A DNA stretch of 64,000 nt from Sanghuangporus weigelae (Eukaryota > Basidiomycota > Agaricomycetes > Hymenochaetales > Hymenochaetaceae): contig CP137328.1 of NCBI GenBank assembly GCA_033182465.1, positions 124,001 to 188,000 on the forward strand, given 5' to 3'. Numbering within the stretch: position 1 is the first letter of the stretch; every line of letters begins with the position of its first letter. The translations under genes were made by a program, and so were the position numbers. Shown here piece by piece: positions 1 to 64,000 of the stretch. Under the pieces are notes generated by a model. That model did not search any database. It saw only the letters and a list, made by a program, of their open reading frames with translations, and was not told the origin of the DNA.

Positions 1-521
1 GCAAATAGATGACACAGGTAATCTATCTCCTGTATGACAAAGGCCGAACGGAGCAAGCTTATGTCCGATTCGCCTTCTCCAGAGATGAACGAGCAATTCT
101 TTTCCGCTATAACTGACTATTTATCACTACAAGGTGAGTACAGAAGTGTATAAAACGACAACATGCAGACGCAGAGTATGAGATTTGAATCATAATACTC
201 AGGATGCGATGTCGAAACCACGATGCACCATACTCAGGATGCAAGAGGAACAGGACTAGAACATGGAGATAAGAGATACGAGCCATGAACTGAGCCATGA
301 CATGCCGTGTGCAGCGGTATTTAAACCACAATTCCTACCCAGTCGAGAGGGGAGAGGGAAATGGATTCGAAAATGAAAGGTACGTGAAAAAGCGATCTCA
401 GAACGGATTCGGCGAAATAAAATTGAGAAAACTTGGCCATATTCCTAGTCTGAGAATATCAGTACAAATAAACATCTGTTATCAACACTGATTTTACCTT
501 GCGATTTTCTGAGATCAGTAA
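1..521. other. No gene recognised; downstream flank of the borosin gene
   Basis: This stretch lies 3' of the borosin gene, which reads leftward and stops at 524-522. It holds only short open frames without family features. I see no RNA gene, repeat or clear terminator. Confidence 0.4.
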
Positions 522-1816
522 TTATCTGAGCAAGATAAGTGCTATCACTACCGGAACACCAGACAGCCGCCCGACGTCAAATGCACTACCCATCATGGCG
601 GCCTCAATAGCCCCAGATGAACCAAGTGAAAGTGCAGTCTTCTCTTGCTCAGTGAGCCCCTCCACTGCTTCAGCATATGCTGTTGGGTTCGCTCTGTACT
701 CATTCAAGAGTTTTGGGTGTAGTGCAAGGTCAACTGTCAGTTTTTTCAACGCATCCGAAGTATGAAAGGTCTTTAGTTGATTGGGAGCTGGATGCTTATC
801 GATCTTTCGAACCGCAGCTAATTCGTTAGAGCCGTAAGCAGGAGTGGTGGAAAAGTCTGGTCCAGCAAATGGCACTGGTGGGAAGAGGCCCCTCAGATGT
901 CTTCCTGAATCGGCAATTCCAAGCTTCTGCGCCATTGCGTCCGAAGGTTCAGCCACAGAGCGAGGAGGGACGTAAAATGTCGATGCTGGATTGATTTTCT
1001 TCACGACTTCGTCCTTGTGCAGTTCGGCAACAGTGAATGCCTCGATGGTTGACTCAGATTGTGGGAGGATAGCACCGATATAGTGTACAATCTTATGTTC
1101 GGCACCAAATACGTTCTCGAGGTAGTCTACGAGAAGGCTGAACTTGGCATTCTTAAGATTTCAAGATCAATAAATCGTCGGACATCTCAAGGGAAATAGA
1201 AAATGACCACTTACATCAAATACCATTGTATTGACGCCGACACTTCCGACTTGCCAGATAATATTGTGCATAGAGGGGTTCAATGGTTTGTCTCGAACGA
1301 GCAGCTCAGTGGCTTCGTATGATGCACATCCGTGCATAGCAGGCTCGAATCCAACATCAGCAATCAGATAATCCTCAGCAGAGATTCCTGGAAGCATGCA
1401 GGCCTTAAATCCCTCGTCTCGCGCTATAGCAATGGCCCTGTGAGAAGGAGCCACAAAGACACCAGGGTGCCCATAGAAGACACCGAGGACATCATGTCCT
1501 GCCCTGACGTCTTGTAGCATGACCTTTCTCATAGATCAGCTAGACAGGAAGGGAGAAAGAAGGAATCACTTACCTCGCACATCTGCACATATGAATCATA
1601 ACGACTCTTGTTGGTATCGTAGAATACGTACAAGTCAAAGCATTCTCCTTGAGCGTTGTCCCGAATGAATGTTTCTGTGATGGGATCGACGACGAGATAG
1701 TAGACTTTGGCGGCCTCTTTGATGTAAGAGAGTGCCTCGAGAGTGATATGCTTAACGCTAGCAATGCCCGTGCCAGCGATAGTCAAAGTACCTTTCTTCT
1801 CAGCAGATGTAGCCAT
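522..1816 (-). CDS. Borosin precursor: autocatalytic peptide alpha-N-methyltransferase fused to its own core peptide (OphMA-type)
   Basis: Three exons (1816-1574, 1523-1215, 1151-522) with 50- and 63-base GT...AG introns give 1,182 bases, an exact number of codons, and a 393-residue protein; OphMA has about 417. The N-terminal part is a SAM-dependent tetrapyrrole-methylase-fold enzyme. [10 protein letters not shown] near residue 11 and VFYGHPGVF at 96-104 match the omphalotin enzyme. Tyr66, Arg72, Tyr76 and Tyr98, which I recall as the catalytic or substrate-contact residues of OphMA, fall at the same numbers. A helical clasp-like region follows, including [12 protein letters not shown]. The last 12 residues, [12 protein letters not shown], are the hydrophobic core expected to be backbone N-methylated in trans within a dimer, then released and usually cyclised by a protease. 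The start is the first ATG and aligns with family N-termini. No prolyl oligopeptidase or P450 was recognised next to it. Confidence 0.93.
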
Positions 1817-2920
1817 AGTCGAGTAGAGATTCCAAACGATGATAATCTCTTGGTTTCGTGGACTCGTTTTTAAATTCGTCTACATCTTGAGCACATGATG
1901 AGAAACTACACGTTGAAACCAGGCGCAGGGACTTACTGCGAATCCATGCAGATTCCAAGACTTGCTTTGTACGTGTACCTTGGAAGCACGTAGAGACTCC
2001 TAACCCTCTTCCAAACATATGAAGTAACCTCAACTCCTGCTTGTTCGATAGGCGTGGGTGACTCTGTAGGAAGATGATGAAGAAATTTTACCGAGTACAA
2101 GTAAATTGTCGAATGCATAGGATGGAAAGCCACAATACCTAAATGGAACAATCAGCGCGATGCTCGGTACACTGGCCATGAAGTCATGTGGACTTTGATA
2201 TTTCACACTGATTTCAGGTTGTCCCCATGATGAAGTCGTTGACGACTTTGATTGGTGTCCACAGAGACTCGGCGGTTCTTGTACAAGGGAAGCAACCAGT
2301 CTCGATCTTCTTCCGAGAACTCAAACCTCATTGACTTGGAATAAAAGAGAAGGCGGCCGCAAATGCGATCCTTTGGTAGCAATCCTATACCGCAGAGAGG
2401 AAGCTCTTGAACACGTGTTGAACCCGTGCCTGCATCGCGTCGAAACTTCGTGGCGTCGTCAGTGATACACTGGGCACGACTGTCCTGAGCAATGATTTGT
2501 CCATCGCCAGACGTAAAATATATCCAGTACATTCCTTAAAATGCATTGATAAATTATTGTTCTCGCATTCTAATTCCGGCACCAATCACATACCCGTTTT
2601 ACAGTGTCTTGCATTTGGAACGATCCAAGCAGTACACCACTGTATCAAACGCGGGCCTTTTCTGATTGCAGGACGTCTCCTCAAGCTGGAGAAGGATTCG
2701 AAAGCATGCTTCTCTTGAATAGTGCCTTAACTGCGGAACCACTCCATGATGGCTAGCTGACGGTCAAGAGCGCTTCTCGCGATAATTTTACTGACGCTTT
2801 CATATGTGTCATAATAACATCTGAAAACTTCGGTACGAGCAGATACGAGCATGGAGCATTGTGGGTGGCAAGCCAAGGTTGGGCTACGAGTCTAATACGA
2901 GAGCTGTATAGCAACACGTA
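1817..2920. other. Upstream flank of the borosin gene, with coding-like minus-strand pieces at 2203-2585
   Basis: The first part must contain the borosin promoter; no clear TATA box was found. Between 2585 and 2203 two overlapping minus-strand frames stay open (66 and 109 residues), and a splice acceptor-like CAG/AAG precedes them. This could be an exon of an unidentified gene. No motif allows a family call. P450 and oligopeptidase identities were considered and not supported. Confidence 0.25.
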
Positions 2921-3734
2921 TCAGAATGGCACAGAAATAGATGCGGCGAAGAACGGTGGTTGGTTAGAGTTTGAGCACATGTTAGACAGTTGCTTATGCT
3001 TATGTAAGCTCCAGTACAGATAGCATAATATACTAGTTCTGAGGTCTATCTGCATGGTCGCCGGTAAGTGCAGTCGTCGTTCGGAGACAGGATATTCCCG
3101 AGCAACAAATCTGATGAAGGGATCATATGCGGCTACGGACTGGTCCGGTACAGCGACGAGCAATCGGAAAGCTATGCAAGACAGAACAATGTTAATATTA
3201 ATACTCCCAGTAACGACTTGTAGGATGTTTAACAGTCGTCTGACCTCCAAGCCTATCCAAGAAGGCAACTGCCACACCTTCATACTGGTCCGACCTTGAG
3301 AGACAAATGGGCTGACTGCTAGCAACAGAAGACATGTTTGAGGTCTACACGAAAGAGTGTTAATGTTCCGACCTGGAAAATCTGAAAGCGGAGATAGCAG
3401 TCTCAGTTCCAATCCCTTCCGTATCCTTTCGGTGAAAATCATCATACTTTCATATTTCGATGGGTGACCTGCACGAAGAGTTCCACAGAGAACGGGGTCT
3501 GTAGACTGTTGTCAAAGTCCACGTATTTCACCCCTGGCGATTCGTGGGCACGTATCGTCCAGAACGGTTCGTGTTAAGCTGCTGGAAAACGAGGAGATAG
3601 ACTCGGAGGCCTCGCGCCTTGTAAGACTGGATGGTATGAGACCGTTCATGAGGGATCGAGATACGTTGGAGCCTGTGTAGGAAAGTGAGGAAGATCGGTG
3701 ATTCCAACGTGTATAAAATAATTACTGTATACAT
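2921..3734 (-). CDS. Possible multi-exon gene of unknown function upstream of the borosin gene
   Basis: The minus strand shows several coding-looking pieces joined by plausible introns. One covers about 3580-3475 and reads VKYVDFDNSLQTPFSVELFV. Another covers about 3180-3000 and includes FIRFVAREYPVSERRLHLP. Between them lies a hydrophobic stretch that may be intronic. I do not recognise the product. The exon pattern resembles the neighbouring genes, and it reads in the same direction as the borosin gene, so a clustered partner is possible but unproven. Boundaries are approximate. Confidence 0.3.
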
Positions 3735-5253
3735 AGTAAAACTATATTGTTCGTCTAATGTAGCTAATTAATCACTTCGACTCGACTTTCTGAGCATAAC
3801 CCGATGATCTTGCACAAACTTGAATAATGCCTCAGCCCTCGCTATATATAGTGGAAGAGTCAGTATTGGGTTTCGAAAGAGCGTTTTGAAATCCCTACCA
3901 AAAATTGTTGAGACTTCCTTTGCAAGGTCGCGCTTCTGGACGCCCGAAATAGACCGGCAACAGCTACCTTCTATCTTGATTAAACAGTTGAATCAATATA
4001 TTAATCTCAGGAAAGCATGAATCGGTAGTAGATATGACACACCGATACACCGGTCCGTACAAATGTTTCGACACTTCCTTTCTCCCAAGGAAGCCTCGCC
4101 TCAAAAATCGTCACTGTTTATAATAACAGGGCCTGCCAGTACTCTGGCACGCTGGTGAAACTCGACACTGTGCATGCGGCTCAAAAGTCATTGATGCAGT
4201 CCACTAAACGGCCGAGGCCTCCCGCGTCCATTGGAGAACCAACATGCTCAGCTATGAGCAATTCGATGAATGAATGCAACGACTCCATTTCCAGTACCCT
4301 CGGGGTTGTGGTTGCAGAGGGCCGCTGGTGGCGCCTCCACGCAGATGATCCGCTCGTCCGTCAGCTTCCACGATGCTAACCCAACCCAAAAGAGTAGAGT
4401 TGTAGCTCAGAGCATTAACCGTACTGAGAAACACAAGGGTGGTCCATTCGTCGGACTGACGTTGAAACAACAGTTAATGGAAGACCAATGCGATCGCAAG
4501 GTGGTGGCGGTGTCGTTGAAAGTAATGGCAAGAGAGACGATGAAGGATGCAATGCAGAACAGGTCTTCGTGCACCTGGGATTGTCAGACAAAGAAACGTC
4601 AGTGAAAAAGGAGACATCTCACATGTAGACCTGGCTGAACATCGTGATGCGACACAGGGAGCACCATGAAGCAACCCGTAGGCACAAGCTTGGTAAATTG
4701 TTGGGGGCAACGGATAACGAAGACTGAGGCGAAGCTAGCTTCGGCGTGGTGCCTAACAATGAATAGACGTTGATCGGTCCATATTCCATCGCAGTGACGC
4801 AAAATGACTCGAGATACACATACTAGGGGCAGGGTCAGAGATAGAGGGTGTCAAGCCATTACACAGTTGTTTCTTTAGAAATGAAGAATGTGATCTTGGT
4901 GCCCTCTGCTAGAGACTTGTCAGACAATAAATGGGACGAGTTCAGGTATGGACTTACGGTCGAGTTACGTGTCCCTGCCACGAATTCGGATGAGAGAGTT
5001 CTCAATGAAGGCACAGGGAGAACACTATAGTAATCTGCCTCGGGCGTAAGATGGCTGGATGATGGCACACCGACATCCCGCAACTCAAGCGTGTCGATGC
5101 ACATTCTCCTGATTTCACGTACTTCCTTCTCGCCTTGATCCCTCATGCAACATCCACGAAACGTACACATCTTGGGAAGCTTCTCTGCGTCATCGCCGAA
5201 GGAAGCTGTCCTCGTGTCACCCCTGCTGTATCATCCATGCGTATAAAGAACAA
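3735..5253. other. No assignable gene; scattered minus-strand coding-like stretches
   Basis: Minus-strand stretches at about 4800-4640 (GPINVYSLLGTTPKLASPQ and beyond) and 5170-4960 look mildly coding and have plausible splice sites, but no family is recognisable. Short plus-strand frames at 4155-4605 overlap them. This may be one eroded or multi-exon gene. I cannot define start, stop or product. Confidence 0.2.
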
Positions 5254-5895
5254 TTATACAAAGACGACCATGTCCGACCTGGGATCGTTCATGTTCTCGA
5301 CGTCCACTATATCGTAGCTACCACTTCCCAGACCGGGGGCGAAGCTGGTGGAAGATACGGAGGCAGAGACTGATGAAGGAGGAAGGAGGCTCCTCAATGG
5401 TGCGCTTGCTTGTATATTAGCGGTGGTGGTAGTTGAGTAGGGATAGAAGATGATGACGAAAAAGATGCTGATCATCGACGTCGAAGGGAAGTAGGGGCTG
5501 CACGCGTCGCCGCGCACAAGCACGTTCACGAGTTTGAAAGCATGTCGAGTGACGAGCTGAGCTCGGAGCTGCTTGACCGAATTCATCCCGTCGTACGCCC
5601 ATTCAATTTCACAGCGACAGACCGTGCTGAATGCACGAGCAGACGTTTGGCGTGGATTGCGAAGGAAGGGAGAAGCCGAGGAATTAGCCTCTGATTGCAC
5701 AAAGCGTGGCATTGTCTCTGAGGTGAATTGGTTGCTCCTCCCCAACAATTTGAACGCTGAGCGAAATTTCTGATAACTGCAGCTGTTTCTTCGCGCACCT
5801 TTGGAATGAGTTAATAAGCAAGACAAGGATAAGTAAATTGGTACGTACGTACATTTGATGGTGTTGCAGCAAATTTTCTCTTTCGTAGACCACAC
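5254..5895 (-). CDS. Hypothetical protein, possibly a C-terminal exon with one membrane segment
   Basis: A 213-codon open frame. A hydrophobic segment near residues 143-152 (MISIFFVIIFYPYS) is followed by a Ser/Pro-rich tail and an acidic end (YDIVDVENMNDPRS). That combination is typical of the cytoplasmic tail of a fungal membrane protein, but the upstream part has no clear membrane segments and a different frame is also open at 5583-5798. An intron near 5810-5850 is likely. I do not recognise a family. Confidence 0.3.
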   Translation of the reverse strand: MWSTKEKICCNTIKCTYVPIYLSLSCLLTHSKGARRNSCSYQKFRSAFKLLGRSNQFTSETMPRFVQSEANSSASPFLRNPRQTSARAFSTVCRCEIEWAYDGMNSVKQLRAQLVTRHAFKLVNVLVRGDACSPYFPSTSMISIFFVIIFYPYSTTTTANIQASAPLRSLLPPSSVSASVSSTSFAPGLGSGSYDIVDVENMNDPRSDMVVFV

Positions 5896-7537
5896 ACAAC
5901 TCCACCATCGACAAGTTACAACATCACCGTCACCCGACTCTGGCTCATTCCCGGTTGAATCTGCTGCCTAGAACATAAGATATACCTAGACGCTGACAGA
6001 CCCAAGGATCCAAGGTACTGATAAAGCAGGCTACGTTGCGCAGCAAGATATATTCACAGCTATATCCATTCTGGTAAGAACTTTGTGCCTCTCTTGACAT
6101 GATGCTCCATTCGTTCATCACCCACTCGGGACGACACTACCATCGCAGCCAGTGGGGCCACGAACTCGGGTGATGAATAGACTCTGTTTTCGCCGCGCAT
6201 GGAAGATAGGCATAATAGGACGGAGTAGATGTTGTGTTGTCGGATGAGCTCTGCGTCCACCGCTGCGTGAATGCTGTCAACCTAGAAGTCCTTAACGAGC
6301 TCGTCCATGATACTTAGATTGTCATCCTGATCTGCCATTTCTGCGTTGCATTCCCGACCTCATGAGAAGACGGGAGCAAGTTTTACTTTTACTTTTACTG
6401 TGGCGTGACAGACGGCGTCGATATGCCGTGTGACACATTATATTTTTTCTGTCACACAACGAATCAAGTCACTCTCTTGACGTCGACGACGACTTCTTCA
6501 TTCATCGAATTCACATCAGTCATTCACACATTTCCTCATCGCACTTTTCCATGGGACGAGGAACGCATTTAGTCAAGTGCCCGATTAGAACAACAGAATG
6601 AGACTTGTTAGCCCAACAAAGGGTCTTGTCTCTGGGCACGGGCGGCATTCCAAATCACTGATCCACCACAATGTATCACTACATCAGTCACTGACACACC
6701 ACCGCAATGCTCACTTCGAACAAAATGATGCACGTTTGAGACGATGCCTTTTGCTGCCAATCATATCATGGCTCTGGAATAGATCGAAGCTAACTGACTT
6801 CTTGGGCGTTGCTTTCGCTGATGTTCAGTACGGCTGCATTTCTGTCGCTTGTCTTGGATCTCTTCTCTCATGATATCTCACTACAAGGTGCAAAGTTAGA
6901 GAGTTATCAGCCAGATTTAGTTGATCGCTTTTCAAAACCATTGCCGAGATCTTCACTTTCTCAGAACATTGCGTGAACGGGCTTCAAAAGAGTGCTTCGG
7001 TGCATCATCGGACTCTGTTCTTCACAGAAAAGCAGCATTCTCGTGGTTACTGATACCAAATTTAATGCACCGGTGCATCTGTCCGGTGCTCCACTGACAT
7101 GGCGACTCCGTTGGACTCTCTTTACCAAGCTCTTGCGCTTTACGACAGTTGCACGACCAAGATGGCAATTTAGTGACGAATTCATTCAAGATCCTGCGCG
7201 TACACGATATTATGACTCCGATACCGCATCCTGCAATCATTTCACATCTTAAATTAGAATGGATCAAGTTTCAAACGGAGAGAATAGTTGCTCAGTATTC
7301 TTCGAAGCGCCGCTATCTGTTGACTATTGCTGATATGACTGATCGAACGCCATACTATAGGGGTGATGACAAGATGTACAGATCGCCGGATGAGCTGAGA
7401 ACACAAGGATGCGAGTACTAGTGACGGCTTCAACTATTCAACCTGACTTGATCCGTTTGTATTTCTGTAACCGATGTTTCTGATGTTTCATTCACGACTT
7501 CTAGGACACGGCATAAAAGGCCCAGATATGGTACCGA
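5896..7537. other. No gene recognised
   Basis: Only short open frames without family features (for example 6598-6873 plus and 7022-7267 minus). A small T-rich microsatellite with repeated TTTTAC units lies near 6381-6400. The right end should contain the promoter of the DUF6533 gene. Confidence 0.3.
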
Positions 7538-7576
7538 ATGGCACAAGTCCATCCCCTGGCAAGTAAGCTTCCGACC

Positions 7577-9271
7577 ATGGCCAACTTGACTTCCCCTACA
7601 CACTCTTTGGTGTTTTCTACTCGATCGACTATTGAGCCTGTTGACCCCAGCGACGTCCCGTTCTGGGTGTACCAACAAAATTTGAACCAGTACTTTCAAT
7701 TGGCGACTATCACCGTCTTGGTCTATGATGCCAGTGAGAATGCAATGTTGCCTCTTCCTTTGTCAAGCACTAACATTAGTGACAGTCATCACGATGGATA
7801 AGGAGGTGATGTCTTCGAATAATCTATGTAGAATCTAACTCATTCGACTGTCAGGCAAAGTTTTTCTGGGTAAGTGGAGCTTTCCATGCCTTGGTGCAAA
7901 TTCAGTTCTAATCTTTAAACTTTGAAAAGAAAATACCTCAAAACTCAGTCGATGTAGTATATCTTGCGGTAAATAACCAAATTATTGTCAGTGAAATGAT
8001 GGTTCAGGCTGAATGCTATAGAACCGATACATCGGCATCCTTGGTGCCATCGCATTTTCAACCTGTAAGTAGGAGATAACTCCATATATTTAGTAGACGA
8101 CTGATTCAGCGTAACTCAAAGATAATTCATATCATGCCGTTCTCCCATTGTAAGTTGTTGCTATCACTGACCTTCATGCTCATTTATTTATTATAGTCTT
8201 TCTAGGTGTGAGCGACGCAAGAAATAAAGGTGTAAATGAAACAACTCATCAATGTAATGTCCATAGGTAACTTTGCGCAATGGACCAGGAACATCTCGAG
8301 TGAGCATTTATTGCGTTATTTCCGAATACGCCACTGATCACCATCAAGATTGGGTCACCGTCATTTCCATCGATTGTAAGTATCGAATTGCCAATTTCCG
8401 GCCAATCATCTCATAGCATCCTAGACATTCTTGTTATTCGTGTTCTCGCTCTTTACTCTAGAGGTAGGTGTACCCGCAATATCAAATACTTACTAAAGGG
8501 CTTATTATGATATAGACAAGATGCTGTCTATATGTCTCCAGACATTGCTTGTGCTTGAGGCAGTTTTCAAGCTGGCCCTGGTAATATATTTAGGACAACT
8601 GGAGCGCTGTAAGTCTGACATGTATTTTGTATTACAAGACGCTAACTTTGGGTTACCTAGTTGCGATCGGAGGCCTTGCCAGAAACGTGACAGTCTGTGG
8701 CATAGATAATACTCTGCCATGGCAGTGGGGTGTCGTCGATTGGTAAGTCGCTATCCGGTAACTGGTACTGCCATACTAACTCGGATTAGGGTGATCCCGC
8801 TGGTATACGGGATGATTCTGATGATTCTCGCCCTTTACAAAGCTGCTGGATATTGGAAAATGTCCGCAGGCTTCGAAGGCTTTGCACTTGTCAAAGTTCT
8901 TATTCAAGACCAGATTCTGTATTTCATTCTGTACGACTTCAATTCTTCATGATCAGCAAGTTGACTGACTGATAGCAATGATTAGCGCAATCGGCTGCAG
9001 CGTGCTGAACATCCTGCAGTTTAAGTTGCGATTTTCAAATCTGTTCTGGGCGAACACGCTGAACGCGCTTGGAAGCCCATCGTGCCTCTGCGTACTTGGT
9101 AGTCGAATGTTAATGAACCTGAAGGAGGCGGGTGAGCGAGGCCAGAATGAAGGGACGAGCTACAGACTTACATCGAGCGCGATGAGTGAGATTGATTTTG
9201 CCGTACCTCAAAGGTTTGTTTCTCTCTCCCTTTTTGCGAATCGCATACTCACCTTAACGAAGGGAATGTGA
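7577..9271 (+). CDS. DUF6533-type seven-transmembrane protein
   Basis: A gene with about ten small exons. The first carries YQQNLNQYFQLATITVLVYD. The tiny second and third exons (7786-7805 and 7855-7869) complete the family hallmark, a YD..IT.DKE..FFW stretch. Later exons supply NRYIGILGAIAF, ILVIRVLALY (near 8430-8462), a hydrophobic helix at 8521-8609, VIPLVYGMILMILALYK (8791-8841) and LVKVLIQDQILYFIL. The last exon ends in LGSRMLMNLKEAGE, the conserved cytoplasmic motif of these mushroom membrane proteins. Their function is unknown; they are often compared with GPCRs. Exons near 8100-8330 are hard to place. An ATG at 7538 is also in frame; 7577 is chosen because it begins the better-conserved part. 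Confidence 0.75.
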
Positions 9272-10814
9272 GACAGGGGGAGCCTAGCGCCTTCCTTCCC
9301 GATGGACCTTCTGAAGAGAAAAAGCGGACAACAGAATCACTCGATACATAAAATGTGTTCTTGTATGCTATTCCGTACGATGACTGCGAAAAAAAGGACG
9401 AATCGGCTTAAATCTGCCCGAAAAATACAAATCACTTTCAAGCCCAGCCGTATCTGCGCAAGATTCTGCAATGGCAGTTGAAGACGCCGCAGTACTCGGG
9501 AATTTCCTTTCCGCGTATATTTTTGCTTTCTCAAATTGCCTGTCATATTGCAAGCATATGAACGTCTGAGGTTGCCTGTCGCATATGAACGTCTGAGGTT
9601 ACCTCGTACGATGGAGATGCAAAGGATGTACCATCTTTCCGTGGACGGCTGAGGACAAGATGATGAAGAAGATATCAGGACATGCCGACAAGAGGCCGCC
9701 CCTTTATTATCGGAAGCTCAAGAGTGCAAATAGGGCTTTTACGGATCGAGAGTCAAATGGAACTGGGATATGTATCCTATCAAGAGCAAAATTTGCAGGA
9801 TGGTTCTTGTACGATGCCGATGCAGTCTTTGATTCCTGGTGGGCTGAAGAAGGTCAATACGTCCTCGCGCACGAGGATTTGGCACATATGCCTCGGCTGG
9901 CGCGGCAAAACAATCCCTTTCGACACGTGTCCCGGCTCAGTCGGCAGTAGTAGCAGCCTGAAGATTTCGTTCCAATTGCTCTTATTTCTTCGCGTAGTCT
10001 GCAGATGGTTCTACTGACATTTTATATTCCTTGGCTTTAACGCGGATTATATATTTGGAGTTTGTTACTCTCTTTGCCGTATAAGTATCTGTTGGAAAAC
10101 TGACTGAAGCTGATACATAAGAGCATTGGATGGCAAGCGTCGCCAAGGAGAACCACATGTCCGTGAGGGTGCATCCAGGATTTGAGATTTTTGCGGTCCA
10201 TGAACTTTCACCTGATTGGGTTTGCAACAAGCGACAGCAGCTTTTTCATGCTGTGATCCTTGCTTGAGCCACCATTAGTCTCAACAAGAAAGCAGAACGT
10301 ACCGAGGCTCGAAATCGGAGTTCTGATTTCTCATTTCCCCTACGTTGTCCTTCATGACGCATGTCTGCATTCCACTATCGGGATGGACAAGTACAAGGTT
10401 GTGAGACTTTCCGAAGTTCTAGCAAACTTAGAGCCCGTGTCTCAAGACGAAGAAAAGAAAGAGAAACTGACAATTTAGTACCCAACAAGTTGCGTATTCT
10501 TTCCCACCCAAGATGAAGGCTGCGTTCCACAACCAAACCTCGGAGCTCTGGATCGATCAGCATATCCTCGGTCTAGACCGTGGTCCTGTACGCCGCATCT
10601 CAGGATTGCTCATCGTTGATTTGCACGCCCAACCGCTGTCTGACCTGTGGTGAGACTCTTGATTCCGTCTGTGCTGGCAGGAGCGATTCCGCTAAAGCCA
10701 CGGCCGATAATTATGATGTTAAGACGACAGGTAGATTCTCGGCCCTCCGTAGATATGAAGACGTCCTTGTGCAGAAGGAGTGGAGGAGGCGCCGGAAAAC
10801 ATGGTGAGCTTGAG
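9272..10814. other. No gene recognised
   Basis: Short open frames only. A tandem repeat of about 28 bases (CATATGAACGTCTGAGGTTGCCT-like) sits at about 9556-9603. A coding-looking plus-strand stretch at 9682-10017 and pieces at 10380-10850 have no recognisable family. I would not call a gene here. Confidence 0.3.
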
Positions 10815-10899
10815 CTAGGAAACCAGAGACCGATGAAAAGATGTAAATAGTTCTGAGACTTTATAAGTGCGTAAACATAGACGTGTTGTTCCGGATACA

Positions 10900-11230
10900 T
10901 ACAGAGCGATATAGGGATTTTCGTGCTCCTCTTTGTGTTGAACGAGTCTCCCTCTCCTCAGGTCCAGCAATGTTTCATACAGCGAACTCGGTCTAAAGCA
11001 CGGATAAGGAGCATGCATATTTCGGAGATCAGAAAGGTCTGGCACGTTCTGTGGTCCTCGAACGCGAGTTGATGCCTGAAGCCTGAAAACTCTAGAATAT
11101 GCGTCGAGTTGTAATCTGTTTAAAGTCAATATTGAGTTGATCGGAGAGGAACAAGACCTTGAGTGACGTGAAACTTGAACATACAGCATATTGGAGTAAT
11201 TGACTTCATAAATCATTAGTTGAGTCTTAC
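10900..11230 (-). pseudogene. Decayed hemopexin-like copy
   Basis: The minus strand from about 11250 downward matches the start of the better copy at 13.5-14 kb. Both share the splice donor context CCAGTAAGACTCAACTA and the following intron, and then related peptides (SDQLNIDFKQIT here, SDEFDLDMIKAH there). Beyond that the frame breaks repeatedly and no complete hemopexin repeat remains. It is best read as an eroded duplicate. The precise left limit is uncertain. Confidence 0.4.
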
Positions 11231-11279
11231 TGGAGTCCGGGCAATCAGAATCAGAGTGTGACTAACGCATTTTCTCCCA

Positions 11280-12687
11280 GTGGCTACCAAGGAATACATT
11301 GTTGTTGCAAGACTGGCGACTGCCTTGTTTTCAACATCAGCAGCAGACACAAGAAAGAATGCAAGAGGGACTCGTGACAAGTCACAACGGTCGAGTCGCA
11401 TCCACGTCACGGTTTCGACGCCGTTTTGCTGCGCTGCCTCTTGTCATCCATCTACAACAAACAACATACACAATTCATTTCCTCACGACCGAACGGATTC
11501 GTGGCCTCATCCGGCAGTGCGACGTGACACATCCAAGATCTGTTTCACAAAGAAACTGGGCTCAGCTTCCGGATTGGATTCAGACAGTGCTCGGGATGAT
11601 GGCACATATGATGCTTGTGGAGGGCCACACGAGGGTGAGGAGAATGCACAACAGTTTCTGAACAGCTCAATCGACACGGATACCACTCTCTACCCCGTTC
11701 GCGGGTTTAACCCCGGGACAGTTGCGAACATTCAGGATGGAGATGGAGTCATTACGATAGACGGACTACCGCGCAGTGTTCCGAACATCGATATCTCTTT
11801 GCTTCCCGAACGAATCCGAGACCTTATTCAGAAGCGATCTGCCGCGAGTCCAAGCTCTGTCTCACAAAAAGACTGGGCTCATCTTCCAGAATGGGTCGAG
11901 ACAGCGCTTGCGCTTGGAGAAAATGCCAAGGTCTTATTCGGGCAAACTCGTGCTAGCGATGCTTCCGCTCAGGCTTCATGGTTGGTAGCAGGCGTTCAAG
12001 ACTTGCAACTGAAACTGGATATTCATGTTGAGACGCGTGTCGATGCCAACGGCGACCTCGATGTAAAGAGCTCACTCGATGCAGCTCGTAACTATTTTGC
12101 TTCCGTTCTTCAAAACTTACAACGCAATCTGGATGAGGTTTGGATGCAAAGTGGCCTCGACGAGTACGGGGAAAGCTCTGTCTAGTATGCTGACAACATC
12201 GCTGCTGGTCGTATTGTCCTCATGTCTGGTAATGCTATTATCGACATACGCGGCGCATCATCGAGCTCCACTTTACTCCCCTTTGCCCGTACTCTCCTCG
12301 AGCGACGAGCACACTACCGTCGAAGGTCCTATGCCGCGTGTAGTACCCCTTGTCTCGGACTGCGTTTTCGAAGTTCTAGAAACGAGTCGAGGAGATGCCG
12401 ATCATACAGTGAAGGGTACGGACGTTGAATTCGTCATTCACTGCGGAGTGAATGCCCGTATTGCCTCGGCGGATGCATACGTCGCCGACTATGGTATTTT
12501 GTTCAGCAAATGCGATATCGTAGATGTGGAGGGAAGGGACAGTTCTGCTGTCAAGTTCACGTTCATAACTCGGGAGCTGGGGACCCATGAAATGGAACTG
12601 TACTTTTCGGAGCGATCAACGATGGTGTGCAGGACGAAGAAGGTTACAGTTGACGTGGTTTCCGACTCCAATGAAGGCAGCAATTGA
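11280..12687 (+). pseudogene. Unrecognised gene with an internal duplication; broken, or multi-exon
   Basis: One frame reads from 11280 to a TAG at 12183-12185, and its reading continues sensibly past that stop (YADNIAAGRIVLMSGNAI). From about 12,290 a different frame looks coding to 12687 and has the character of a beta-rich domain with paired cysteines. A module containing ERIRDLIQ...SVSQKDWAHLPEWV at 11,800-11,920 has an earlier relative (ERIRGLIRQ...SVSQRNWAQLPDWI) at 11,490-11,590 in another frame, so part of the gene was duplicated. Either introns were missed or this is a decaying gene. I do not recognise the family. A hydrophobic stretch at 12,190-12,260 (LLVVLSSCLVMLLSTY) exists only in the second frame. 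Confidence 0.4.
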
Positions 12688-13490
12688 CTCAGATAAACGA
12701 AGAGTTGCAATGTGAATGGCTTAGATATTTGGAAGACAAATTGTCAACGACTCCATTCAGTAACATTTCGGGCGCGATTCTTGTACCGGTATATTTTCTC
12801 ATCTATCTTACACGCCTGGCCTTCTCCTTTTCCGTTTCCGTTTCCATCGCCCCCTCCCCCCCAGCCGCGACGGCGTAGAGTATTTCGAAACATTGTCTTG
12901 TACTTTCCTTGTCTAAAACGTCGAAACTACTAGAAATATATTGTATGTTCTGGATGTATGTCGTTAGCTCTCGAATATATTAGCTGTGTGCTTGTATGCT
13001 TCGTTCGTTCCCTCTACTAAGAGAAGATACGAGTCGAGTTGGGTACATGTACACTATGAGCTCGGAGTTTTGCTCACTCACTTTGTGATCACTACAATTA
13101 CAGGATTGACGACGTTATGTATAACATTCATAAGTAAGATTGGACGAAAAAGCGACCCCGACGAGGTTACGATACAAAAACGGTTCGAGCACAGTCGTGG
13201 AACACCGCACCGTTGCCTCGATTGTCTTAGTTTTCTCATATGTTTTTGGAATTCACTCGCATTGTGCTTCCTTTCACATTGATGTCTTGCATGTGCACCT
13301 ACTACAACGCATTAATGGAAGGTATACATTCCGTCCGGTTCTTATTCACTATAATATTCAATACAATCTAGCTTGGACCAAAGACGGCCAATGCTCTCTC
13401 GGTTGGAGCACCAGTGTGTCTGTGTACGTCGCTGTTTGACATAAGTCAATGAGTCGTCGCTTCCACGTAAATAAGGAGGAAGAACATACA
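12688..13490. other. Intergenic, no gene recognised
   Basis: Contains a pyrimidine-rich low-complexity tract near 12,820-12,865 (TTCCGTTTCCGTTTCC followed by a C-rich run). Several overlapping short frames show no family features. Confidence 0.35.
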
Positions 13491-13971
13491 TCAGTCTATG
13501 TTTACCAGCACATACTCGTTTCCTTTAGAGAAGTAAACCTCGCTATTCGACCATGGACTCGGGAGAATTGCATCGACGGTGTCAAATCCGGCCTCCCTGA
13601 GCGATGGACAACCATCAACGATTTTCGTGCGTGGAACTTTCGAATAATCGTCATTCATACCAGAATTGATTATGATACGTATGTACTCCGTCCTTGGGAA
13701 GAAGTACGCCGCTATTATAAATTGGCAAGACCGCGTCGACTTCAGTGAAGCCAGCTTGGTGAAGTGATGACCATTCATCGACAGTGGTCTCTAGCCCATT
13801 GATGATCTTGTCCGCACTGATATCTATGAGAGCGTATACTTCCGTAGAGCCTGCGTCGAGATGTGCTTTGATCATGTCCAGATCGAATTCATCGGAGACG
13901 GGTGCCTTGATAAGCATAGTACAACATACATTGGCGTAATTGACATCAAAAAATGGTAGTTGAGTCTTACT
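13491..13971 (-). pseudogene. Hemopexin-like repeat protein, frame broken
   Basis: Two hemopexin-type repeats read leftward: SSLHQAGFTEVDAVLP with LLPKDG, then PSLREAGFDTVDAILP followed by SEVYFSKGNEYVLVNID and a stop. The AGF..VDA.LP and YF.KG..Y motifs are those of fungal and plant single-domain hemopexin or albumin-2-like proteins, which form four-bladed propellers and bind small ligands. The two repeats lie in different frames that cross near 13,690, within a stretch reading about PKDG/EYIRI. This is a one-step frameshift or a sequencing error. A 65-base GT...AG intron at 13970-13906 probably joins a short upstream exon to the exon starting APVSDEFDLD. Only about two repeats are visible; the family has four. 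Confidence 0.6.
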
Positions 13972-14639
13972 GGTGTCTGGTCGTTAAGGGACTCGGAGTT
14001 ATCATCGTAAAGATCGAATGAATGTATAACACGCGTGATCGAGTGACATGTCAGTTCTTGTCACGAATGATGCGTGACCGTTCTTCGGCTCAGGCAGCCA
14101 GCTCAAACACCGACACACGCAAATATATATATATATCTCGAAGAATGTGCTGGCTCCTCTTTCGCAACTTCTTCTGCCCGCGTTGTGCTGCTCGTGCAAA
14201 TGCAGCGCGTTTGGTCAACGTATCTGACTCCTAGTAGCGGTGGACACGCTGGAGACTCTGACCATACCATCGGCCCGGCGGTAAGCTAAAATCAACTCGT
14301 TTCCTGTGTTTCTGGATATGTAATTTTGATGATTATTTCGCGAATTTTTTTCCTTCGTTGTCCTGGACATTTGGATTAGGCGAATAAGTCTCTGTAAGTG
14401 TTCAAGATCATGTCTGAGTTGCGGTCGTCTGTGATGAGCCGAAAGAAGCGGCGTATCAAGGACGGTAACGTGGACAAGCGTGTGACTCGCGACAAAGTCT
14501 CAGCTCTCTTCTGATCCACGTCGACGATGACGACGACCACTCATCTTTTCACCCGGCGAGATAGTGTTGATATTGATGCCCAGATCATTTGCTTACTAGA
14601 CATCGGCGTAAATCTTCAATCTTGTCGTATCCAAACTCT
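13972..14639. other. Intergenic; upstream of the tetraspanin gene
   Basis: Contains a short (AT)n microsatellite at about 14,124-14,137. An exon upstream of the hemopexin-like copy may begin here. The right part should hold the tetraspanin promoter; no clear TATA box was identified. Confidence 0.35.
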
Positions 14640-16020
14640 ATGGCATCCTCTCAGCGTCCTATGCTTGAGGCTCAGGATGACAACGTCCCGCTGGAGCCGC
14701 CTGTCGTTCCCTTCGCTGGCAGCAGGACTCCCGCTTCTCCAGCCGGTAGTTTGCGCACAGTGACTCCGCCTCTCTCTGTCGCACATTCTTCGACAAACAA
14801 TTCCCTTTCCGGAAACTTCCTGCCGTCAAAATTTCCAGGCCCTCGAAGTCTGTACCAAAGGAAGGCCAAGGGAATCATGAATGCCTCAGTTCAGCCTAAG
14901 CAGGGTGGAGGCAGGGAAGCATTTGGGAGTAAAGAGGCTCGGATGCCAGAGGAGAAGGACGATGACTATGACGGTGTGGATTTTTCCCGTCGTAATTGGA
15001 AGGCTACCGCTCCGCTTCGATGGAATAGGTTCAAATGGACTCTATTCTGGACCAACTTCATAGTATGGGTCTCCTTTTATTCAGCCGGCCATTTTTCTCA
15101 TCTCTTAACAGGTCTCAGTCTATTCTCTCACGGCACTCATCATCTGTTTGCTCACCTGGCTCAACGTTTGGTCAAATGCGGACGTTATACGCGTTGGAAA
15201 CCGGACCTTGCTCGTCCTTTCAACCATCGCGTCTTCGTTCGGAATCCTGTCCTCTTTAGTCGGATCGGCGGGTATCCTCCTCAATAACCGTGGCTTCTTG
15301 GCACTGTATACAGTCATGCTATGGGTCACCTTCGCGTTCATCTGTGCGCCTGGTTATCTTGCCTACAAAACTCGTACATTCAACCTTGAAGGCAAGGTCA
15401 ATGCTCAGTGGAGTCAAACCCTTGGCGAAACAGGTCGGTTGAGGATACAAAACTCGCTCGGATGTTGTGGATATTTTAGCCCGTTCGTCGAGGCGACTAT
15501 CAGTCAACTATGCTATGCGCGCAGTGTGTTACCTGGATGCAAGGATCCGTATTTGAAGTTTGAGCGAATGACTCTAGGACGCTGGTACGGTATTGCTTTC
15601 GGCATCGTGCCCTTCCATCTATTGGCCATCCTCGCGGCGTTGCTTTGTTCGAACCACGTTACGTATCGGTTCGGGAAAGGAATGATGCCCAAAGCGTACC
15701 GTCTCGATATGAGCTCCATGGCTCTCATCATGGATCACTGGGCTAGGTACGCGTTCCCAAGACTTCAATATAGTCCGCAGGCTAAACTAAACTTTGCTTC
15801 ACATAGTCAACTTGCAGAGCAATACGGCGCGGGCGTTGCATCCGAGGTTATCTCACGTACCCGGTCGAATCTCCAGCTAGACTGCATACCGACTCTCGGT
15901 TATAATTCTGGTGCTCAAATGCCGGGTACGGCCTCTGGGATTCTTCCCGGGGCATCCTCGCACCGTGAGCAGGACGAGTTGTTTGAGGATGGTTCTACAC
16001 GGGAAATGAAGAAAAGTTGA
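14640..16020 (+). CDS. Fungal tetraspanin (Tsp2-like)
   Basis: Two exons (14640-15062, 15112-16020) separated by a 49-base GT...AG intron encode 443 residues. A long Ser/Pro-rich cytoplasmic N-terminus is followed by four membrane segments, near residues 133-160, 172-198, 201-226 and 299-321. The large loop between segments 3 and 4 carries the tetraspanin signature CCG at 259-261 (SLGCCGYFSPF) and further cysteines. Tetraspanins organise membrane proteins at the plasma membrane; fungal members act in penetration or wall integrity. The intron falls inside the first membrane segment. An upstream in-frame ATG at 14589 would add 17 residues. The extended tails make the protein longer than typical animal tetraspanins, as is usual in basidiomycetes. 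Confidence 0.85.
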
Positions 16021-16640
16021 ATCGCTTTGATTCCCGCATAAACACATACATATTCTTCTTGACCTTTTTCTTGGGACATCCGTGGACTATCTTCTCGTTT
16101 CAAATAAACAATATTTTTCTTCTGCGTCTTGATCATTGCTATCTTGTTCGTCCATCTCTTTTACTATAGCTATACACTCCCTATTCCTCTTGTTCGTATG
16201 AGGCGGCTATTGGACCGTATGGACCGCCATCTTGTAATACCTTTGTTTTCGAATCAACTTCTTCCGAAATTTTGCTCTGCTCGACTATTTGTGACGTCAT
16301 TCCGAATCGACACGAGCCGATATCACTTTGTAAGTTGCCTCAGGCTTGATTTATCATGGATTGGGTCGACGCAATATGAGGGACTTTCTGACGGAGTTGC
16401 CATTCAAGTTGGACAGGAAGAATAATTTGTGCGCACGTACGTATTCACTCTGATCTTCAAAGTAAATATGATTGTTAACACTTGCATAGGTGTGAGGTGT
16501 CTCACGATTCAATTCCTCTCATATGTCCACTAAGGTGATTTCCGCTTTATCTTGTCTATGGTATCAAGTAACAGAATGCTCTAATAACGCTGCATTATAT
16601 CATTTCTCTTTACTCGGTCTTTTACGACGACGAACGTGAC
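16021..16640. other. Intergenic between converging genes
   Basis: The 3' flanks of the tetraspanin gene and the PPxY protein. An AATAAA-like signal lies near 16,103-16,108 in the context TCAAATAAACAA. No gene is recognised. Confidence 0.4.
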
Positions 16641-17009
16641 TCATTTTTTCGACGTCTTACCACTGGACGACCAGCCGGCCATCCGTCTCACCTCGTCGAC
16701 GGATGGATAGAAACCTTCTGGTATGCCAGCCATCGTCCTTACTTCCTGTTCAGAAAGATGTCCGGTGGGTGGGAAGCCGGCCGCCTCTCTACGTTCTGCA
16801 GCGGAAGGCCCTGCATTTGCGTCCTCATAGCTGGGCGGCATGTCCAGTTGCTCTCTCAGTCTACGTTCCTCGGTATTTGACGGTGTCGTAGACGATCTGT
16901 TACTGCTGGTACTGGTCGCGCGTCCGCCACCTGTCCGGGAGGTGCTACTACTGCCGTGATTCGGCGTTGATCCCGTCTTCGCTTGTTTGTTCTTATCGGA
17001 CTTGGTCAT
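16641..17009 (-). CDS. Small Ser/Thr-rich protein with a PPxY motif
   Basis: A single-exon 122-residue protein. The N-terminal half is low-complexity (Lys, Ser, Thr, Gly). The centre has RRLREQLDMPPSYEDAN, a PPSY match to the PPxY motif bound by WW domains of Rsp5/Nedd4-type ubiquitin ligases. The C-terminal half carries two related short segments, VRTMAGIPEGFYPS and VRRMAGWSSS. The product may be an adaptor for membrane-protein ubiquitination; that is inference from one motif. The first ATG follows a gene-free stretch and is the only good start. The gene converges with the tetraspanin gene. Confidence 0.6.
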   Translation of the reverse strand: MTKSDKNKQAKTGSTPNHGSSSTSRTGGGRATSTSSNRSSTTPSNTEERRLREQLDMPPSYEDANAGPSAAERREAAGFPPTGHLSEQEVRTMAGIPEGFYPSVDEVRRMAGWSSSGKTSKK

Positions 17010-18139
17010 CGCTCGAAATCTTCTCTAAATTGATGATCAGCTTTTTCTGAATTCAAGGCGTTTTATATCATTTAAAGCGGGCTTGGCAAATATGTGCACA
17101 TTAACCGAAGAGCTCCTCGTTACAATGATGCGTACGCCAAAAGCATTTTCCGGAGCCAAAAATGTGTGGATTGCTCCGGATCGGGGTGGCTGTGTTTGGA
17201 TTCCAAACGTACAAGTCAAAGTGATGTAGCAAAAGATAACAATATTAATATTTCAGAGAGCATTGTGGAAGCAATGATAGGTCCGTTTCTAAATTATTCC
17301 TTAAGAAGTATCGATGACCTGCAGCATTTTCGACGTTTTGCATCACTTTGCTTCCGGAGGTGAGTAATATTCAGCTTCAGTAATTATTTTGCTAAGTTAG
17401 TTTTCATGATATTGCACCGTGCATGAGTCGGGATTCTTTGCCTATCTTACATAACGCATGCATTGCGAAGCAAACTTGAGCCGGCGAGAGGAATATTCGC
17501 GCTAAAGATGACTTTTCTCTCTTCACACTGTCTTCTCATAAGTACTTTTCTGGCGAAAACACAACCAATGCGGGTATCGCAAATTAGAATAGCGATGAAA
17601 GATCGCGTCAGTGTTGAAGATTGACATTTTCATATGTGCGACTCAACCTTTGTTCTCGAATCCTTTCTCCGTTTCTCCGTAAATGGCTCTTTGTCGATCA
17701 CGTGTAGATTTCTTTTTCTTTTTCTTGCTCTTCACCTATTATGTCATGCTGCGGCTGTCACAACCTATATCAACATCTACTGCACATGCCACTCACCTCA
17801 GTCGTCTACTACTACTACGACTGAGGTGAGGACCCTTCTCTTATATTATTCCCTTCATAGAATTCACTATATTGTTCATGTAGAATTACAAAAGGTGAAT
17901 ACACAGAGTCGTCTACTACTACTATGACTGAGAATTACAAAAGGTTATGAGCCTTGATGCTCAGTAATCAATTTTACTATTTGCTTTCAGCTGCTCAGAT
18001 TCACCATGCATGACAGCAACCAGGGGCCAGAGATGACATAACCAGAACCAACTTGGGTGGATTGACCTGGATCCTTGGAATACAAACGAGCCACTGCATG
18101 TCGACGATCATCAACTGATTGAACCGCCAGAAGAACAAT
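17010..18139. other. No gene; contains a small hairpin repeat
   Basis: No coding region is supported. A perfect inverted repeat of ten bases, CCTCAGTCGT...ACGACTGAGG, lies at about 17,796-17,827 with a (TAC)n loop. A degraded second copy with the shared flank AATTACAAAAGGT lies at about 17,883-17,945. Confidence 0.4.
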
Positions 18140-18746
18140 TACAGAACGAACCACCGGACGTTGACAATCACCAAGTGATTGAACCACCAGAGCAGCAATT
18201 GCCATCTCCTATCTTTGGCAACAGTCCTCTTACCTCGCTTCTGAGTCTTACCGATATGCCTCCCTTGCGATCCATAAGCCGAGAATCTAGGGCCAGAAGT
18301 CGTAGCATATGGCCACTTACTGCCAGCCATGCCACCCAGCCGAATCATCAAATTGCGGCTGGAGAGCCATCTACATTCATCCGTCAGCCACTCGAACATT
18401 GTATTTCTTCTCCACTCTCACATCGACGTAGCATCTCCCCACCAGTCCTCTTAGACCGGATTCAACCCCAACCAGAAATGGATGCTCCCCAGCATTCATC
18501 AGCCAAGAGGCCTGAAGAATATCGTGTCAAAGACTTTGATGTGAATTCAAAACTCAAGGCTGATGGATCTAACTATTTTCTTTGGAAGGATCTCCAGGAG
18601 CAAATTCTTTATGGAAATTGTTGGTTCGAGCATGTTGATGGGTCCCTCCCTCATCTGGATAGACTCATTGAACCCAAGAAATGGAGGGTATGGCACCGAG
18701 TTGACAATCTAGCTAAAGGACAACTCAGTTTCAATATAGACAATGG
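18140..18746 (+). mobile_element. Ty1/copia-like retrotransposon fossil, Gag-like part
   Basis: The frame ends in a stretch including KLKADGSNYFLWKD, the pattern of UBN2/DUF4219-type copia Gag proteins. A long Pro/Ser-rich stretch precedes it. Only this part of the element is visible on this side. It is interrupted by the large inverted-arm element that starts at 18747, and no pol or confident LTR is present. It is an old, broken copy. Confidence 0.55.
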
Positions 18747-20190
18747 TGTAGCGCACACCGCTATTCTGGGCATCAGCGGTCAAGTATTGTACATACTTCA
18801 CCAGTGTCCAACACACTGGTGTATCAGCTGCCCGAGTGACTCCAACAGTCACAAAGGGTATATACAACTTGATTCGATACTTTCGAGCGCTCCACCATAC
18901 CTTAGGACACGCCCGAGACTTCGTACATATTTCGGTTCACACCATTTCACCTTCCTTTGCACATATGTTACATTCCAAGACCCCGAAGACCCGCTAATAC
19001 TGTGCAATAGGCGCCACGCCATATTTTGTTGTCCATACTTTGTCACACTACCACCTGCCAACCTCTGCCTCAGTCATCTGAGCGGATATCGGCACTCCAA
19101 GGTCTGGACCCAGACTCCTGAAGGGACCCTAGGCCTTTTCATCAGCGTTTCACACTGCCAGGGACCGTTCTGACTTGTTTTGAGGTACCCAACAGTCGCG
19201 TACCTTCATCCTAGACATTCCACGAGGTGCGCTCCGTTGTTCGGACCTTGCCGAAGTGGCCTCCGAGGTTTGGACTTCCGATCGGAGTTTGCCAATTGGT
19301 ACATCCATTTGATCACTCCATCCAGTTTGTTCGCCAACTTGAGTGTGCAGTTCGGAGGACCCTTCCTGGACAGTTTTCATGTTGTTTCACAGTTCCTTGC
19401 AGTCCGTCTGACCCTTATTGCGTCAGTTTCACACTCCTTGCTATGATTTCATCTTGTTTCACAGTTTCCTATAGTCCACTAGACTTCTGTCTCGTCGGTT
19501 TCACGCTCCTTGTTGTGGTTTTATTACGTTTCACCTCACATCTTGTCACGATCCTCCCCCAGTCCCAGATCAGTCGTTTTGTACATGTTTTGGACCCCCA
19601 TAGTCTATAAAACCCACCCAGATGTCGTAGTTTTCAGATAGTGAATACCAGAGATCTGTTCAGCGCACACATCTTCTGTTCCGAAGCCTCTCAGACCGTC
19701 CCGACTGACTCTGTCATTCATAGAAAGTCAAAGTACCCACTTTGGGTATCTCACCTTCCTTGTCTAGACTAGTCCGGACGTCCCGGGAGTGACTCGGATA
19801 CACTCAGCTTGTCTTCTTTCTCTATTGACTCATCTCCGAGGTGATCAAGTCGCCGAAGTATTCACTTGGTTCACTGCAGCACGTCCAGATTGGTCTCCCT
19901 AGATGACCATTGAGTATCACATCTTGCCTACGTGTATTCACTCCCCCCTTTTTCCGCCCTTTAGATAGTTCACCCCGACCATTCCGGCCGGAGCTATTCC
20001 GACTGACCACAGTTCCCACAGAGTAGGCCGGAGTCTTGGTCTATCTCAGGGGAGTCTTCCGGATCACCCTTCCTTGTTTGGTTTCCCTGATTCGTTCTCG
20101 CTCGCTCCCTATAGGATCGAATGCCCTAGCCTGCTAGGATCGCACCTACAGACCTAGTCCAATCATCCACCCACAATATCAATCATACAG
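18747..20190 (+). repeat. Left inverted arm
   Basis: Matches the right arm in inverse orientation over its whole length. It contains internal tandem units of about 80 bases, based on a TGTTTCACAGTT motif, between 19,370 and 19,530. The inner 770 bases (19421-20190) are repeated directly at 20191-21026. Confidence 0.75.
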
Positions 20191-21026
20191 CATCAGTTTC
20201 ACACTCCTTGCTATGATTTCATCTTGTTTCACAGTTTCCTGTAGTCCACTAGACTTCTGTCTTGTCGGTTTCATGCTGCAAGTTGTGGTTTTATTGCGTT
20301 TCATCTCACGTCTTGTCACAATCCTCCCCCGGTCCCAGATCAGTCATTTTGTACATGTTTTGGACCTAGATAGTCTATAAAACCTGCCCAGATGTCGTAG
20401 TTTTCAGATAGCGAATACCAGAGATCTGTTCAGCGCACACATCTTTTGTTCTGAAGCCTCTCAGACCATCCTGACTGACTCTGTCATTCATGGAAAGTTG
20501 TAGTACCCACTTTGGGTGCCTCGTCTTCCTTGTCTAGACTAGTCCGGATGTCCCAGGAGTGACTCGGATACACTCAGCTTGTCTTCTCTCTCTGTTGACT
20601 CATCTCCAAAGTGATCAAGTCGCCAAAGTATTCACTCGGTTCACTGCAGCATGTCCGGATTGGTCTCCCTAGACGACCATTGAGTATCACATCTTTCCTA
20701 CGTGTATTCGCTCCCCCTTTTCTTCCCTTTTTAGATAGGTTGTCATTGCTCGGTCACACGAGTATGGACCTAGACGCTCATTCACATCCCACCTCTCCGA
20801 TAGTTCACCCCGACCATTCCGGCCAGAGCTATTCCGACTGACCACGGTTCCCACAGAGTAGGCCAGAGTCTTGGTCTATCTCAGGGAAGTCTTCCGGATC
20901 ACCCTTCCTTGTTTGGTTACCCCGATCTGTTCTTGCTCGCTCTCTATAGGATCGAATGCCCTAGCCTGCTAGGATCGCACCTACAGACCTAGTCTGATTG
21001 TCCACCCACCCTATCAATCATTACAG
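20191..21026 (+). repeat. Direct duplicate of the inner left arm
   Basis: Begins CATCAGTTTCACACTCC immediately after the first copy and is clearly homologous throughout. It has about 66 extra bases near 20,740-20,805 that are absent from the first copy but present in the right arm. It is therefore the more complete copy. Confidence 0.75.
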
Positions 21027-21794
21027 CGTGGGCTAAGACATTTTACACACCGTATTATGCAGCCAAATCAGGATTATTTTGAAAGGCTGCTTAGGCAGAA
21101 CAGCAGAGGCGATTCTCGAGTAGCCAACTATGGATCACGTGAAGAAGACAGGGAGGAATTTAATAATTTGCAGTTGGAATTAACTAGTATGTACATTGGA
21201 CATACTCCCCCGCCAGAATGCAGTCTGGTGGCAATGGAAGACAAGAATGTTGCGAGGTATACAGAACTCCTGCAACAAAGACATTATTGGCGTGGTGCAA
21301 CTAGGAGACTTGTACATGAGAACTTGGTATGCGCCAATTGTTACTTGGCATACCAATGAAGCTGGATACTCTTGGAATGGCTCATGAAGAATTTCGTGGA
21401 ACAATTGGTATCGAGGGAGGCAGCTGATGTCAAGATTCGGCATAAGCCTGGACCATTGGAATGAACAGAAGACCAACCGTTACCAAACCGCGAAATGAGC
21501 ACATATGACCATGAGGTATCGATCTGGCTTAGCGATAGGGATGTCTATGCATTGAAGGTTGGTGTGCGAGCCTGGATCAATCAGCATCGGCACCAGACCT
21601 TGTGCACTCACATGGCAGTGGAAGTGGATTGGCCAGTCTATCGAAGGCCACCCTTGGATATAGAACACCTGACGGAAGAAGCGATAGAACACTTATTACA
21701 AGCTTGGCGTATGTCAGAAGTAGGGGTAATTACAGTTGATGAGTGGCATGGCCGCAAGCACATAGGACAGTGGCTGTGGTTAACCACGGGCGCA
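21027..21794 (+). other. Non-repeated centre of the inverted-arm element, with two unrecognised open frames
   Basis: Two open frames, 21057-21359 (100 residues) and 21495-21809 (104 residues), fill most of the centre. The first is acidic at its start and contains ENLVCANCYLAYQ. The second is Trp-rich (AWINQHRHQTLCTHMAVEVD, HIGQWLWLTTGA). Neither matches a transposase I know. They could be the remains of a gene captured by the element or of its own protein. Confidence 0.4.
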
Positions 21795-24635
21795 GTGTAT
21801 AATCGATAGGGTGGGTGGACGATCAGACTAGGTCTGTAGGTGCGATCCTAGCAGGCTAGGGCGTTCAATCCTATAGGGAGCGAGCGAGAACAAATCGGGG
21901 AAACCAAACAAAGAAGGGTGATCCGGAAGACTCCCCTGAGATAGACTGAGACTCTGGCCTACTCTGTGGGAACCGTGGATAGTCGGAATACCTCCGGCCG
22001 GAACGGTTGGTGTGAACTATCGGAGGGATGGGATGTAAATGAGCATCTAGGTCCGTTCTCGTGTGACCGAGCAATGGCAACCTATCTAAAAAGGGAAGAA
22101 AAGGGGGAGCGAATACACGTAGGCAAGATGTGACACTCAATGGTCATCTAGGGAGACCAAATCGGACGTGCTGCGGTGAACCGAGTGAATACTTCGGCGA
22201 CTTGATCACCTCGGAGATGAGTCGACGAAGAAAGAAGACAAGCTGAGAGTATCCGAGTCACCCCCGGGACGTCCGGACTAGTCTAGACAAGGAAGACGAG
22301 ACACCCAAGGTGGGTACTACGGCTTTCTATGAATGACAGAGTCAGTCGGGATGGTCTGAGAGGCTTCGGAACAGAAGATGCGTGCGCTGAACAGATCTCT
22401 GGTATTCACTATCTGAAAACTACGACATCTGGGCGGGTTTTATAGACTATGGGGGTCCAAAACATGTACAAAACGGCTGATCTGGGACCGGGGGAGGATC
22501 GTGACAAGACGTGAGATGAAACGCAATAAAACCACAACTTGCAGCATGAAACCGACAAGACAGAAGTCTAGTGGACTATAGGAAACTGTGAAACAGGATG
22601 AAATCATAGCAAGGAGTGTGAAACTGACGCGATAAGGGTCAGACAGACTGCAAGGAACTGTGAAACAACATGAAAACTGTCCAGGAAGGGTCCTCCGAAC
22701 CGCACACCCAGATTGGCAAACAAATCTGATAGAGTGATCGAATGGATGTACCAATCGGCTAACTCCAATTGGAAGTCCGAACCTCGGAGGCCACTTCGGC
22801 AAGGTCTGAACAACGGAGCGCACCTCGTGGAATGTCTAGGATGAAGGTACGTGATGTAAGAAGCAACGACGTGCTAGGTCCGAAATCACGCATGTGACAC
22901 ACATTCTGCCATGTTCCGCGTCGTAACAGTTTAATCCGGCGCGGATCGACATGATTCGAAGTGGAGCGATCTATTACAGCCTCACACATTGGACTGCCGC
23001 CGGGGAAAAACTTACGACGTTGGAAATCGCTCAAGGATAGCAGATCAGACGCCTGAGCCACCCAGTCGACTCCACAAAGGAAGGCTCAGCCGACTCGTCT
23101 TATCAGTCCCAAGCCCAAGATTTGAATTGTGAGACTCGGGACCGACGCCCGATGCCTCCCAAGCTTCGATCTGATGCAATGCGCTCCGACTTCTCCCCTC
23201 TATGTTCTATATGCGCTCATATTTTGTTTTATGCCCTATGATCTATGTGCTTGCCACTTTCCAGATATGTTCACCTCGTCTTTTGTTCTCCATGCTCCCC
23301 TTTGAGATATGCCTTCCGACTTCTCTTCGTTTATGGTCCCTGATGCTTCAAAGGCTCAGGATGGACAATGTTATAAATAGACGATCTATTTGTGTAGGGG
23401 AGTTCAGTTCAGTCCGGCCCACAGATCAGTACAGGAGTCAAGTCTGGACCGGAAAGCCCAGTTCTAGTCCTACTCGTCTTCTCTCCTTGCTACAGTCGAA
23501 ACACCTTGACTCTCACTGTACTCACTTCGACTCTCTTACCTCTATCAAATATACGATAGTTCTGTTTCATTCGTCCCGAGACCCCTGCCTAGCAGTTGTG
23601 TTCCGAGATCAGTGTGCTCAGTTCAACTTGCATTGCTGTTAGAGTCTCTACTCGCAACTTACTGGTCCCTTTGTTCAACTCTCGTCCCCCCCCTCCGCTC
23701 TGTTCCGCGTCGTATCGCATCGTTACGCTGCGCAACACCTCGCGTTTCATCACATCCCGTCACATCGTATCGGATCCTTGTAGGATCACTCTAGCTTCAT
23801 TCTAAGCTTCGGAAATATCATCCCAAGCTTCGTCTCATCGTTACTACTCCCCAGGGTTCGAATCCATCAAAGAGTTACCTGTGAGGACATCGTTCGTACC
23901 ATCGTATCGCCACTGCCGATCCCCCTCGCCTCAACTTCTCCCATTTGCTTCTCGGCTTCTTTTCTCCACTCAAATCCCCACCCTCGCATACTTTCAGCAG
24001 CCTTTAATCTCAACTCACTCATCCCCTCCGAAACCGCTTCGGAACCTAGCTCAACCCTTCGGAATCACCCCAGCTTTGGCCTATAGTCACCCTTCTGCTA
24101 TTCCATTTGTCTCAATCTTACAGAACAGCCCCCAACAGAACTGCGACACTCCTCTGCTAACAGACAGTTCCAAGGAGTTTCAGTGACTGTTAGGTACCTC
24201 AAAACAAGTCGGAACGGTCCCTGGCAGTGTGAAACGCTGATGAAAAGGCCTAGGGTCCCTTCAGGAGTCTGGGCCCAGGCTTCGGAGTGCCGATATCCGC
24301 TCGGGTGACTAAGGCAGAGGTCGGCGAGTGGTAGTGTGACAAAGTATGGACAACGAAATATGGTGTGGCACCTATGGTGCAGTATTAGCGGGTCTTCGGG
24401 GTCTCAGAATGTGACATATGTGCAATGGAAGGTAAAATGGGGTGAGCCAAGATATGTACGAAGTCTCGAGCGCGTCCTAAGGTATGGCAGAGCACTCGGA
24501 AGGATCAAATCAAGTCGTATACACCCTTTATGACTGTTGGAGTCACTCGGGCAGCTGATACACCAGTGTGTTGGACACTGGTGAAGTATGTACAATACTC
24601 GACCACTGATGCCCAGAATAGCAGTGTGCGCTACA
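21795..24635 (-). repeat. Right inverted arm, split by a solo LTR
   Basis: The inverse complement of the left arm, continuous from 21795 to 22854 and again from 24183 to 24635. The missing junction matches the left arm without a gap once the inserted LTR and one copy of its GTGA duplication are set aside. Confidence 0.75.
22855..24182 (+). mobile_element. Solo LTR of an LTR retrotransposon
   Basis: A 1,328-base insertion that starts TGTAAG, ends TTTCA and is flanked on both sides by GTGA (22851-22854 and 24183-24186). The same site is empty in the left arm. It has LTR hallmarks: a TATAAATAG promoter box at about 23,372, pyrimidine-rich sequence downstream, and no coding capacity. It is a single LTR left after recombination and is therefore a remnant. 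The family cannot be told without the internal region. Confidence 0.65.
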
Positions 24636-25260
24636 GTGGGACTACTACTATCGGATGTCGAAGTTGCAGCAAGGCACAGAAGAGTTGTAGCGGAACAAAC
24701 ACAGCTACCAGGAACGATGGAAGAAGATCGGCAAGCATTGCCGATCCAGAACCCAGATATGACAATCTCCCCCATGATCGAGTATTAAGGGGCAGAAGCT
24801 CGGCCTGAGAATGGAGCGCCAGAGAAGCAATAGCTTAGCAACCATCAGGTGGACTTGGCCTAGATCGGAGGAAGCTCAGAGGAAGCTTCTCGAAGCATCG
24901 GGGTGGTAGAACTCAAACAAACCTTCTTAGTATAGTAGAAATATTGTGATTCAACACTAGAGGAAAGTATTGGTGTTGACCCAATGGTAGAGTGTTGGTG
25001 TCAGGAAAAACATATTGTCTAGACCAATAGTAAGGCTGTAGTTGGTGGTAATAGGTAGTTGGTATTATTCAGTAGATAAGATATTTAAGCACCAGCTAAG
25101 CGGGGCATTGTCCCTCAGCAAAATTATTTTGTATCTTCAATCGAAACTGTACCCCTTTGATTGAAACCTCTATTCTACTATTAAGTCAAGCTTGAGCCTA
25201 TAGCTCACTTCTTAGTAGTACATCTCTAACCTTCGCTCTAAATCTCCAATTGTTATCATC
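24636..25260 (+). mobile_element. Possible 3' part and LTR of the copia-like fossil
   Basis: Sequence right of the inverted-arm element, with no long frame. From about 24,970 it looks LTR-like: GATATTTAAGC promoter-type box near 25,079, a short A/T-rich stretch, then TTGTTATCATCAGAAGG near 25,250, which loosely resembles a copia primer site. Whether it belongs to the Gag piece at 18.1-18.7 kb is not certain. It is broken and old. Confidence 0.35.
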
Positions 25261-26845
25261 AGAAGGAGGAAGTAGAGACTTGTTCTGGTACGATCGGTCT
25301 AACCACCTTGACTGAAAGTCACAGTCCTAACACTCCTGCTGTCTATTCAGTGTGTGTTTCCACTGCTGGAAACTTATATGTAGCTTTTACTCGCATGATT
25401 GGCGACTTTATCTGTCATTGAAAGCTTTCCTATCCTGTGAGTATGAGTATGCTTTGTCACATCACTTGTTGGGTGAAAACACTCGTGCTTGTATTGAATG
25501 AAAGTGAAACTTTGACACGTATAATCCAATAGTTTCTCATACTGAGTAATCTTCCAGTCTTATCTCAATCAAGAGAGGATTATTCTATTGTTTAGTTTAC
25601 AGCAGTCACTCAAGGTAACAGGAGTTCGCAATGCAAAGACAGTATAAAAGGCTTCAGCTTGTTATATTGTCAATCTAGTATTTCAACTTGGGACAGTTAT
25701 TTATTGAATCAGCTCATTCCCATCCAATAGTGGTGATCGGCAATAGTCATATAATACGCGATCCCATAAATTTCAGGCAGAGTTTGAGAACTTACCATAA
25801 CTAGCAAGACATGTAATCTGTAGTTTACAAAAGGTCTCTCCTTCATACACATTGTGTCAGAAATTGAAGCACCACATCAATCACTTAGAATTCTTGTCAT
25901 AGCATTTGATTGGTGTCTGATCCTGATATTCCTGCTGTCAGAACTCTTGGGACCTAAGCTCAGCTAATTAGTTTTTGGATAACTCATATGCAGACTGGTT
26001 AAACTGTTGGTCACAGACTTTGCATGATTACTCTTGCTCTTAAACTGTCAGATTTGGCTTCCTTTCTCTCAGGCGTAATTTTACTGTGTGATTCTATGCT
26101 TCTGAAGGCTTTTTATTCCAATTCTTATGGTATCTCAGTACAGAACTCACAGGTATCAATTCCTTTGTAAACTTCTTCAATATTGCTCGAAAATGCAATA
26201 TAGTATAAATCAAGTTGCCTATACACAAAATATATGTTCATTTAGAGAGTTCAGGTATGTCTATGCTTCATCTACTTTATCAAAACTCATTTGATTACTT
26301 GAGCAAGCTTTCAGTAGGTCCAGTCAATCAGCTTCTAATGCATCACGTGATCAAGTTTTGCTATTTCTGGGTACCGATCGACTTCTTTCTCTTTGAATGT
26401 TTTGACAATTGACACAGATTATAGTGTCATTTTTTCTGCATACACTTCTTTTTTATATGTATTCCTTCAATTGCCCAGGAACAAAATGTCAAAATTTTCA
26501 TTGTGAAGACACACTTTATACCTTTTTAATGCTAAATTCTGCCAATTTTTGCATTTAAAGAAATTCTACTTCCAGACAAGTGTTCCAAGTAGTCAAATAC
26601 ATATATTTCACACCTTGATATGGTCTACATGATGTTGTGTAAGCCTACACATTCTCTTCTGAAATTCTTGTCAAGTTTTTTTGAAGCTCCGACAGGATTT
26701 CCTATAAGCAGCATTGTGGGAACGATCGCGAGTTGCATGACCATTGCCTATCACCACCAATGGTAACAACCAATGAATTCTGTTCTCCATGAATATTGCC
26801 TGGGACGATGTAAATGCAATGCCATTCATAAAGACGAATTCTCAC
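25261..26845. other. AT-rich stretch without a gene
   Basis: All frames are dense with stops. Composition is markedly more AT-rich than the host genes, which suggests degraded repeats. I can assign nothing specific. Confidence 0.4.
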
Positions 26846-27524
26846 CTAAGATCTATTCCAAGTTCCGCTTTCTACAACCTGGTTGCAGGAGTACAACTTC
26901 TTCACAAGAGTGCCCGTTATTTCCATGATCATCTTACCCAAGGACTGGAACATGAGCTTGATCTCTTTCTTTCCGACATATCCATAGTAATCGCATGTTC
27001 CAGTCATATTATTCCCGAGAACGTCTGCACGTTCATTTCCGAGATTCGCTGACTTGATTGTGAAGTCTGGCAAAGCTGGGACAAAAAGTGCAGAGAAAAT
27101 GTACTCCACGCCTTGTTTGTCTTCGAATTTTCACGTAATCCGATTGGTAGACACGCGCTGAACGGGGCCGGAACCAGTCTGAACGGTCTCCTCGTTCTTG
27201 CCTGTTTCAACGGTCACCGGTTTTGTCTGCTCATCATATATTTATATCAATATTAGTTTCCGAATGGAATCCAAATGAAATAGCTGACTTGAGGAGGGAT
27301 CTCTTGCGGGGGGGGCATCCGTGCCGCCTGGCCATTCTCCTAATCTCAGTTCAACACTGCTACCATGACAGCTCCATGAGCGAAACTATGCACAACCAAA
27401 CACAGCTAGTCGATCTCCAAGTTGTAGGTACATCCATAACTCATGATCTCTGGAGAAACGATGTTTAAATGTCTCGAAGGAACTATTCTGTCCAACAGGA
27501 TGGGAATGAGAGAACCAGGACAAT
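26846..27524 (-). pseudogene. 3' half of a GxGTW-domain host gene (copy 1), separated from its 5' half by a retrotransposon
   Basis: Reading leftward from 27524, the sequence matches the complete relative at 59.9-60.9 kb: first the end of the N-terminal module (HPVGQ...FETFKHRF-like, then LGDRLAVFGCA), an intron, then the GxGTW domain ending NQVVESGTWNRS at about 26846. The domain is very close to copy 2 at 45.8 kb. A stop codon interrupts the domain at about 27,137 (RIT then TGA, where copy 2 has TGC). With the 12.3-kb insertion and a further stop in the 5' half, the gene is dead. Copies 1 and 2 share about 80 bases upstream of the domain exon as well, so this was a recent segment duplication. 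Confidence 0.75.
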
Positions 27525-29035
27525 TGAAAGGATCCGCTCAAAAACTCGCATCAGGATCGACACGATCAACAGATCTACACGATCAGCTTTCCAAACGCGA
27601 CCGGTAACCAAGCCAGCTATCAAGGCCCAAGCAATCGAGCGGCCTAAGCAACAGTAACCCGTTACCACCCGAGCGCTAGAAGCACCGAAGCGGATACGTA
27701 ATCCCGCTAACAGCTAACACCGCCGACCGCCTATTACCGCGGACTACCACTCTAACGCCGCCGACCAAGCAACCAGAGCGACCTCGATCAAAAGAAGCGA
27801 TCAAACTTCTTAGAAGTCCAGAAGCACAACTACTAAAGCCTAAACGCTAAAAGGCTAAAGGCTAATAAGGTTTATGGAGACCTCACTGGCATTTCAGCAC
27901 TGTCAAGTCTGTGCACGAGTTTACATGGTCCTTTATGAAGTATACTACTTAGTATGCACGGCAACGGTTGGTACGCGTGACTGTCACATCGAAACCGAGC
28001 GACACCTTCAGGATACAATGCATTCCAATCCACCAAGCCCAATAGTACCCAAGAAACGAGAGGAACTCACGATCACAACTCGGACCCCTCGAACTGCGAA
28101 CCCGATAACTTGGAGAATGATTGGATGGTATAGACCGGAGTTGCACACACCATGTCCAGCATCTACGATACAGGCAAACCTTTATTTACCGAGAGATGCG
28201 AACCTGGAAACCAAGCAATTACAACTCCTTATACAACGAAGGATATGGCGCTACATTCGCGATATACGATACGAAGGCAAAGCATGGCTAGTCACCAGAA
28301 CCCAGCAGAACCCACCAGCAGAGCTTATGCAGTTCATGATATGCCTTGGACCATACTCTACACCGACCCGACACCTTAACACTGACGTGCGAGTTATGCT
28401 TACCCTCGCTGGACCTCGAGATGAATTCCGAAGAATCACATACCGAGCAGCCTACATCGCTCCAAGAGCAAAGATGCCACTCAATGACGGCAATGACATC
28501 GTTATGGAGTACTGACAGTGGAGCATTCCATATCGGAGCACCACCTCTATTGTCTCAGTCAGCAACTCCAAAGAATTCTGTCATAGTGGAGACGACCTTA
28601 CAAAGATTGGAGCAAAGTGGAGCGAAGCGCAGCAGGATGACAAAGGAACAGATGTAATGGTGGAGGAAAGTGGAGTAAAGTGGAGACAGGATGAGTAAGA
28701 AATAGGACGGAAAATGGAATATCTGGGAGCATAAATAGCTGTAGGATTAGGCCCTCATTTCCCCATCTTTCGATCCTCTTAACACACTGGTGTAAAGCTT
28801 GCCCTACAGCGAGCTATTACTGTGTGCTTTGTACTATCACGCCTCTTGGAAATCCCAATCTGCTTTACTATTACCTCGTATCTGAAAGCATCCATAACTC
28901 GGACCGCGACTAGGAAGGCTAGTAAGGGACCGCGTGGTACAGCCAGACGTGGGTAGATAAGATCACCTCTGCACAACACACCGCTGCTTAGGCAAAAGGA
29001 TCAAACCGGTGTAACCCCGGGCCTACTCGCTAACA
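27525..29035 (+). repeat. Left LTR of the Ty3/gypsy element
   Basis: TG...CA ends. Contains a TATA-type box (ATAAATAG, 28731-28738) about 30 bases before a likely transcript start at 28765. Unusually long for a fungal LTR. Encodes an open frame (27874-28515) that is repeated in the right LTR. Confidence 0.92.
27874..28515 (+). CDS. Open frame inside the left LTR, 213 residues, unknown
   Basis: Upstream of the LTR promoter box, on the same strand as gag-pol. The predicted protein is basic and contains WRMIGWYRPELHTPC, LIQRRIWRYIRDIRYEGKAW and ELMQFMICLGPY. It shows no similarity I recognise. Its base and codon character (many CGA, ACC and CAA codons) matches the element's other frames. The same frame is at 38653-39294 in the right LTR. 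Confidence 0.45.
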   Translation: METSLAFQHCQVCARVYMVLYEVYYLVCTATVGTRDCHIETERHLQDTMHSNPPSPIVPKKREELTITTRTPRTANPITWRMIGWYRPELHTPCPASTIQANLYLPRDANLETKQLQLLIQRRIWRYIRDIRYEGKAWLVTRTQQNPPAELMQFMICLGPYSTPTRHLNTDVRVMLTLAGPRDEFRRITYRAAYIAPRAKMPLNDGNDIVMEY

Positions 29036-29049
29036 TTGGATCGAAAGAT
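28765..29049 (+). promoter_or_regulatory. Likely transcript start and self-priming primer-binding site
   Basis: The 12 bases at 29038-29049 (GGATCGAAAGAT), two bases after the LTR end, are the exact reverse complement of 28765-28776 (ATCTTTCGATCC), at the expected 5' end of the transcript about 30 bases after the TATA-type box. This is the arrangement used by Tf1-type chromoviruses, which prime from their own RNA instead of a tRNA. Confidence 0.6.
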
Positions 29050-29434
29050 CACTCGCTAGTTTTACCACCACCTCTCACGGGCAAGGTTCTTGGCTAGTGT
29101 TTTATCGAGGCGAGGACCGTCGACCTCAAGTCCCTATCGACGTCACTAGTTTCGAGACTAGTACCCATATCGAATCCTCAGGACAAGTGCACATCCTGGA
29201 GAACGACAAACCCGATTCACTTAAATCACATATCTACTATCATAACCCCTACAACGACGAAGTGTACCTAATAGCAAAGGCATCTGGTAGCCCTGCAGTT
29301 GGGAGCACGCAAACAACAACCACGAAAGTAGCAGCAGTCCCTTCCACTATTGCTACATTCGACGAGAAAGGAACTACTTGGTTAACAGCACCAAGGAACA
29401 ATAACCCTGAAGCATCAGGCGAGAAACGAAGTTC

Positions 29435-30469
29435 ATGAACCGATCAGGAAACGCCAACAACAGAAGTAACGGTCAGCGAACGAACGAACGGGCGAACAAT
29501 AATCAAACGAGGTTCACACCTAGATCCCTCGACGAACGAGTTCAACATATCACCAACAGGCTACGTAGTCTGGAAAGCGATCACGACATACTATACGCGA
29601 CAACGAACCACAGCATATTGTATCCACCAGTGATCAGAAGGCTACAAGAAAGGGTTGAAAGACTGGAAGAACGAACTGCAAACACGGGGCAGTCAAACAG
29701 TCTACCAACCGGAGCATACGCGACAGCAGTAGGAGATCGATTCGAAGCACTCGAAACAACTACTCGAAGAATTGGAGCACAGGTAGCAGCTCTAGAGAGA
29801 TATACTCTGGAATTGGATCGAGCAGCAGGGGCACTCAATCAACGGGTCATAGACGGAAACGGAGTACTTGACCGAGAGCTCAACGCTATCCGAAACAGGA
29901 TTACTGCTCAGGAACAACAACTACAGACAATCGAGACGAGAATCGGAGAGCTTAACAGGACAGCTCTAGATCAACCAAGGATTGTTCAAGACATCCATAA
30001 CCTGCGAGAAGCCCTACTCCAACTAGGACAAACAATCGAGTCGAGTCAACGCACCTACGCAGCTATACTCACATCGGTACAGACAACCGAAACTACCTCA
30101 AGGAACATACTCGAACACGCTCAACGAATTCGAGAAGTAGCTCAGGCAGCACAACGCTGGGAATACTTTCTACCAAGAGAGAGAGCCCAACAGGAACAGA
30201 GTTCTGACGAATCAGTGTCCTCAGACGAAGAAGCATCACGAAGGCCATTCTTACTCAGAACCCCACCTCGAACGGTTATCATCCAAGTACCAACAGTACC
30301 TGCAGTACCAGCAAGTGGTTCAGTAGCAACCCAAGCGCCAGAGAATCCACCACCACCATCCTATTCACCACCAGCAGTGCCCATAAGCACTTACGATCAT
30401 GTCGACAACCGACCAGAAGGTGCAAGCACTGGAGCAGCAACTACAGACTCTTCAGACACAACTCTCTAA
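29435..30469 (+). CDS. Extra frame before gag: coiled-coil protein of the element
   Basis: 344 residues. An Asn/Arg-rich start is followed by long heptad-rich segments (LEERTANTG..., LERYTLELDRAAGALNQRV, LQTIETRIGELNRTAL) and an acidic Ser stretch, and the protein ends in a Pro-rich tail with PPPPSYSPP. It overlaps the start of gag by 71 bases in another frame. It may be a structural or Gag-accessory protein. Typical chromoviruses lack such a frame. Confidence 0.55.
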   Translation: MNRSGNANNRSNGQRTNERANNNQTRFTPRSLDERVQHITNRLRSLESDHDILYATTNHSILYPPVIRRLQERVERLEERTANTGQSNSLPTGAYATAVGDRFEALETTTRRIGAQVAALERYTLELDRAAGALNQRVIDGNGVLDRELNAIRNRITAQEQQLQTIETRIGELNRTALDQPRIVQDIHNLREALLQLGQTIESSQRTYAAILTSVQTTETTSRNILEHAQRIREVAQAAQRWEYFLPRERAQQEQSSDESVSSDEEASRRPFLLRTPPRTVIIQVPTVPAVPASGSVATQAPENPPPPSYSPPAVPISTYDHVDNRPEGASTGAATTDSSDTTL

Positions 30470-31487
30470 ACACAGCATCAAGCTTCCGAAGTACTATGGC
30501 AAGCGAAGCGAAGATATTGATCTGTGGATTAGTCGATGTATCTCGAAGCTGGCACAGCATGGAGTCAAGGATGAGGAGGAGATAGCAAAGAGCCTATTCG
30601 CAGCACTCGAAGGCGATAGCTACGATTGGTTTGCAGAGAAGAATACCCTAACATCATTCGATGCCAATGGGAAACTGAAACTGGTACCTGCGATTATCGC
30701 TGCAACAAATGGAATGTTCGCATCACTCAAGGACATGCTGAACTGGATGAGAATCCGAGCAGGACATCCGATCATTGGAGAACAGGAAGCCCTATTCCAA
30801 CTACTATGCATCCAGCAGAAAGGAGCAAGCATTAGGGCGTACAACGACGAGTTCCGACGACTCAAAGCACGAGCACCAGACACGATGGATAAGCAGATGC
30901 TCAAGTACATCTATGTCAAAGGACTAGACATATGGGTCAAACGACGAGTCGAATCTGTACAACCCGACGCTTTCGAGAAGAACGACCTCGATGCATGGAT
31001 GGAATGGACAAGCAACCTAGCAAACTCTGATGCCAGGCAAAGGCTCATGGGTAGTCAAACATATACCCCAAGATTCAAATCGAATGGACAGTCATCTTTC
31101 CGACCACCAGTACAAACAACGAAACGAGATCCAGACGCCATGGATGTAGATGCACTCCGAGGCTTGCCGAAGAAGGGAGGCAAATGCTACAACTGTGAAA
31201 AGTCAGGACATTACGCAAAGGAGTGCAAGGCACCAAGGAAGCAAAAGGGTTCTTCCTCTAAGCGGCCGAAGAAGACTAATAGTGTAAAACGGAGGACGAT
31301 GACAACACGAACAATCGATTTCAAGGAAACATGTCCCGATCCACACTGCCGAAGGCCAGTCCACTACGACCATGTAGCATGGGCTAAAGGCGACGAATCA
31401 GCAGGATGGACTTGCAAGCATGACGAAGAATACCGAAACAACATTCGCAAATCCCTAGCAAGTAAAGAGCAACAGGGAAAAGATTAA
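30399..31487 (+). CDS. gag: Gag of the Ty3/gypsy element
   Basis: 362 residues. Retrotransposon Gag-type helical capsid region (KLPKYYGKRSEDIDLWISR... through ARQRL) followed by a CCHC zinc knuckle, CYNCEKSGHYAKEC, and a basic tail with a second Cys/His cluster (CPDPHCRRPVHYDH). It forms the virus-like particle that packages the element's RNA. Confidence 0.85.
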   Translation: MSTTDQKVQALEQQLQTLQTQLSKHSIKLPKYYGKRSEDIDLWISRCISKLAQHGVKDEEEIAKSLFAALEGDSYDWFAEKNTLTSFDANGKLKLVPAIIAATNGMFASLKDMLNWMRIRAGHPIIGEQEALFQLLCIQQKGASIRAYNDEFRRLKARAPDTMDKQMLKYIYVKGLDIWVKRRVESVQPDAFEKNDLDAWMEWTSNLANSDARQRLMGSQTYTPRFKSNGQSSFRPPVQTTKRDPDAMDVDALRGLPKKGGKCYNCEKSGHYAKECKAPRKQKGSSSKRPKKTNSVKRRTMTTRTIDFKETCPDPHCRRPVHYDHVAWAKGDESAGWTCKHDEEYRNNIRKSLASKEQQGKD

Positions 31488-31591
31488 GACCTCCATCGAA
31501 CGAGACTGCGCGATGTGAGTGTGACAAGGGTGACGAGAAAGGTTTCAACAACCAGTGTTTCAAACCTCCTGGGTTCAACCCCAGTGAAGCG

Positions 31592-34500
31592 ATGTACAAT
31601 AAGCGATTGCCAATACAAGCATTGCATCCCCGATTACCTATTCGAGTGAAGGTTGGAACAAAGACCCTAGCAGTCAAAGCGTTAATCGATTCCGGAGCTA
31701 CATGCAGCACGATACACCCCAACTTGGTACGACACTACAGCCTATTCAAAAAGAGGCTTGATCACCCTCGACCTTTGAATAATGCGGATGGAAGTCCCAA
31801 CCAAGGAGGAGCAATCACGCACGAGGTCTACACATTAATTTTTGATGGACCTAAACCGCAGCCACAAACGTTGGCAGTAGCAACCACAGGACAGGATCAA
31901 GTGATCCTAGGAATTGACTATTTGGCCAAAGTCAATCCCGAAATTGATTGGAAGAATCAAGTATGGAATCGGAATGGTAATTCGATACCATTCGAGCTCA
32001 ACGTCATACGAGCTACCAAGAAACGAAGGCACAGGAAGCGCAAACGGAAACGGCAAACGAAAGGCAAACCTGACAAGACAAGACCTAGGCATAACACGAA
32101 GCAACAGGCTCAGGACAGAGACAACTATCGACACTCTGGAGCACCAGGAATAATATTTGCGCCAAGGAGAGACAACAATGGACACTCTCACGAAACGAAG
32201 CCACAAGCGAAGCCGGAAACCAGACCAGCAACACCAAGACTGGAACAGGCAAAACAGACGCCAGAAGTGAAGAGTCCGAGCACGGAAAATATACCAGACT
32301 CTGCAACGAAACAGCCACAACAGGAAACGGCAAACAAGCATCATCGAGATGAGGAGGAAATAAACTACACTCCCAAGCGATGGAAGAAACAGGCACCACA
32401 AGGAACGAGTATAGTGCAACGACGACCAAGGCACATACCGAGACGGATGATCCCAGCACGGCAACTGTACCAGACATCCGAAGGTGAAACACAAGATGTA
32501 ACAGGCAAGCATAGCCTAGACGAACAGGAGGAAATAAACGACTCTCCGAAACGTTGGAAGAAACAACCACCACAGAAGATACACCCACTGAGGCAAAACA
32601 TGCCGGAAGATCAAGAACTCTGGCCATCACCAGAAGAAAACCCGGGCATGAAGTATAGGATACGACCACGAAAGACACGGTATCCAGAGAAGCCAGTGGC
32701 AGGCATTATACGACCGAGAACGGCATCGTTAATGCGAGGAGCTAGTCCCACACCGAAGCGTACAAGATGGGCAGACAACGAAAGCGATATCGAGATGCAA
32801 GACGAGCGGGAGACAACAGAAGACACTCCTATGCGCGATATAGAACCAGAAGACATTGAAAGTCTTAGGATGACCAACCAACCAGCTACCCTTACCAGAA
32901 AGGAAGAGCTCGCTGCAAAGCTAGAGCTAGACATCAATCGAAATTGGTCACCAAGGCAGCAGAACCAAGTCTCACAGCCTCTGAACAAAGCGAGTTCAGT
33001 ATCCCAGCAGTATTCTCAACAAAAGGCAGCTGCAGAAGGACTACTAGGAACACAGAAACGAGATTGGCGAAAACTCCTACCAAAGGAAATAGAAGACTAC
33101 GCAGATGTCTTTGATCCTGACAAGTCAAGAAGGTTACCCAAGCATACGAAATGGGATATGGCGATTAACCTCAAAGAAGGAGTACCATTACCAAAACCAA
33201 GGCCTATTATCAAGCTCACACGAGAAGAGCAGGCAGCACTCGATGCTTATGTCAAAGAGTTACTTGACAAAGGATGGATTGAAAAGGTTCAACCACATGA
33301 ACCATGTCCGGTAGCAGCACCAGTCTTCTTTGTAGGAAAGAAAGACGGAGGAGCACGAGCAGTAACCGATTACCGAGACATCAACGACACGACAGTATCA
33401 GATCCATACCCGATACCGATCATGAGTGTTCTCCCAGAGAAACTGGAGAAAGGAAAATTCTTCTTTACACTCGACATGCGATCAGGTTACAACAACCTGC
33501 GAATCCGAGAAGGAGACGAGTGGAAGGCAGCATTCCGAGTTGGCAATGCAGTCTATAAGCCAAAGGTCATGATGTTTGGAATGAAGAACTCACCTGCAGT
33601 ATTCCAACGATTCATGAATGACAACTTCGAATATTGGCTCAGGACAGAAGAAGCACTCAACTATTTGGACGACCTTATTGGTCAAGCACAAACTGAAGAA
33701 GAACATTGGAAACTCCTCAGGGCAATTCTACAGAAATGCCGAGAGCTCGACATTTACCTCAAAATCGAGAAATGTCACTTCCTCCAAACCCAGCTCGACT
33801 ACTTGGGATTTGTAGTAGGAACGAAAGGCATCCAGATGGATCCTTATAAGCTCAAAGCTATTCACGAATGGCCAGTGCCAAAGACGAAACGACAAGTTCG
33901 AAAGTTCCAAGGATTTTGTAACTTCTACCGAAGATTCATCAGGAACTATGCCGATACATTCGCACCTATTGGCGACCTTATCAAAAAGGATCGCAAGTTC
34001 ATATGGGCAGAGGCACAAGATAAGGCATTCGAAAGTATCAAGAAGGCATTCGAAACGGAAGTCGCATTGGCAATGCCAAAGCCAGACAAATCATACACAT
34101 TGGAAACCGACGCATCCGATGTAGCGATTGGTGCAGTCTTACAACAAGAAGACAACCAAGGAGAACTGAGACCTTTAGGTTTCATGTCGAAAACTCTAAC
34201 AAACACCCAACGAAACTATCCGACGCATGACAAAGAGATGCTAGCAATCATGGAAGCACTCAAGCATTGGAGACACCTATTGGAGGGAACCAAAGAACCA
34301 GTAACAATCCGAAGCGATCATGCAAACCTCCGATACTTCATGACAGCTCAGAATCTATCGAGACGTCAAGCAAGATGGGCACTAGAGTTATCACGATATA
34401 ACTTCAAGATTCTCCATTGGCCAGGCAAGAAGAACCAAGCTGACGAGCTATCACGACGATCCGACTATATGCCAGAGGACAAGGACAACTTAGGAGTTAC

Positions 34501-36070
34501 CTTGTTACCTCCTGATACGATCAAGCAACAAACATTGCGACGAACGGAGATCAACGGTCTATACAAGCTAGAAACTGAAATGGTCACTATCTCTGATCCT
34601 ATTATCCGAACGATCAAGAGGAACTACAATACCGAGGAGGCTAAGAAGGAAATTCAGGCGATCAAGCAGAGCAACGGCTACAGTTACAGGAACGGCTTGC
34701 ACTACGTAACCAATGCATTATATATCCCGCCGTCCGCCAACCTACGAGCGTTGCTAATCCGAAGGCGCCATGATCACAAACTTGCAGGCCACCCAGGAGC
34801 AGAAAAGACCATAGAGCTTGTAAAGCGATCATACTATTGGCCGAAGATGGAAGAAATGATCCGAGCATATACCGCAACCTGCGACATATGTCAGCGTGCA
34901 AAACCGATTCGACAGTTTCGAAATCCGCCGCTCCAACCGTTGGAGGCACCACATCAACCATGGGAAACCATAACCTGTGACCTGATTACCGACTTACCAG
35001 TCAGCAATGAAGGCTACAGTGCGATACTCGTTATAGTGGACAAACTCACTAAAATGGGGAAGTTCATTCCTTGCCAAGGAATACCCAATGCTAAGCAGTT
35101 GGCACGTTTGTTCCGCCAACATGTCTTCAAATACTACGGGGCCCCTAAACGAGTAATCTCCGACCGAGGTAGCAACTTCACCGCGCAATTCCTCAAGGAG
35201 TTCTGCAGACTCATCGATGTCGATTGGAAAACTAGTACAGCGTATCATCCACAAACCGATGGTCAAACCGAGCGACTAAATCAAGAGCTTGAACAGTACT
35301 TACGCTGCTATGTGTCCTACCGACAAACAGATTGGGCAGAGTACATCGATATAGCAGAATTCGCCTACAACAACAGGAAGCACAGTACTACACATCAGTC
35401 ACCATTCTATACACTGTATGGATGGCATCCTCACCTGGACGTTGCGGAGACCGGTGATTCAAACGTCCCAGAAGCAATAAATCACCTAGAGGAGCTTCGA
35501 CAAGTACAGCAAGAAGCCTATAATTCGATTAGGCAAGCGAATGAGGCAATGAAGCTTTATGCAGACCTGCATCGAGGCAAACTGCCAGAGTACAAGCCGG
35601 GAGACGAAGTGTTACTAGACATGAGGAATCTCAGTCGATTGGAACCAACGAAGAAACTTGCAATGAAATGGGCAGGGCCTTATAAAGTCGAGAAGGCAGT
35701 CGGACAAGTGTCATTCAGATTACGCTTACCCGAAACCCTTCCGATCCACCCAGTGTTTCATGCGAGTCTTCTCAGGCCTTACAAACGAAAGGAATACCCT
35801 GGAAGACCCACTTTGGATGAACCACCACCTATTGAAGTGGAGGGAGAAGCAGAGTACGAAGTGGAGACAATTCATAATACGAGACGTCATCGGAGCAAGG
35901 TCCATTACCTTATCCAATGGAAAGGATACCAGGAGCGAACATGGGAGCCACTTGACAACCTCAAGAACTCCTATCAAATGATCGAAGCATTCCATAAAAA
36001 GTATCCTCAGGCAATCCAGCCATCGAACCTTAACCAATGGATCGCCGCACGAAAACGAGTTAGGCAATAG
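31592..36070 (+). CDS. pol: Pol polyprotein with chromodomain
   Basis: 1,492 residues, one open frame starting about 100 bases after gag. Order: aspartic protease (ALIDSGATCSTI, near residue 30); a long basic, Pro/Gln-rich linker; reverse transcriptase with YLDD; RNase H (TLETDASDVAIGAVLQQ); integrase with an HHCC zinc part (HDHKLAGHPG...CDICQRAK) and the DDE core (VISDRGSNFTAQF, TDGQTERLNQELEQ); and a C-terminal chromodomain (VHYLIQWKGYQERTWEP). The chromodomain usually guides integration to particular chromatin. The linker between protease and reverse transcriptase, of more than 300 residues, is unusually long. Confidence 0.93.
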   Translation: MYNKRLPIQALHPRLPIRVKVGTKTLAVKALIDSGATCSTIHPNLVRHYSLFKKRLDHPRPLNNADGSPNQGGAITHEVYTLIFDGPKPQPQTLAVATTGQDQVILGIDYLAKVNPEIDWKNQVWNRNGNSIPFELNVIRATKKRRHRKRKRKRQTKGKPDKTRPRHNTKQQAQDRDNYRHSGAPGIIFAPRRDNNGHSHETKPQAKPETRPATPRLEQAKQTPEVKSPSTENIPDSATKQPQQETANKHHRDEEEINYTPKRWKKQAPQGTSIVQRRPRHIPRRMIPARQLYQTSEGETQDVTGKHSLDEQEEINDSPKRWKKQPPQKIHPLRQNMPEDQELWPSPEENPGMKYRIRPRKTRYPEKPVAGIIRPRTASLMRGASPTPKRTRWADNESDIEMQDERETTEDTPMRDIEPEDIESLRMTNQPATLTRKEELAAKLELDINRNWSPRQQNQVSQPLNKASSVSQQYSQQKAAAEGLLGTQKRDWRKLLPKEIEDYADVFDPDKSRRLPKHTKWDMAINLKEGVPLPKPRPIIKLTREEQAALDAYVKELLDKGWIEKVQPHEPCPVAAPVFFVGKKDGGARAVTDYRDINDTTVSDPYPIPIMSVLPEKLEKGKFFFTLDMRSGYNNLRIREGDEWKAAFRVGNAVYKPKVMMFGMKNSPAVFQRFMNDNFEYWLRTEEALNYLDDLIGQAQTEEEHWKLLRAILQKCRELDIYLKIEKCHFLQTQLDYLGFVVGTKGIQMDPYKLKAIHEWPVPKTKRQVRKFQGFCNFYRRFIRNYADTFAPIGDLIKKDRKFIWAEAQDKAFESIKKAFETEVALAMPKPDKSYTLETDASDVAIGAVLQQEDNQGELRPLGFMSKTLTNTQRNYPTHDKEMLAIMEALKHWRHLLEGTKEPVTIRSDHANLRYFMTAQNLSRRQARWALELSRYNFKILHWPGKKNQADELSRRSDYMPEDKDNLGVTLLPPDTIKQQTLRRTEINGLYKLETEMVTISDPIIRTIKRNYNTEEAKKEIQAIKQSNGYSYRNGLHYVTNALYIPPSANLRALLIRRRHDHKLAGHPGAEKTIELVKRSYYWPKMEEMIRAYTATCDICQRAKPIRQFRNPPLQPLEAPHQPWETITCDLITDLPVSNEGYSAILVIVDKLTKMGKFIPCQGIPNAKQLARLFRQHVFKYYGAPKRVISDRGSNFTAQFLKEFCRLIDVDWKTSTAYHPQTDGQTERLNQELEQYLRCYVSYRQTDWAEYIDIAEFAYNNRKHSTTHQSPFYTLYGWHPHLDVAETGDSNVPEAINHLEELRQVQQEAYNSIRQANEAMKLYADLHRGKLPEYKPGDEVLLDMRNLSRLEPTKKLAMKWAGPYKVEKAVGQVSFRLRLPETLPIHPVFHASLLRPYKRKEYPGRPTLDEPPPIEVEGEAEYEVETIHNTRRHRSKVHYLIQWKGYQERTWEPLDNLKNSYQMIEAFHKKYPQAIQPSNLNQWIAARKRVRQ

Positions 36071-36324
36071 TTGCATCACATGCACTCCACCCGATGGAGC
36101 CGCTTATGGATCCACAATAGAGACGATGAGTAAGGTCCCCAACGACCTTACCAAGCGATGACATCAATGTGGCACACCAAAGCGAGAGCAGAGATAGAAG
36201 AATTAGGCAAGACATCGCCGACATACCAACAAGATGGTATAAAACATGGAGAACTTCGAGCTGAACGAACAACAACTCGAATCTCAACAGCTCTACTTCA
36301 CTGCAGACGAACCACTACTCAGCT

Positions 36325-37323
36325 ATGCCTATCTTCGACGAGCTACATGCATTCTGTCAACCAGAAGATGCACCAGAATGGACATTTGCACTTAGGCCAC
36401 CGACCGAACGTTATCAATGGCCACAGCTGTGCAACCGATTCAACGAAGAGAACTACGAAGACGAAATCGTACCCCTATGCCCAGGAAAGTACTTCGACGA
36501 TCTATTTGACAAGTGGAACGCAGTCCACCACAACCGAGACGAAATACCCCATCTTATGATGGCGAATCACTCAGACGAGTGGTTATTCAAACTCAGTAAC
36601 CCTCGAGACGCAGCATTACGCCGACTCAATGATGATGCATTTCTAACCTACGCGATCGAACTCGAAACACAAGCATTACATCGAGGCAAGATCGACTTTA
36701 GGCACGAAACAACATACAAGAACATCATGGGCATCTATCATTCGGCAATTCAAATTTGCGCCTACCGACGAGACATGACTACCGCAATTCTTAACCGAAT
36801 GATGCGATGGAGTCACTATCATCCGATGAGCATCGATGCAATGAAGTACATTATATACATAGCCGACCAGACGGGCTTCTATGCATCCCACACCATGCAG
36901 TTCATGACGGTACTCAACATGACAAAGTATTACGAAGGAACGAGATACCGAACGGTTATTGAAGCGAGGAACTCCACTACGGACGAGGTACCACTCGACA
37001 ACATCGAACACCACGTAGTCGAAGGCAAAGAGGTTAACTACGACCCTCATTACCTTATGGAACTCAACAACCGAGAGGAAGAAGCCAGAGAAAAACTACA
37101 GGCTACACGACACCCATTGCTGGAAGATCTGATGATCTCAGTCTACCAGTACCCGAACGAACTCTACCAACCGGACGAGATGCTTACTATGTCAGAACAG
37201 GAGGACATGTACATACACTCCGACGATACAGAGTCAAGTGAAGAAGGTGAAAGCAGGGAACTATATACCCCAGCGAACTCGGCCCAGACTACACCTGAGG
37301 CTGAAGAATCCGAAGATTTGTAA
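36325..37323 (+). CDS. Extra frame after pol: 332 residues, unknown
   Basis: An acidic, Tyr- and His-rich protein with no membrane segment. Motifs include FDELHAFCQPEDAPEWTF, WPQLCNRFNEENYEDEI and a C-terminal acidic Ser/Glu stretch (SDDTESSEEGESRELYTP). It sits where env-like genes occur but lacks signal peptide and membrane anchor. Composition matches the rest of the element. Function unknown. Confidence 0.55.
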   Translation: MPIFDELHAFCQPEDAPEWTFALRPPTERYQWPQLCNRFNEENYEDEIVPLCPGKYFDDLFDKWNAVHHNRDEIPHLMMANHSDEWLFKLSNPRDAALRRLNDDAFLTYAIELETQALHRGKIDFRHETTYKNIMGIYHSAIQICAYRRDMTTAILNRMMRWSHYHPMSIDAMKYIIYIADQTGFYASHTMQFMTVLNMTKYYEGTRYRTVIEARNSTTDEVPLDNIEHHVVEGKEVNYDPHYLMELNNREEEAREKLQATRHPLLEDLMISVYQYPNELYQPDEMLTMSEQEDMYIHSDDTESSEEGESRELYTPANSAQTTPEAEESEDL

Positions 37324-38025
37324 ACAACTCTTCTTTTATGCAACCCCTTTCCCATATCGTGACCCGACATGGTCAATTATGCATTTCATTCTTACCTTAT
37401 GATATTTATGGTCACATCCGACCAAATTATGCTTTATGCACCTCTTTATTTCACGCTTATTCGGCCAACCAGCACAAATGAAGCACTATGCAGAAGTGTC
37501 AAAGAACCTACAAGGGCCTAGACATTTTGTATATTGTTTTATTGTGCCGGCTCCGAATTAGCAGATTATGCCTACCTTTTATTATCCTCTATGCAACGGA
37601 GAAGCCAAAAGTTTACGTGAAGTCACTCCCTTGCATCATGCTAGGATGTGCCTTCACGCTGAAAGGCACTCCAATTACACTCTTTCTTCGAAAAACTCCA
37701 TTTGGGGGTTGAAGAGCCGTAGGTAAACACCTGGAACTTCACTCCCAAATTGGTATAAAACTTATTCATTAACGACTTTATGATTTCTTTCTTATCACTT
37801 TCAATTGCGTCATATTCTTTACATGATGCACATTTCATATTCATATCCCTTCCCACCACCCTTTACAAGTCAATGTCTTCCCAGACACCCTTTTCACGAC
37901 GTTCCTGCGAAGCAATACCTGCATTTTCGACGACTGGATCGATATCCTCAACGTCATAACCGAGCGCGAGGTGAACTCGAAGCGCGACAGTAGTAACATC
38001 GCGCTGGAACGATTGCATTTCGAAG

Positions 38026-38271
38026 TCAGCCTCCTAGAGGATGATTAACAACTCGAAACGGCACAGAGCATGCATCACTTACCTGAGCACGCCTCTTACG
38101 CTCCAAAATCCAATGATTTATGCCGAAAATCGCGACAATAACGACAAAAACAGTAACAGCAGCGGCGACTTTCGACATTTTGGGAGCAGAGATGATGATG
38201 GTTTGATAGCAAGAATCAACCATCACTAGGCGACCCTTTATCCGAGCTTTCTCACGGATTAGGATGAACAT
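38026..38271 (-). CDS. Antisense open frame with one membrane segment, near the right LTR
   Basis: An 81-codon frame on the opposite strand with a strong hydrophobic helix (VAAAVTVFVVIVAIFGI) followed by a basic cluster (ERKRRAQ). A second open antisense stretch lies just downstream at about 38,030-37,868. Together with the long gap (37,324-38,290) that the main frames do not use, this hints at an antisense gene carried by the element. No family is recognised. Confidence 0.35.
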   Translation of the reverse strand: MFILIREKARIKGRLVMVDSCYQTIIISAPKMSKVAAAVTVFVVIVAIFGINHWILERKRRAQVSDACSVPFRVVNHPLGG

Positions 38272-38290
38272 TTCTCCGAAAGTTCATCTT

Positions 38291-38303
38291 AGGGGGGGTG
38301 TAG
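38291..38303 (+). other. Polypurine tract before the right LTR
   Basis: AGGGGGGGTG immediately before the right LTR, the usual plus-strand primer of an LTR retrotransposon. Confidence 0.6.
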
Positions 38304-39814
38304 TGAAAGGATCCGCTCAAAAACTCGCATCAGGATCGACACGATCAACAGATCTACACGATCAGCTTTCCAAACGCGACCGGTAACCAAGCCAGCTATC
38401 AAGGCCCAAGCAATCGAGCGGCCTAAGCAACAGTAACCCGTTACCACCCGAGCGCTAGAAGCACCGAAGCGGATACGTAATCCCGCTAACAGCTAACACC
38501 GCCGACCGCCTATTACCGCGGACTACCACTCTAACGCCGCCGACCAAGCAACCAGAGCGACCTCGATCAAAAGAAGCGATCAAACTTCTTAGAAGTCCAG
38601 AAGCACAACTACTAAAGCCTAAACGCTAAAAGGCTAAAGGCTAATAAGGTTTATGGAGACCTCACTGGCATTTCAGCACTGTCAAGTCTGTGCACGAGTT
38701 TACATGGTCCTTTATGAAGTATACTACTTAGTATGCACGGCAACGGTTGGTACGCGTGACTGTCACATCGAAACCGAGCGACACCTTCAGGATACAATGC
38801 ATTCCAATCCACCAAGCCCAATAGTACCCAAGAAACGAGAGGAACTCACGATCACAACTCGGACCCCTCGAACTGCGAACCCGATAACTTGGAGAATGAT
38901 TGGATGGTATAGACCGGAGTTGCACACACCATGTCCAGCATCTACGATACAGGCAAACCTTTATTTACCGAGAGATGCGAACCTGGAAACCAAGCAATTA
39001 CAACTCCTTATACAACGAAGGATATGGCGCTACATTCGCGATATACGATACGAAGGCAAAGCATGGCTAGTCACCAGAACCCAGCAGAACCCACCAGCAG
39101 AGCTTATGCAGTTCATGATATGCCTTGGACCATACTCTACACCGACCCGACACCTTAACACTGACGTGCGAGTTATGCTTACCCTCGCTGGACCTCGAGA
39201 TGAATTCCGAAGAATCACATACCGAGCAGCCTACATCGCTCCAAGAGCAAAGATGCCACTCAATGACGGCAATGACATCGTTATGGAGTACTGACAGTGG
39301 AGCATTCCATATCGGAGCACCACCTCTATTGTCTCAGTCAGCAACTCCAAAGAATTCTGTCATAGTGGAGACGACCTTACAAAGATTGGAGCAAAGTGGA
39401 GCGAAGCGCAGCAGGATGACAAAGGAACAGATGTAATGGTGGAGGAAAGTGGAGTAAAGTGGAGACAGGATGAGTAAGAAATAGGACGGAAAATGGAATA
39501 TCTGGGAGCATAAATAGCTGTAGGATTAGGCCCTCATTTCCCCATCTTTCGATCCTCTTAACACACTGGTGTAAAGCTTGCCCTACAGCGAGCTATTACT
39601 GTGTGCTTTGTACTATCACGCCTCTTGGAAATCCCAATCTGCTTTACTATTACCTCGTATCTGAAAGCATCCATAACTCGGACCGCGACTAGGAAGGCTA
39701 GTAAGGGACCGCGTGGTACAGCCAGACGTGGGTAGATAAGATCACCTCTGCACAACACACCGCTGCTTAGGCAAAAGGATCAAACCGGTGTAACCCCGGG
39801 CCTACTCGCTAACA
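38304..39814 (+). repeat. Right LTR of the Ty3/gypsy element
   Basis: Same length and ends as the left LTR, offset by 10,779 bases. All translated stretches are identical to the left LTR. It is followed directly by ACAAT, the target duplication. Confidence 0.92.
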
Positions 39815-40245
39815 ACAATGCCTTATTGCCAACTTTTTTGACATAGTCATACGTGACTTGACCATTTTTATCAATCTTTATTGTTACGTTCTTTAGTGAA
39901 TTGAACTCCTCAAGATAAAAATATTGAATTGGCACGCTCACCCGTGCATTTGAAGGTACTATTGCAAGCTCAAACCAGCTCCACGAGCCTTTGTCAGGGG
40001 ATGACACCCATCCTTGATGATGGGAGACTGTCGTGAGACCTACGGAAGAACCCTTGTGCTTTAGGACTTCACCATCAATTGATTACGTGAGCAGCCAGCA
40101 GTGCTTTTGTGCAATCGCGCTATTGGATGTAACTTCAAAAGCTGTACTGGCACGAGCAGTGAACTTGGTAGCTTCCTAGAGGATGGTGAGCATGAAGTAC
40201 AGTCGTAGGTATTAGGTTATAGCTTACAGATAAAGAGGCCGACAT
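39815..40245 (-). pseudogene. 5' half of GxGTW host gene copy 1
   Basis: The ATG at 40245 begins MSASLS; an intron follows, then EATKFTARASTAFEVTSNSA, closely matching the relative at 59932 (MSVSGNSLS/AATKFTARAS). The module continues SSPDKGSWSWFELAIVPS and, after another intron, IDKNGQVTYDYVKKVGNKALL, where the retrotransposon enters at 39814/39815. The reading frame already has a TAA where the relative has CAA (LMQP to LT*S). The remainder of the gene lies at 27524-26846. Confidence 0.75.
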
Positions 40246-42714
40246 ATTGCGATTGAGATCAATGGAAAATCATCAAGGAGATAAATTCAAAATTGAGATT
40301 GCGAATACACTGGAAGTAGAGATATATCGAGCTGGCTTCACTGCTATGGACTTTTATACATAATCAACCCTCTCCTGCATGTGAGAGTTCGCCTTATAAA
40401 GGCATAGATAGAATTAGAACAAGTACAAACCAGATCATTATACATGAAAGAGGTGGCGAGGTCCGCGAGAAATAGGGATATGAAGAGAGACGGACACGGC
40501 ACATAGACGACGCACCATCTAGCAAATTCTACATCCCGGAATGTACAGAGAAGGATGGCTCAATGTGGAGCATTATCATAGTATGTACTGCTTTGAGATA
40601 CAAATCTGCAATATAAGTCCATCTATGGAGTGAAGTTGGACTTAATTCTTGCTTCCGATTTGGTCAACATGCTGGAGGAATAGTGGACAGAATATGCTTC
40701 TGGACACTGTAAGTTTCCTTGTCTAAGGAAAACATAGGCAAAAGCCATAGTTAGGATAAGCTGAGATTCATATCAGTCTAGGACAGCACGAGCGATGGTC
40801 ACGATGGTCGACATGCCTGACGCAGGATGACTGAACAATCGTCAAAGCTATCTTTTGCTCTTATCTTCGATTTCACGACTGACCTGTTCTGGCTTAGTTG
40901 AGAAATCTCTGTTCTACTCCTGCATGATCGTTTGAAAAGCTGCGCTAGATTCAAAGTTTTGGCTTCTTTGACAAGCCACCCAAAATAGCTCTGACAGACA
41001 TCGATAGCTTTAAAATTGAACTCTTTCGCCAAAAGCTTCCTGAAAAGGTGTTCTTCCAGATCGTACAGTTACGCACCTCAAGCATCTGATTTGTGGGTGG
41101 TATCAAAGGTAATGTTTCCATCATCCACTTTAGAAGATATGTAAAAACAAGAATAATACGAGGTTTGAACCATGAGATCAAGCACTTTTTTGCTCAGTAC
41201 CTTTCCCAGGCTATGAGTTGTACGTATGACTACGACAAGAAGAGAAAAGCGGAATGAAGACTTTGCACGCTACTACATGTTGGCGTAAATATCCGGCTTG
41301 TCACGTGTACGGTAAAGGATGTCCAGAGGCTTTACTTGGTATCTCTTAGCTTTGGTATGTGAAAAGCATCCTTCGGCTACTCCAGATAAACTGCACGAAG
41401 CTGATGAACCAAAGTGAGAATCACTGCATCATCTAGAAGGGAAGATATGTATGAATAGAGCATATTGACAACAGTCAAAATTTCAGACCATATCAAAAAA
41501 TGATACCCGCACTATCAAAAAATGACAGTTACCTAAATTGCTACATAGTAGCCATGTCTTGCTTACGTTGAGTTTTAGTTTTGTGACCGAACTTCTGCTT
41601 GTATTGCAAACTTGTCCCCTCCAATATGCAAACTGACATCACATAAAGAGCAAAATAGTGAATGCTAAGTGAATCACAGAGTTGTCAACTTATGCAGCAT
41701 TTTCTATGAGTTTGGCTGTGGTCTTTAGTGTGTGCATCCGACTGGTTGTCACTTACTATTCCTCAAAAGGCTATCATTAATTAGAGCCCTATCTTCCTTA
41801 CAGGGCTTACAAAATTATGAGCCGTCACCTTATCAAAACTTGAAACACGTTGCCAATATGCTCTAATACCAAACTATGATATTTGGGATTATCCTTATTA
41901 GGTTAAGTATCTAGATCTCTTCCAAAGTTGTCCTTTGGGCTGAGTGGCAACTTCATCCGTTCTGTCCAGCAAGCTTCTCTGCTATTCGTACGTACGATTC
42001 TTCAGAATACTGAACAACGAAGTCGGACATGTCCTATCATCTTGCTCACCATCTTATCTTACACACTCAATTCATTTATCGATGGTACCTGCTGGCAGAA
42101 CTCCATGTGCTCTATCATGACAAGATATCCTCGGGGAATTGATGGGGATCTCACAGAAGCAACTCGGGTCTTGACTCATAGCAGTTGGATGGTTTCCAAA
42201 TAGAGCTTGCTGTGGGTGAGGATGCATAGCAAGACCACATGCTCATGTATCATTTTGATGTCGTCTTTGAAGCTTTGTTCCTTTTCATGTATGCTGCCTT
42301 ATTGTCATGATCCACCACTTAGAACAGACTGATCGGAGAAAAGCAGGGACCAATGCTTGAGTTTTATAGTAGAATGAACGGCAGATATCTCCTCACATCT
42401 CTCACAAATCTACAAAAACTGATTCATGGTTTGTAGTCCTTTTGTTAAGGTGTGCTAGAGTTTATACCTGATTATCACGACCAGGATAAGATCGATCAAC
42501 CTGAAGAGGACTACAGCTTCTGTTCTCACTCAATATCGAAACAGTAAAAGGAAACAATTTTCCCTTCCACCCGTGTTTTGCGCAGACGTGTCCCAGCAAT
42601 GCTCTTGCCGCGAGATTTCTCCGATGACCTGTTCCAAAACTCAAAAATAATGTTTAGGTGCACACTATTGAGCTTCCACAAATGTTCGTACCCTCTTCGA
42701 CACTCGAAATAGTC
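40246..42714. other. AT-rich stretch with a coding-like minus-strand piece at 40800-41140; no nameable gene
   Basis: The minus strand at about 41,080-40,880 reads LEEHLFRKLLAKEFNFKAID and then VCQSYFGWLVKEAKTLNLAQ, a helical, coding-looking peptide without a recognised family. It may be debris of a transposase. The rest is AT-rich with many stops. Confidence 0.3.
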
Positions 42715-45120
42715 TTAGCAGTGATCTCCTTTACTGCCTTTTTCATATATATTGTCACTTGCGACTTCTGTGATTTTTGTCACACAGAACACCTTAAAAT
42801 ATAAAAATCACCATATCTCACTCAATTCTTGACCGCTGTCAGGCTACAAAGTTGCCTGGACATAAACAAGCAGAAATAACACAGGATCGGTCATTATCAT
42901 CAAGCAATAACTCTACGGGACGTGAGATATAAATTCTCGAAACTCAAAGTCAACTCATTCGTAGGTGCTCTATGAGTGCAATTAGGAAAAGAAATATAAA
43001 CATAACGAAGAGAGTCCTTACCAGATGAGCATCGGATGATAGCAATGTGAAACTACTAAGAAGAGTGGTTCCACCCTAGTCGTAACAGTCATCTCGATCA
43101 TGACTCTAATACTGCATTAGGATAAACCAACTTGGATGTCAGTGCAGGCACTCACTGCAGCTGTTCGATAGTGATCCGACGAGGCCTGTGAACCAACCTC
43201 AACACCTTCTTCATGCGACACCACATGTGTGAAAAACATGTAAAAGGGCTGCGAAAAGGCATTTTGAGAAGATAGAAATCGAGAAGACCACGCCGTCACT
43301 CATATATAATTCATACTGAATTGGTCTAAGCTATACAGGGTCTGACAAGCTTCTTTAAGGTCCCCATTCAGAGATATTCAAATCGCTTATTGACCTGAAG
43401 CAGACTGATAATGCGCACCAGAATTGAGAGTATGAGTCTAGATTTGTACAAGACAATTCAGTCTCCCTATCAATGACTACATTACAATGAGTCAATGCTT
43501 AGGCATATATTATGACCAAATCAGGAGGCAGTCCGATCTTCTTTAGGATACCATAAAGAGATATAAGCTTTGGACATGCAGGACAAGAAGCCGAGACAGA
43601 AACCAGATTCTATATTAAGAAGGTCAAACTTAATTTTCTTATATAAGCAAGTGCATTTGAGTTCTATTTTTAGTTTATTTTCTTGGCCTTGCTTTGTAAT
43701 GCTTAATAATGCTTAGTAAGCTCAGCCTATATAAGGCGAGCGAGCGAGTGCACCAAGAGAGAGAGCAACTTAACCTCTAACCACCACCATCTCTCTCCAC
43801 TTTGTTACTTTGTATCTTAAGTCTAAGTGAAGTATTAGTTTTTGTTACTGCTGTATAAATTAGGCAGTCAGTAATAAAGCTAAGGTGTTAATTACTATTG
43901 CTGCATTATTATTTAGTACCCTAGATTTGCAAGCACACAGAGGTGTTTGTCATTGTCTAGCATGGTGCACTCAAGTCAGGTGCTTGTCTGTACCCACCCT
44001 TGCTGAATATTAGTGTTGTGAATTATTTGACATCAGTATATCACTCGGATACGTCATTGAGCAGGTAGCTAGCACTACTTCGGTGTTTGCTGTTAGTATC
44101 TGTTAAGGATAAGTGCGGTTGCTAGTACTGTGAAGAGCACTGCTACTAGGACCGATAACAATTAGCGAGGTTGCTAGAACTGCTACCGGGCTGCTTCTAG
44201 AACCCAGTACACATTAAGTTTGAGTTCAGGATTCTTATCAGCGAATTACCCTTATCATACATTGTCAACCCCAAATCATTCATATCAACTTCCATTATCT
44301 ACCCAATGGCCAAGAGTATTGCACGCAGTCTACGACTTAGTTGCCTATAGCTAAACAAACAACAGGGAAGACTACCCATCTAGACAAATAGACTGGTTGA
44401 CTCTGTGAGAGCACTGTTGAATTTATTCACAAGTCCACTCTCAGCATGACACCGCATTGCCTAATCTAAGCTGCTAAGCTCATATTTTTTGAAAATGTTT
44501 CAAACTCTAACAAGGATGAAGAGAAATAAGCAAAGAATGAGTGAGATATGTTGTAAAAGGCCGATTTTAGACACATCTTTCATGTGCAGTTTTTCCTGCC
44601 CTCATCCCTGCTTCTACAGTCCTATAAGCAAGTCCAAAATGATATGATTATTTTATTTTAAGTTTACAGACTGACTTTGAGCTCTATTCTGTGTTGTATC
44701 TGCTGGTTTGATGCATGTCTGAGCTGAGCTCAAACCTACCTTTTCTCAAGGACCCCCAGACCTCAAAATAAATTTATTCTTAGGAAATCTGATGTCTGTA
44801 AGTTCATATTATACCAATAGCCTCACTTTGGTGCAGTCTAGGTTGTTGTAGCACCCAGTCTGAGGGCAGGAAAAACTGCACATGAAGGAAGTGTCTAAAA
44901 TCGACCTTTTATGACATATCTCACTCATTCTTTGCTCATTTCTCTTCATCCTTGTTGGAGTTTGAAACATATCTTAAAACTATGAATTTAGAAACTTATA
45001 TCATGCAAAACAGTCAAGAATTGAATGAGATATGGAGATTTTTATATTTTGAGGTGTTCTGTGTGACAAAAATCACAGAAGTCGTGAGTGACAATACATA
45101 TGAAAAAGGCAGTAATTACA
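42715..45120. mobile_element. Region bounded by an inverted repeat of about 110 bases; degraded element
   Basis: The left arm (about 42,725-42,835: TACTGCCTTTTTCATAT...CACACAGAACACC...TCAATTCTTGAC) recurs inverted at about 45,005-45,118 with few differences. A second inverted pair of about 100 bases (44,500-44,610 and 44,860-44,975; TTCCTGCCCTCA / TGAGGGCAGGAA) lies inside the right part. No transposase is visible. It is either a degraded DNA transposon holding later insertions or two foldback elements. Confidence 0.5.
43640..44280 (+). mobile_element. LTR-like sequence (possible solo LTR)
   Basis: Has a TATATAAGG box near 43,729, a GAGCGAGCGAG and pyrimidine-rich leader, and an AATAAA signal near 43,870, the order expected in an LTR, and no coding capacity. 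Ends and target duplication were not found, so the limits are guesses. If real, it is a fossil remnant. Confidence 0.3.
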
Positions 45121-45124
45121 TAAT

Positions 45125-45694
45125 TTGATGTTGCCCTTGAAGCCTCATGTTCCCAAACTTATTGCTTTATCCATCGATCGACATCGCACTCGCGGTATCA
45201 CGAGAAGAATGTCAAACTCTAGGTTTTCCCGCAGGATGAAAAGCGAATGGAAGTACACCCCGCCGATGCAGGCGACTCCCTTTTCTGACGAATCATATAC
45301 AGGATTGGAACTGTCTTCTTCTCCATGATAGACCGCTACAGTTTAGAAGCCTGTTCTCAGGTCTCGTGCCCGTTGCTCAGCCAGTGCTGAACGCCTCTCG
45401 AACTTTATACTGCTAGGTTGCGCATTGAAGCTCTATGCTATTTCTAGCATCTGTGGTCTGTATTCTACCCCAATTCCTCGTCTCACTGGAAAGTATAAGT
45501 AGTCTTATTTGAGGTGCGGATGCCACATCAAAACTCTTGAAGAACCCGATTTCACTCGAGGTACAGAAATCTTGCATCTGGTCTCCTCCTGCGGACTGAA
45601 TTACGGTCAGCATTTCTCCATATGTTGCCTCGTTCCACACTGAATTGTGAGTCAAGATGGTATCCACCAATGCATGTAGCAATGCATCTTTCAA
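45125..45694 (-). CDS. Coding-like minus-strand pieces, unknown product
   Basis: The frame 45694-45413 is 93 codons (MLTVIQSAGGDQMQDFCTSS, EIGFFKSFDVASAPQIRLLI). Another open piece at about 45,330-45,150 reads VACIGGVYFHSLFILRENLE and FDILLVIPRVRC. They could be two exons of one gene, but I recognise nothing and cannot fix the intron. The 5' end overlaps the duplication breakpoint upstream of GxGTW copy 2. Confidence 0.3.
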
Positions 45695-45763
45695 TACGCA
45701 AGAGACCCCTCCTCAAGTCAGCTATTTCATTTGGATTCCATTCGGAAACTAATATTGATATAA

Positions 45764-46159
45764 ATGTATGATGAGCAGACAAAACCGGTGACCGTTGAAA
45801 CAGGCAAGAACGAGGAGACCGTTCAGACTGGTTCCGGCCCCATTCAGCGCGTGTCTACCAATCGGATTACGTGCAGATTCGAAGACAAACAAGGCGTGGA
45901 GTACATTTTCTCTGCGCTTTTTGTCCCGGCTTTGCCGGACTTCGCAATCGAGTCAGCGAATCTCGGAAATGAACGTGCAGACGTTCTCGGGAATAATATG
46001 ACTGGAACATGCGATTACTATGGATATGTCGGAAAGAAAGAGATCAAGCTCATGTTCCAGTCCTCGGGTAAGACGATCACGGAAATAACGGGCACTCTTG
46101 TGAAGGAGTTGCGCTCCCGCAACCAGGTTGTAGGAAGCGGAACTTGGAATAGATCTTAG
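45764..46159 (+). CDS. GxGTW-domain protein, copy 2 (domain alone)
   Basis: 131 codons from the first ATG, ending NQVVGSGTWNRS. The domain runs from about residue 35 (RVSTNRITCRF) and includes NNMTGTCDYYGYVG. No N-terminal module is present: homology to copy 1 begins only about 60 bases upstream of this ATG (near 45,703). It is either a solitary-domain gene or a 3' exon left by an incomplete duplication. The domain is intact here, whereas copy 1 carries stops. In copy 1 the bases just before ACAAAACC are probably an intron acceptor (GAGCAG), so this ATG may be fortuitous. Predicted to be beta-rich. Confidence 0.5.
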   Translation: MYDEQTKPVTVETGKNEETVQTGSGPIQRVSTNRITCRFEDKQGVEYIFSALFVPALPDFAIESANLGNERADVLGNNMTGTCDYYGYVGKKEIKLMFQSSGKTITEITGTLVKELRSRNQVVGSGTWNRS

Positions 46160-47383
46160 GTAGGTGTTCATTTCTTATCAAGTTTACTATATTCAGGAGT
46201 CTCTTGTAGTGTTCTACTGCCTCCCGCTTATATTCGAGATCTAAATCGATTCATTCTGGCGAATATAGTGAAGTATACTTGTGTTTGATCGTTGCTGTAC
46301 ACCTCTTCTGAGTATAAACAATAAAAGATTGTTCCTGTTACATATGACTGCCAAGTGCCAAACATAAGAGTGCAGTTCAAGCCAAAATGTTGTTACAGTT
46401 AGAATACGAGCCGAAATAACTGATGTTCGAATCGGAATAGAGCAGGACGAGACGTTCCTCGAACAGGTTCGCGAAGGCGAAGAAGACGAGTGTGATGAGG
46501 AAACAAAATCAACAGACATTCCCAGTGCAAAGAAAGACATCCTAACCTTCTCAGTCGAGGACGATCTAGGTGCCTCAACGGAGGACACCTAAGCCGAACG
46601 CGAGCTAAGCGAAGCTGGTGTTTCAGCTGATGCAAGTGGTATAGGCATAAATACGAGCAGGATCCCGACGCGCAAACGAACTTTGCCGGTTGTCCGAGCA
46701 TTGCCTTGCACCTAAAGACTTACGTAGCATCCCATTCGCTACTCAATCAGCACCATAATAAAAAAGATCGTTAGATGCTTTGCTTGCCAGTCCCTGGTTT
46801 AGATCAACCTCAAGGAGTCTCCTATGAAACCGCGAGCTGATGCGTTCCGCGTGTTTTGATGTAAAATTCTAGCAGGGCGGTTGATGCGTGGTGCGCACGA
46901 TGTCTAGCAAGCTTTCGGCGTGCGGGATTCATATCTAGTAGAGAAAATTAATAGTGAGAAGGAGCGTGAAACCGTGAGGTAGCCCTGCACTCTCCGACAA
47001 GCAAACACATTTTCGTCAATAGCAATCAAGTTTGAGCAGTGTATCTAATCCATGGAAGTCACGACATTAGCAAGGCTTCGGTGCGGGCTATTCACGCCTT
47101 ACAAAGAAGATAGATTTATGGGTATTACCTTAAGCTACCTTGAAGCAACGCGTTTCCGCCGGTCGTAATCATCTGATGTCCAGCCCATCCAGACTACCGC
47201 ATGTAATGCGCAGTCAATTGCTTCTCTTCTTTCTGCAATACAAGAAATGGACGCTTGAGCCGTTTCATGGCGATGCCGAATCATTTGCCATTGGGAAAAG
47301 TCCTTTCATTCTGGACTTTCATGCTACCAATACAAGGCAAAATCAAATACATGACAGCGAGTGAGAATCGTGAAGAATAATTT
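46160..47383. other. No clear gene; duplicated 3' flank and an acidic open stretch
   Basis: The first 200 bases match the 3' flank of copy 6 at 60.9-61.1 kb, so the duplications carried downstream DNA too. A plus-strand frame at about 46,396-46,592 reads acidic peptides (FLEQVREGEEDECDEETKS) and may be a gene end of unknown origin. The remainder shows nothing. Confidence 0.4.
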
Positions 47384-49166
47384 CTACGTGCTGTTCCAAA
47401 TACCCGATCCTATAATTCGGTTCATACTCTCCTGATGTGAAGCGTCTAGGTATCCAATGATCACGGTCCCGTTATCTAGGGTGAGCGTATACGAATCGAC
47501 TCCAACGAAGCCCGAGTAACCTTGCGTCCCGGTCAACTCGTCGGTATTGTCATAAAAAATCTGTGCTGGTTTCGAAGAGAACTGAGGCAGGCCTGAACTA
47601 GTCGACGCATCAAATGTCATCCGATAGCCGTCCACGGTGAAATCGCACCTGAGCCTATCGGACGACATGTGCTGAGCAGTCCCACCGGCTTTGAACTTTC
47701 TTTGAGGTGAAGTTTCATCTAGAAGAATAGCATGAGGACTATGACGTATATATTTATATCAGGGAGAGAATCTACCTATTAAGGACACAGAGTCTCTATC
47801 TGCTCGCTGTGATTCTGGTGGTTGTTCTATACATGTCGTATTCGTGGTGAAACGACTTGCTTGTCTGTCCATCTGCCGAAGCTCCCTTAATAATGTGTCG
47901 ATATCCGGTCTCATCGACGACTCCTCCCAACAACGTTGGCACATGCGGGAGAGAGATCGATTCGCTGTTGGCCACATTTCAAGGTCTCTCGGCCAGGAAG
48001 GTAACTTTCCATCTATTATCGCGAGCAGAACTTGCACTTCTGTCGTCAAATTTTCGTAAGGTTGATGTCTCGTGAGAAGAGCCTGATGGGATATTACGAG
48101 TTGCCTTCTCACGACTATTGAAAAAGCTAGCTCACGTATACGGTCATTCCGAATGCCCAAACGTCTGATGACTCTGTGTGAGACGAGTTTTCCTTAAATA
48201 GTTCTTTCGACATATATCGTACGGTGCCACGTACTCCACCGGTCGTTGTAGTGTTACTAATCGGGTACGTTGCGGTTTTGTCGAGGATCCGAGATATTCC
48301 AAAGTCGCAGAGAAGCGGTTTGCACGCATCATCAATCAAGACATTATCCTATTCAGTTTATGTGATCAGCATATGTCTTGGGATCAATAAAGAAAAGCGC
48401 TGGGTGTATACCGGCTTGATGTCCGAATGGACGATTTTCTGTGCGTGCAAGTAAGCGATGCCTTCCGCAATTCCGGATATCTATTCCGGACGTCAGCCTG
48501 GCTGAAGGGCTGAAAAAAAGACATCCTCACCAATTGTACAATGTCCACAGAAGGTTTGCTTTCCAAATAGCCGAGAACAGTGCCGTTTGTCGACCAAGGA
48601 GATATCAGACACGGATAGTTTTCATCGACGTAGAGCCCCATCAGACGTAAGATCCGAGGGTGATCCAGCTTTGACCATATATACAGCTCTCTTGCAAGCG
48701 TCTCATCGCATGGAAAAGCATCAATCGCACTGCATAGACGCGTTAGCAATAAAGAGCGCACCTTCTCAGAGCTCCCATTTCTCATCGCATGAGTTCGCAG
48801 CTTTTTCACTGCGACCTTGCACGTCTTTCCGTTTGAAAGTGACAAACTGCCTAGAAAGAGATCACTTGTGCCACCATGACCGACTTGTCTACCAATTTCG
48901 ACATTGCTTTCTGTAAGATCTAAATGCCTGCATTTCTCCAAAAGCTTGCGCACGGTGTCGGGATAAGCCGTGTTATCAGTCGCGTTTTCATGACTTTTGT
49001 CGTTTCGAGATGTACTTCCAGGGCCTTGCAGAAAGCTGCCCTGCATAAGAGAAAAAGTAGCTCGAAGACATAGACAGAGGTAAGTGCCTAAAGCGCTACT
49101 CGGGGCTACGTAGTCGAGAGACCGTGAGAAGTCGTTGCATAATAAACGCATATCAATTTGCACCAC
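47384..49166 (-). CDS. Protein kinase with a C-terminal GxGTW domain (copy 3)
   Basis: Five exons (49166-48531, 48480-48412, 48348-48136, 48082-47776, 47718-47384) with GT...AG introns of 50-63 bases sum to 1,560 bases and an exact 519-residue frame. The kinase has a glycine loop (GRQVGHGGTSDLFLG), lysine motif (VAVKKL), catalytic loop HSDIKPDNVLID, DFG (LCDFGISR), an activation segment ending RYMSKEL and SDVWAFGM. It resembles the tyrosine-kinase-like Ser/Thr kinases expanded in mushrooms; HSD replaces HRD. The last intron joins the kinase tail (DSVSLI) in frame to a domain with CDFTVDGYRMTFDAS, ELTGTQGYSGFVG and terminal IIGSGIWNST. Without that intron the kinase would stop 5 codons later. 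The gene lies head-to-head with the NLR gene. Confidence 0.75.
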
Positions 49167-49734
49167 CGTTCTTTTTTAATCCGTCACCGTGTTCATGCTT
49201 GCTTTTCCCCTAATGACTTTTAAGTATGTTCCGTTTATGCATCATTGGATACCAGAAGCTACGGGGAATACTGTGTTCTGCATAACGGCAGAGTCTGTGG
49301 CTTCTCCTGTTCTAATTTGCGACTCGTTTGTTTAATGCTGGTAACATCATGCGCCACTTCTGCAGTACATGTTCCGGAATTAATGACTTTGTTTCTCTTC
49401 ACATTTCATTTTCATCGGCTTGCGCAACCGGCTCTCTTCGGGCAGCGACTTAACATCTTGGATAAGATGCTCGTCTTCGCTGAGTGCATAGGCCAACGCT
49501 TGCATGCCTCCCCCTACGTCGACCCCGCACGATTCGGCGGATGAGTGAGCAACCAATATCCGCAATTGCTTGCGCTAATTGACCTGTTTCGTTCCTAGTT
49601 TCATCCATATTCAAAGTACGAGGGTTAGACCTCATTTTTGGGCCTGAGCAATTGACACCGTTCTATAGATATAAAGGCGAGTCTCGAAGAGCGAAGGAAG
49701 AAATGCACTTTCTTTCTCACACTAAAGGTGGACG
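49167..49734. promoter_or_regulatory. Divergent promoter region between the kinase and NLR genes
   Basis: About 570 bases between the two divergent starts. On the plus strand TATAAAG at 49670-49676 lies about 60 bases before the NLR start. A minus-strand open stretch at 49,380-49,565 (GVDVGGGMQALAYALSEDEH) could be a small extra gene but is unsupported. Confidence 0.45.
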
Positions 49735-52700
49735 ATGGGCGTACATTCAAGTCAAGTAGGTATAGGAAAGGGGAAGAAATCGAATGGGCTATCGAAGAGT
49801 GAGTGATTGCCACCGATACTCTGTCTCAAAGCAAAATAAATAACAGAATTGCAGAAAATTCAGGTCAAATTCGAAACTCAGCGTCTGTCTCATACAACGT
49901 CGACTCTTTCTTCCGAACAAGAAAACCGTTTTTCCTGATTTTGACGTGAAGGAACTACGTGTAAATACTATCTTTGGCATTCCTCCCCTTGGATCTTCAA
50001 GAGCTCGCATCACTGTAGAAAGCAAGGGCTCCGGACCGGTATGGACTATCTGAACTCGGGCGATTTGAGGACTGACCATCCGAATTTCTAGTTTGTCGAT
50101 GTCATCCGGCGTCTTCTAGAGGAATCACAACAACGATTGTCTACCATGAAAGTATTTTTGGAGAAACTTGGGAAGGCTTGCGAGGTTCTGAACCGGATCA
50201 CTCGCTATGTCGAACCCATGGCCGATGTACGTCAATTACAAGTTGATTATTATGAGAGCATCATGGCTCATTCTCCAGCAGATTCATCCTGCTGTCAGCG
50301 CTGCCGTTTCTGCCGTCACTCTGTTGTGTGAAGTTCGCGATTCAGCCTCAAGTCTTATGGACGTACAACTGCTAATCATTTATTTTCAGGTGTGCAAAAG
50401 GCAACATGAAGTCCATGCAGCAGCAACGAGTCTCATTTCGGATATATCTTCTTTCTTACCCTTCGCAGATCTCCCTGAGGGCCGCTTGCAGAGCACGATT
50501 GTCGAAAGAACGGCCTCTGACATACTCACGCATTTTGAGAAAGTTATTCGATCGATAATCAAGTATTCATCGGAGACGACTCTAGGCATGTTGCACCATC
50601 AAATGTCCTGTACTATTAACGTGAAATCTGATTCGGCTAACCTGTCAGGTGATCTACTTGGGGATCGAATGGGAGAAATAGACTCTTATAGAGAGGAGTT
50701 CGGGAAACTTAAGGAAACCTTCCAATGGTCCATCAGGGTCGAGACATGGAAAACTGCACTGAAGATCGGTATGATGTCCTCACTTTCATCCCTACCACTT
50801 ACGCATATTTTTGTAGATTCGAGGACTGAGCATCTCATCCTGTCTCAGCTTCATCCAGCTCTAAATGCGTTTTACGACGCGGAGAAGTTGTGCCTCGAGA
50901 ATACGAGAAGGGATGTACTTCTCAAAATCAAGGAATGGTCTTCTCGAGGATCCGGTCTCTTCTGGTTGTATGGAGTAGAAGGCACCGGAAAAACAACCAT
51001 ATCTCACACGGTGGCTCGTTCCCTCAACGAGGAAGATCGTCTTGCGGCTTGCTTCTTCTGGGACAAGAATGACCGAGATCGTCGACAAGCGGAGAGGCTT
51101 CTCCCGACGCTGTCCTATCAACTAGCAAAATGGCATGTTGATTATCGCGCTGCAGTTCTCGATGTCCTTGAAAGCCATGACGAGCGAGCCATTCACACAG
51201 GATTAGGATCACAATTTGAAATTCTCTTCAAGAACCCTTTCAGTAAGCTAACCCAAAGCAAATTCTCGGAGCCTCGACCTCCTCGTGAGCAACATTTGGT
51301 CATCGTGCTCGATGGTTTGGACGAGTCGTGCGATTCTATACCTGCGAGGCGAGCTCTAGCTGGTTTTGTGAGAGATCTTTCGACTCTGGTCCCTTGGCTT
51401 AAAGTGTTCATCAGCAGTAGAAGACCACCGGAACTTGAAGATTGCTTCGTGGTCGACGACTCAAGTCACTTGGGCCTCGACTATCCACCTTACGATCTAC
51501 GAGGAGAGATAGAGGGGCTCGTAGCACAATCGTCTATTGAACAGCAAGTCGATGGGAATACCTTCGCCTGCGACATACTCTATAAACGATTTATCAACAA
51601 CGTGATAGACTCACAGCGTCATGACGTCGACACGATGCCCCTAGTTCGAAACGTACTCGCAGTCGCTTCTTGCAGCGCTTTGAACAGGCCGTTGACCGAG
51701 AATGCCCTCGTTCATTTCTTGAGACCCTTTCATCCCGAGCTTACCGCCGACGCGTTCCACGATAGCATCACTTCCCTGAAACCCATATTATTCGCAAACG
51801 CGGAATGCACGCTTCATCTGATTTTCCCGTTGAAATCCTTCCTTGGGTTCATGTCCAACCGCGTCAGGTCCGGATGGATTTCTGTTGACGTCGGCTCAAT
51901 CAATATCGCAATTGCACGCCGATGCCTCGATACGATGCGAATCGGTCTCAAGTTCAACATTTGCGACCTAGAGTCGTCGTACCTTGAGAATAAGGCTGTA
52001 TCGGACTTAGCGTGCAGGGTCAAGGAGAACATCCCAGAAAAACTGCAATATAGCTGCTCGTACTGGATGGAACACATTGCACAGGGGGGAGATGTGCACG
52101 TCTTAAAAGGCTTCGTGATAGACCTGCTTGGTTCTCCCAGGTCTTTATATTGGATCGAGGTGTTAAGCTTACTATCTGATCTGGAGGTGGGGAAAGACAC
52201 GCTTCTGAAGTGTCGAGAGTTGTTCCAGGTGAGAAGTGTACTGAACGAATTCATAAGGTTTTCTCCCTAACAAAACAACTCGCTAGGATAATTCAGAAAT
52301 TATAACAGCTGCTACAGAATTATCAGCTTTTCTCGACGATTTTCACCACGCCGTAAAAACGAGTACGCCGCATGTCTACGTATCTGCATTATCGTGGAGA
52401 ATCGAGAATTCCTTCATTCATAAGTGTCTTGGATCCGACTTCCGATGTCACTTCCCCTTACTTTCCGAGGATTCCGCGACATCTACCGAGCCACGGGACA
52501 CATTTTGGGTAGTCCGTGACACTAAGCGAGATTGGAATGCGGTCAGATTTGCTAATGCCGTTACGCACTCGCCTAATAGAAAGAGAATAGCGTCCGGTCG
52601 TGAAGATGGAACGATTAGGATTTGGGACGCGCAGACTGGCTCTCCAATAGGAAATCCCAAGAAGGGACACGAGTCCTTCGTCCGTGCGGTCGCGTATTCT

Positions 52701-53642
52701 CCGGATGGTACAAAACTGATGTCTGGTTCAGATGATGGAGTCTTGCGTATTTGGGATGCGGACGGTTTGGACCCATTAGGAGAACCACCCAAGGTCAATC
52801 CAGGCTATATCTCAGCACTGCAATTCTCTCCGGATGGAATGAGAGTTGCCTCAGCGGGCGCAGCGTTGAGAATTTGGGATGCGCAGAGTGGGGAGACAGT
52901 TTGCGAGCCTTGGTCTGTGACCACCGGTAACAAGCGATACATCATTAATTGTTTGCGATACTCTGCGGATGGCAGTAAAATCGTTGTTGGCTGCCAAGAC
53001 AGAACCGTCAGAGTCTGTGACGCATCAGATTGCCGCCAGATTGGAAATCCCTTCCGTGGTCACGACGGTCCAGTGACAGCCGTTTCGTTCTTCTCAGACG
53101 GAAATCGCATCGTTTCTGCATCAGACAGTGGAGATGTCATTCTATGGAATTGTAGTACCGGCGATCGCATCTGTGCTACTTTGAAAGGCCACTCAACGAG
53201 CGTCACCTCTCTCGAGTTCTCTTTGGATGGACAAAATATTATTTCAGGTTCCCCGGACGGGACGCTGATAATTTGGGATGCGCATAGTGGTGATCAGAAG
53301 CAACTAGTTAGATGCGGAGAAGAGTTTTGGGACCCGGAAATGCATTGCTACATGACTATTCCTACCTGGTGGCCTGCAATGATAGCTCCTACGTCGAAGT
53401 CTGTCCTCCCCTCATTTCGACCTGAACCTGGACCATTGGTATTGGAAGACGATGGATGGATACGGACTGCAGATGGAAGTTTGATATTATGGGTTCCTTT
53501 GGATTATCGCCCTTTTCTGCAACATCTCAGCAAGTCTCGCACGGATAAAGGATCAGAACAGGGAAGGAGGCTTGATTGGAGATATATCTATCGTGGACAG
53601 AGTTGGGTCTCTATATATGAACGAACCCACATTACTTTCTGA
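49735..53642 (+). CDS. NACHT-WD40 NLR-type receptor
   Basis: Five exons, approximately 49735-49799, 49857-50038, 50092-50226, 50282-52228 and 52287-53642, give about 1,230 residues. The N-terminal region is the helical type that precedes NACHT in mushroom NLRs (FVDVIRRLLEESQQRL, IHPAVSAAVSAVTLLCE). The NACHT ATPase has Walker A GVEGTGKTT and Walker B LVIVLDGLDES. The C-terminus has about six WD40 repeats (GTIRIWDAQTG, DGVLRIWDADG, GTLIIWDAHSG) and the usual ending DGWIRTADGSLILWVP. Fungal NLRs are implicated in non-self recognition and programmed cell death. Exon 1 boundaries are the least certain. A 27-base stretch at about 50,360-50,390 looks intron-like but is in frame and was kept. Confidence 0.85.
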
Positions 53643-53983
53643 TCTCTCTTGCAGCGCCTGCAGAAATTATCACATTGTACTGTCTTCATCGTTCGACAAA
53701 TATATACTTTAAAATAATTACCATATTATGTAATATGGTGATCGGAAGCCCAGCCTATGGGATATCCGATGTTCAGCTTATTATGAATATTGTTCGAAGA
53801 AGTCAATTGCAATAATTTGAATTTTAGGGATTGAAGGGTCATGCAGAGCGACCACGATATTCTTTATAAATTTGATTCGACTGTGCAAGTTGTGCGACAT
53901 GATCGAGATTGGAAAAAAAAGGAAATTCTGGATAAACGTAATTTAGCTCAGATTCCATAACTTAGTAGTGTTTCAACATACTA
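53643..53983. other. Intergenic, with a short perfect palindrome
   Basis: ACCATATTATGTAATATGGT near 53,720 is a perfect 20-base palindrome. No gene. Confidence 0.4.
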
Positions 53984-54373
53984 TTAGGTGCTCATCCAAG
54001 TTCCGGAACCCTGGACTTGGTTCTTTGCGCTGAGCGAGTTATTGAGTTCTCCCCTGATGAATGCAAGCGTCCTCTCGCCATCCGCAATCGTAATCTCGTA
54101 GTCACTCTGACCAATGTAGCCGCTGTATCTGTACGTCCCGGTCAATTCGTCTGCATCGTTGTACTGTATGATCGCGCTTTTCGACGTGAATGCTGCCATT
54201 GCGGGGCTCAATGTCGCATCAAACGTCATTTGATATCCATCGATGACAAAGCTACAGGAAATGCGGTTGCGCGACATTCGGGTTACCGTCCCTTTCGCCT
54301 CGTAGGCCATTGGGCCCTCTACTTCGTCGATTAATTCTGATGTCACTGGCAAGCATGTTGAGATTGGTTGCAA
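53984..54373 (-). CDS. GxGTW-domain protein, copy 4 (domain alone or last exon)
   Basis: The open frame covers one complete domain: NRISCSFVIDGYQMTFDATL, ELTGTYRYSGYIGQSDYEIT and terminal NQVQGSGTWMST. The frame opens without an ATG at its 5' end; the first ATG gives MAYEAKGTVTRMSRN. A splice acceptor-like CATCAG sits just upstream (near 54,340), as in the exon organisation of the other copies, so missing 5' exons are likely. I found neither an N-terminal module nor a kinase upstream. The copy follows the NLR gene and converges with it. Confidence 0.55.
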   Translation of the reverse strand: MQPISTCLPVTSELIDEVEGPMAYEAKGTVTRMSRNRISCSFVIDGYQMTFDATLSPAMAAFTSKSAIIQYNDADELTGTYRYSGYIGQSDYEITIADGERTLAFIRGELNNSLSAKNQVQGSGTWMST

Positions 54374-56346
54374 AAAGTGAAGGTAGACTTGACGAACTTA
54401 TGCGAAAGATGATACTTTCTGCTAAGGCTCAGCGATCTCCCGGGGACGGAATCTAGCTGTGACTAACAAGGAGCCGCAAACACTTAGCGTACAAGGATAT
54501 CGAACTCTTCGGAGAGATAGAGAGATGATAGCGTGTGTGAGCCTTTTCGTGCTTTACTCAGGCCGCAGGAAAGGTGAAAGGTCGAGAGATGGCTGGTCCT
54601 ATCGCATGTTGCAAGTCGTTGAGCCCTAGAAGTGTCGTTTGTCCATCTGACTTGCCAAAATCCAATGAAGAGTGTCATCGAAGTTGCACGTGTGCCCAGA
54701 AGTGTCGAAACTCGATGTCTCCGATGCCGTGACCTACAGTACCAGAGCTTGGAGCTTATTCGGGCCCATCGATATCTATCACAATCAATAGAATACTTTT
54801 GGTGTGCAAAAATGCGAAAGAAGTCTTTCGTTTGGCTTAGCGGATCCTACGAGATCCTACGGATGGGCTTAAACCAACGTATGCACTGATAAGTAATGGC
54901 ATACTGTTCTGCGGACGGAAAAGCTGATATCTACGGCTGTATGAATGAGGTAAAGTAGTAGTGGAACTATCTGATTTGATTGGTCACGAACCTTGTAAGC
55001 GAATGATCGTCGTTTCCCAATGTAGCTTCAAGTTCTGCCGGAGGCGAGCGAGTGCACATGGTACATAACGACAGCCATAATAGTAGGCGCTCATAGTACG
55101 TAGCATGAAACTCTCTCTTATTGATTATCATCTCGCTTTACACACTGGATTCCCTCATAGTCAAAACCTCACTGGCACGCGGATCTTCGGGAACTTGATC
55201 ATGCCGTCTATGTACTCAGACGAACACAACAAGGACGACCGAAAGCGTACATTTTCTATCTGTCTTTCAGAAAGGCTGAGGCTGTTATCTTTGCGAGTGC
55301 GCGAACTCGTTTCGTGGATTATTCTCAGGCTTGGGTATCGAGGTACTGTAATTCATGCAATTCATAACTCAAATCCGGTTGATTGGTGAAGTACTTCACA
55401 GTGAACAAAGCGTATTGTAAAAGAAGGCTGTGTACGGTGGCAACTGCTCTGCGAGGGCGAAAGATGCGCTGGCGAGATGCTGTTGACGACAGGTGCCCAC
55501 GGGAAACAGCGGCAGTGGGCTCTCACAGCAAATCCGCGCAACTCGAATTCCTTGCTCTTGGGAACGTGTTTTCTGTCCAAAATGCTAACTCCGTTTGGTA
55601 TATTGTCGATAGCGAAGCACTGATTTCTGCGAATTCTTCGTGCTGCTTGAAACGGCACGCGGAGTTAACTCTTGTCTTGAATCTACAGTTATTGAATTCG
55701 AGCCCAAGATCTATGAAATTTGGAACTTGTCAGTGATAATTGGAGCCATTGCTGAATACAGAAACGAAAGTGCTCAAGGAACAGACCGATACTGATGGTG
55801 GAGAAACGCATACTATTTTTTTCTTTCTTTCCGAGATCTCAAAGCAGTAGTTCTCCACTATATCTTGATCCAGAGTCCAGCTCCAGCGACCTGGTTCCGA
55901 ATAACTAGATTTCACAAGTATGCTCCAGAGTTCACCTATAGTCTTGGACGTCTCGAAGGGAGTGATCTTGTTCTCGATGTAGCTAGAGCAGACAAATATC
56001 CACTAGAAGACAGGCCGCTGAGGCACTATTATCATCATTGCTTCCCAATACTCGATCCCCGCACTGTTTAGTTTTCCGTCTCGATCACAAGAGGGTCATT
56101 CTATCATTTACTTACTCACAGCAGCCTCATGGCAAAAAGATGCCGCGATGCCATACCTATGCAACTAAGTTTCAGTCTGACATCTTGTTTGCTATGCATT
56201 TCAAAAATAAAAAGTTATTCCTCAAAATCAGTGCATTGCTATCCAATATCCAACAGAACCAACAATGAGTCCTGTGCGCCGTGATTGAATCCTAGGTCAT
56301 TGTCACCACTGTGTCAGCCGTGTGATCCATGAACATGAATCCTCTC
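54374..56346. other. No gene recognised
   Basis: Open stretches at 54,632-54,889, 55,383-55,736 (plus) and 55,362-55,658 (minus) overlap each other and match no family. The minus strand at about 55,690-55,530 looks mildly coding. The 5' exons of GxGTW copy 4 may lie here but could not be placed. Confidence 0.3.
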
Positions 56347-56771
56347 CTATGCTTCATTCCAGGCCCCGCTTCCTGCAGTCTGATTTCTGACGTTCAGACT
56401 TTTCTCAAGAATATCTTTGACAATTGCGATGATCCCAGACTCCAAGAACGTAAACTTGGCCTCGATCTGTTCGTGGCCAATAATCAATTGAACTTGCATG
56501 TCCCGTTGATGCTACCATCGCCGCTTCCATCTTCTTTCGGAACTAGAGCTGTGCACGAGATACTGAAAGTCGGCATAGAGCACACTAGCTCCGCACTGAA
56601 AGTGCGCACTCTGCCTTGAGAATCTTCGAACTCATAGAGAATCTTATTGGCAGACGTGTGGCAGATGGGCCGCGGAGCTTGCACTTTGTTGACGTTGACG
56701 GCTCGAACTTTCACCAGTTCTGGACATGTTACTTGCGAATTTGTCACTATTAGTTTCTTCATGGAATGCAA
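56347..56771 (-). pseudogene. GxGTW-domain copy 5, frameshifted
   Basis: Domain-like sequence reads leftward (ANKILYEFEDSQGRVRTFSA, SINGTCKFN) to a stop near 56,484. The downstream continuation in another frame (AIVKDILEKSLNVRNQ, ending TAGSGAWNEA at about 56347) matches the family end. One frameshift therefore separates the halves. The upstream intron-like sequence (TCGTTTGCATTCCATGAAGA) resembles that before copies 1 and 2. It is a decayed and divergent copy. Confidence 0.6.
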
Positions 56772-59700
56772 ACGAAACTACTGACATCTGAAGTGTTTTC
56801 TTTCGGAGTTTGAGGTACTTTTCCCAATATATCTCCTTGCACCATCTTGACCCGGGTTTCAGTGTGGAACGAGGAAAAATATGAGGAATTCCTCAACACA
56901 GTCCTGTCCGCGAATCGAGTTCAAGCACAAGGTCCCTATATTCCGGGCGAAGTTGGTTTCTTCAAAAAAGAGTTCTGATACGACATCCGTCCTCAGTCAG
57001 GGACGTTATACTCTTCAGTGCTTCGAGGGACCGGGAAAACTCAAGGACCGTAGATACTACGAATAGTATGCTAGTCTAATGCCCAATTAGGATTCTTGAG
57101 CACATTCAACTTGGGAATACACGGACCAAGAGACGCTCAGCGCTGACTGCACGACTGGCATAATGAATCGAGAATAAGGGTCTATCTTTTGAATCGTAGC
57201 GATCTAATTTGGAGAAGAAAAAGTATGAGTGGATATACGCCTATAGGCCGCATTCTTCCGCCAGACACGCTGGCGACTGAATTTGAATTGAAGCGAGTCT
57301 AAATGATGAAATTTGCTTTATAGAACTATACCTCGGAGAGTCCAGCAGCAGGAGAGTCCAATTTCGTGAGCGATTGATCAGAAAAAGAAACTGTCAATAT
57401 GGTCACGGAAGGATTCCGAGTATGTGGTATTTCTTGTACTCTTTCAGATGCTTCTGGATTGGAAGATCCCTAGACCTAGATTTGTGGATAGATTTGTAAG
57501 AATTGCTTTTATCTGGCGGAAAATTTCACAGACCAACGTTTTTCTCGTAGCAAAGCGAGTTGGATGCTAATTAGTGGGTAAAGCAAGGGATTAGAGAACA
57601 CGGGGCTCCAGGGGCAGCCTCAAATCAATTCACGGCCGCGAGCTAGCCATTTGTATTTCACCGGTAAAGATATGAAAAAGACTGCTTTCAGAAGAAAACG
57701 ATAAAACCAATTCAGAGTCCTAACGAATAAAAATCAATGAGGTGATCCAAGATATGAAGAAGGTGCAAACGCTGACATTGGTTGAAACTCGACGTTGCGC
57801 ACCTAAGCACAAACTTTAAGTTATGACATCGTCCTTCAAAAGAAGTTTGCGGGAAGGGCATTACTTGGACGTCTCCGCGCGATACGGACAGTTCATTTAC
57901 TCGGTGCTTTTATTGTAAGAATAGTATTTATAGTCCTCTTCCGGTTAGTTTTCAGGGTCGGTATGTCCAGGGTGAGCCAATTGCAACTATGCTATAGCAT
58001 TCTTTAGAAGAGTCGGCAAATTATGAATCAGTATTTGTAGATTTGTGAGAGATACAAGAGATCCGCAGTTCATCATGAGATAAAACTCAAGGACTGCTCG
58101 CTGGTTTTTCCGTAAACGGAAGGAGTTCAGTGGAACGTAACGAAAAGGCATTTAATGTGAAGGCAATCAAGGCTTCAAGGACAACGTTAAGCTAGCACAC
58201 GAGCATAGGTTCTTCTCCCGCACCATTACCCACAGAAACTTCATCTGTATATCATTGTGCTTCCAATATCCAAGAGGATTGCTTCTACGAGACACTTGAA
58301 TAAGTTCTTGTCATGGTAGAGCCCATGAAGTCCACCACAGTGACATCAGCAAATGGATAGGACGTGTAAAGAGAGTTGGTGAACAAGATGATGAGGGCTG
58401 CGGTTCATCTTAAAGAACAGTATACCTCGCTGAAAAAAACGAGGAAAGAGTTCATCAAAAAAAACCCATGAAGGTACTGCTGAGCTCAAAGGAAAAGAAG
58501 GCTACGTCACCTGGGAGGGATGATTTCGACATTCTCGAAGCTTGGCCTATGTAGATATTTTCCTTTTTGGCTAGTACAACGAACTCACTTCATCCCATCA
58601 ATTTTGCACAAACTCGTACTCCTGTTACGAGTATCCGAAAGGACGCTTCTCACTCTACTCTCGACACAGGGTCAGATAGAGCGTCCGATATCGCAGACGT
58701 GTGGCCCGTTGAAGTGCAGCCTTGCAAGTTGCTCTTACTGATGGGAGCCAGCTTCAGGGACTCGAGTAAGCTGACCAAAAGAAGATTACGTAATCGAGTC
58801 GACCTCCCGTCGATCGAACACGAACATCTTAAGTGTTAGCGTTCCTTCTGCTCGAGACACCTCGTTGACCACAGGCGATTTTATCACGGCCGACCATGAA
58901 AGCTTCTGAGGCTTCGTTTTAGCACTTACATTCATGACTTTACTGGATAGCTGATGTTGGTGCTTTGGCACAGGAAAAAATAGCCCCGGCGGCGAACATT
59001 CAGCGAAATAGTGACAAACTCAAGTTGACAGGACTTAAAATCGGTCAGAATGATATCTATTTGTCCTCCCGTAGAAAAGGAAAAGGACATGGAGAAGAAT
59101 AGTGCGTACTTATCAGTCACTAGCACGACTTGCCAGGGAAACTGAGGATTTGGAATCTACCAGAGACTTCCCTTTCTTATCTCGAATGGCTATGGAGGAA
59201 TAAAACAGTGTTCTCCAAAACCAACATGGAACAGGCCGATCATGACATCGAAAGCAAGAGCAAAGGCGACTTTGAGAAGACATCAACGATTATTTTTCAG
59301 CCATCCTGGACTGGAGTGTAGACCATTGTTCGTGACATGTACTAACTATACATCTCAAGCGCAGCTTTCACTTGTGTTTTCTGGACAGGGAAGTTTACGA
59401 TGTCCAGAAGCATATTCTTCTCAATGTTCCTTCAAGAAGTCACCCCAAACTCTAGAAGGACTGATATTTCAAATCTTGCGCCTCGACGGGACTGCGAACG
59501 ATGATCATGCCTCGCGTTGCGTTCGAATCAAACAATTGACGCCGTACATTCCGGGACGCAACATTCGCAGATACGAATGGCGAGATGGTGGGGCGTGTGT
59601 CAAGATCACTGCTTCTCTCTTCATGTCCATATGCCTCCCTACCTTCGCCTTAGAGTCAATGCAATTGCCAATGGCGTTCGGAACGTGGCAATCTGCCTCT

Positions 59701-59931
59701 CGCTGTGATACTTGTTCCGTGTTAGTTTCGATTCTGTGCACCTGTCGAGGCCCTCATGCGGTGAAGGGCACGCAAAGAGACGATGGACCTTGTAAAGGCA
59801 GGCTCGCACGTGAAAGTAAGGGTCGCATAAGTATAAAAGCCCAGCAACGAAACCAGTTAGACGTATCTTCGTTCCTTCTGTATTCGTCACCTCGCTCTCG
59901 TTGACAATTTCCTGTTTCACTCAGTCGCAAC
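56772..59931. other. No gene recognised; promoter of GxGTW copy 6 at the right end
   Basis: 57.1-58.5 kb has no open frame worth noting. A 220-codon plus-strand frame at 59,242-59,904 and minus-strand pieces at 58,786-59,126 (VSAKTKPQKLSWSAVIKSPV) show no recognised family. TATAAAA at 59832-59838 lies about 95 bases before the start of copy 6. Confidence 0.35.
59832..59838 (+). promoter_or_regulatory. TATA box of GxGTW copy 6
   Basis: TATAAAA in the context AAGTATAAAAGCCC, about 95 bases before the ATG at 59932, a typical fungal spacing. Confidence 0.5.
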
Positions 59932-60875
59932 ATGTCGGTCTCGGGAAACTCTTTATCTGTAGGCTATAGCTTGGTACATGACTGTACTTTGTACTCACTG
60001 GTATTTTTTTCAGGCCGCTACCAAGTTCACTGCCCGTGCCAGTACAACTTTTGATATAACATCCGATAGCGCGATTGCGCAAAGGGGCTGCTGGCTACTC
60101 ATGCAACCAATCGACGATGAAGTCCTGAAGCGCAGAGATGCCCCTATACATATCAAGACAGTCTCCCATCATCAGGGATGGGTCGACTTTCCCGACAAAG
60201 GCTCGTGGAGTTGGTTTGAGCTCGCAATAGTGTCTGCGAGTGCACAAGTAAGGAATTCGATGATTATTCTTTCGTGAAATTAGGTTGACTGTAAATGCTT
60301 TAATCAAGGTCGATAGCAATGGGAACGTCGCGTACGACTCTGTCAAAAAGGCCGGCGACAAGACGCTGGCCTGGCTCTCTCACTCCCATCCTGTTGATCA
60401 GAAAGGCACCTTCGAGACATTTGAGCATAGTTTCCCCTACAATCATGAAATTTGGAAGCATCTGAAAGTCGGAGATCGATTGGCTGTGTTTGGTTGTGCA
60501 CAGTATCCGCGCTGGAGCTGCACCGGATGCGATGTCGAGCTGAAGATAGGACAAGTGGCGCTAGGTACGGTGGCTCGAAAGTCCCCCAACCGAATTTCCT
60601 GCGACTTCGTCATAGGCGGATATACATTGACGTTTGACGCTACATTGATGCCCTCGTTGTCTGCATTCACGTCGAAAACTGCGAAAATATGCTATATGGA
60701 CAAAGATGACTTGACGGGAACGTCTTCCTTCAGCGGATACTTCGGCCAAGACGATTTCATGATTACGATAGCGGATGACGCCGAAACTGAGATCGCTACC
60801 ATCTCTGGAGACCTCAACGAAGAGTTGAAGAAGAGGAACCAAGTTGATGGAACTGGAACCTGGATGAGCTCTTAA
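59932..60875 (+). CDS. Two-module protein with C-terminal GxGTW domain, copy 6 (complete)
   Basis: Three exons (59932-59958, 60014-60247, 60309-60875) with 55- and 61-base introns give 828 bases and 275 residues. The N-terminal module (about 10-165) has FPDKGSWSWFELAIV, YDSVKKAGDKTLAWLSHSHP and LKVGDRLAVFGCAQYPRW. It resembles a fungus-specific domain I remember from mushroom hypothetical proteins but cannot name. The GxGTW domain follows (RISCDFVIGGYTLTFDA, LTGTSSFSGYFGQDDFMITI, terminal NQVDGTGTWMSS). No signal peptide or membrane segment is visible, so it is probably cytosolic. It is the only copy with both modules whole. The second acceptor is a choice; an upstream one at about 60,291 would keep a few more homologous residues but breaks the frame. 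Confidence 0.7.
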
Positions 60876-62822
60876 TCGTGCGTTCACAAATGCAAATCAA
60901 TACATATTGACTCATCGAGTTCGTTTCATTCAGGAATCTCTCGCGGTGTTCTGCTGACATGCGCGTACGTTCAAGATTTAAATCGATTCAGTCTGATGTA
61001 AATAATGAAGTATAGTTGTGTTTGATCACCCGTGTACATGTCTTGTGAATATTGATAATGAAAGATACTTCTTGATACACATGACTGCCAAATGTTGAAG
61101 ATCAAAGTATGGTTTGAGCCCCTAAAGGCCGTTAGAATCGGAGTAGACGCTCAAACCACCTGTAAGCGAAGCTACTAGTCGCGACTCGATGTAAAGCAAC
61201 GTATATGCTGGAAACTATTGATCTGTATTTGTCGGTGTTATGCATGCTCGACTCGGAGTAGATATAAAAAATTCCGATCGAGGCGAACTAACGCGTGAAC
61301 ATTCTTTCCTGACCACCACCGGAGGTCTGTGGCTTTCGATCCGCAATATGTCTCTATACTTTCTCTGCTTCTCTTTATAAGGCCTTTCATAAGAGTATCT
61401 TCTTCCTTGGAATCTGAACTTGCAATCGTCGTCCGCGGAATCTCACATTTTATTGGGCCTCGCTTCGACGCAACAATGTCCTTATCGAGTCAGCATTTGA
61501 AAAATAATCCCTTGAGCATTTTTTACAAACTTACAGATGGTGGTCTTCTTCTCTGACTACTGCCTATGGAACTCTCGACATGATGTTAGAAGCAACATTT
61601 TTGGAAGTGTTCACGGTGAAGGACGGCAAACAAAGACGCCAAGGTAGTTTTGTGGACCGGAGACGGATCTCGGCATAAGGCATCCCTAGTTCGATATGAT
61701 CTGGGTTATGAGCTTCAGGAGATCGATTGGGAGCAAGTCGATGTGCGTTGAGACGACGAAAAGTCCAAACTGTAGTTCAAGATAAGGCAGACATCGTGGA
61801 ATTAAAAGGTCTGAAAGCCTTTCACATCCATACTCTTTACGTACCGCGTTTGATGTAAATTGTATACAGCCTGAGCGAGATCAGGTCTTGGTGCAGTGCA
61901 GGAAGAGGTATTGCGTCGTATAGTTCTCATGATTTGATTGACGCTTGGAAGCCAAGTGATGCAATCGTAAGAGGAAACATTTCTTGACTAATCACTCTTT
62001 GAAAGAGTAATGCTTTCTCACGCGTTGAGCAATATTTACCGTCACCGTTATCAGACAGTGAACAGACCATCTTCGACGAATGTTTTACGTTCTACTTGCC
62101 TAGACGACTCATGGAGCAAATAGGAATCGCTCTCTAAATTTCTTTTTTCACCTTGAAAAGGGTCTTCGAAGCGCTCTCGCGTTCCCTGTGGGTACCATCA
62201 CAATGGAATCTGCAGGAACTTGAATGAGTCTTGAGTGCTCAATACCATCATTGCGCTTATCTGTGGACCGATGCAGAGCAGGGATCCTATGTCATCGAAA
62301 AATCGCCACATGGAGGCATGCCTCGCAGTTCGCGAAGATATGATGTGCAGCAATTCATTCGGCACGAGACTCAGTATGTCCTCGGAGACCGAACTTTCCT
62401 CGTCATTTCCAGTAAGTTTCTCTTTTTCTTGACATCCGAAGTACTAGAAGATTCAACTAGTGATGTTAGATACTGCACTGAGCTTCGCAAGTTGATATGA
62501 AACGAAGATTCACAAAGCTCTTTGGGAAAAGATCTGAAAACGCGATTATTTATTCCGGGAAGAACTAGATCACCTGGTTACAGTTCTTTATCTTTCAAAT
62601 TATTTGAATACCGAAGTGTTGTTTGGATTCCCAAGGCGGCCTAAAGAGGCAAAAGTAGAACTTGATGATCATAACATCAGTCGCAGTCGTATCAAATACC
62701 AAGGTTTCCAATGATATATTTCCTCTGGAATCAGATGGCAATGTATGGGCGCCAAAATATTTTTACCTGCCTGTGCATATTTAGGTCTTGACATTCGCAA
62801 GGCCTTTGACCAGCCTTTAACG
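60876..62822. other. No gene recognised; 3' flank shared with copy 2
   Basis: 60,930-61,100 matches 46,190-46,360 downstream of copy 2. The remainder contains only short frames (62,231-62,500 among them) without family features. Confidence 0.35.
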
Positions 62823-64000
62823 ATGGCTTCTACACCAGATTGCGCAACGGCCATTCCCGCGCTGGACAGCATTGTAAGTAACACATACAGATCATCGCGT
62901 AAGAAAGTACTGAGAATTGCACAGCTAGGCGCTTTGTACATTGGCATAGTGTGAGTGCTCCCCTTTCTGTGCCGAACTTCATATCTGACAAGTGCATAGA
63001 CTGGCGATGTCGTACGTTAATCATAGGTAACCTAAATACTGTATTCGTGTAACAGTTCTTTCAGATTATGGGGTGTTGCCTCGCTGCAGGTCTTCTATTA
63101 TTTCACAGTGAGTGTGGTTATCCTCTCGTAAATGCCCTCAATCAACTGTATTATAACATCGCAGCGCTATCCCAATGACGACTGGCGGCTGAAGACTCTA
63201 GTAAGCCTTTCGAATATCTTCAGCGAATCTCTACTCAACATCATTATAGGTTGGCATTGTCTGGGCTCTCGATGGCATTCATCAAGGCATGATAACCCAT
63301 GCAGGATATATCTACTTCATCACGCAATACGGAAACGTTGCGTATCTCTCACATATAGAAGCTTCCCTTGAGGTTCGTCCCATTCACATGCTTCAAGACA
63401 TGACATTTTCTGACTGCTATAAAGTATATGATCCTCATGAGCGTAAGTGAGCCATTGCAACTGGATAGCACAAGTGTTCACGATTTACAAAGGGTATTAC
63501 ATGTCTTGTTGTCCAGAGCTTCCTTGTCTACCGCGTCTGGAAATGTAAGCGTTCTGTGCAGAAAGACTATTGTCTTGTCTAAGGAGTTTATTGATTTCTA
63601 GTGAGCCATGGAAACATTCTGCTCATAGTATACCTCATAACAACCGTCATCGCTGCATTCTGCTTTATCACCGGTATGTGAATGTATAAGATTTAGTGAA
63701 GCTCAAAATCATTGACCACATGAGACATTATAGCATATTTTGGTAAAAGTATAGAAGGAAGCACTTTCTCAAATATTCGCTCTCGGGAGTGGCTCGGAAG
63801 AGCAAGCGAAAGTCTCGTCGTCGTATCCGATTTCTCTATAGCGGGATCGCTTATTTTCTACCTCCATCACTCGCGTACTGGATTCAGGAAAACAGAGACG
63901 ATGGTGAATCGATTGATCATCCTGACCATAAACACGGGATTATCGACGAGTATCGTTGCAACCCTTACGTTGATCTTCGTGAGTGAGATTCTGTTGAGTC
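62823..64000 (+). CDS. DUF6534-type seven-transmembrane protein, cut by the window end
   Basis: The first exon (62823-62873) starts MASTPDCATAIPALDSI. After an intron come LGALYIGIV, then LWGVASLQVFYYFT, RYPNDDWRLKTLV, ALDGIHQGMITHAGYIYFIT (about 63,260-63,320), SFLVYRVWK, SHGNILLIVYLITTVIAAFC and, near the end, LHHSRTGFRKTETMVNRLII plus a further hydrophobic stretch. The order and the SRTGF..T..M.N.LI motif are those of the DUF6534 membrane proteins abundant in mushrooms, of unknown function. Exons are 20-150 bases with introns of about 50. The last membrane segment and cytoplasmic tail lie beyond the window. Confidence 0.75.

Follow-up and report, generated by a model that had tools for sequence, protein, structure and literature searches.

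One frame on the minus strand of the 64,000-nucleotide stretch of DNA analysed here (the window; positions 124001–188000 of contig C11 in a 33.87-Mb, 13-contig genome) raises the question of whether it encodes an enzyme that methylates its own C-terminal tail and, if so, what peptide that tail might become. The preliminary description had read it as an omphalotin-type borosin precursor, an N-methyltransferase fused to its own substrate, and as the source of an undescribed N-methylated peptide.

Gene structure

The 393-residue frame is intact and runs from 1816 to 522 (minus strand, as are all the features below), and our splice check returned exactly the three exons and 393 residues that had been claimed. 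Exon 1 (1574..1816) carries the start codon and the first part of the α-N-methyltransferase domain with Y63, Y66, R72 and Y76, as judged from the splice check, the TP_methylase match and alignment. It is followed by a 50-nt GTAAGT...AG intron (1524..1573), excision of which yields the frame of a public S. weigelae protein (P0001). The centre of the domain with Y98, S129 and Q172 lies in exon 2 (1215..1523; splice check and alignment), and after a second GTAAGT...AG intron of 63 nt (1152..1214; splice check), exon 3 (522..1151) provides the end of the domain, the clasp helices (residues about 292–370), the linker, the core and the stop codon, as placed by the splice check and the structure model.

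It might be argued that the 3' end of this gene model is wrong, with an extra intron removing the hydrophobic end so that the true tail differs. The 3' end does allow 23 GT–AG pairs with a branch-like motif, and one candidate intron (551–509) would swap VVIALILLR for KIAR. However, none of the 23 has a GTRNGT donor, whereas both accepted introns start with GTAAGT, and these candidates were rejected on that ground; furthermore, P0001 has the same end unspliced, and the two core changes relative to this record leave the core hydrophobic. We regard a mispredicted 3' end as highly improbable.

Enzyme domain and class

An OphMA-like SAM-dependent α-N-methyltransferase domain was found by Pfam (TP_methylase alone, residues 10–207), PDB sequence search, phmmer and fold search. 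The PDB search returned 25 distinct sequences led by MroMA (E 2e-132), dbOphM and OphMA, then the split enzyme SonM, so that characterised borosin methyltransferases were matched, a comparison which the preliminary description had suggested as a check. The phmmer search gave E values of 6.2e-258 to the S. weigelae protein and 2.7e-158 to pocMA (8000 candidates scored, 832 at E ≤ 0.001, of which the best 120 were considered). Of these 120 we took 70, and the 49 with a length of 370 aa or more were aligned with the window protein to give a set of 50; P0008 and P0054, with odd C-termini, were removed from the set by hand.

Residues Y63, Y66, R72, Y76 and Y98 line up with their counterparts in dbOphMA, and gymMA1 provides the bridge by which dbOphMA can in turn be aligned with OphMA. 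According to PDB titles, Y63, Y66, R72, Y76, Y98 and W400 are the residues mutated in OphA, and our naming of the catalytic residues of OphMA follows these titles in part. We did not find Tyr66, Arg72 and the like by name in PMC10947093, nor Y98 and R72 in PMC8429565. Conservation is near-complete across the 50 aligned proteins, window protein included (R72 and S129 50/50; Y66, Y98 and Q172 49/50; Y76 48/50), and in a second alignment of 39 sequences R72, Y98, S129 and Q172 were invariant, with Y66 and Y76 at 90% or above. The earlier placement of Tyr66, Arg72, Tyr76 and Tyr98 at OphMA positions is thus borne out by the dbOphMA alignment and the PDB mutant titles, and the mismatch of catalytic residues that could have told against a borosin was not seen.

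Behind the enzyme is a fused clasp (the borosin-binding domain), which aligns to MroMA through residue 370. An AlphaFold monomer model from a 39-row alignment (mean pLDDT 83.9, pTM 0.80) has helices throughout 292–370 and a tail (373–393) with pLDDT below 50. Among the 50 PDB matches shown in the fold search, ranks 1–42 are MroMA, OphA/OphMA and dbOphMA chains and ranks 43–50 are SonM. It should be noted that the TM scores against the MroMA, OphA/OphMA and dbOphMA chains are 0.52–0.60 with an rmsd of about 19 Å, and that the docking of the clasp is not reproduced in the model; we read these values as probably reflecting a different clasp–enzyme placement, since the model shows one chain of what would be an interlocked dimer.

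A precursor in which an α-N-methyltransferase that retains its catalytic residues is fused to a clasp and a hydrophobic end is very probably a borosin, and the earlier claim of an enzyme fused to its presumed substrate holds to the extent that all three elements sit in one frame, with the role of the tail as substrate remaining conjectural. Support comes from identity to pocMA (62%) and MroMA1 (57%), catalytic columns conserved in 48–50 of the 50 proteins, and fold-search ranks 1–42. On this sequence evidence we are confident, short of certainty, that the gene encodes a fused borosin precursor of type I, probably from a Sanghuangporus, which would methylate its own tail. The label 'omphalotin-type' proved too narrow, as the gene has no follower and no S9 match nearby, and its position in our tree is apart from the gymMA1 branch.

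C-terminal linker and predicted core

The clasp is followed in the same protein by a 14-residue linker (residues 371–384; 549..590, counted from the spliced frame) and a hydrophobic segment, the predicted core VVIALILLR (residues 385–393; 522..548 with the stop codon), at which the spliced frame ends without a follower. The start of the core at V385 is suggested by analogy with GFP-W400 of OphMA; the core cannot be recognised from its sequence, and its standing as a methylation substrate is putative. The register before the core resembles NGFP-WVIVVGV of OphMA and NNLP-VVAVVGV of gymMA1, with the alignment of the tails unsure, and comparison with the OphMA segment GFP-WVIVVGV agrees with the earlier statement that this hydrophobic core is unlike that of omphalotin.

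The six reading frames of 94 kb contain 1303 stop-ended frames with a length of 40 aa or more, and only two of them, one being the borosin gene, end with at least eight of nine residues from the set AVILMF. The tail thus exceeds by far the hydrophobicity expected by chance, and this count and the phmmer E values together show that the gene is no chance pattern. A nine-residue stretch with at least eight such residues occurs within the last 45 residues of 17 of the 49 relatives, and a clasp Met is present in 47 of the 50 rows, followed in most rows by a linker and then a hydrophobic end. We note that several public borosin records (P0005, P0010–P0012, P0013, P0016 and P0045) have C-termini that appear mispredicted or truncated, and any core taken from an annotation of this kind should therefore be verified.

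The tail is short, with 23 residues after M370 in both the window and S. weigelae proteins against a median of 38 across the 50 proteins. By manual count, the linker from Met to core has 14 residues in the window protein, against 17 for gymMA1 and 24 for OphMA, and it is therefore not certain that it could reach into the partner's active site. This may indicate a decaying borosin in which the enzyme is intact and the shortened linker has left the tail no longer methylated or released, and the terminal Arg seen in these two proteins alone among the 50, together with the lack of an S9 peptidase match nearby, would fit such decay. In contrast, no difference from S. weigelae is present in the 264 methyltransferase-domain residues of the tree alignment, the frame is open with the catalytic residues retained, and the core changes between the two proteins stay hydrophobic. 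Tails of 24 residues or fewer are also found in P0023 and P0028 (six of the 50 rows in all, including the window protein, S. weigelae, P0013 and P0016, although the ends of the last two look truncated or misannotated). We consider decay very unlikely, and favour a precursor that would methylate its own tail.

Proposed maturation of the tail

OphMA acts as a pair of interlocked subunits, the tail of one being methylated by the other, as described in the available parts of PMC11285071 and PMC8429565. By analogy, the window protein would form an interlocked homodimer in which the tail of each subunit enters the other's active site, and several backbone amides of VVIALILLR may be N-methylated from the N- towards the C-terminus (candidates V385–L392); the available part of PMC11285071 describes 11 fungal precursors methylated mainly in hydrophobic cores and in this direction. 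A general host protease might then release the methylated tail.

The product could be a short linear N-methylated peptide, Arg-ended or trimmed, rather than an omphalotin-like ring; this is the least certain step, and we put its chances at about half. A linear product is expected because a follower is lacking, the core contains neither Gly nor Pro, and an S9 peptidase gene was not found nearby, and it is favoured because A388 is the sole OphP-type P1 residue in the core. According to the available part of PMC12235650, the P1 preference of the omphalotin peptidase OphP is for N-methyl-Gly, then Pro, then N-methyl-Ala; OphP binds the methylated core rather than the follower, to which it is largely indifferent, and it is inactive on whole OphMA, so that another protease must cut first.

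The S9 search (all candidates scored) found ten matches in the genome, none of them within 190 kb of the borosin gene and the nearest about 195 kb away at C11:320780. All three S9_N matches (again with all candidates scored) fall at C4:2248580–2250205 and represent one gene, beside which there is an S9 match at C4:2251260. This sole prolyl-oligopeptidase-like enzyme might cut and cyclise the methylated tail with N-methyl-Ala388 as the cutting residue, a reading compatible with the P1 residues that OphP takes and the small part played by the follower. However, the C4 gene is unlinked and the only one found, and hence is probably a housekeeping gene; the related GmPOPB did not process multiply methylated Oph-5 in the available part of PMC12235650, and a ring with A388 as its last residue would have very few members if linker residues were not included. 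Such cyclisation seems to us very unlikely, if marginally less so than decay of the tail, and general proteolysis to a linear peptide is the route we favour.

Trypsin should release the tail as one peptide, which makes the prediction testable in one expression experiment, and production of the peptide, should it occur, would reveal how a borosin can mature without the omphalotin peptidase.

Relationships among borosins

The closest relative is the S. weigelae protein ACEPAI_1443 (P0001; 393 aa, 99% identical), a public record annotated as a hypothetical protein and not named as a borosin, which ends GVPVVMAIILLR and has the linker and core register in common with the window protein. This near-identity makes the source organism probably a Sanghuangporus, and perhaps S. 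weigelae. The two differ at five residues (269, 350, 366, 387 and 389), two of which lie in the core, so that the S. weigelae core is VVMAIILLR, with two of the 12 end residues changed and both still hydrophobic. The five differences are all confined to the last 125 residues (0/264 vs 5/129, Fisher p 0.0036, with the cut at 264 set by the domain boundary chosen for the tree), and this pattern is only suggestive of a constrained enzyme and a freer substrate, as it comes from five changes seen in protein sequences. Next is ACEPAG_3325 of S. baumii (P0002), with 87% identity across 94% of the query, in which the tail DPSGAASGREMFAATVVTTILIIIAV is longer and unlike that of the window protein.

Amongst more distant homologs, pocMA (P0003; 'type I borosin cyclic peptide precursor' in UniRef) shares the fused enzyme, clasp and hydrophobic end and is 62% identical over its whole length, but has a longer linker and a different C-terminal end; a literature search for pocMA by name returned medical or veterinary titles only. 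MroMA1 of Mycena rosella, which has a solved structure (PDB 7TWK), is without a long follower, like the window protein, but differs in its longer linker and its end, FIIIYIVQG. OphMA and dbOphMA have in common with it the domain order, the catalytic residues and a Pro just before the core, but are only about 45% identical and carry a 12-residue core, a follower (SVMSTE, SVVSSA) and the clustered peptidase OphP (available parts of PMC7878506 and PMC12235650).

A tree of 25 methyltransferase domains, in which OphMA was not a row, grouped the window and S. weigelae proteins with S. baumii as their sister (100/100), and this group next joined two Fomitiporia proteins (94/97, less firm). The next nearest by path was pocMA, in a position which is not firm, and the gymMA1 branch was separate (99/96 with Lentinula aciculospora). 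The seven rows labelled Hymenochaetales did not form one group and require at least two changes, with a second S. baumii borosin found among Agaricomycete proteins. This second borosin (P0021) is located on another branch beside a Pleurotus pulmonarius protein (94/94, not a starred fork). Searches of the genome with the window protein and with P0021 matched the borosin locus only, revealing neither a second copy nor a P0021 counterpart, and the latter may reflect either loss here or gain in S. baumii. Two further places in the genome, on C1 and C6, were matched by PF00590, which we presume to be housekeeping methylases and rejected as second borosins.

These comparisons lead us to a speculative proposal, which we think is more probably wrong than right: that in Sanghuangporus borosins the enzyme is near-fixed and the tail changes from one close species to the next (S. 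baumii AATVVTTILIIIAV, S. weigelae VVMAIILLR and here VVIALILLR), and that the short-linker form leads to a stand-alone, Arg-capped, linear N-methylated peptide without a dedicated protease or cyclase. If true, a single gene would suffice to make a backbone-methylated peptide. The gene itself matters in that it is intact, is the only borosin found in the genome, and comes from a genus of wood-decay fungi ('Sanghuang') used as medicine.

The kind of gene is already known, and it is the core VVIALILLR that seems undescribed in the literature searched. The earlier suggestion of an undescribed N-methylated peptide therefore stands in part: the core was not met in that literature, but a near-identical S. 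weigelae protein is already public, and methylation of the tail is our prediction. No N-methylated peptide from Sanghuangporus and no N-methylated cyclic peptide from Hymenochaetales were found in the literature searched, and Quijano et al. 2019, which is said to survey over 50 fungal borosins, could include this gene or its relatives in its lists. Few mature fungal borosins are known, according to the available parts of PMC11395268 and PMC9233826. The S. weigelae genome paper counts 19 clusters, three of them 'other molecules' of a type unspecified in the part available, and does not use the word RiPP. It is one of two Sanghuangporus genome surveys that, in the parts available, name terpene, polyketide, NRPS and unspecified 'other' clusters; in the second survey, RiPP was seen where DeepBGC scored a terpene cluster.

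Genomic surroundings

In 94 kb, 36 open frames reach a length of 150 aa or more, and we scanned 20 of them with Pfam (19 from the window and one upstream), an approach which intron-rich genes escape. Fourteen had no family and six did: a marginal tetraspanin, retrotransposon gag and pol, a kinase piece, and an NPHP3_N/WD40 pair. None of the 112 P450 matches in the genome was on C11 (92 of the 220 candidates scored).

A cyclophilin match is located about 4 kb from the borosin gene (C11:119839–120444), and between the two is a phosphatase-like gene recognised by eye, of which one frame (L006:6929–8068) was scanned and has no Pfam family. We tried the cyclophilin as a cyclosporin-like self-resistance gene and rejected it, as there is no sign of a recent duplicate among the 17 PF00160 matches in the genome (the best other match is 55% identical to it over 209 columns, with shorter pieces at 58–75% over 16–51 residues).

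The window also contains a Ty3/Gypsy-like LTR retrotransposon with a chromodomain (27525–39814). Its LTRs (27525–29035 and 38304–39814) are identical over 1511 bp, begin with TG and end with CA, and the element has ACAAT flanking both sides; the identical LTRs and these flanks indicate a recent insertion. Two successive plus-strand frames at 50192–53639 with NPHP3_N (NACHT-like) and WD40 repeats make up a fungal NLR-like gene, and the tetraspanin frame (15109–16017) scored 32.6 bits against a Pfam cut-off of 32.1.
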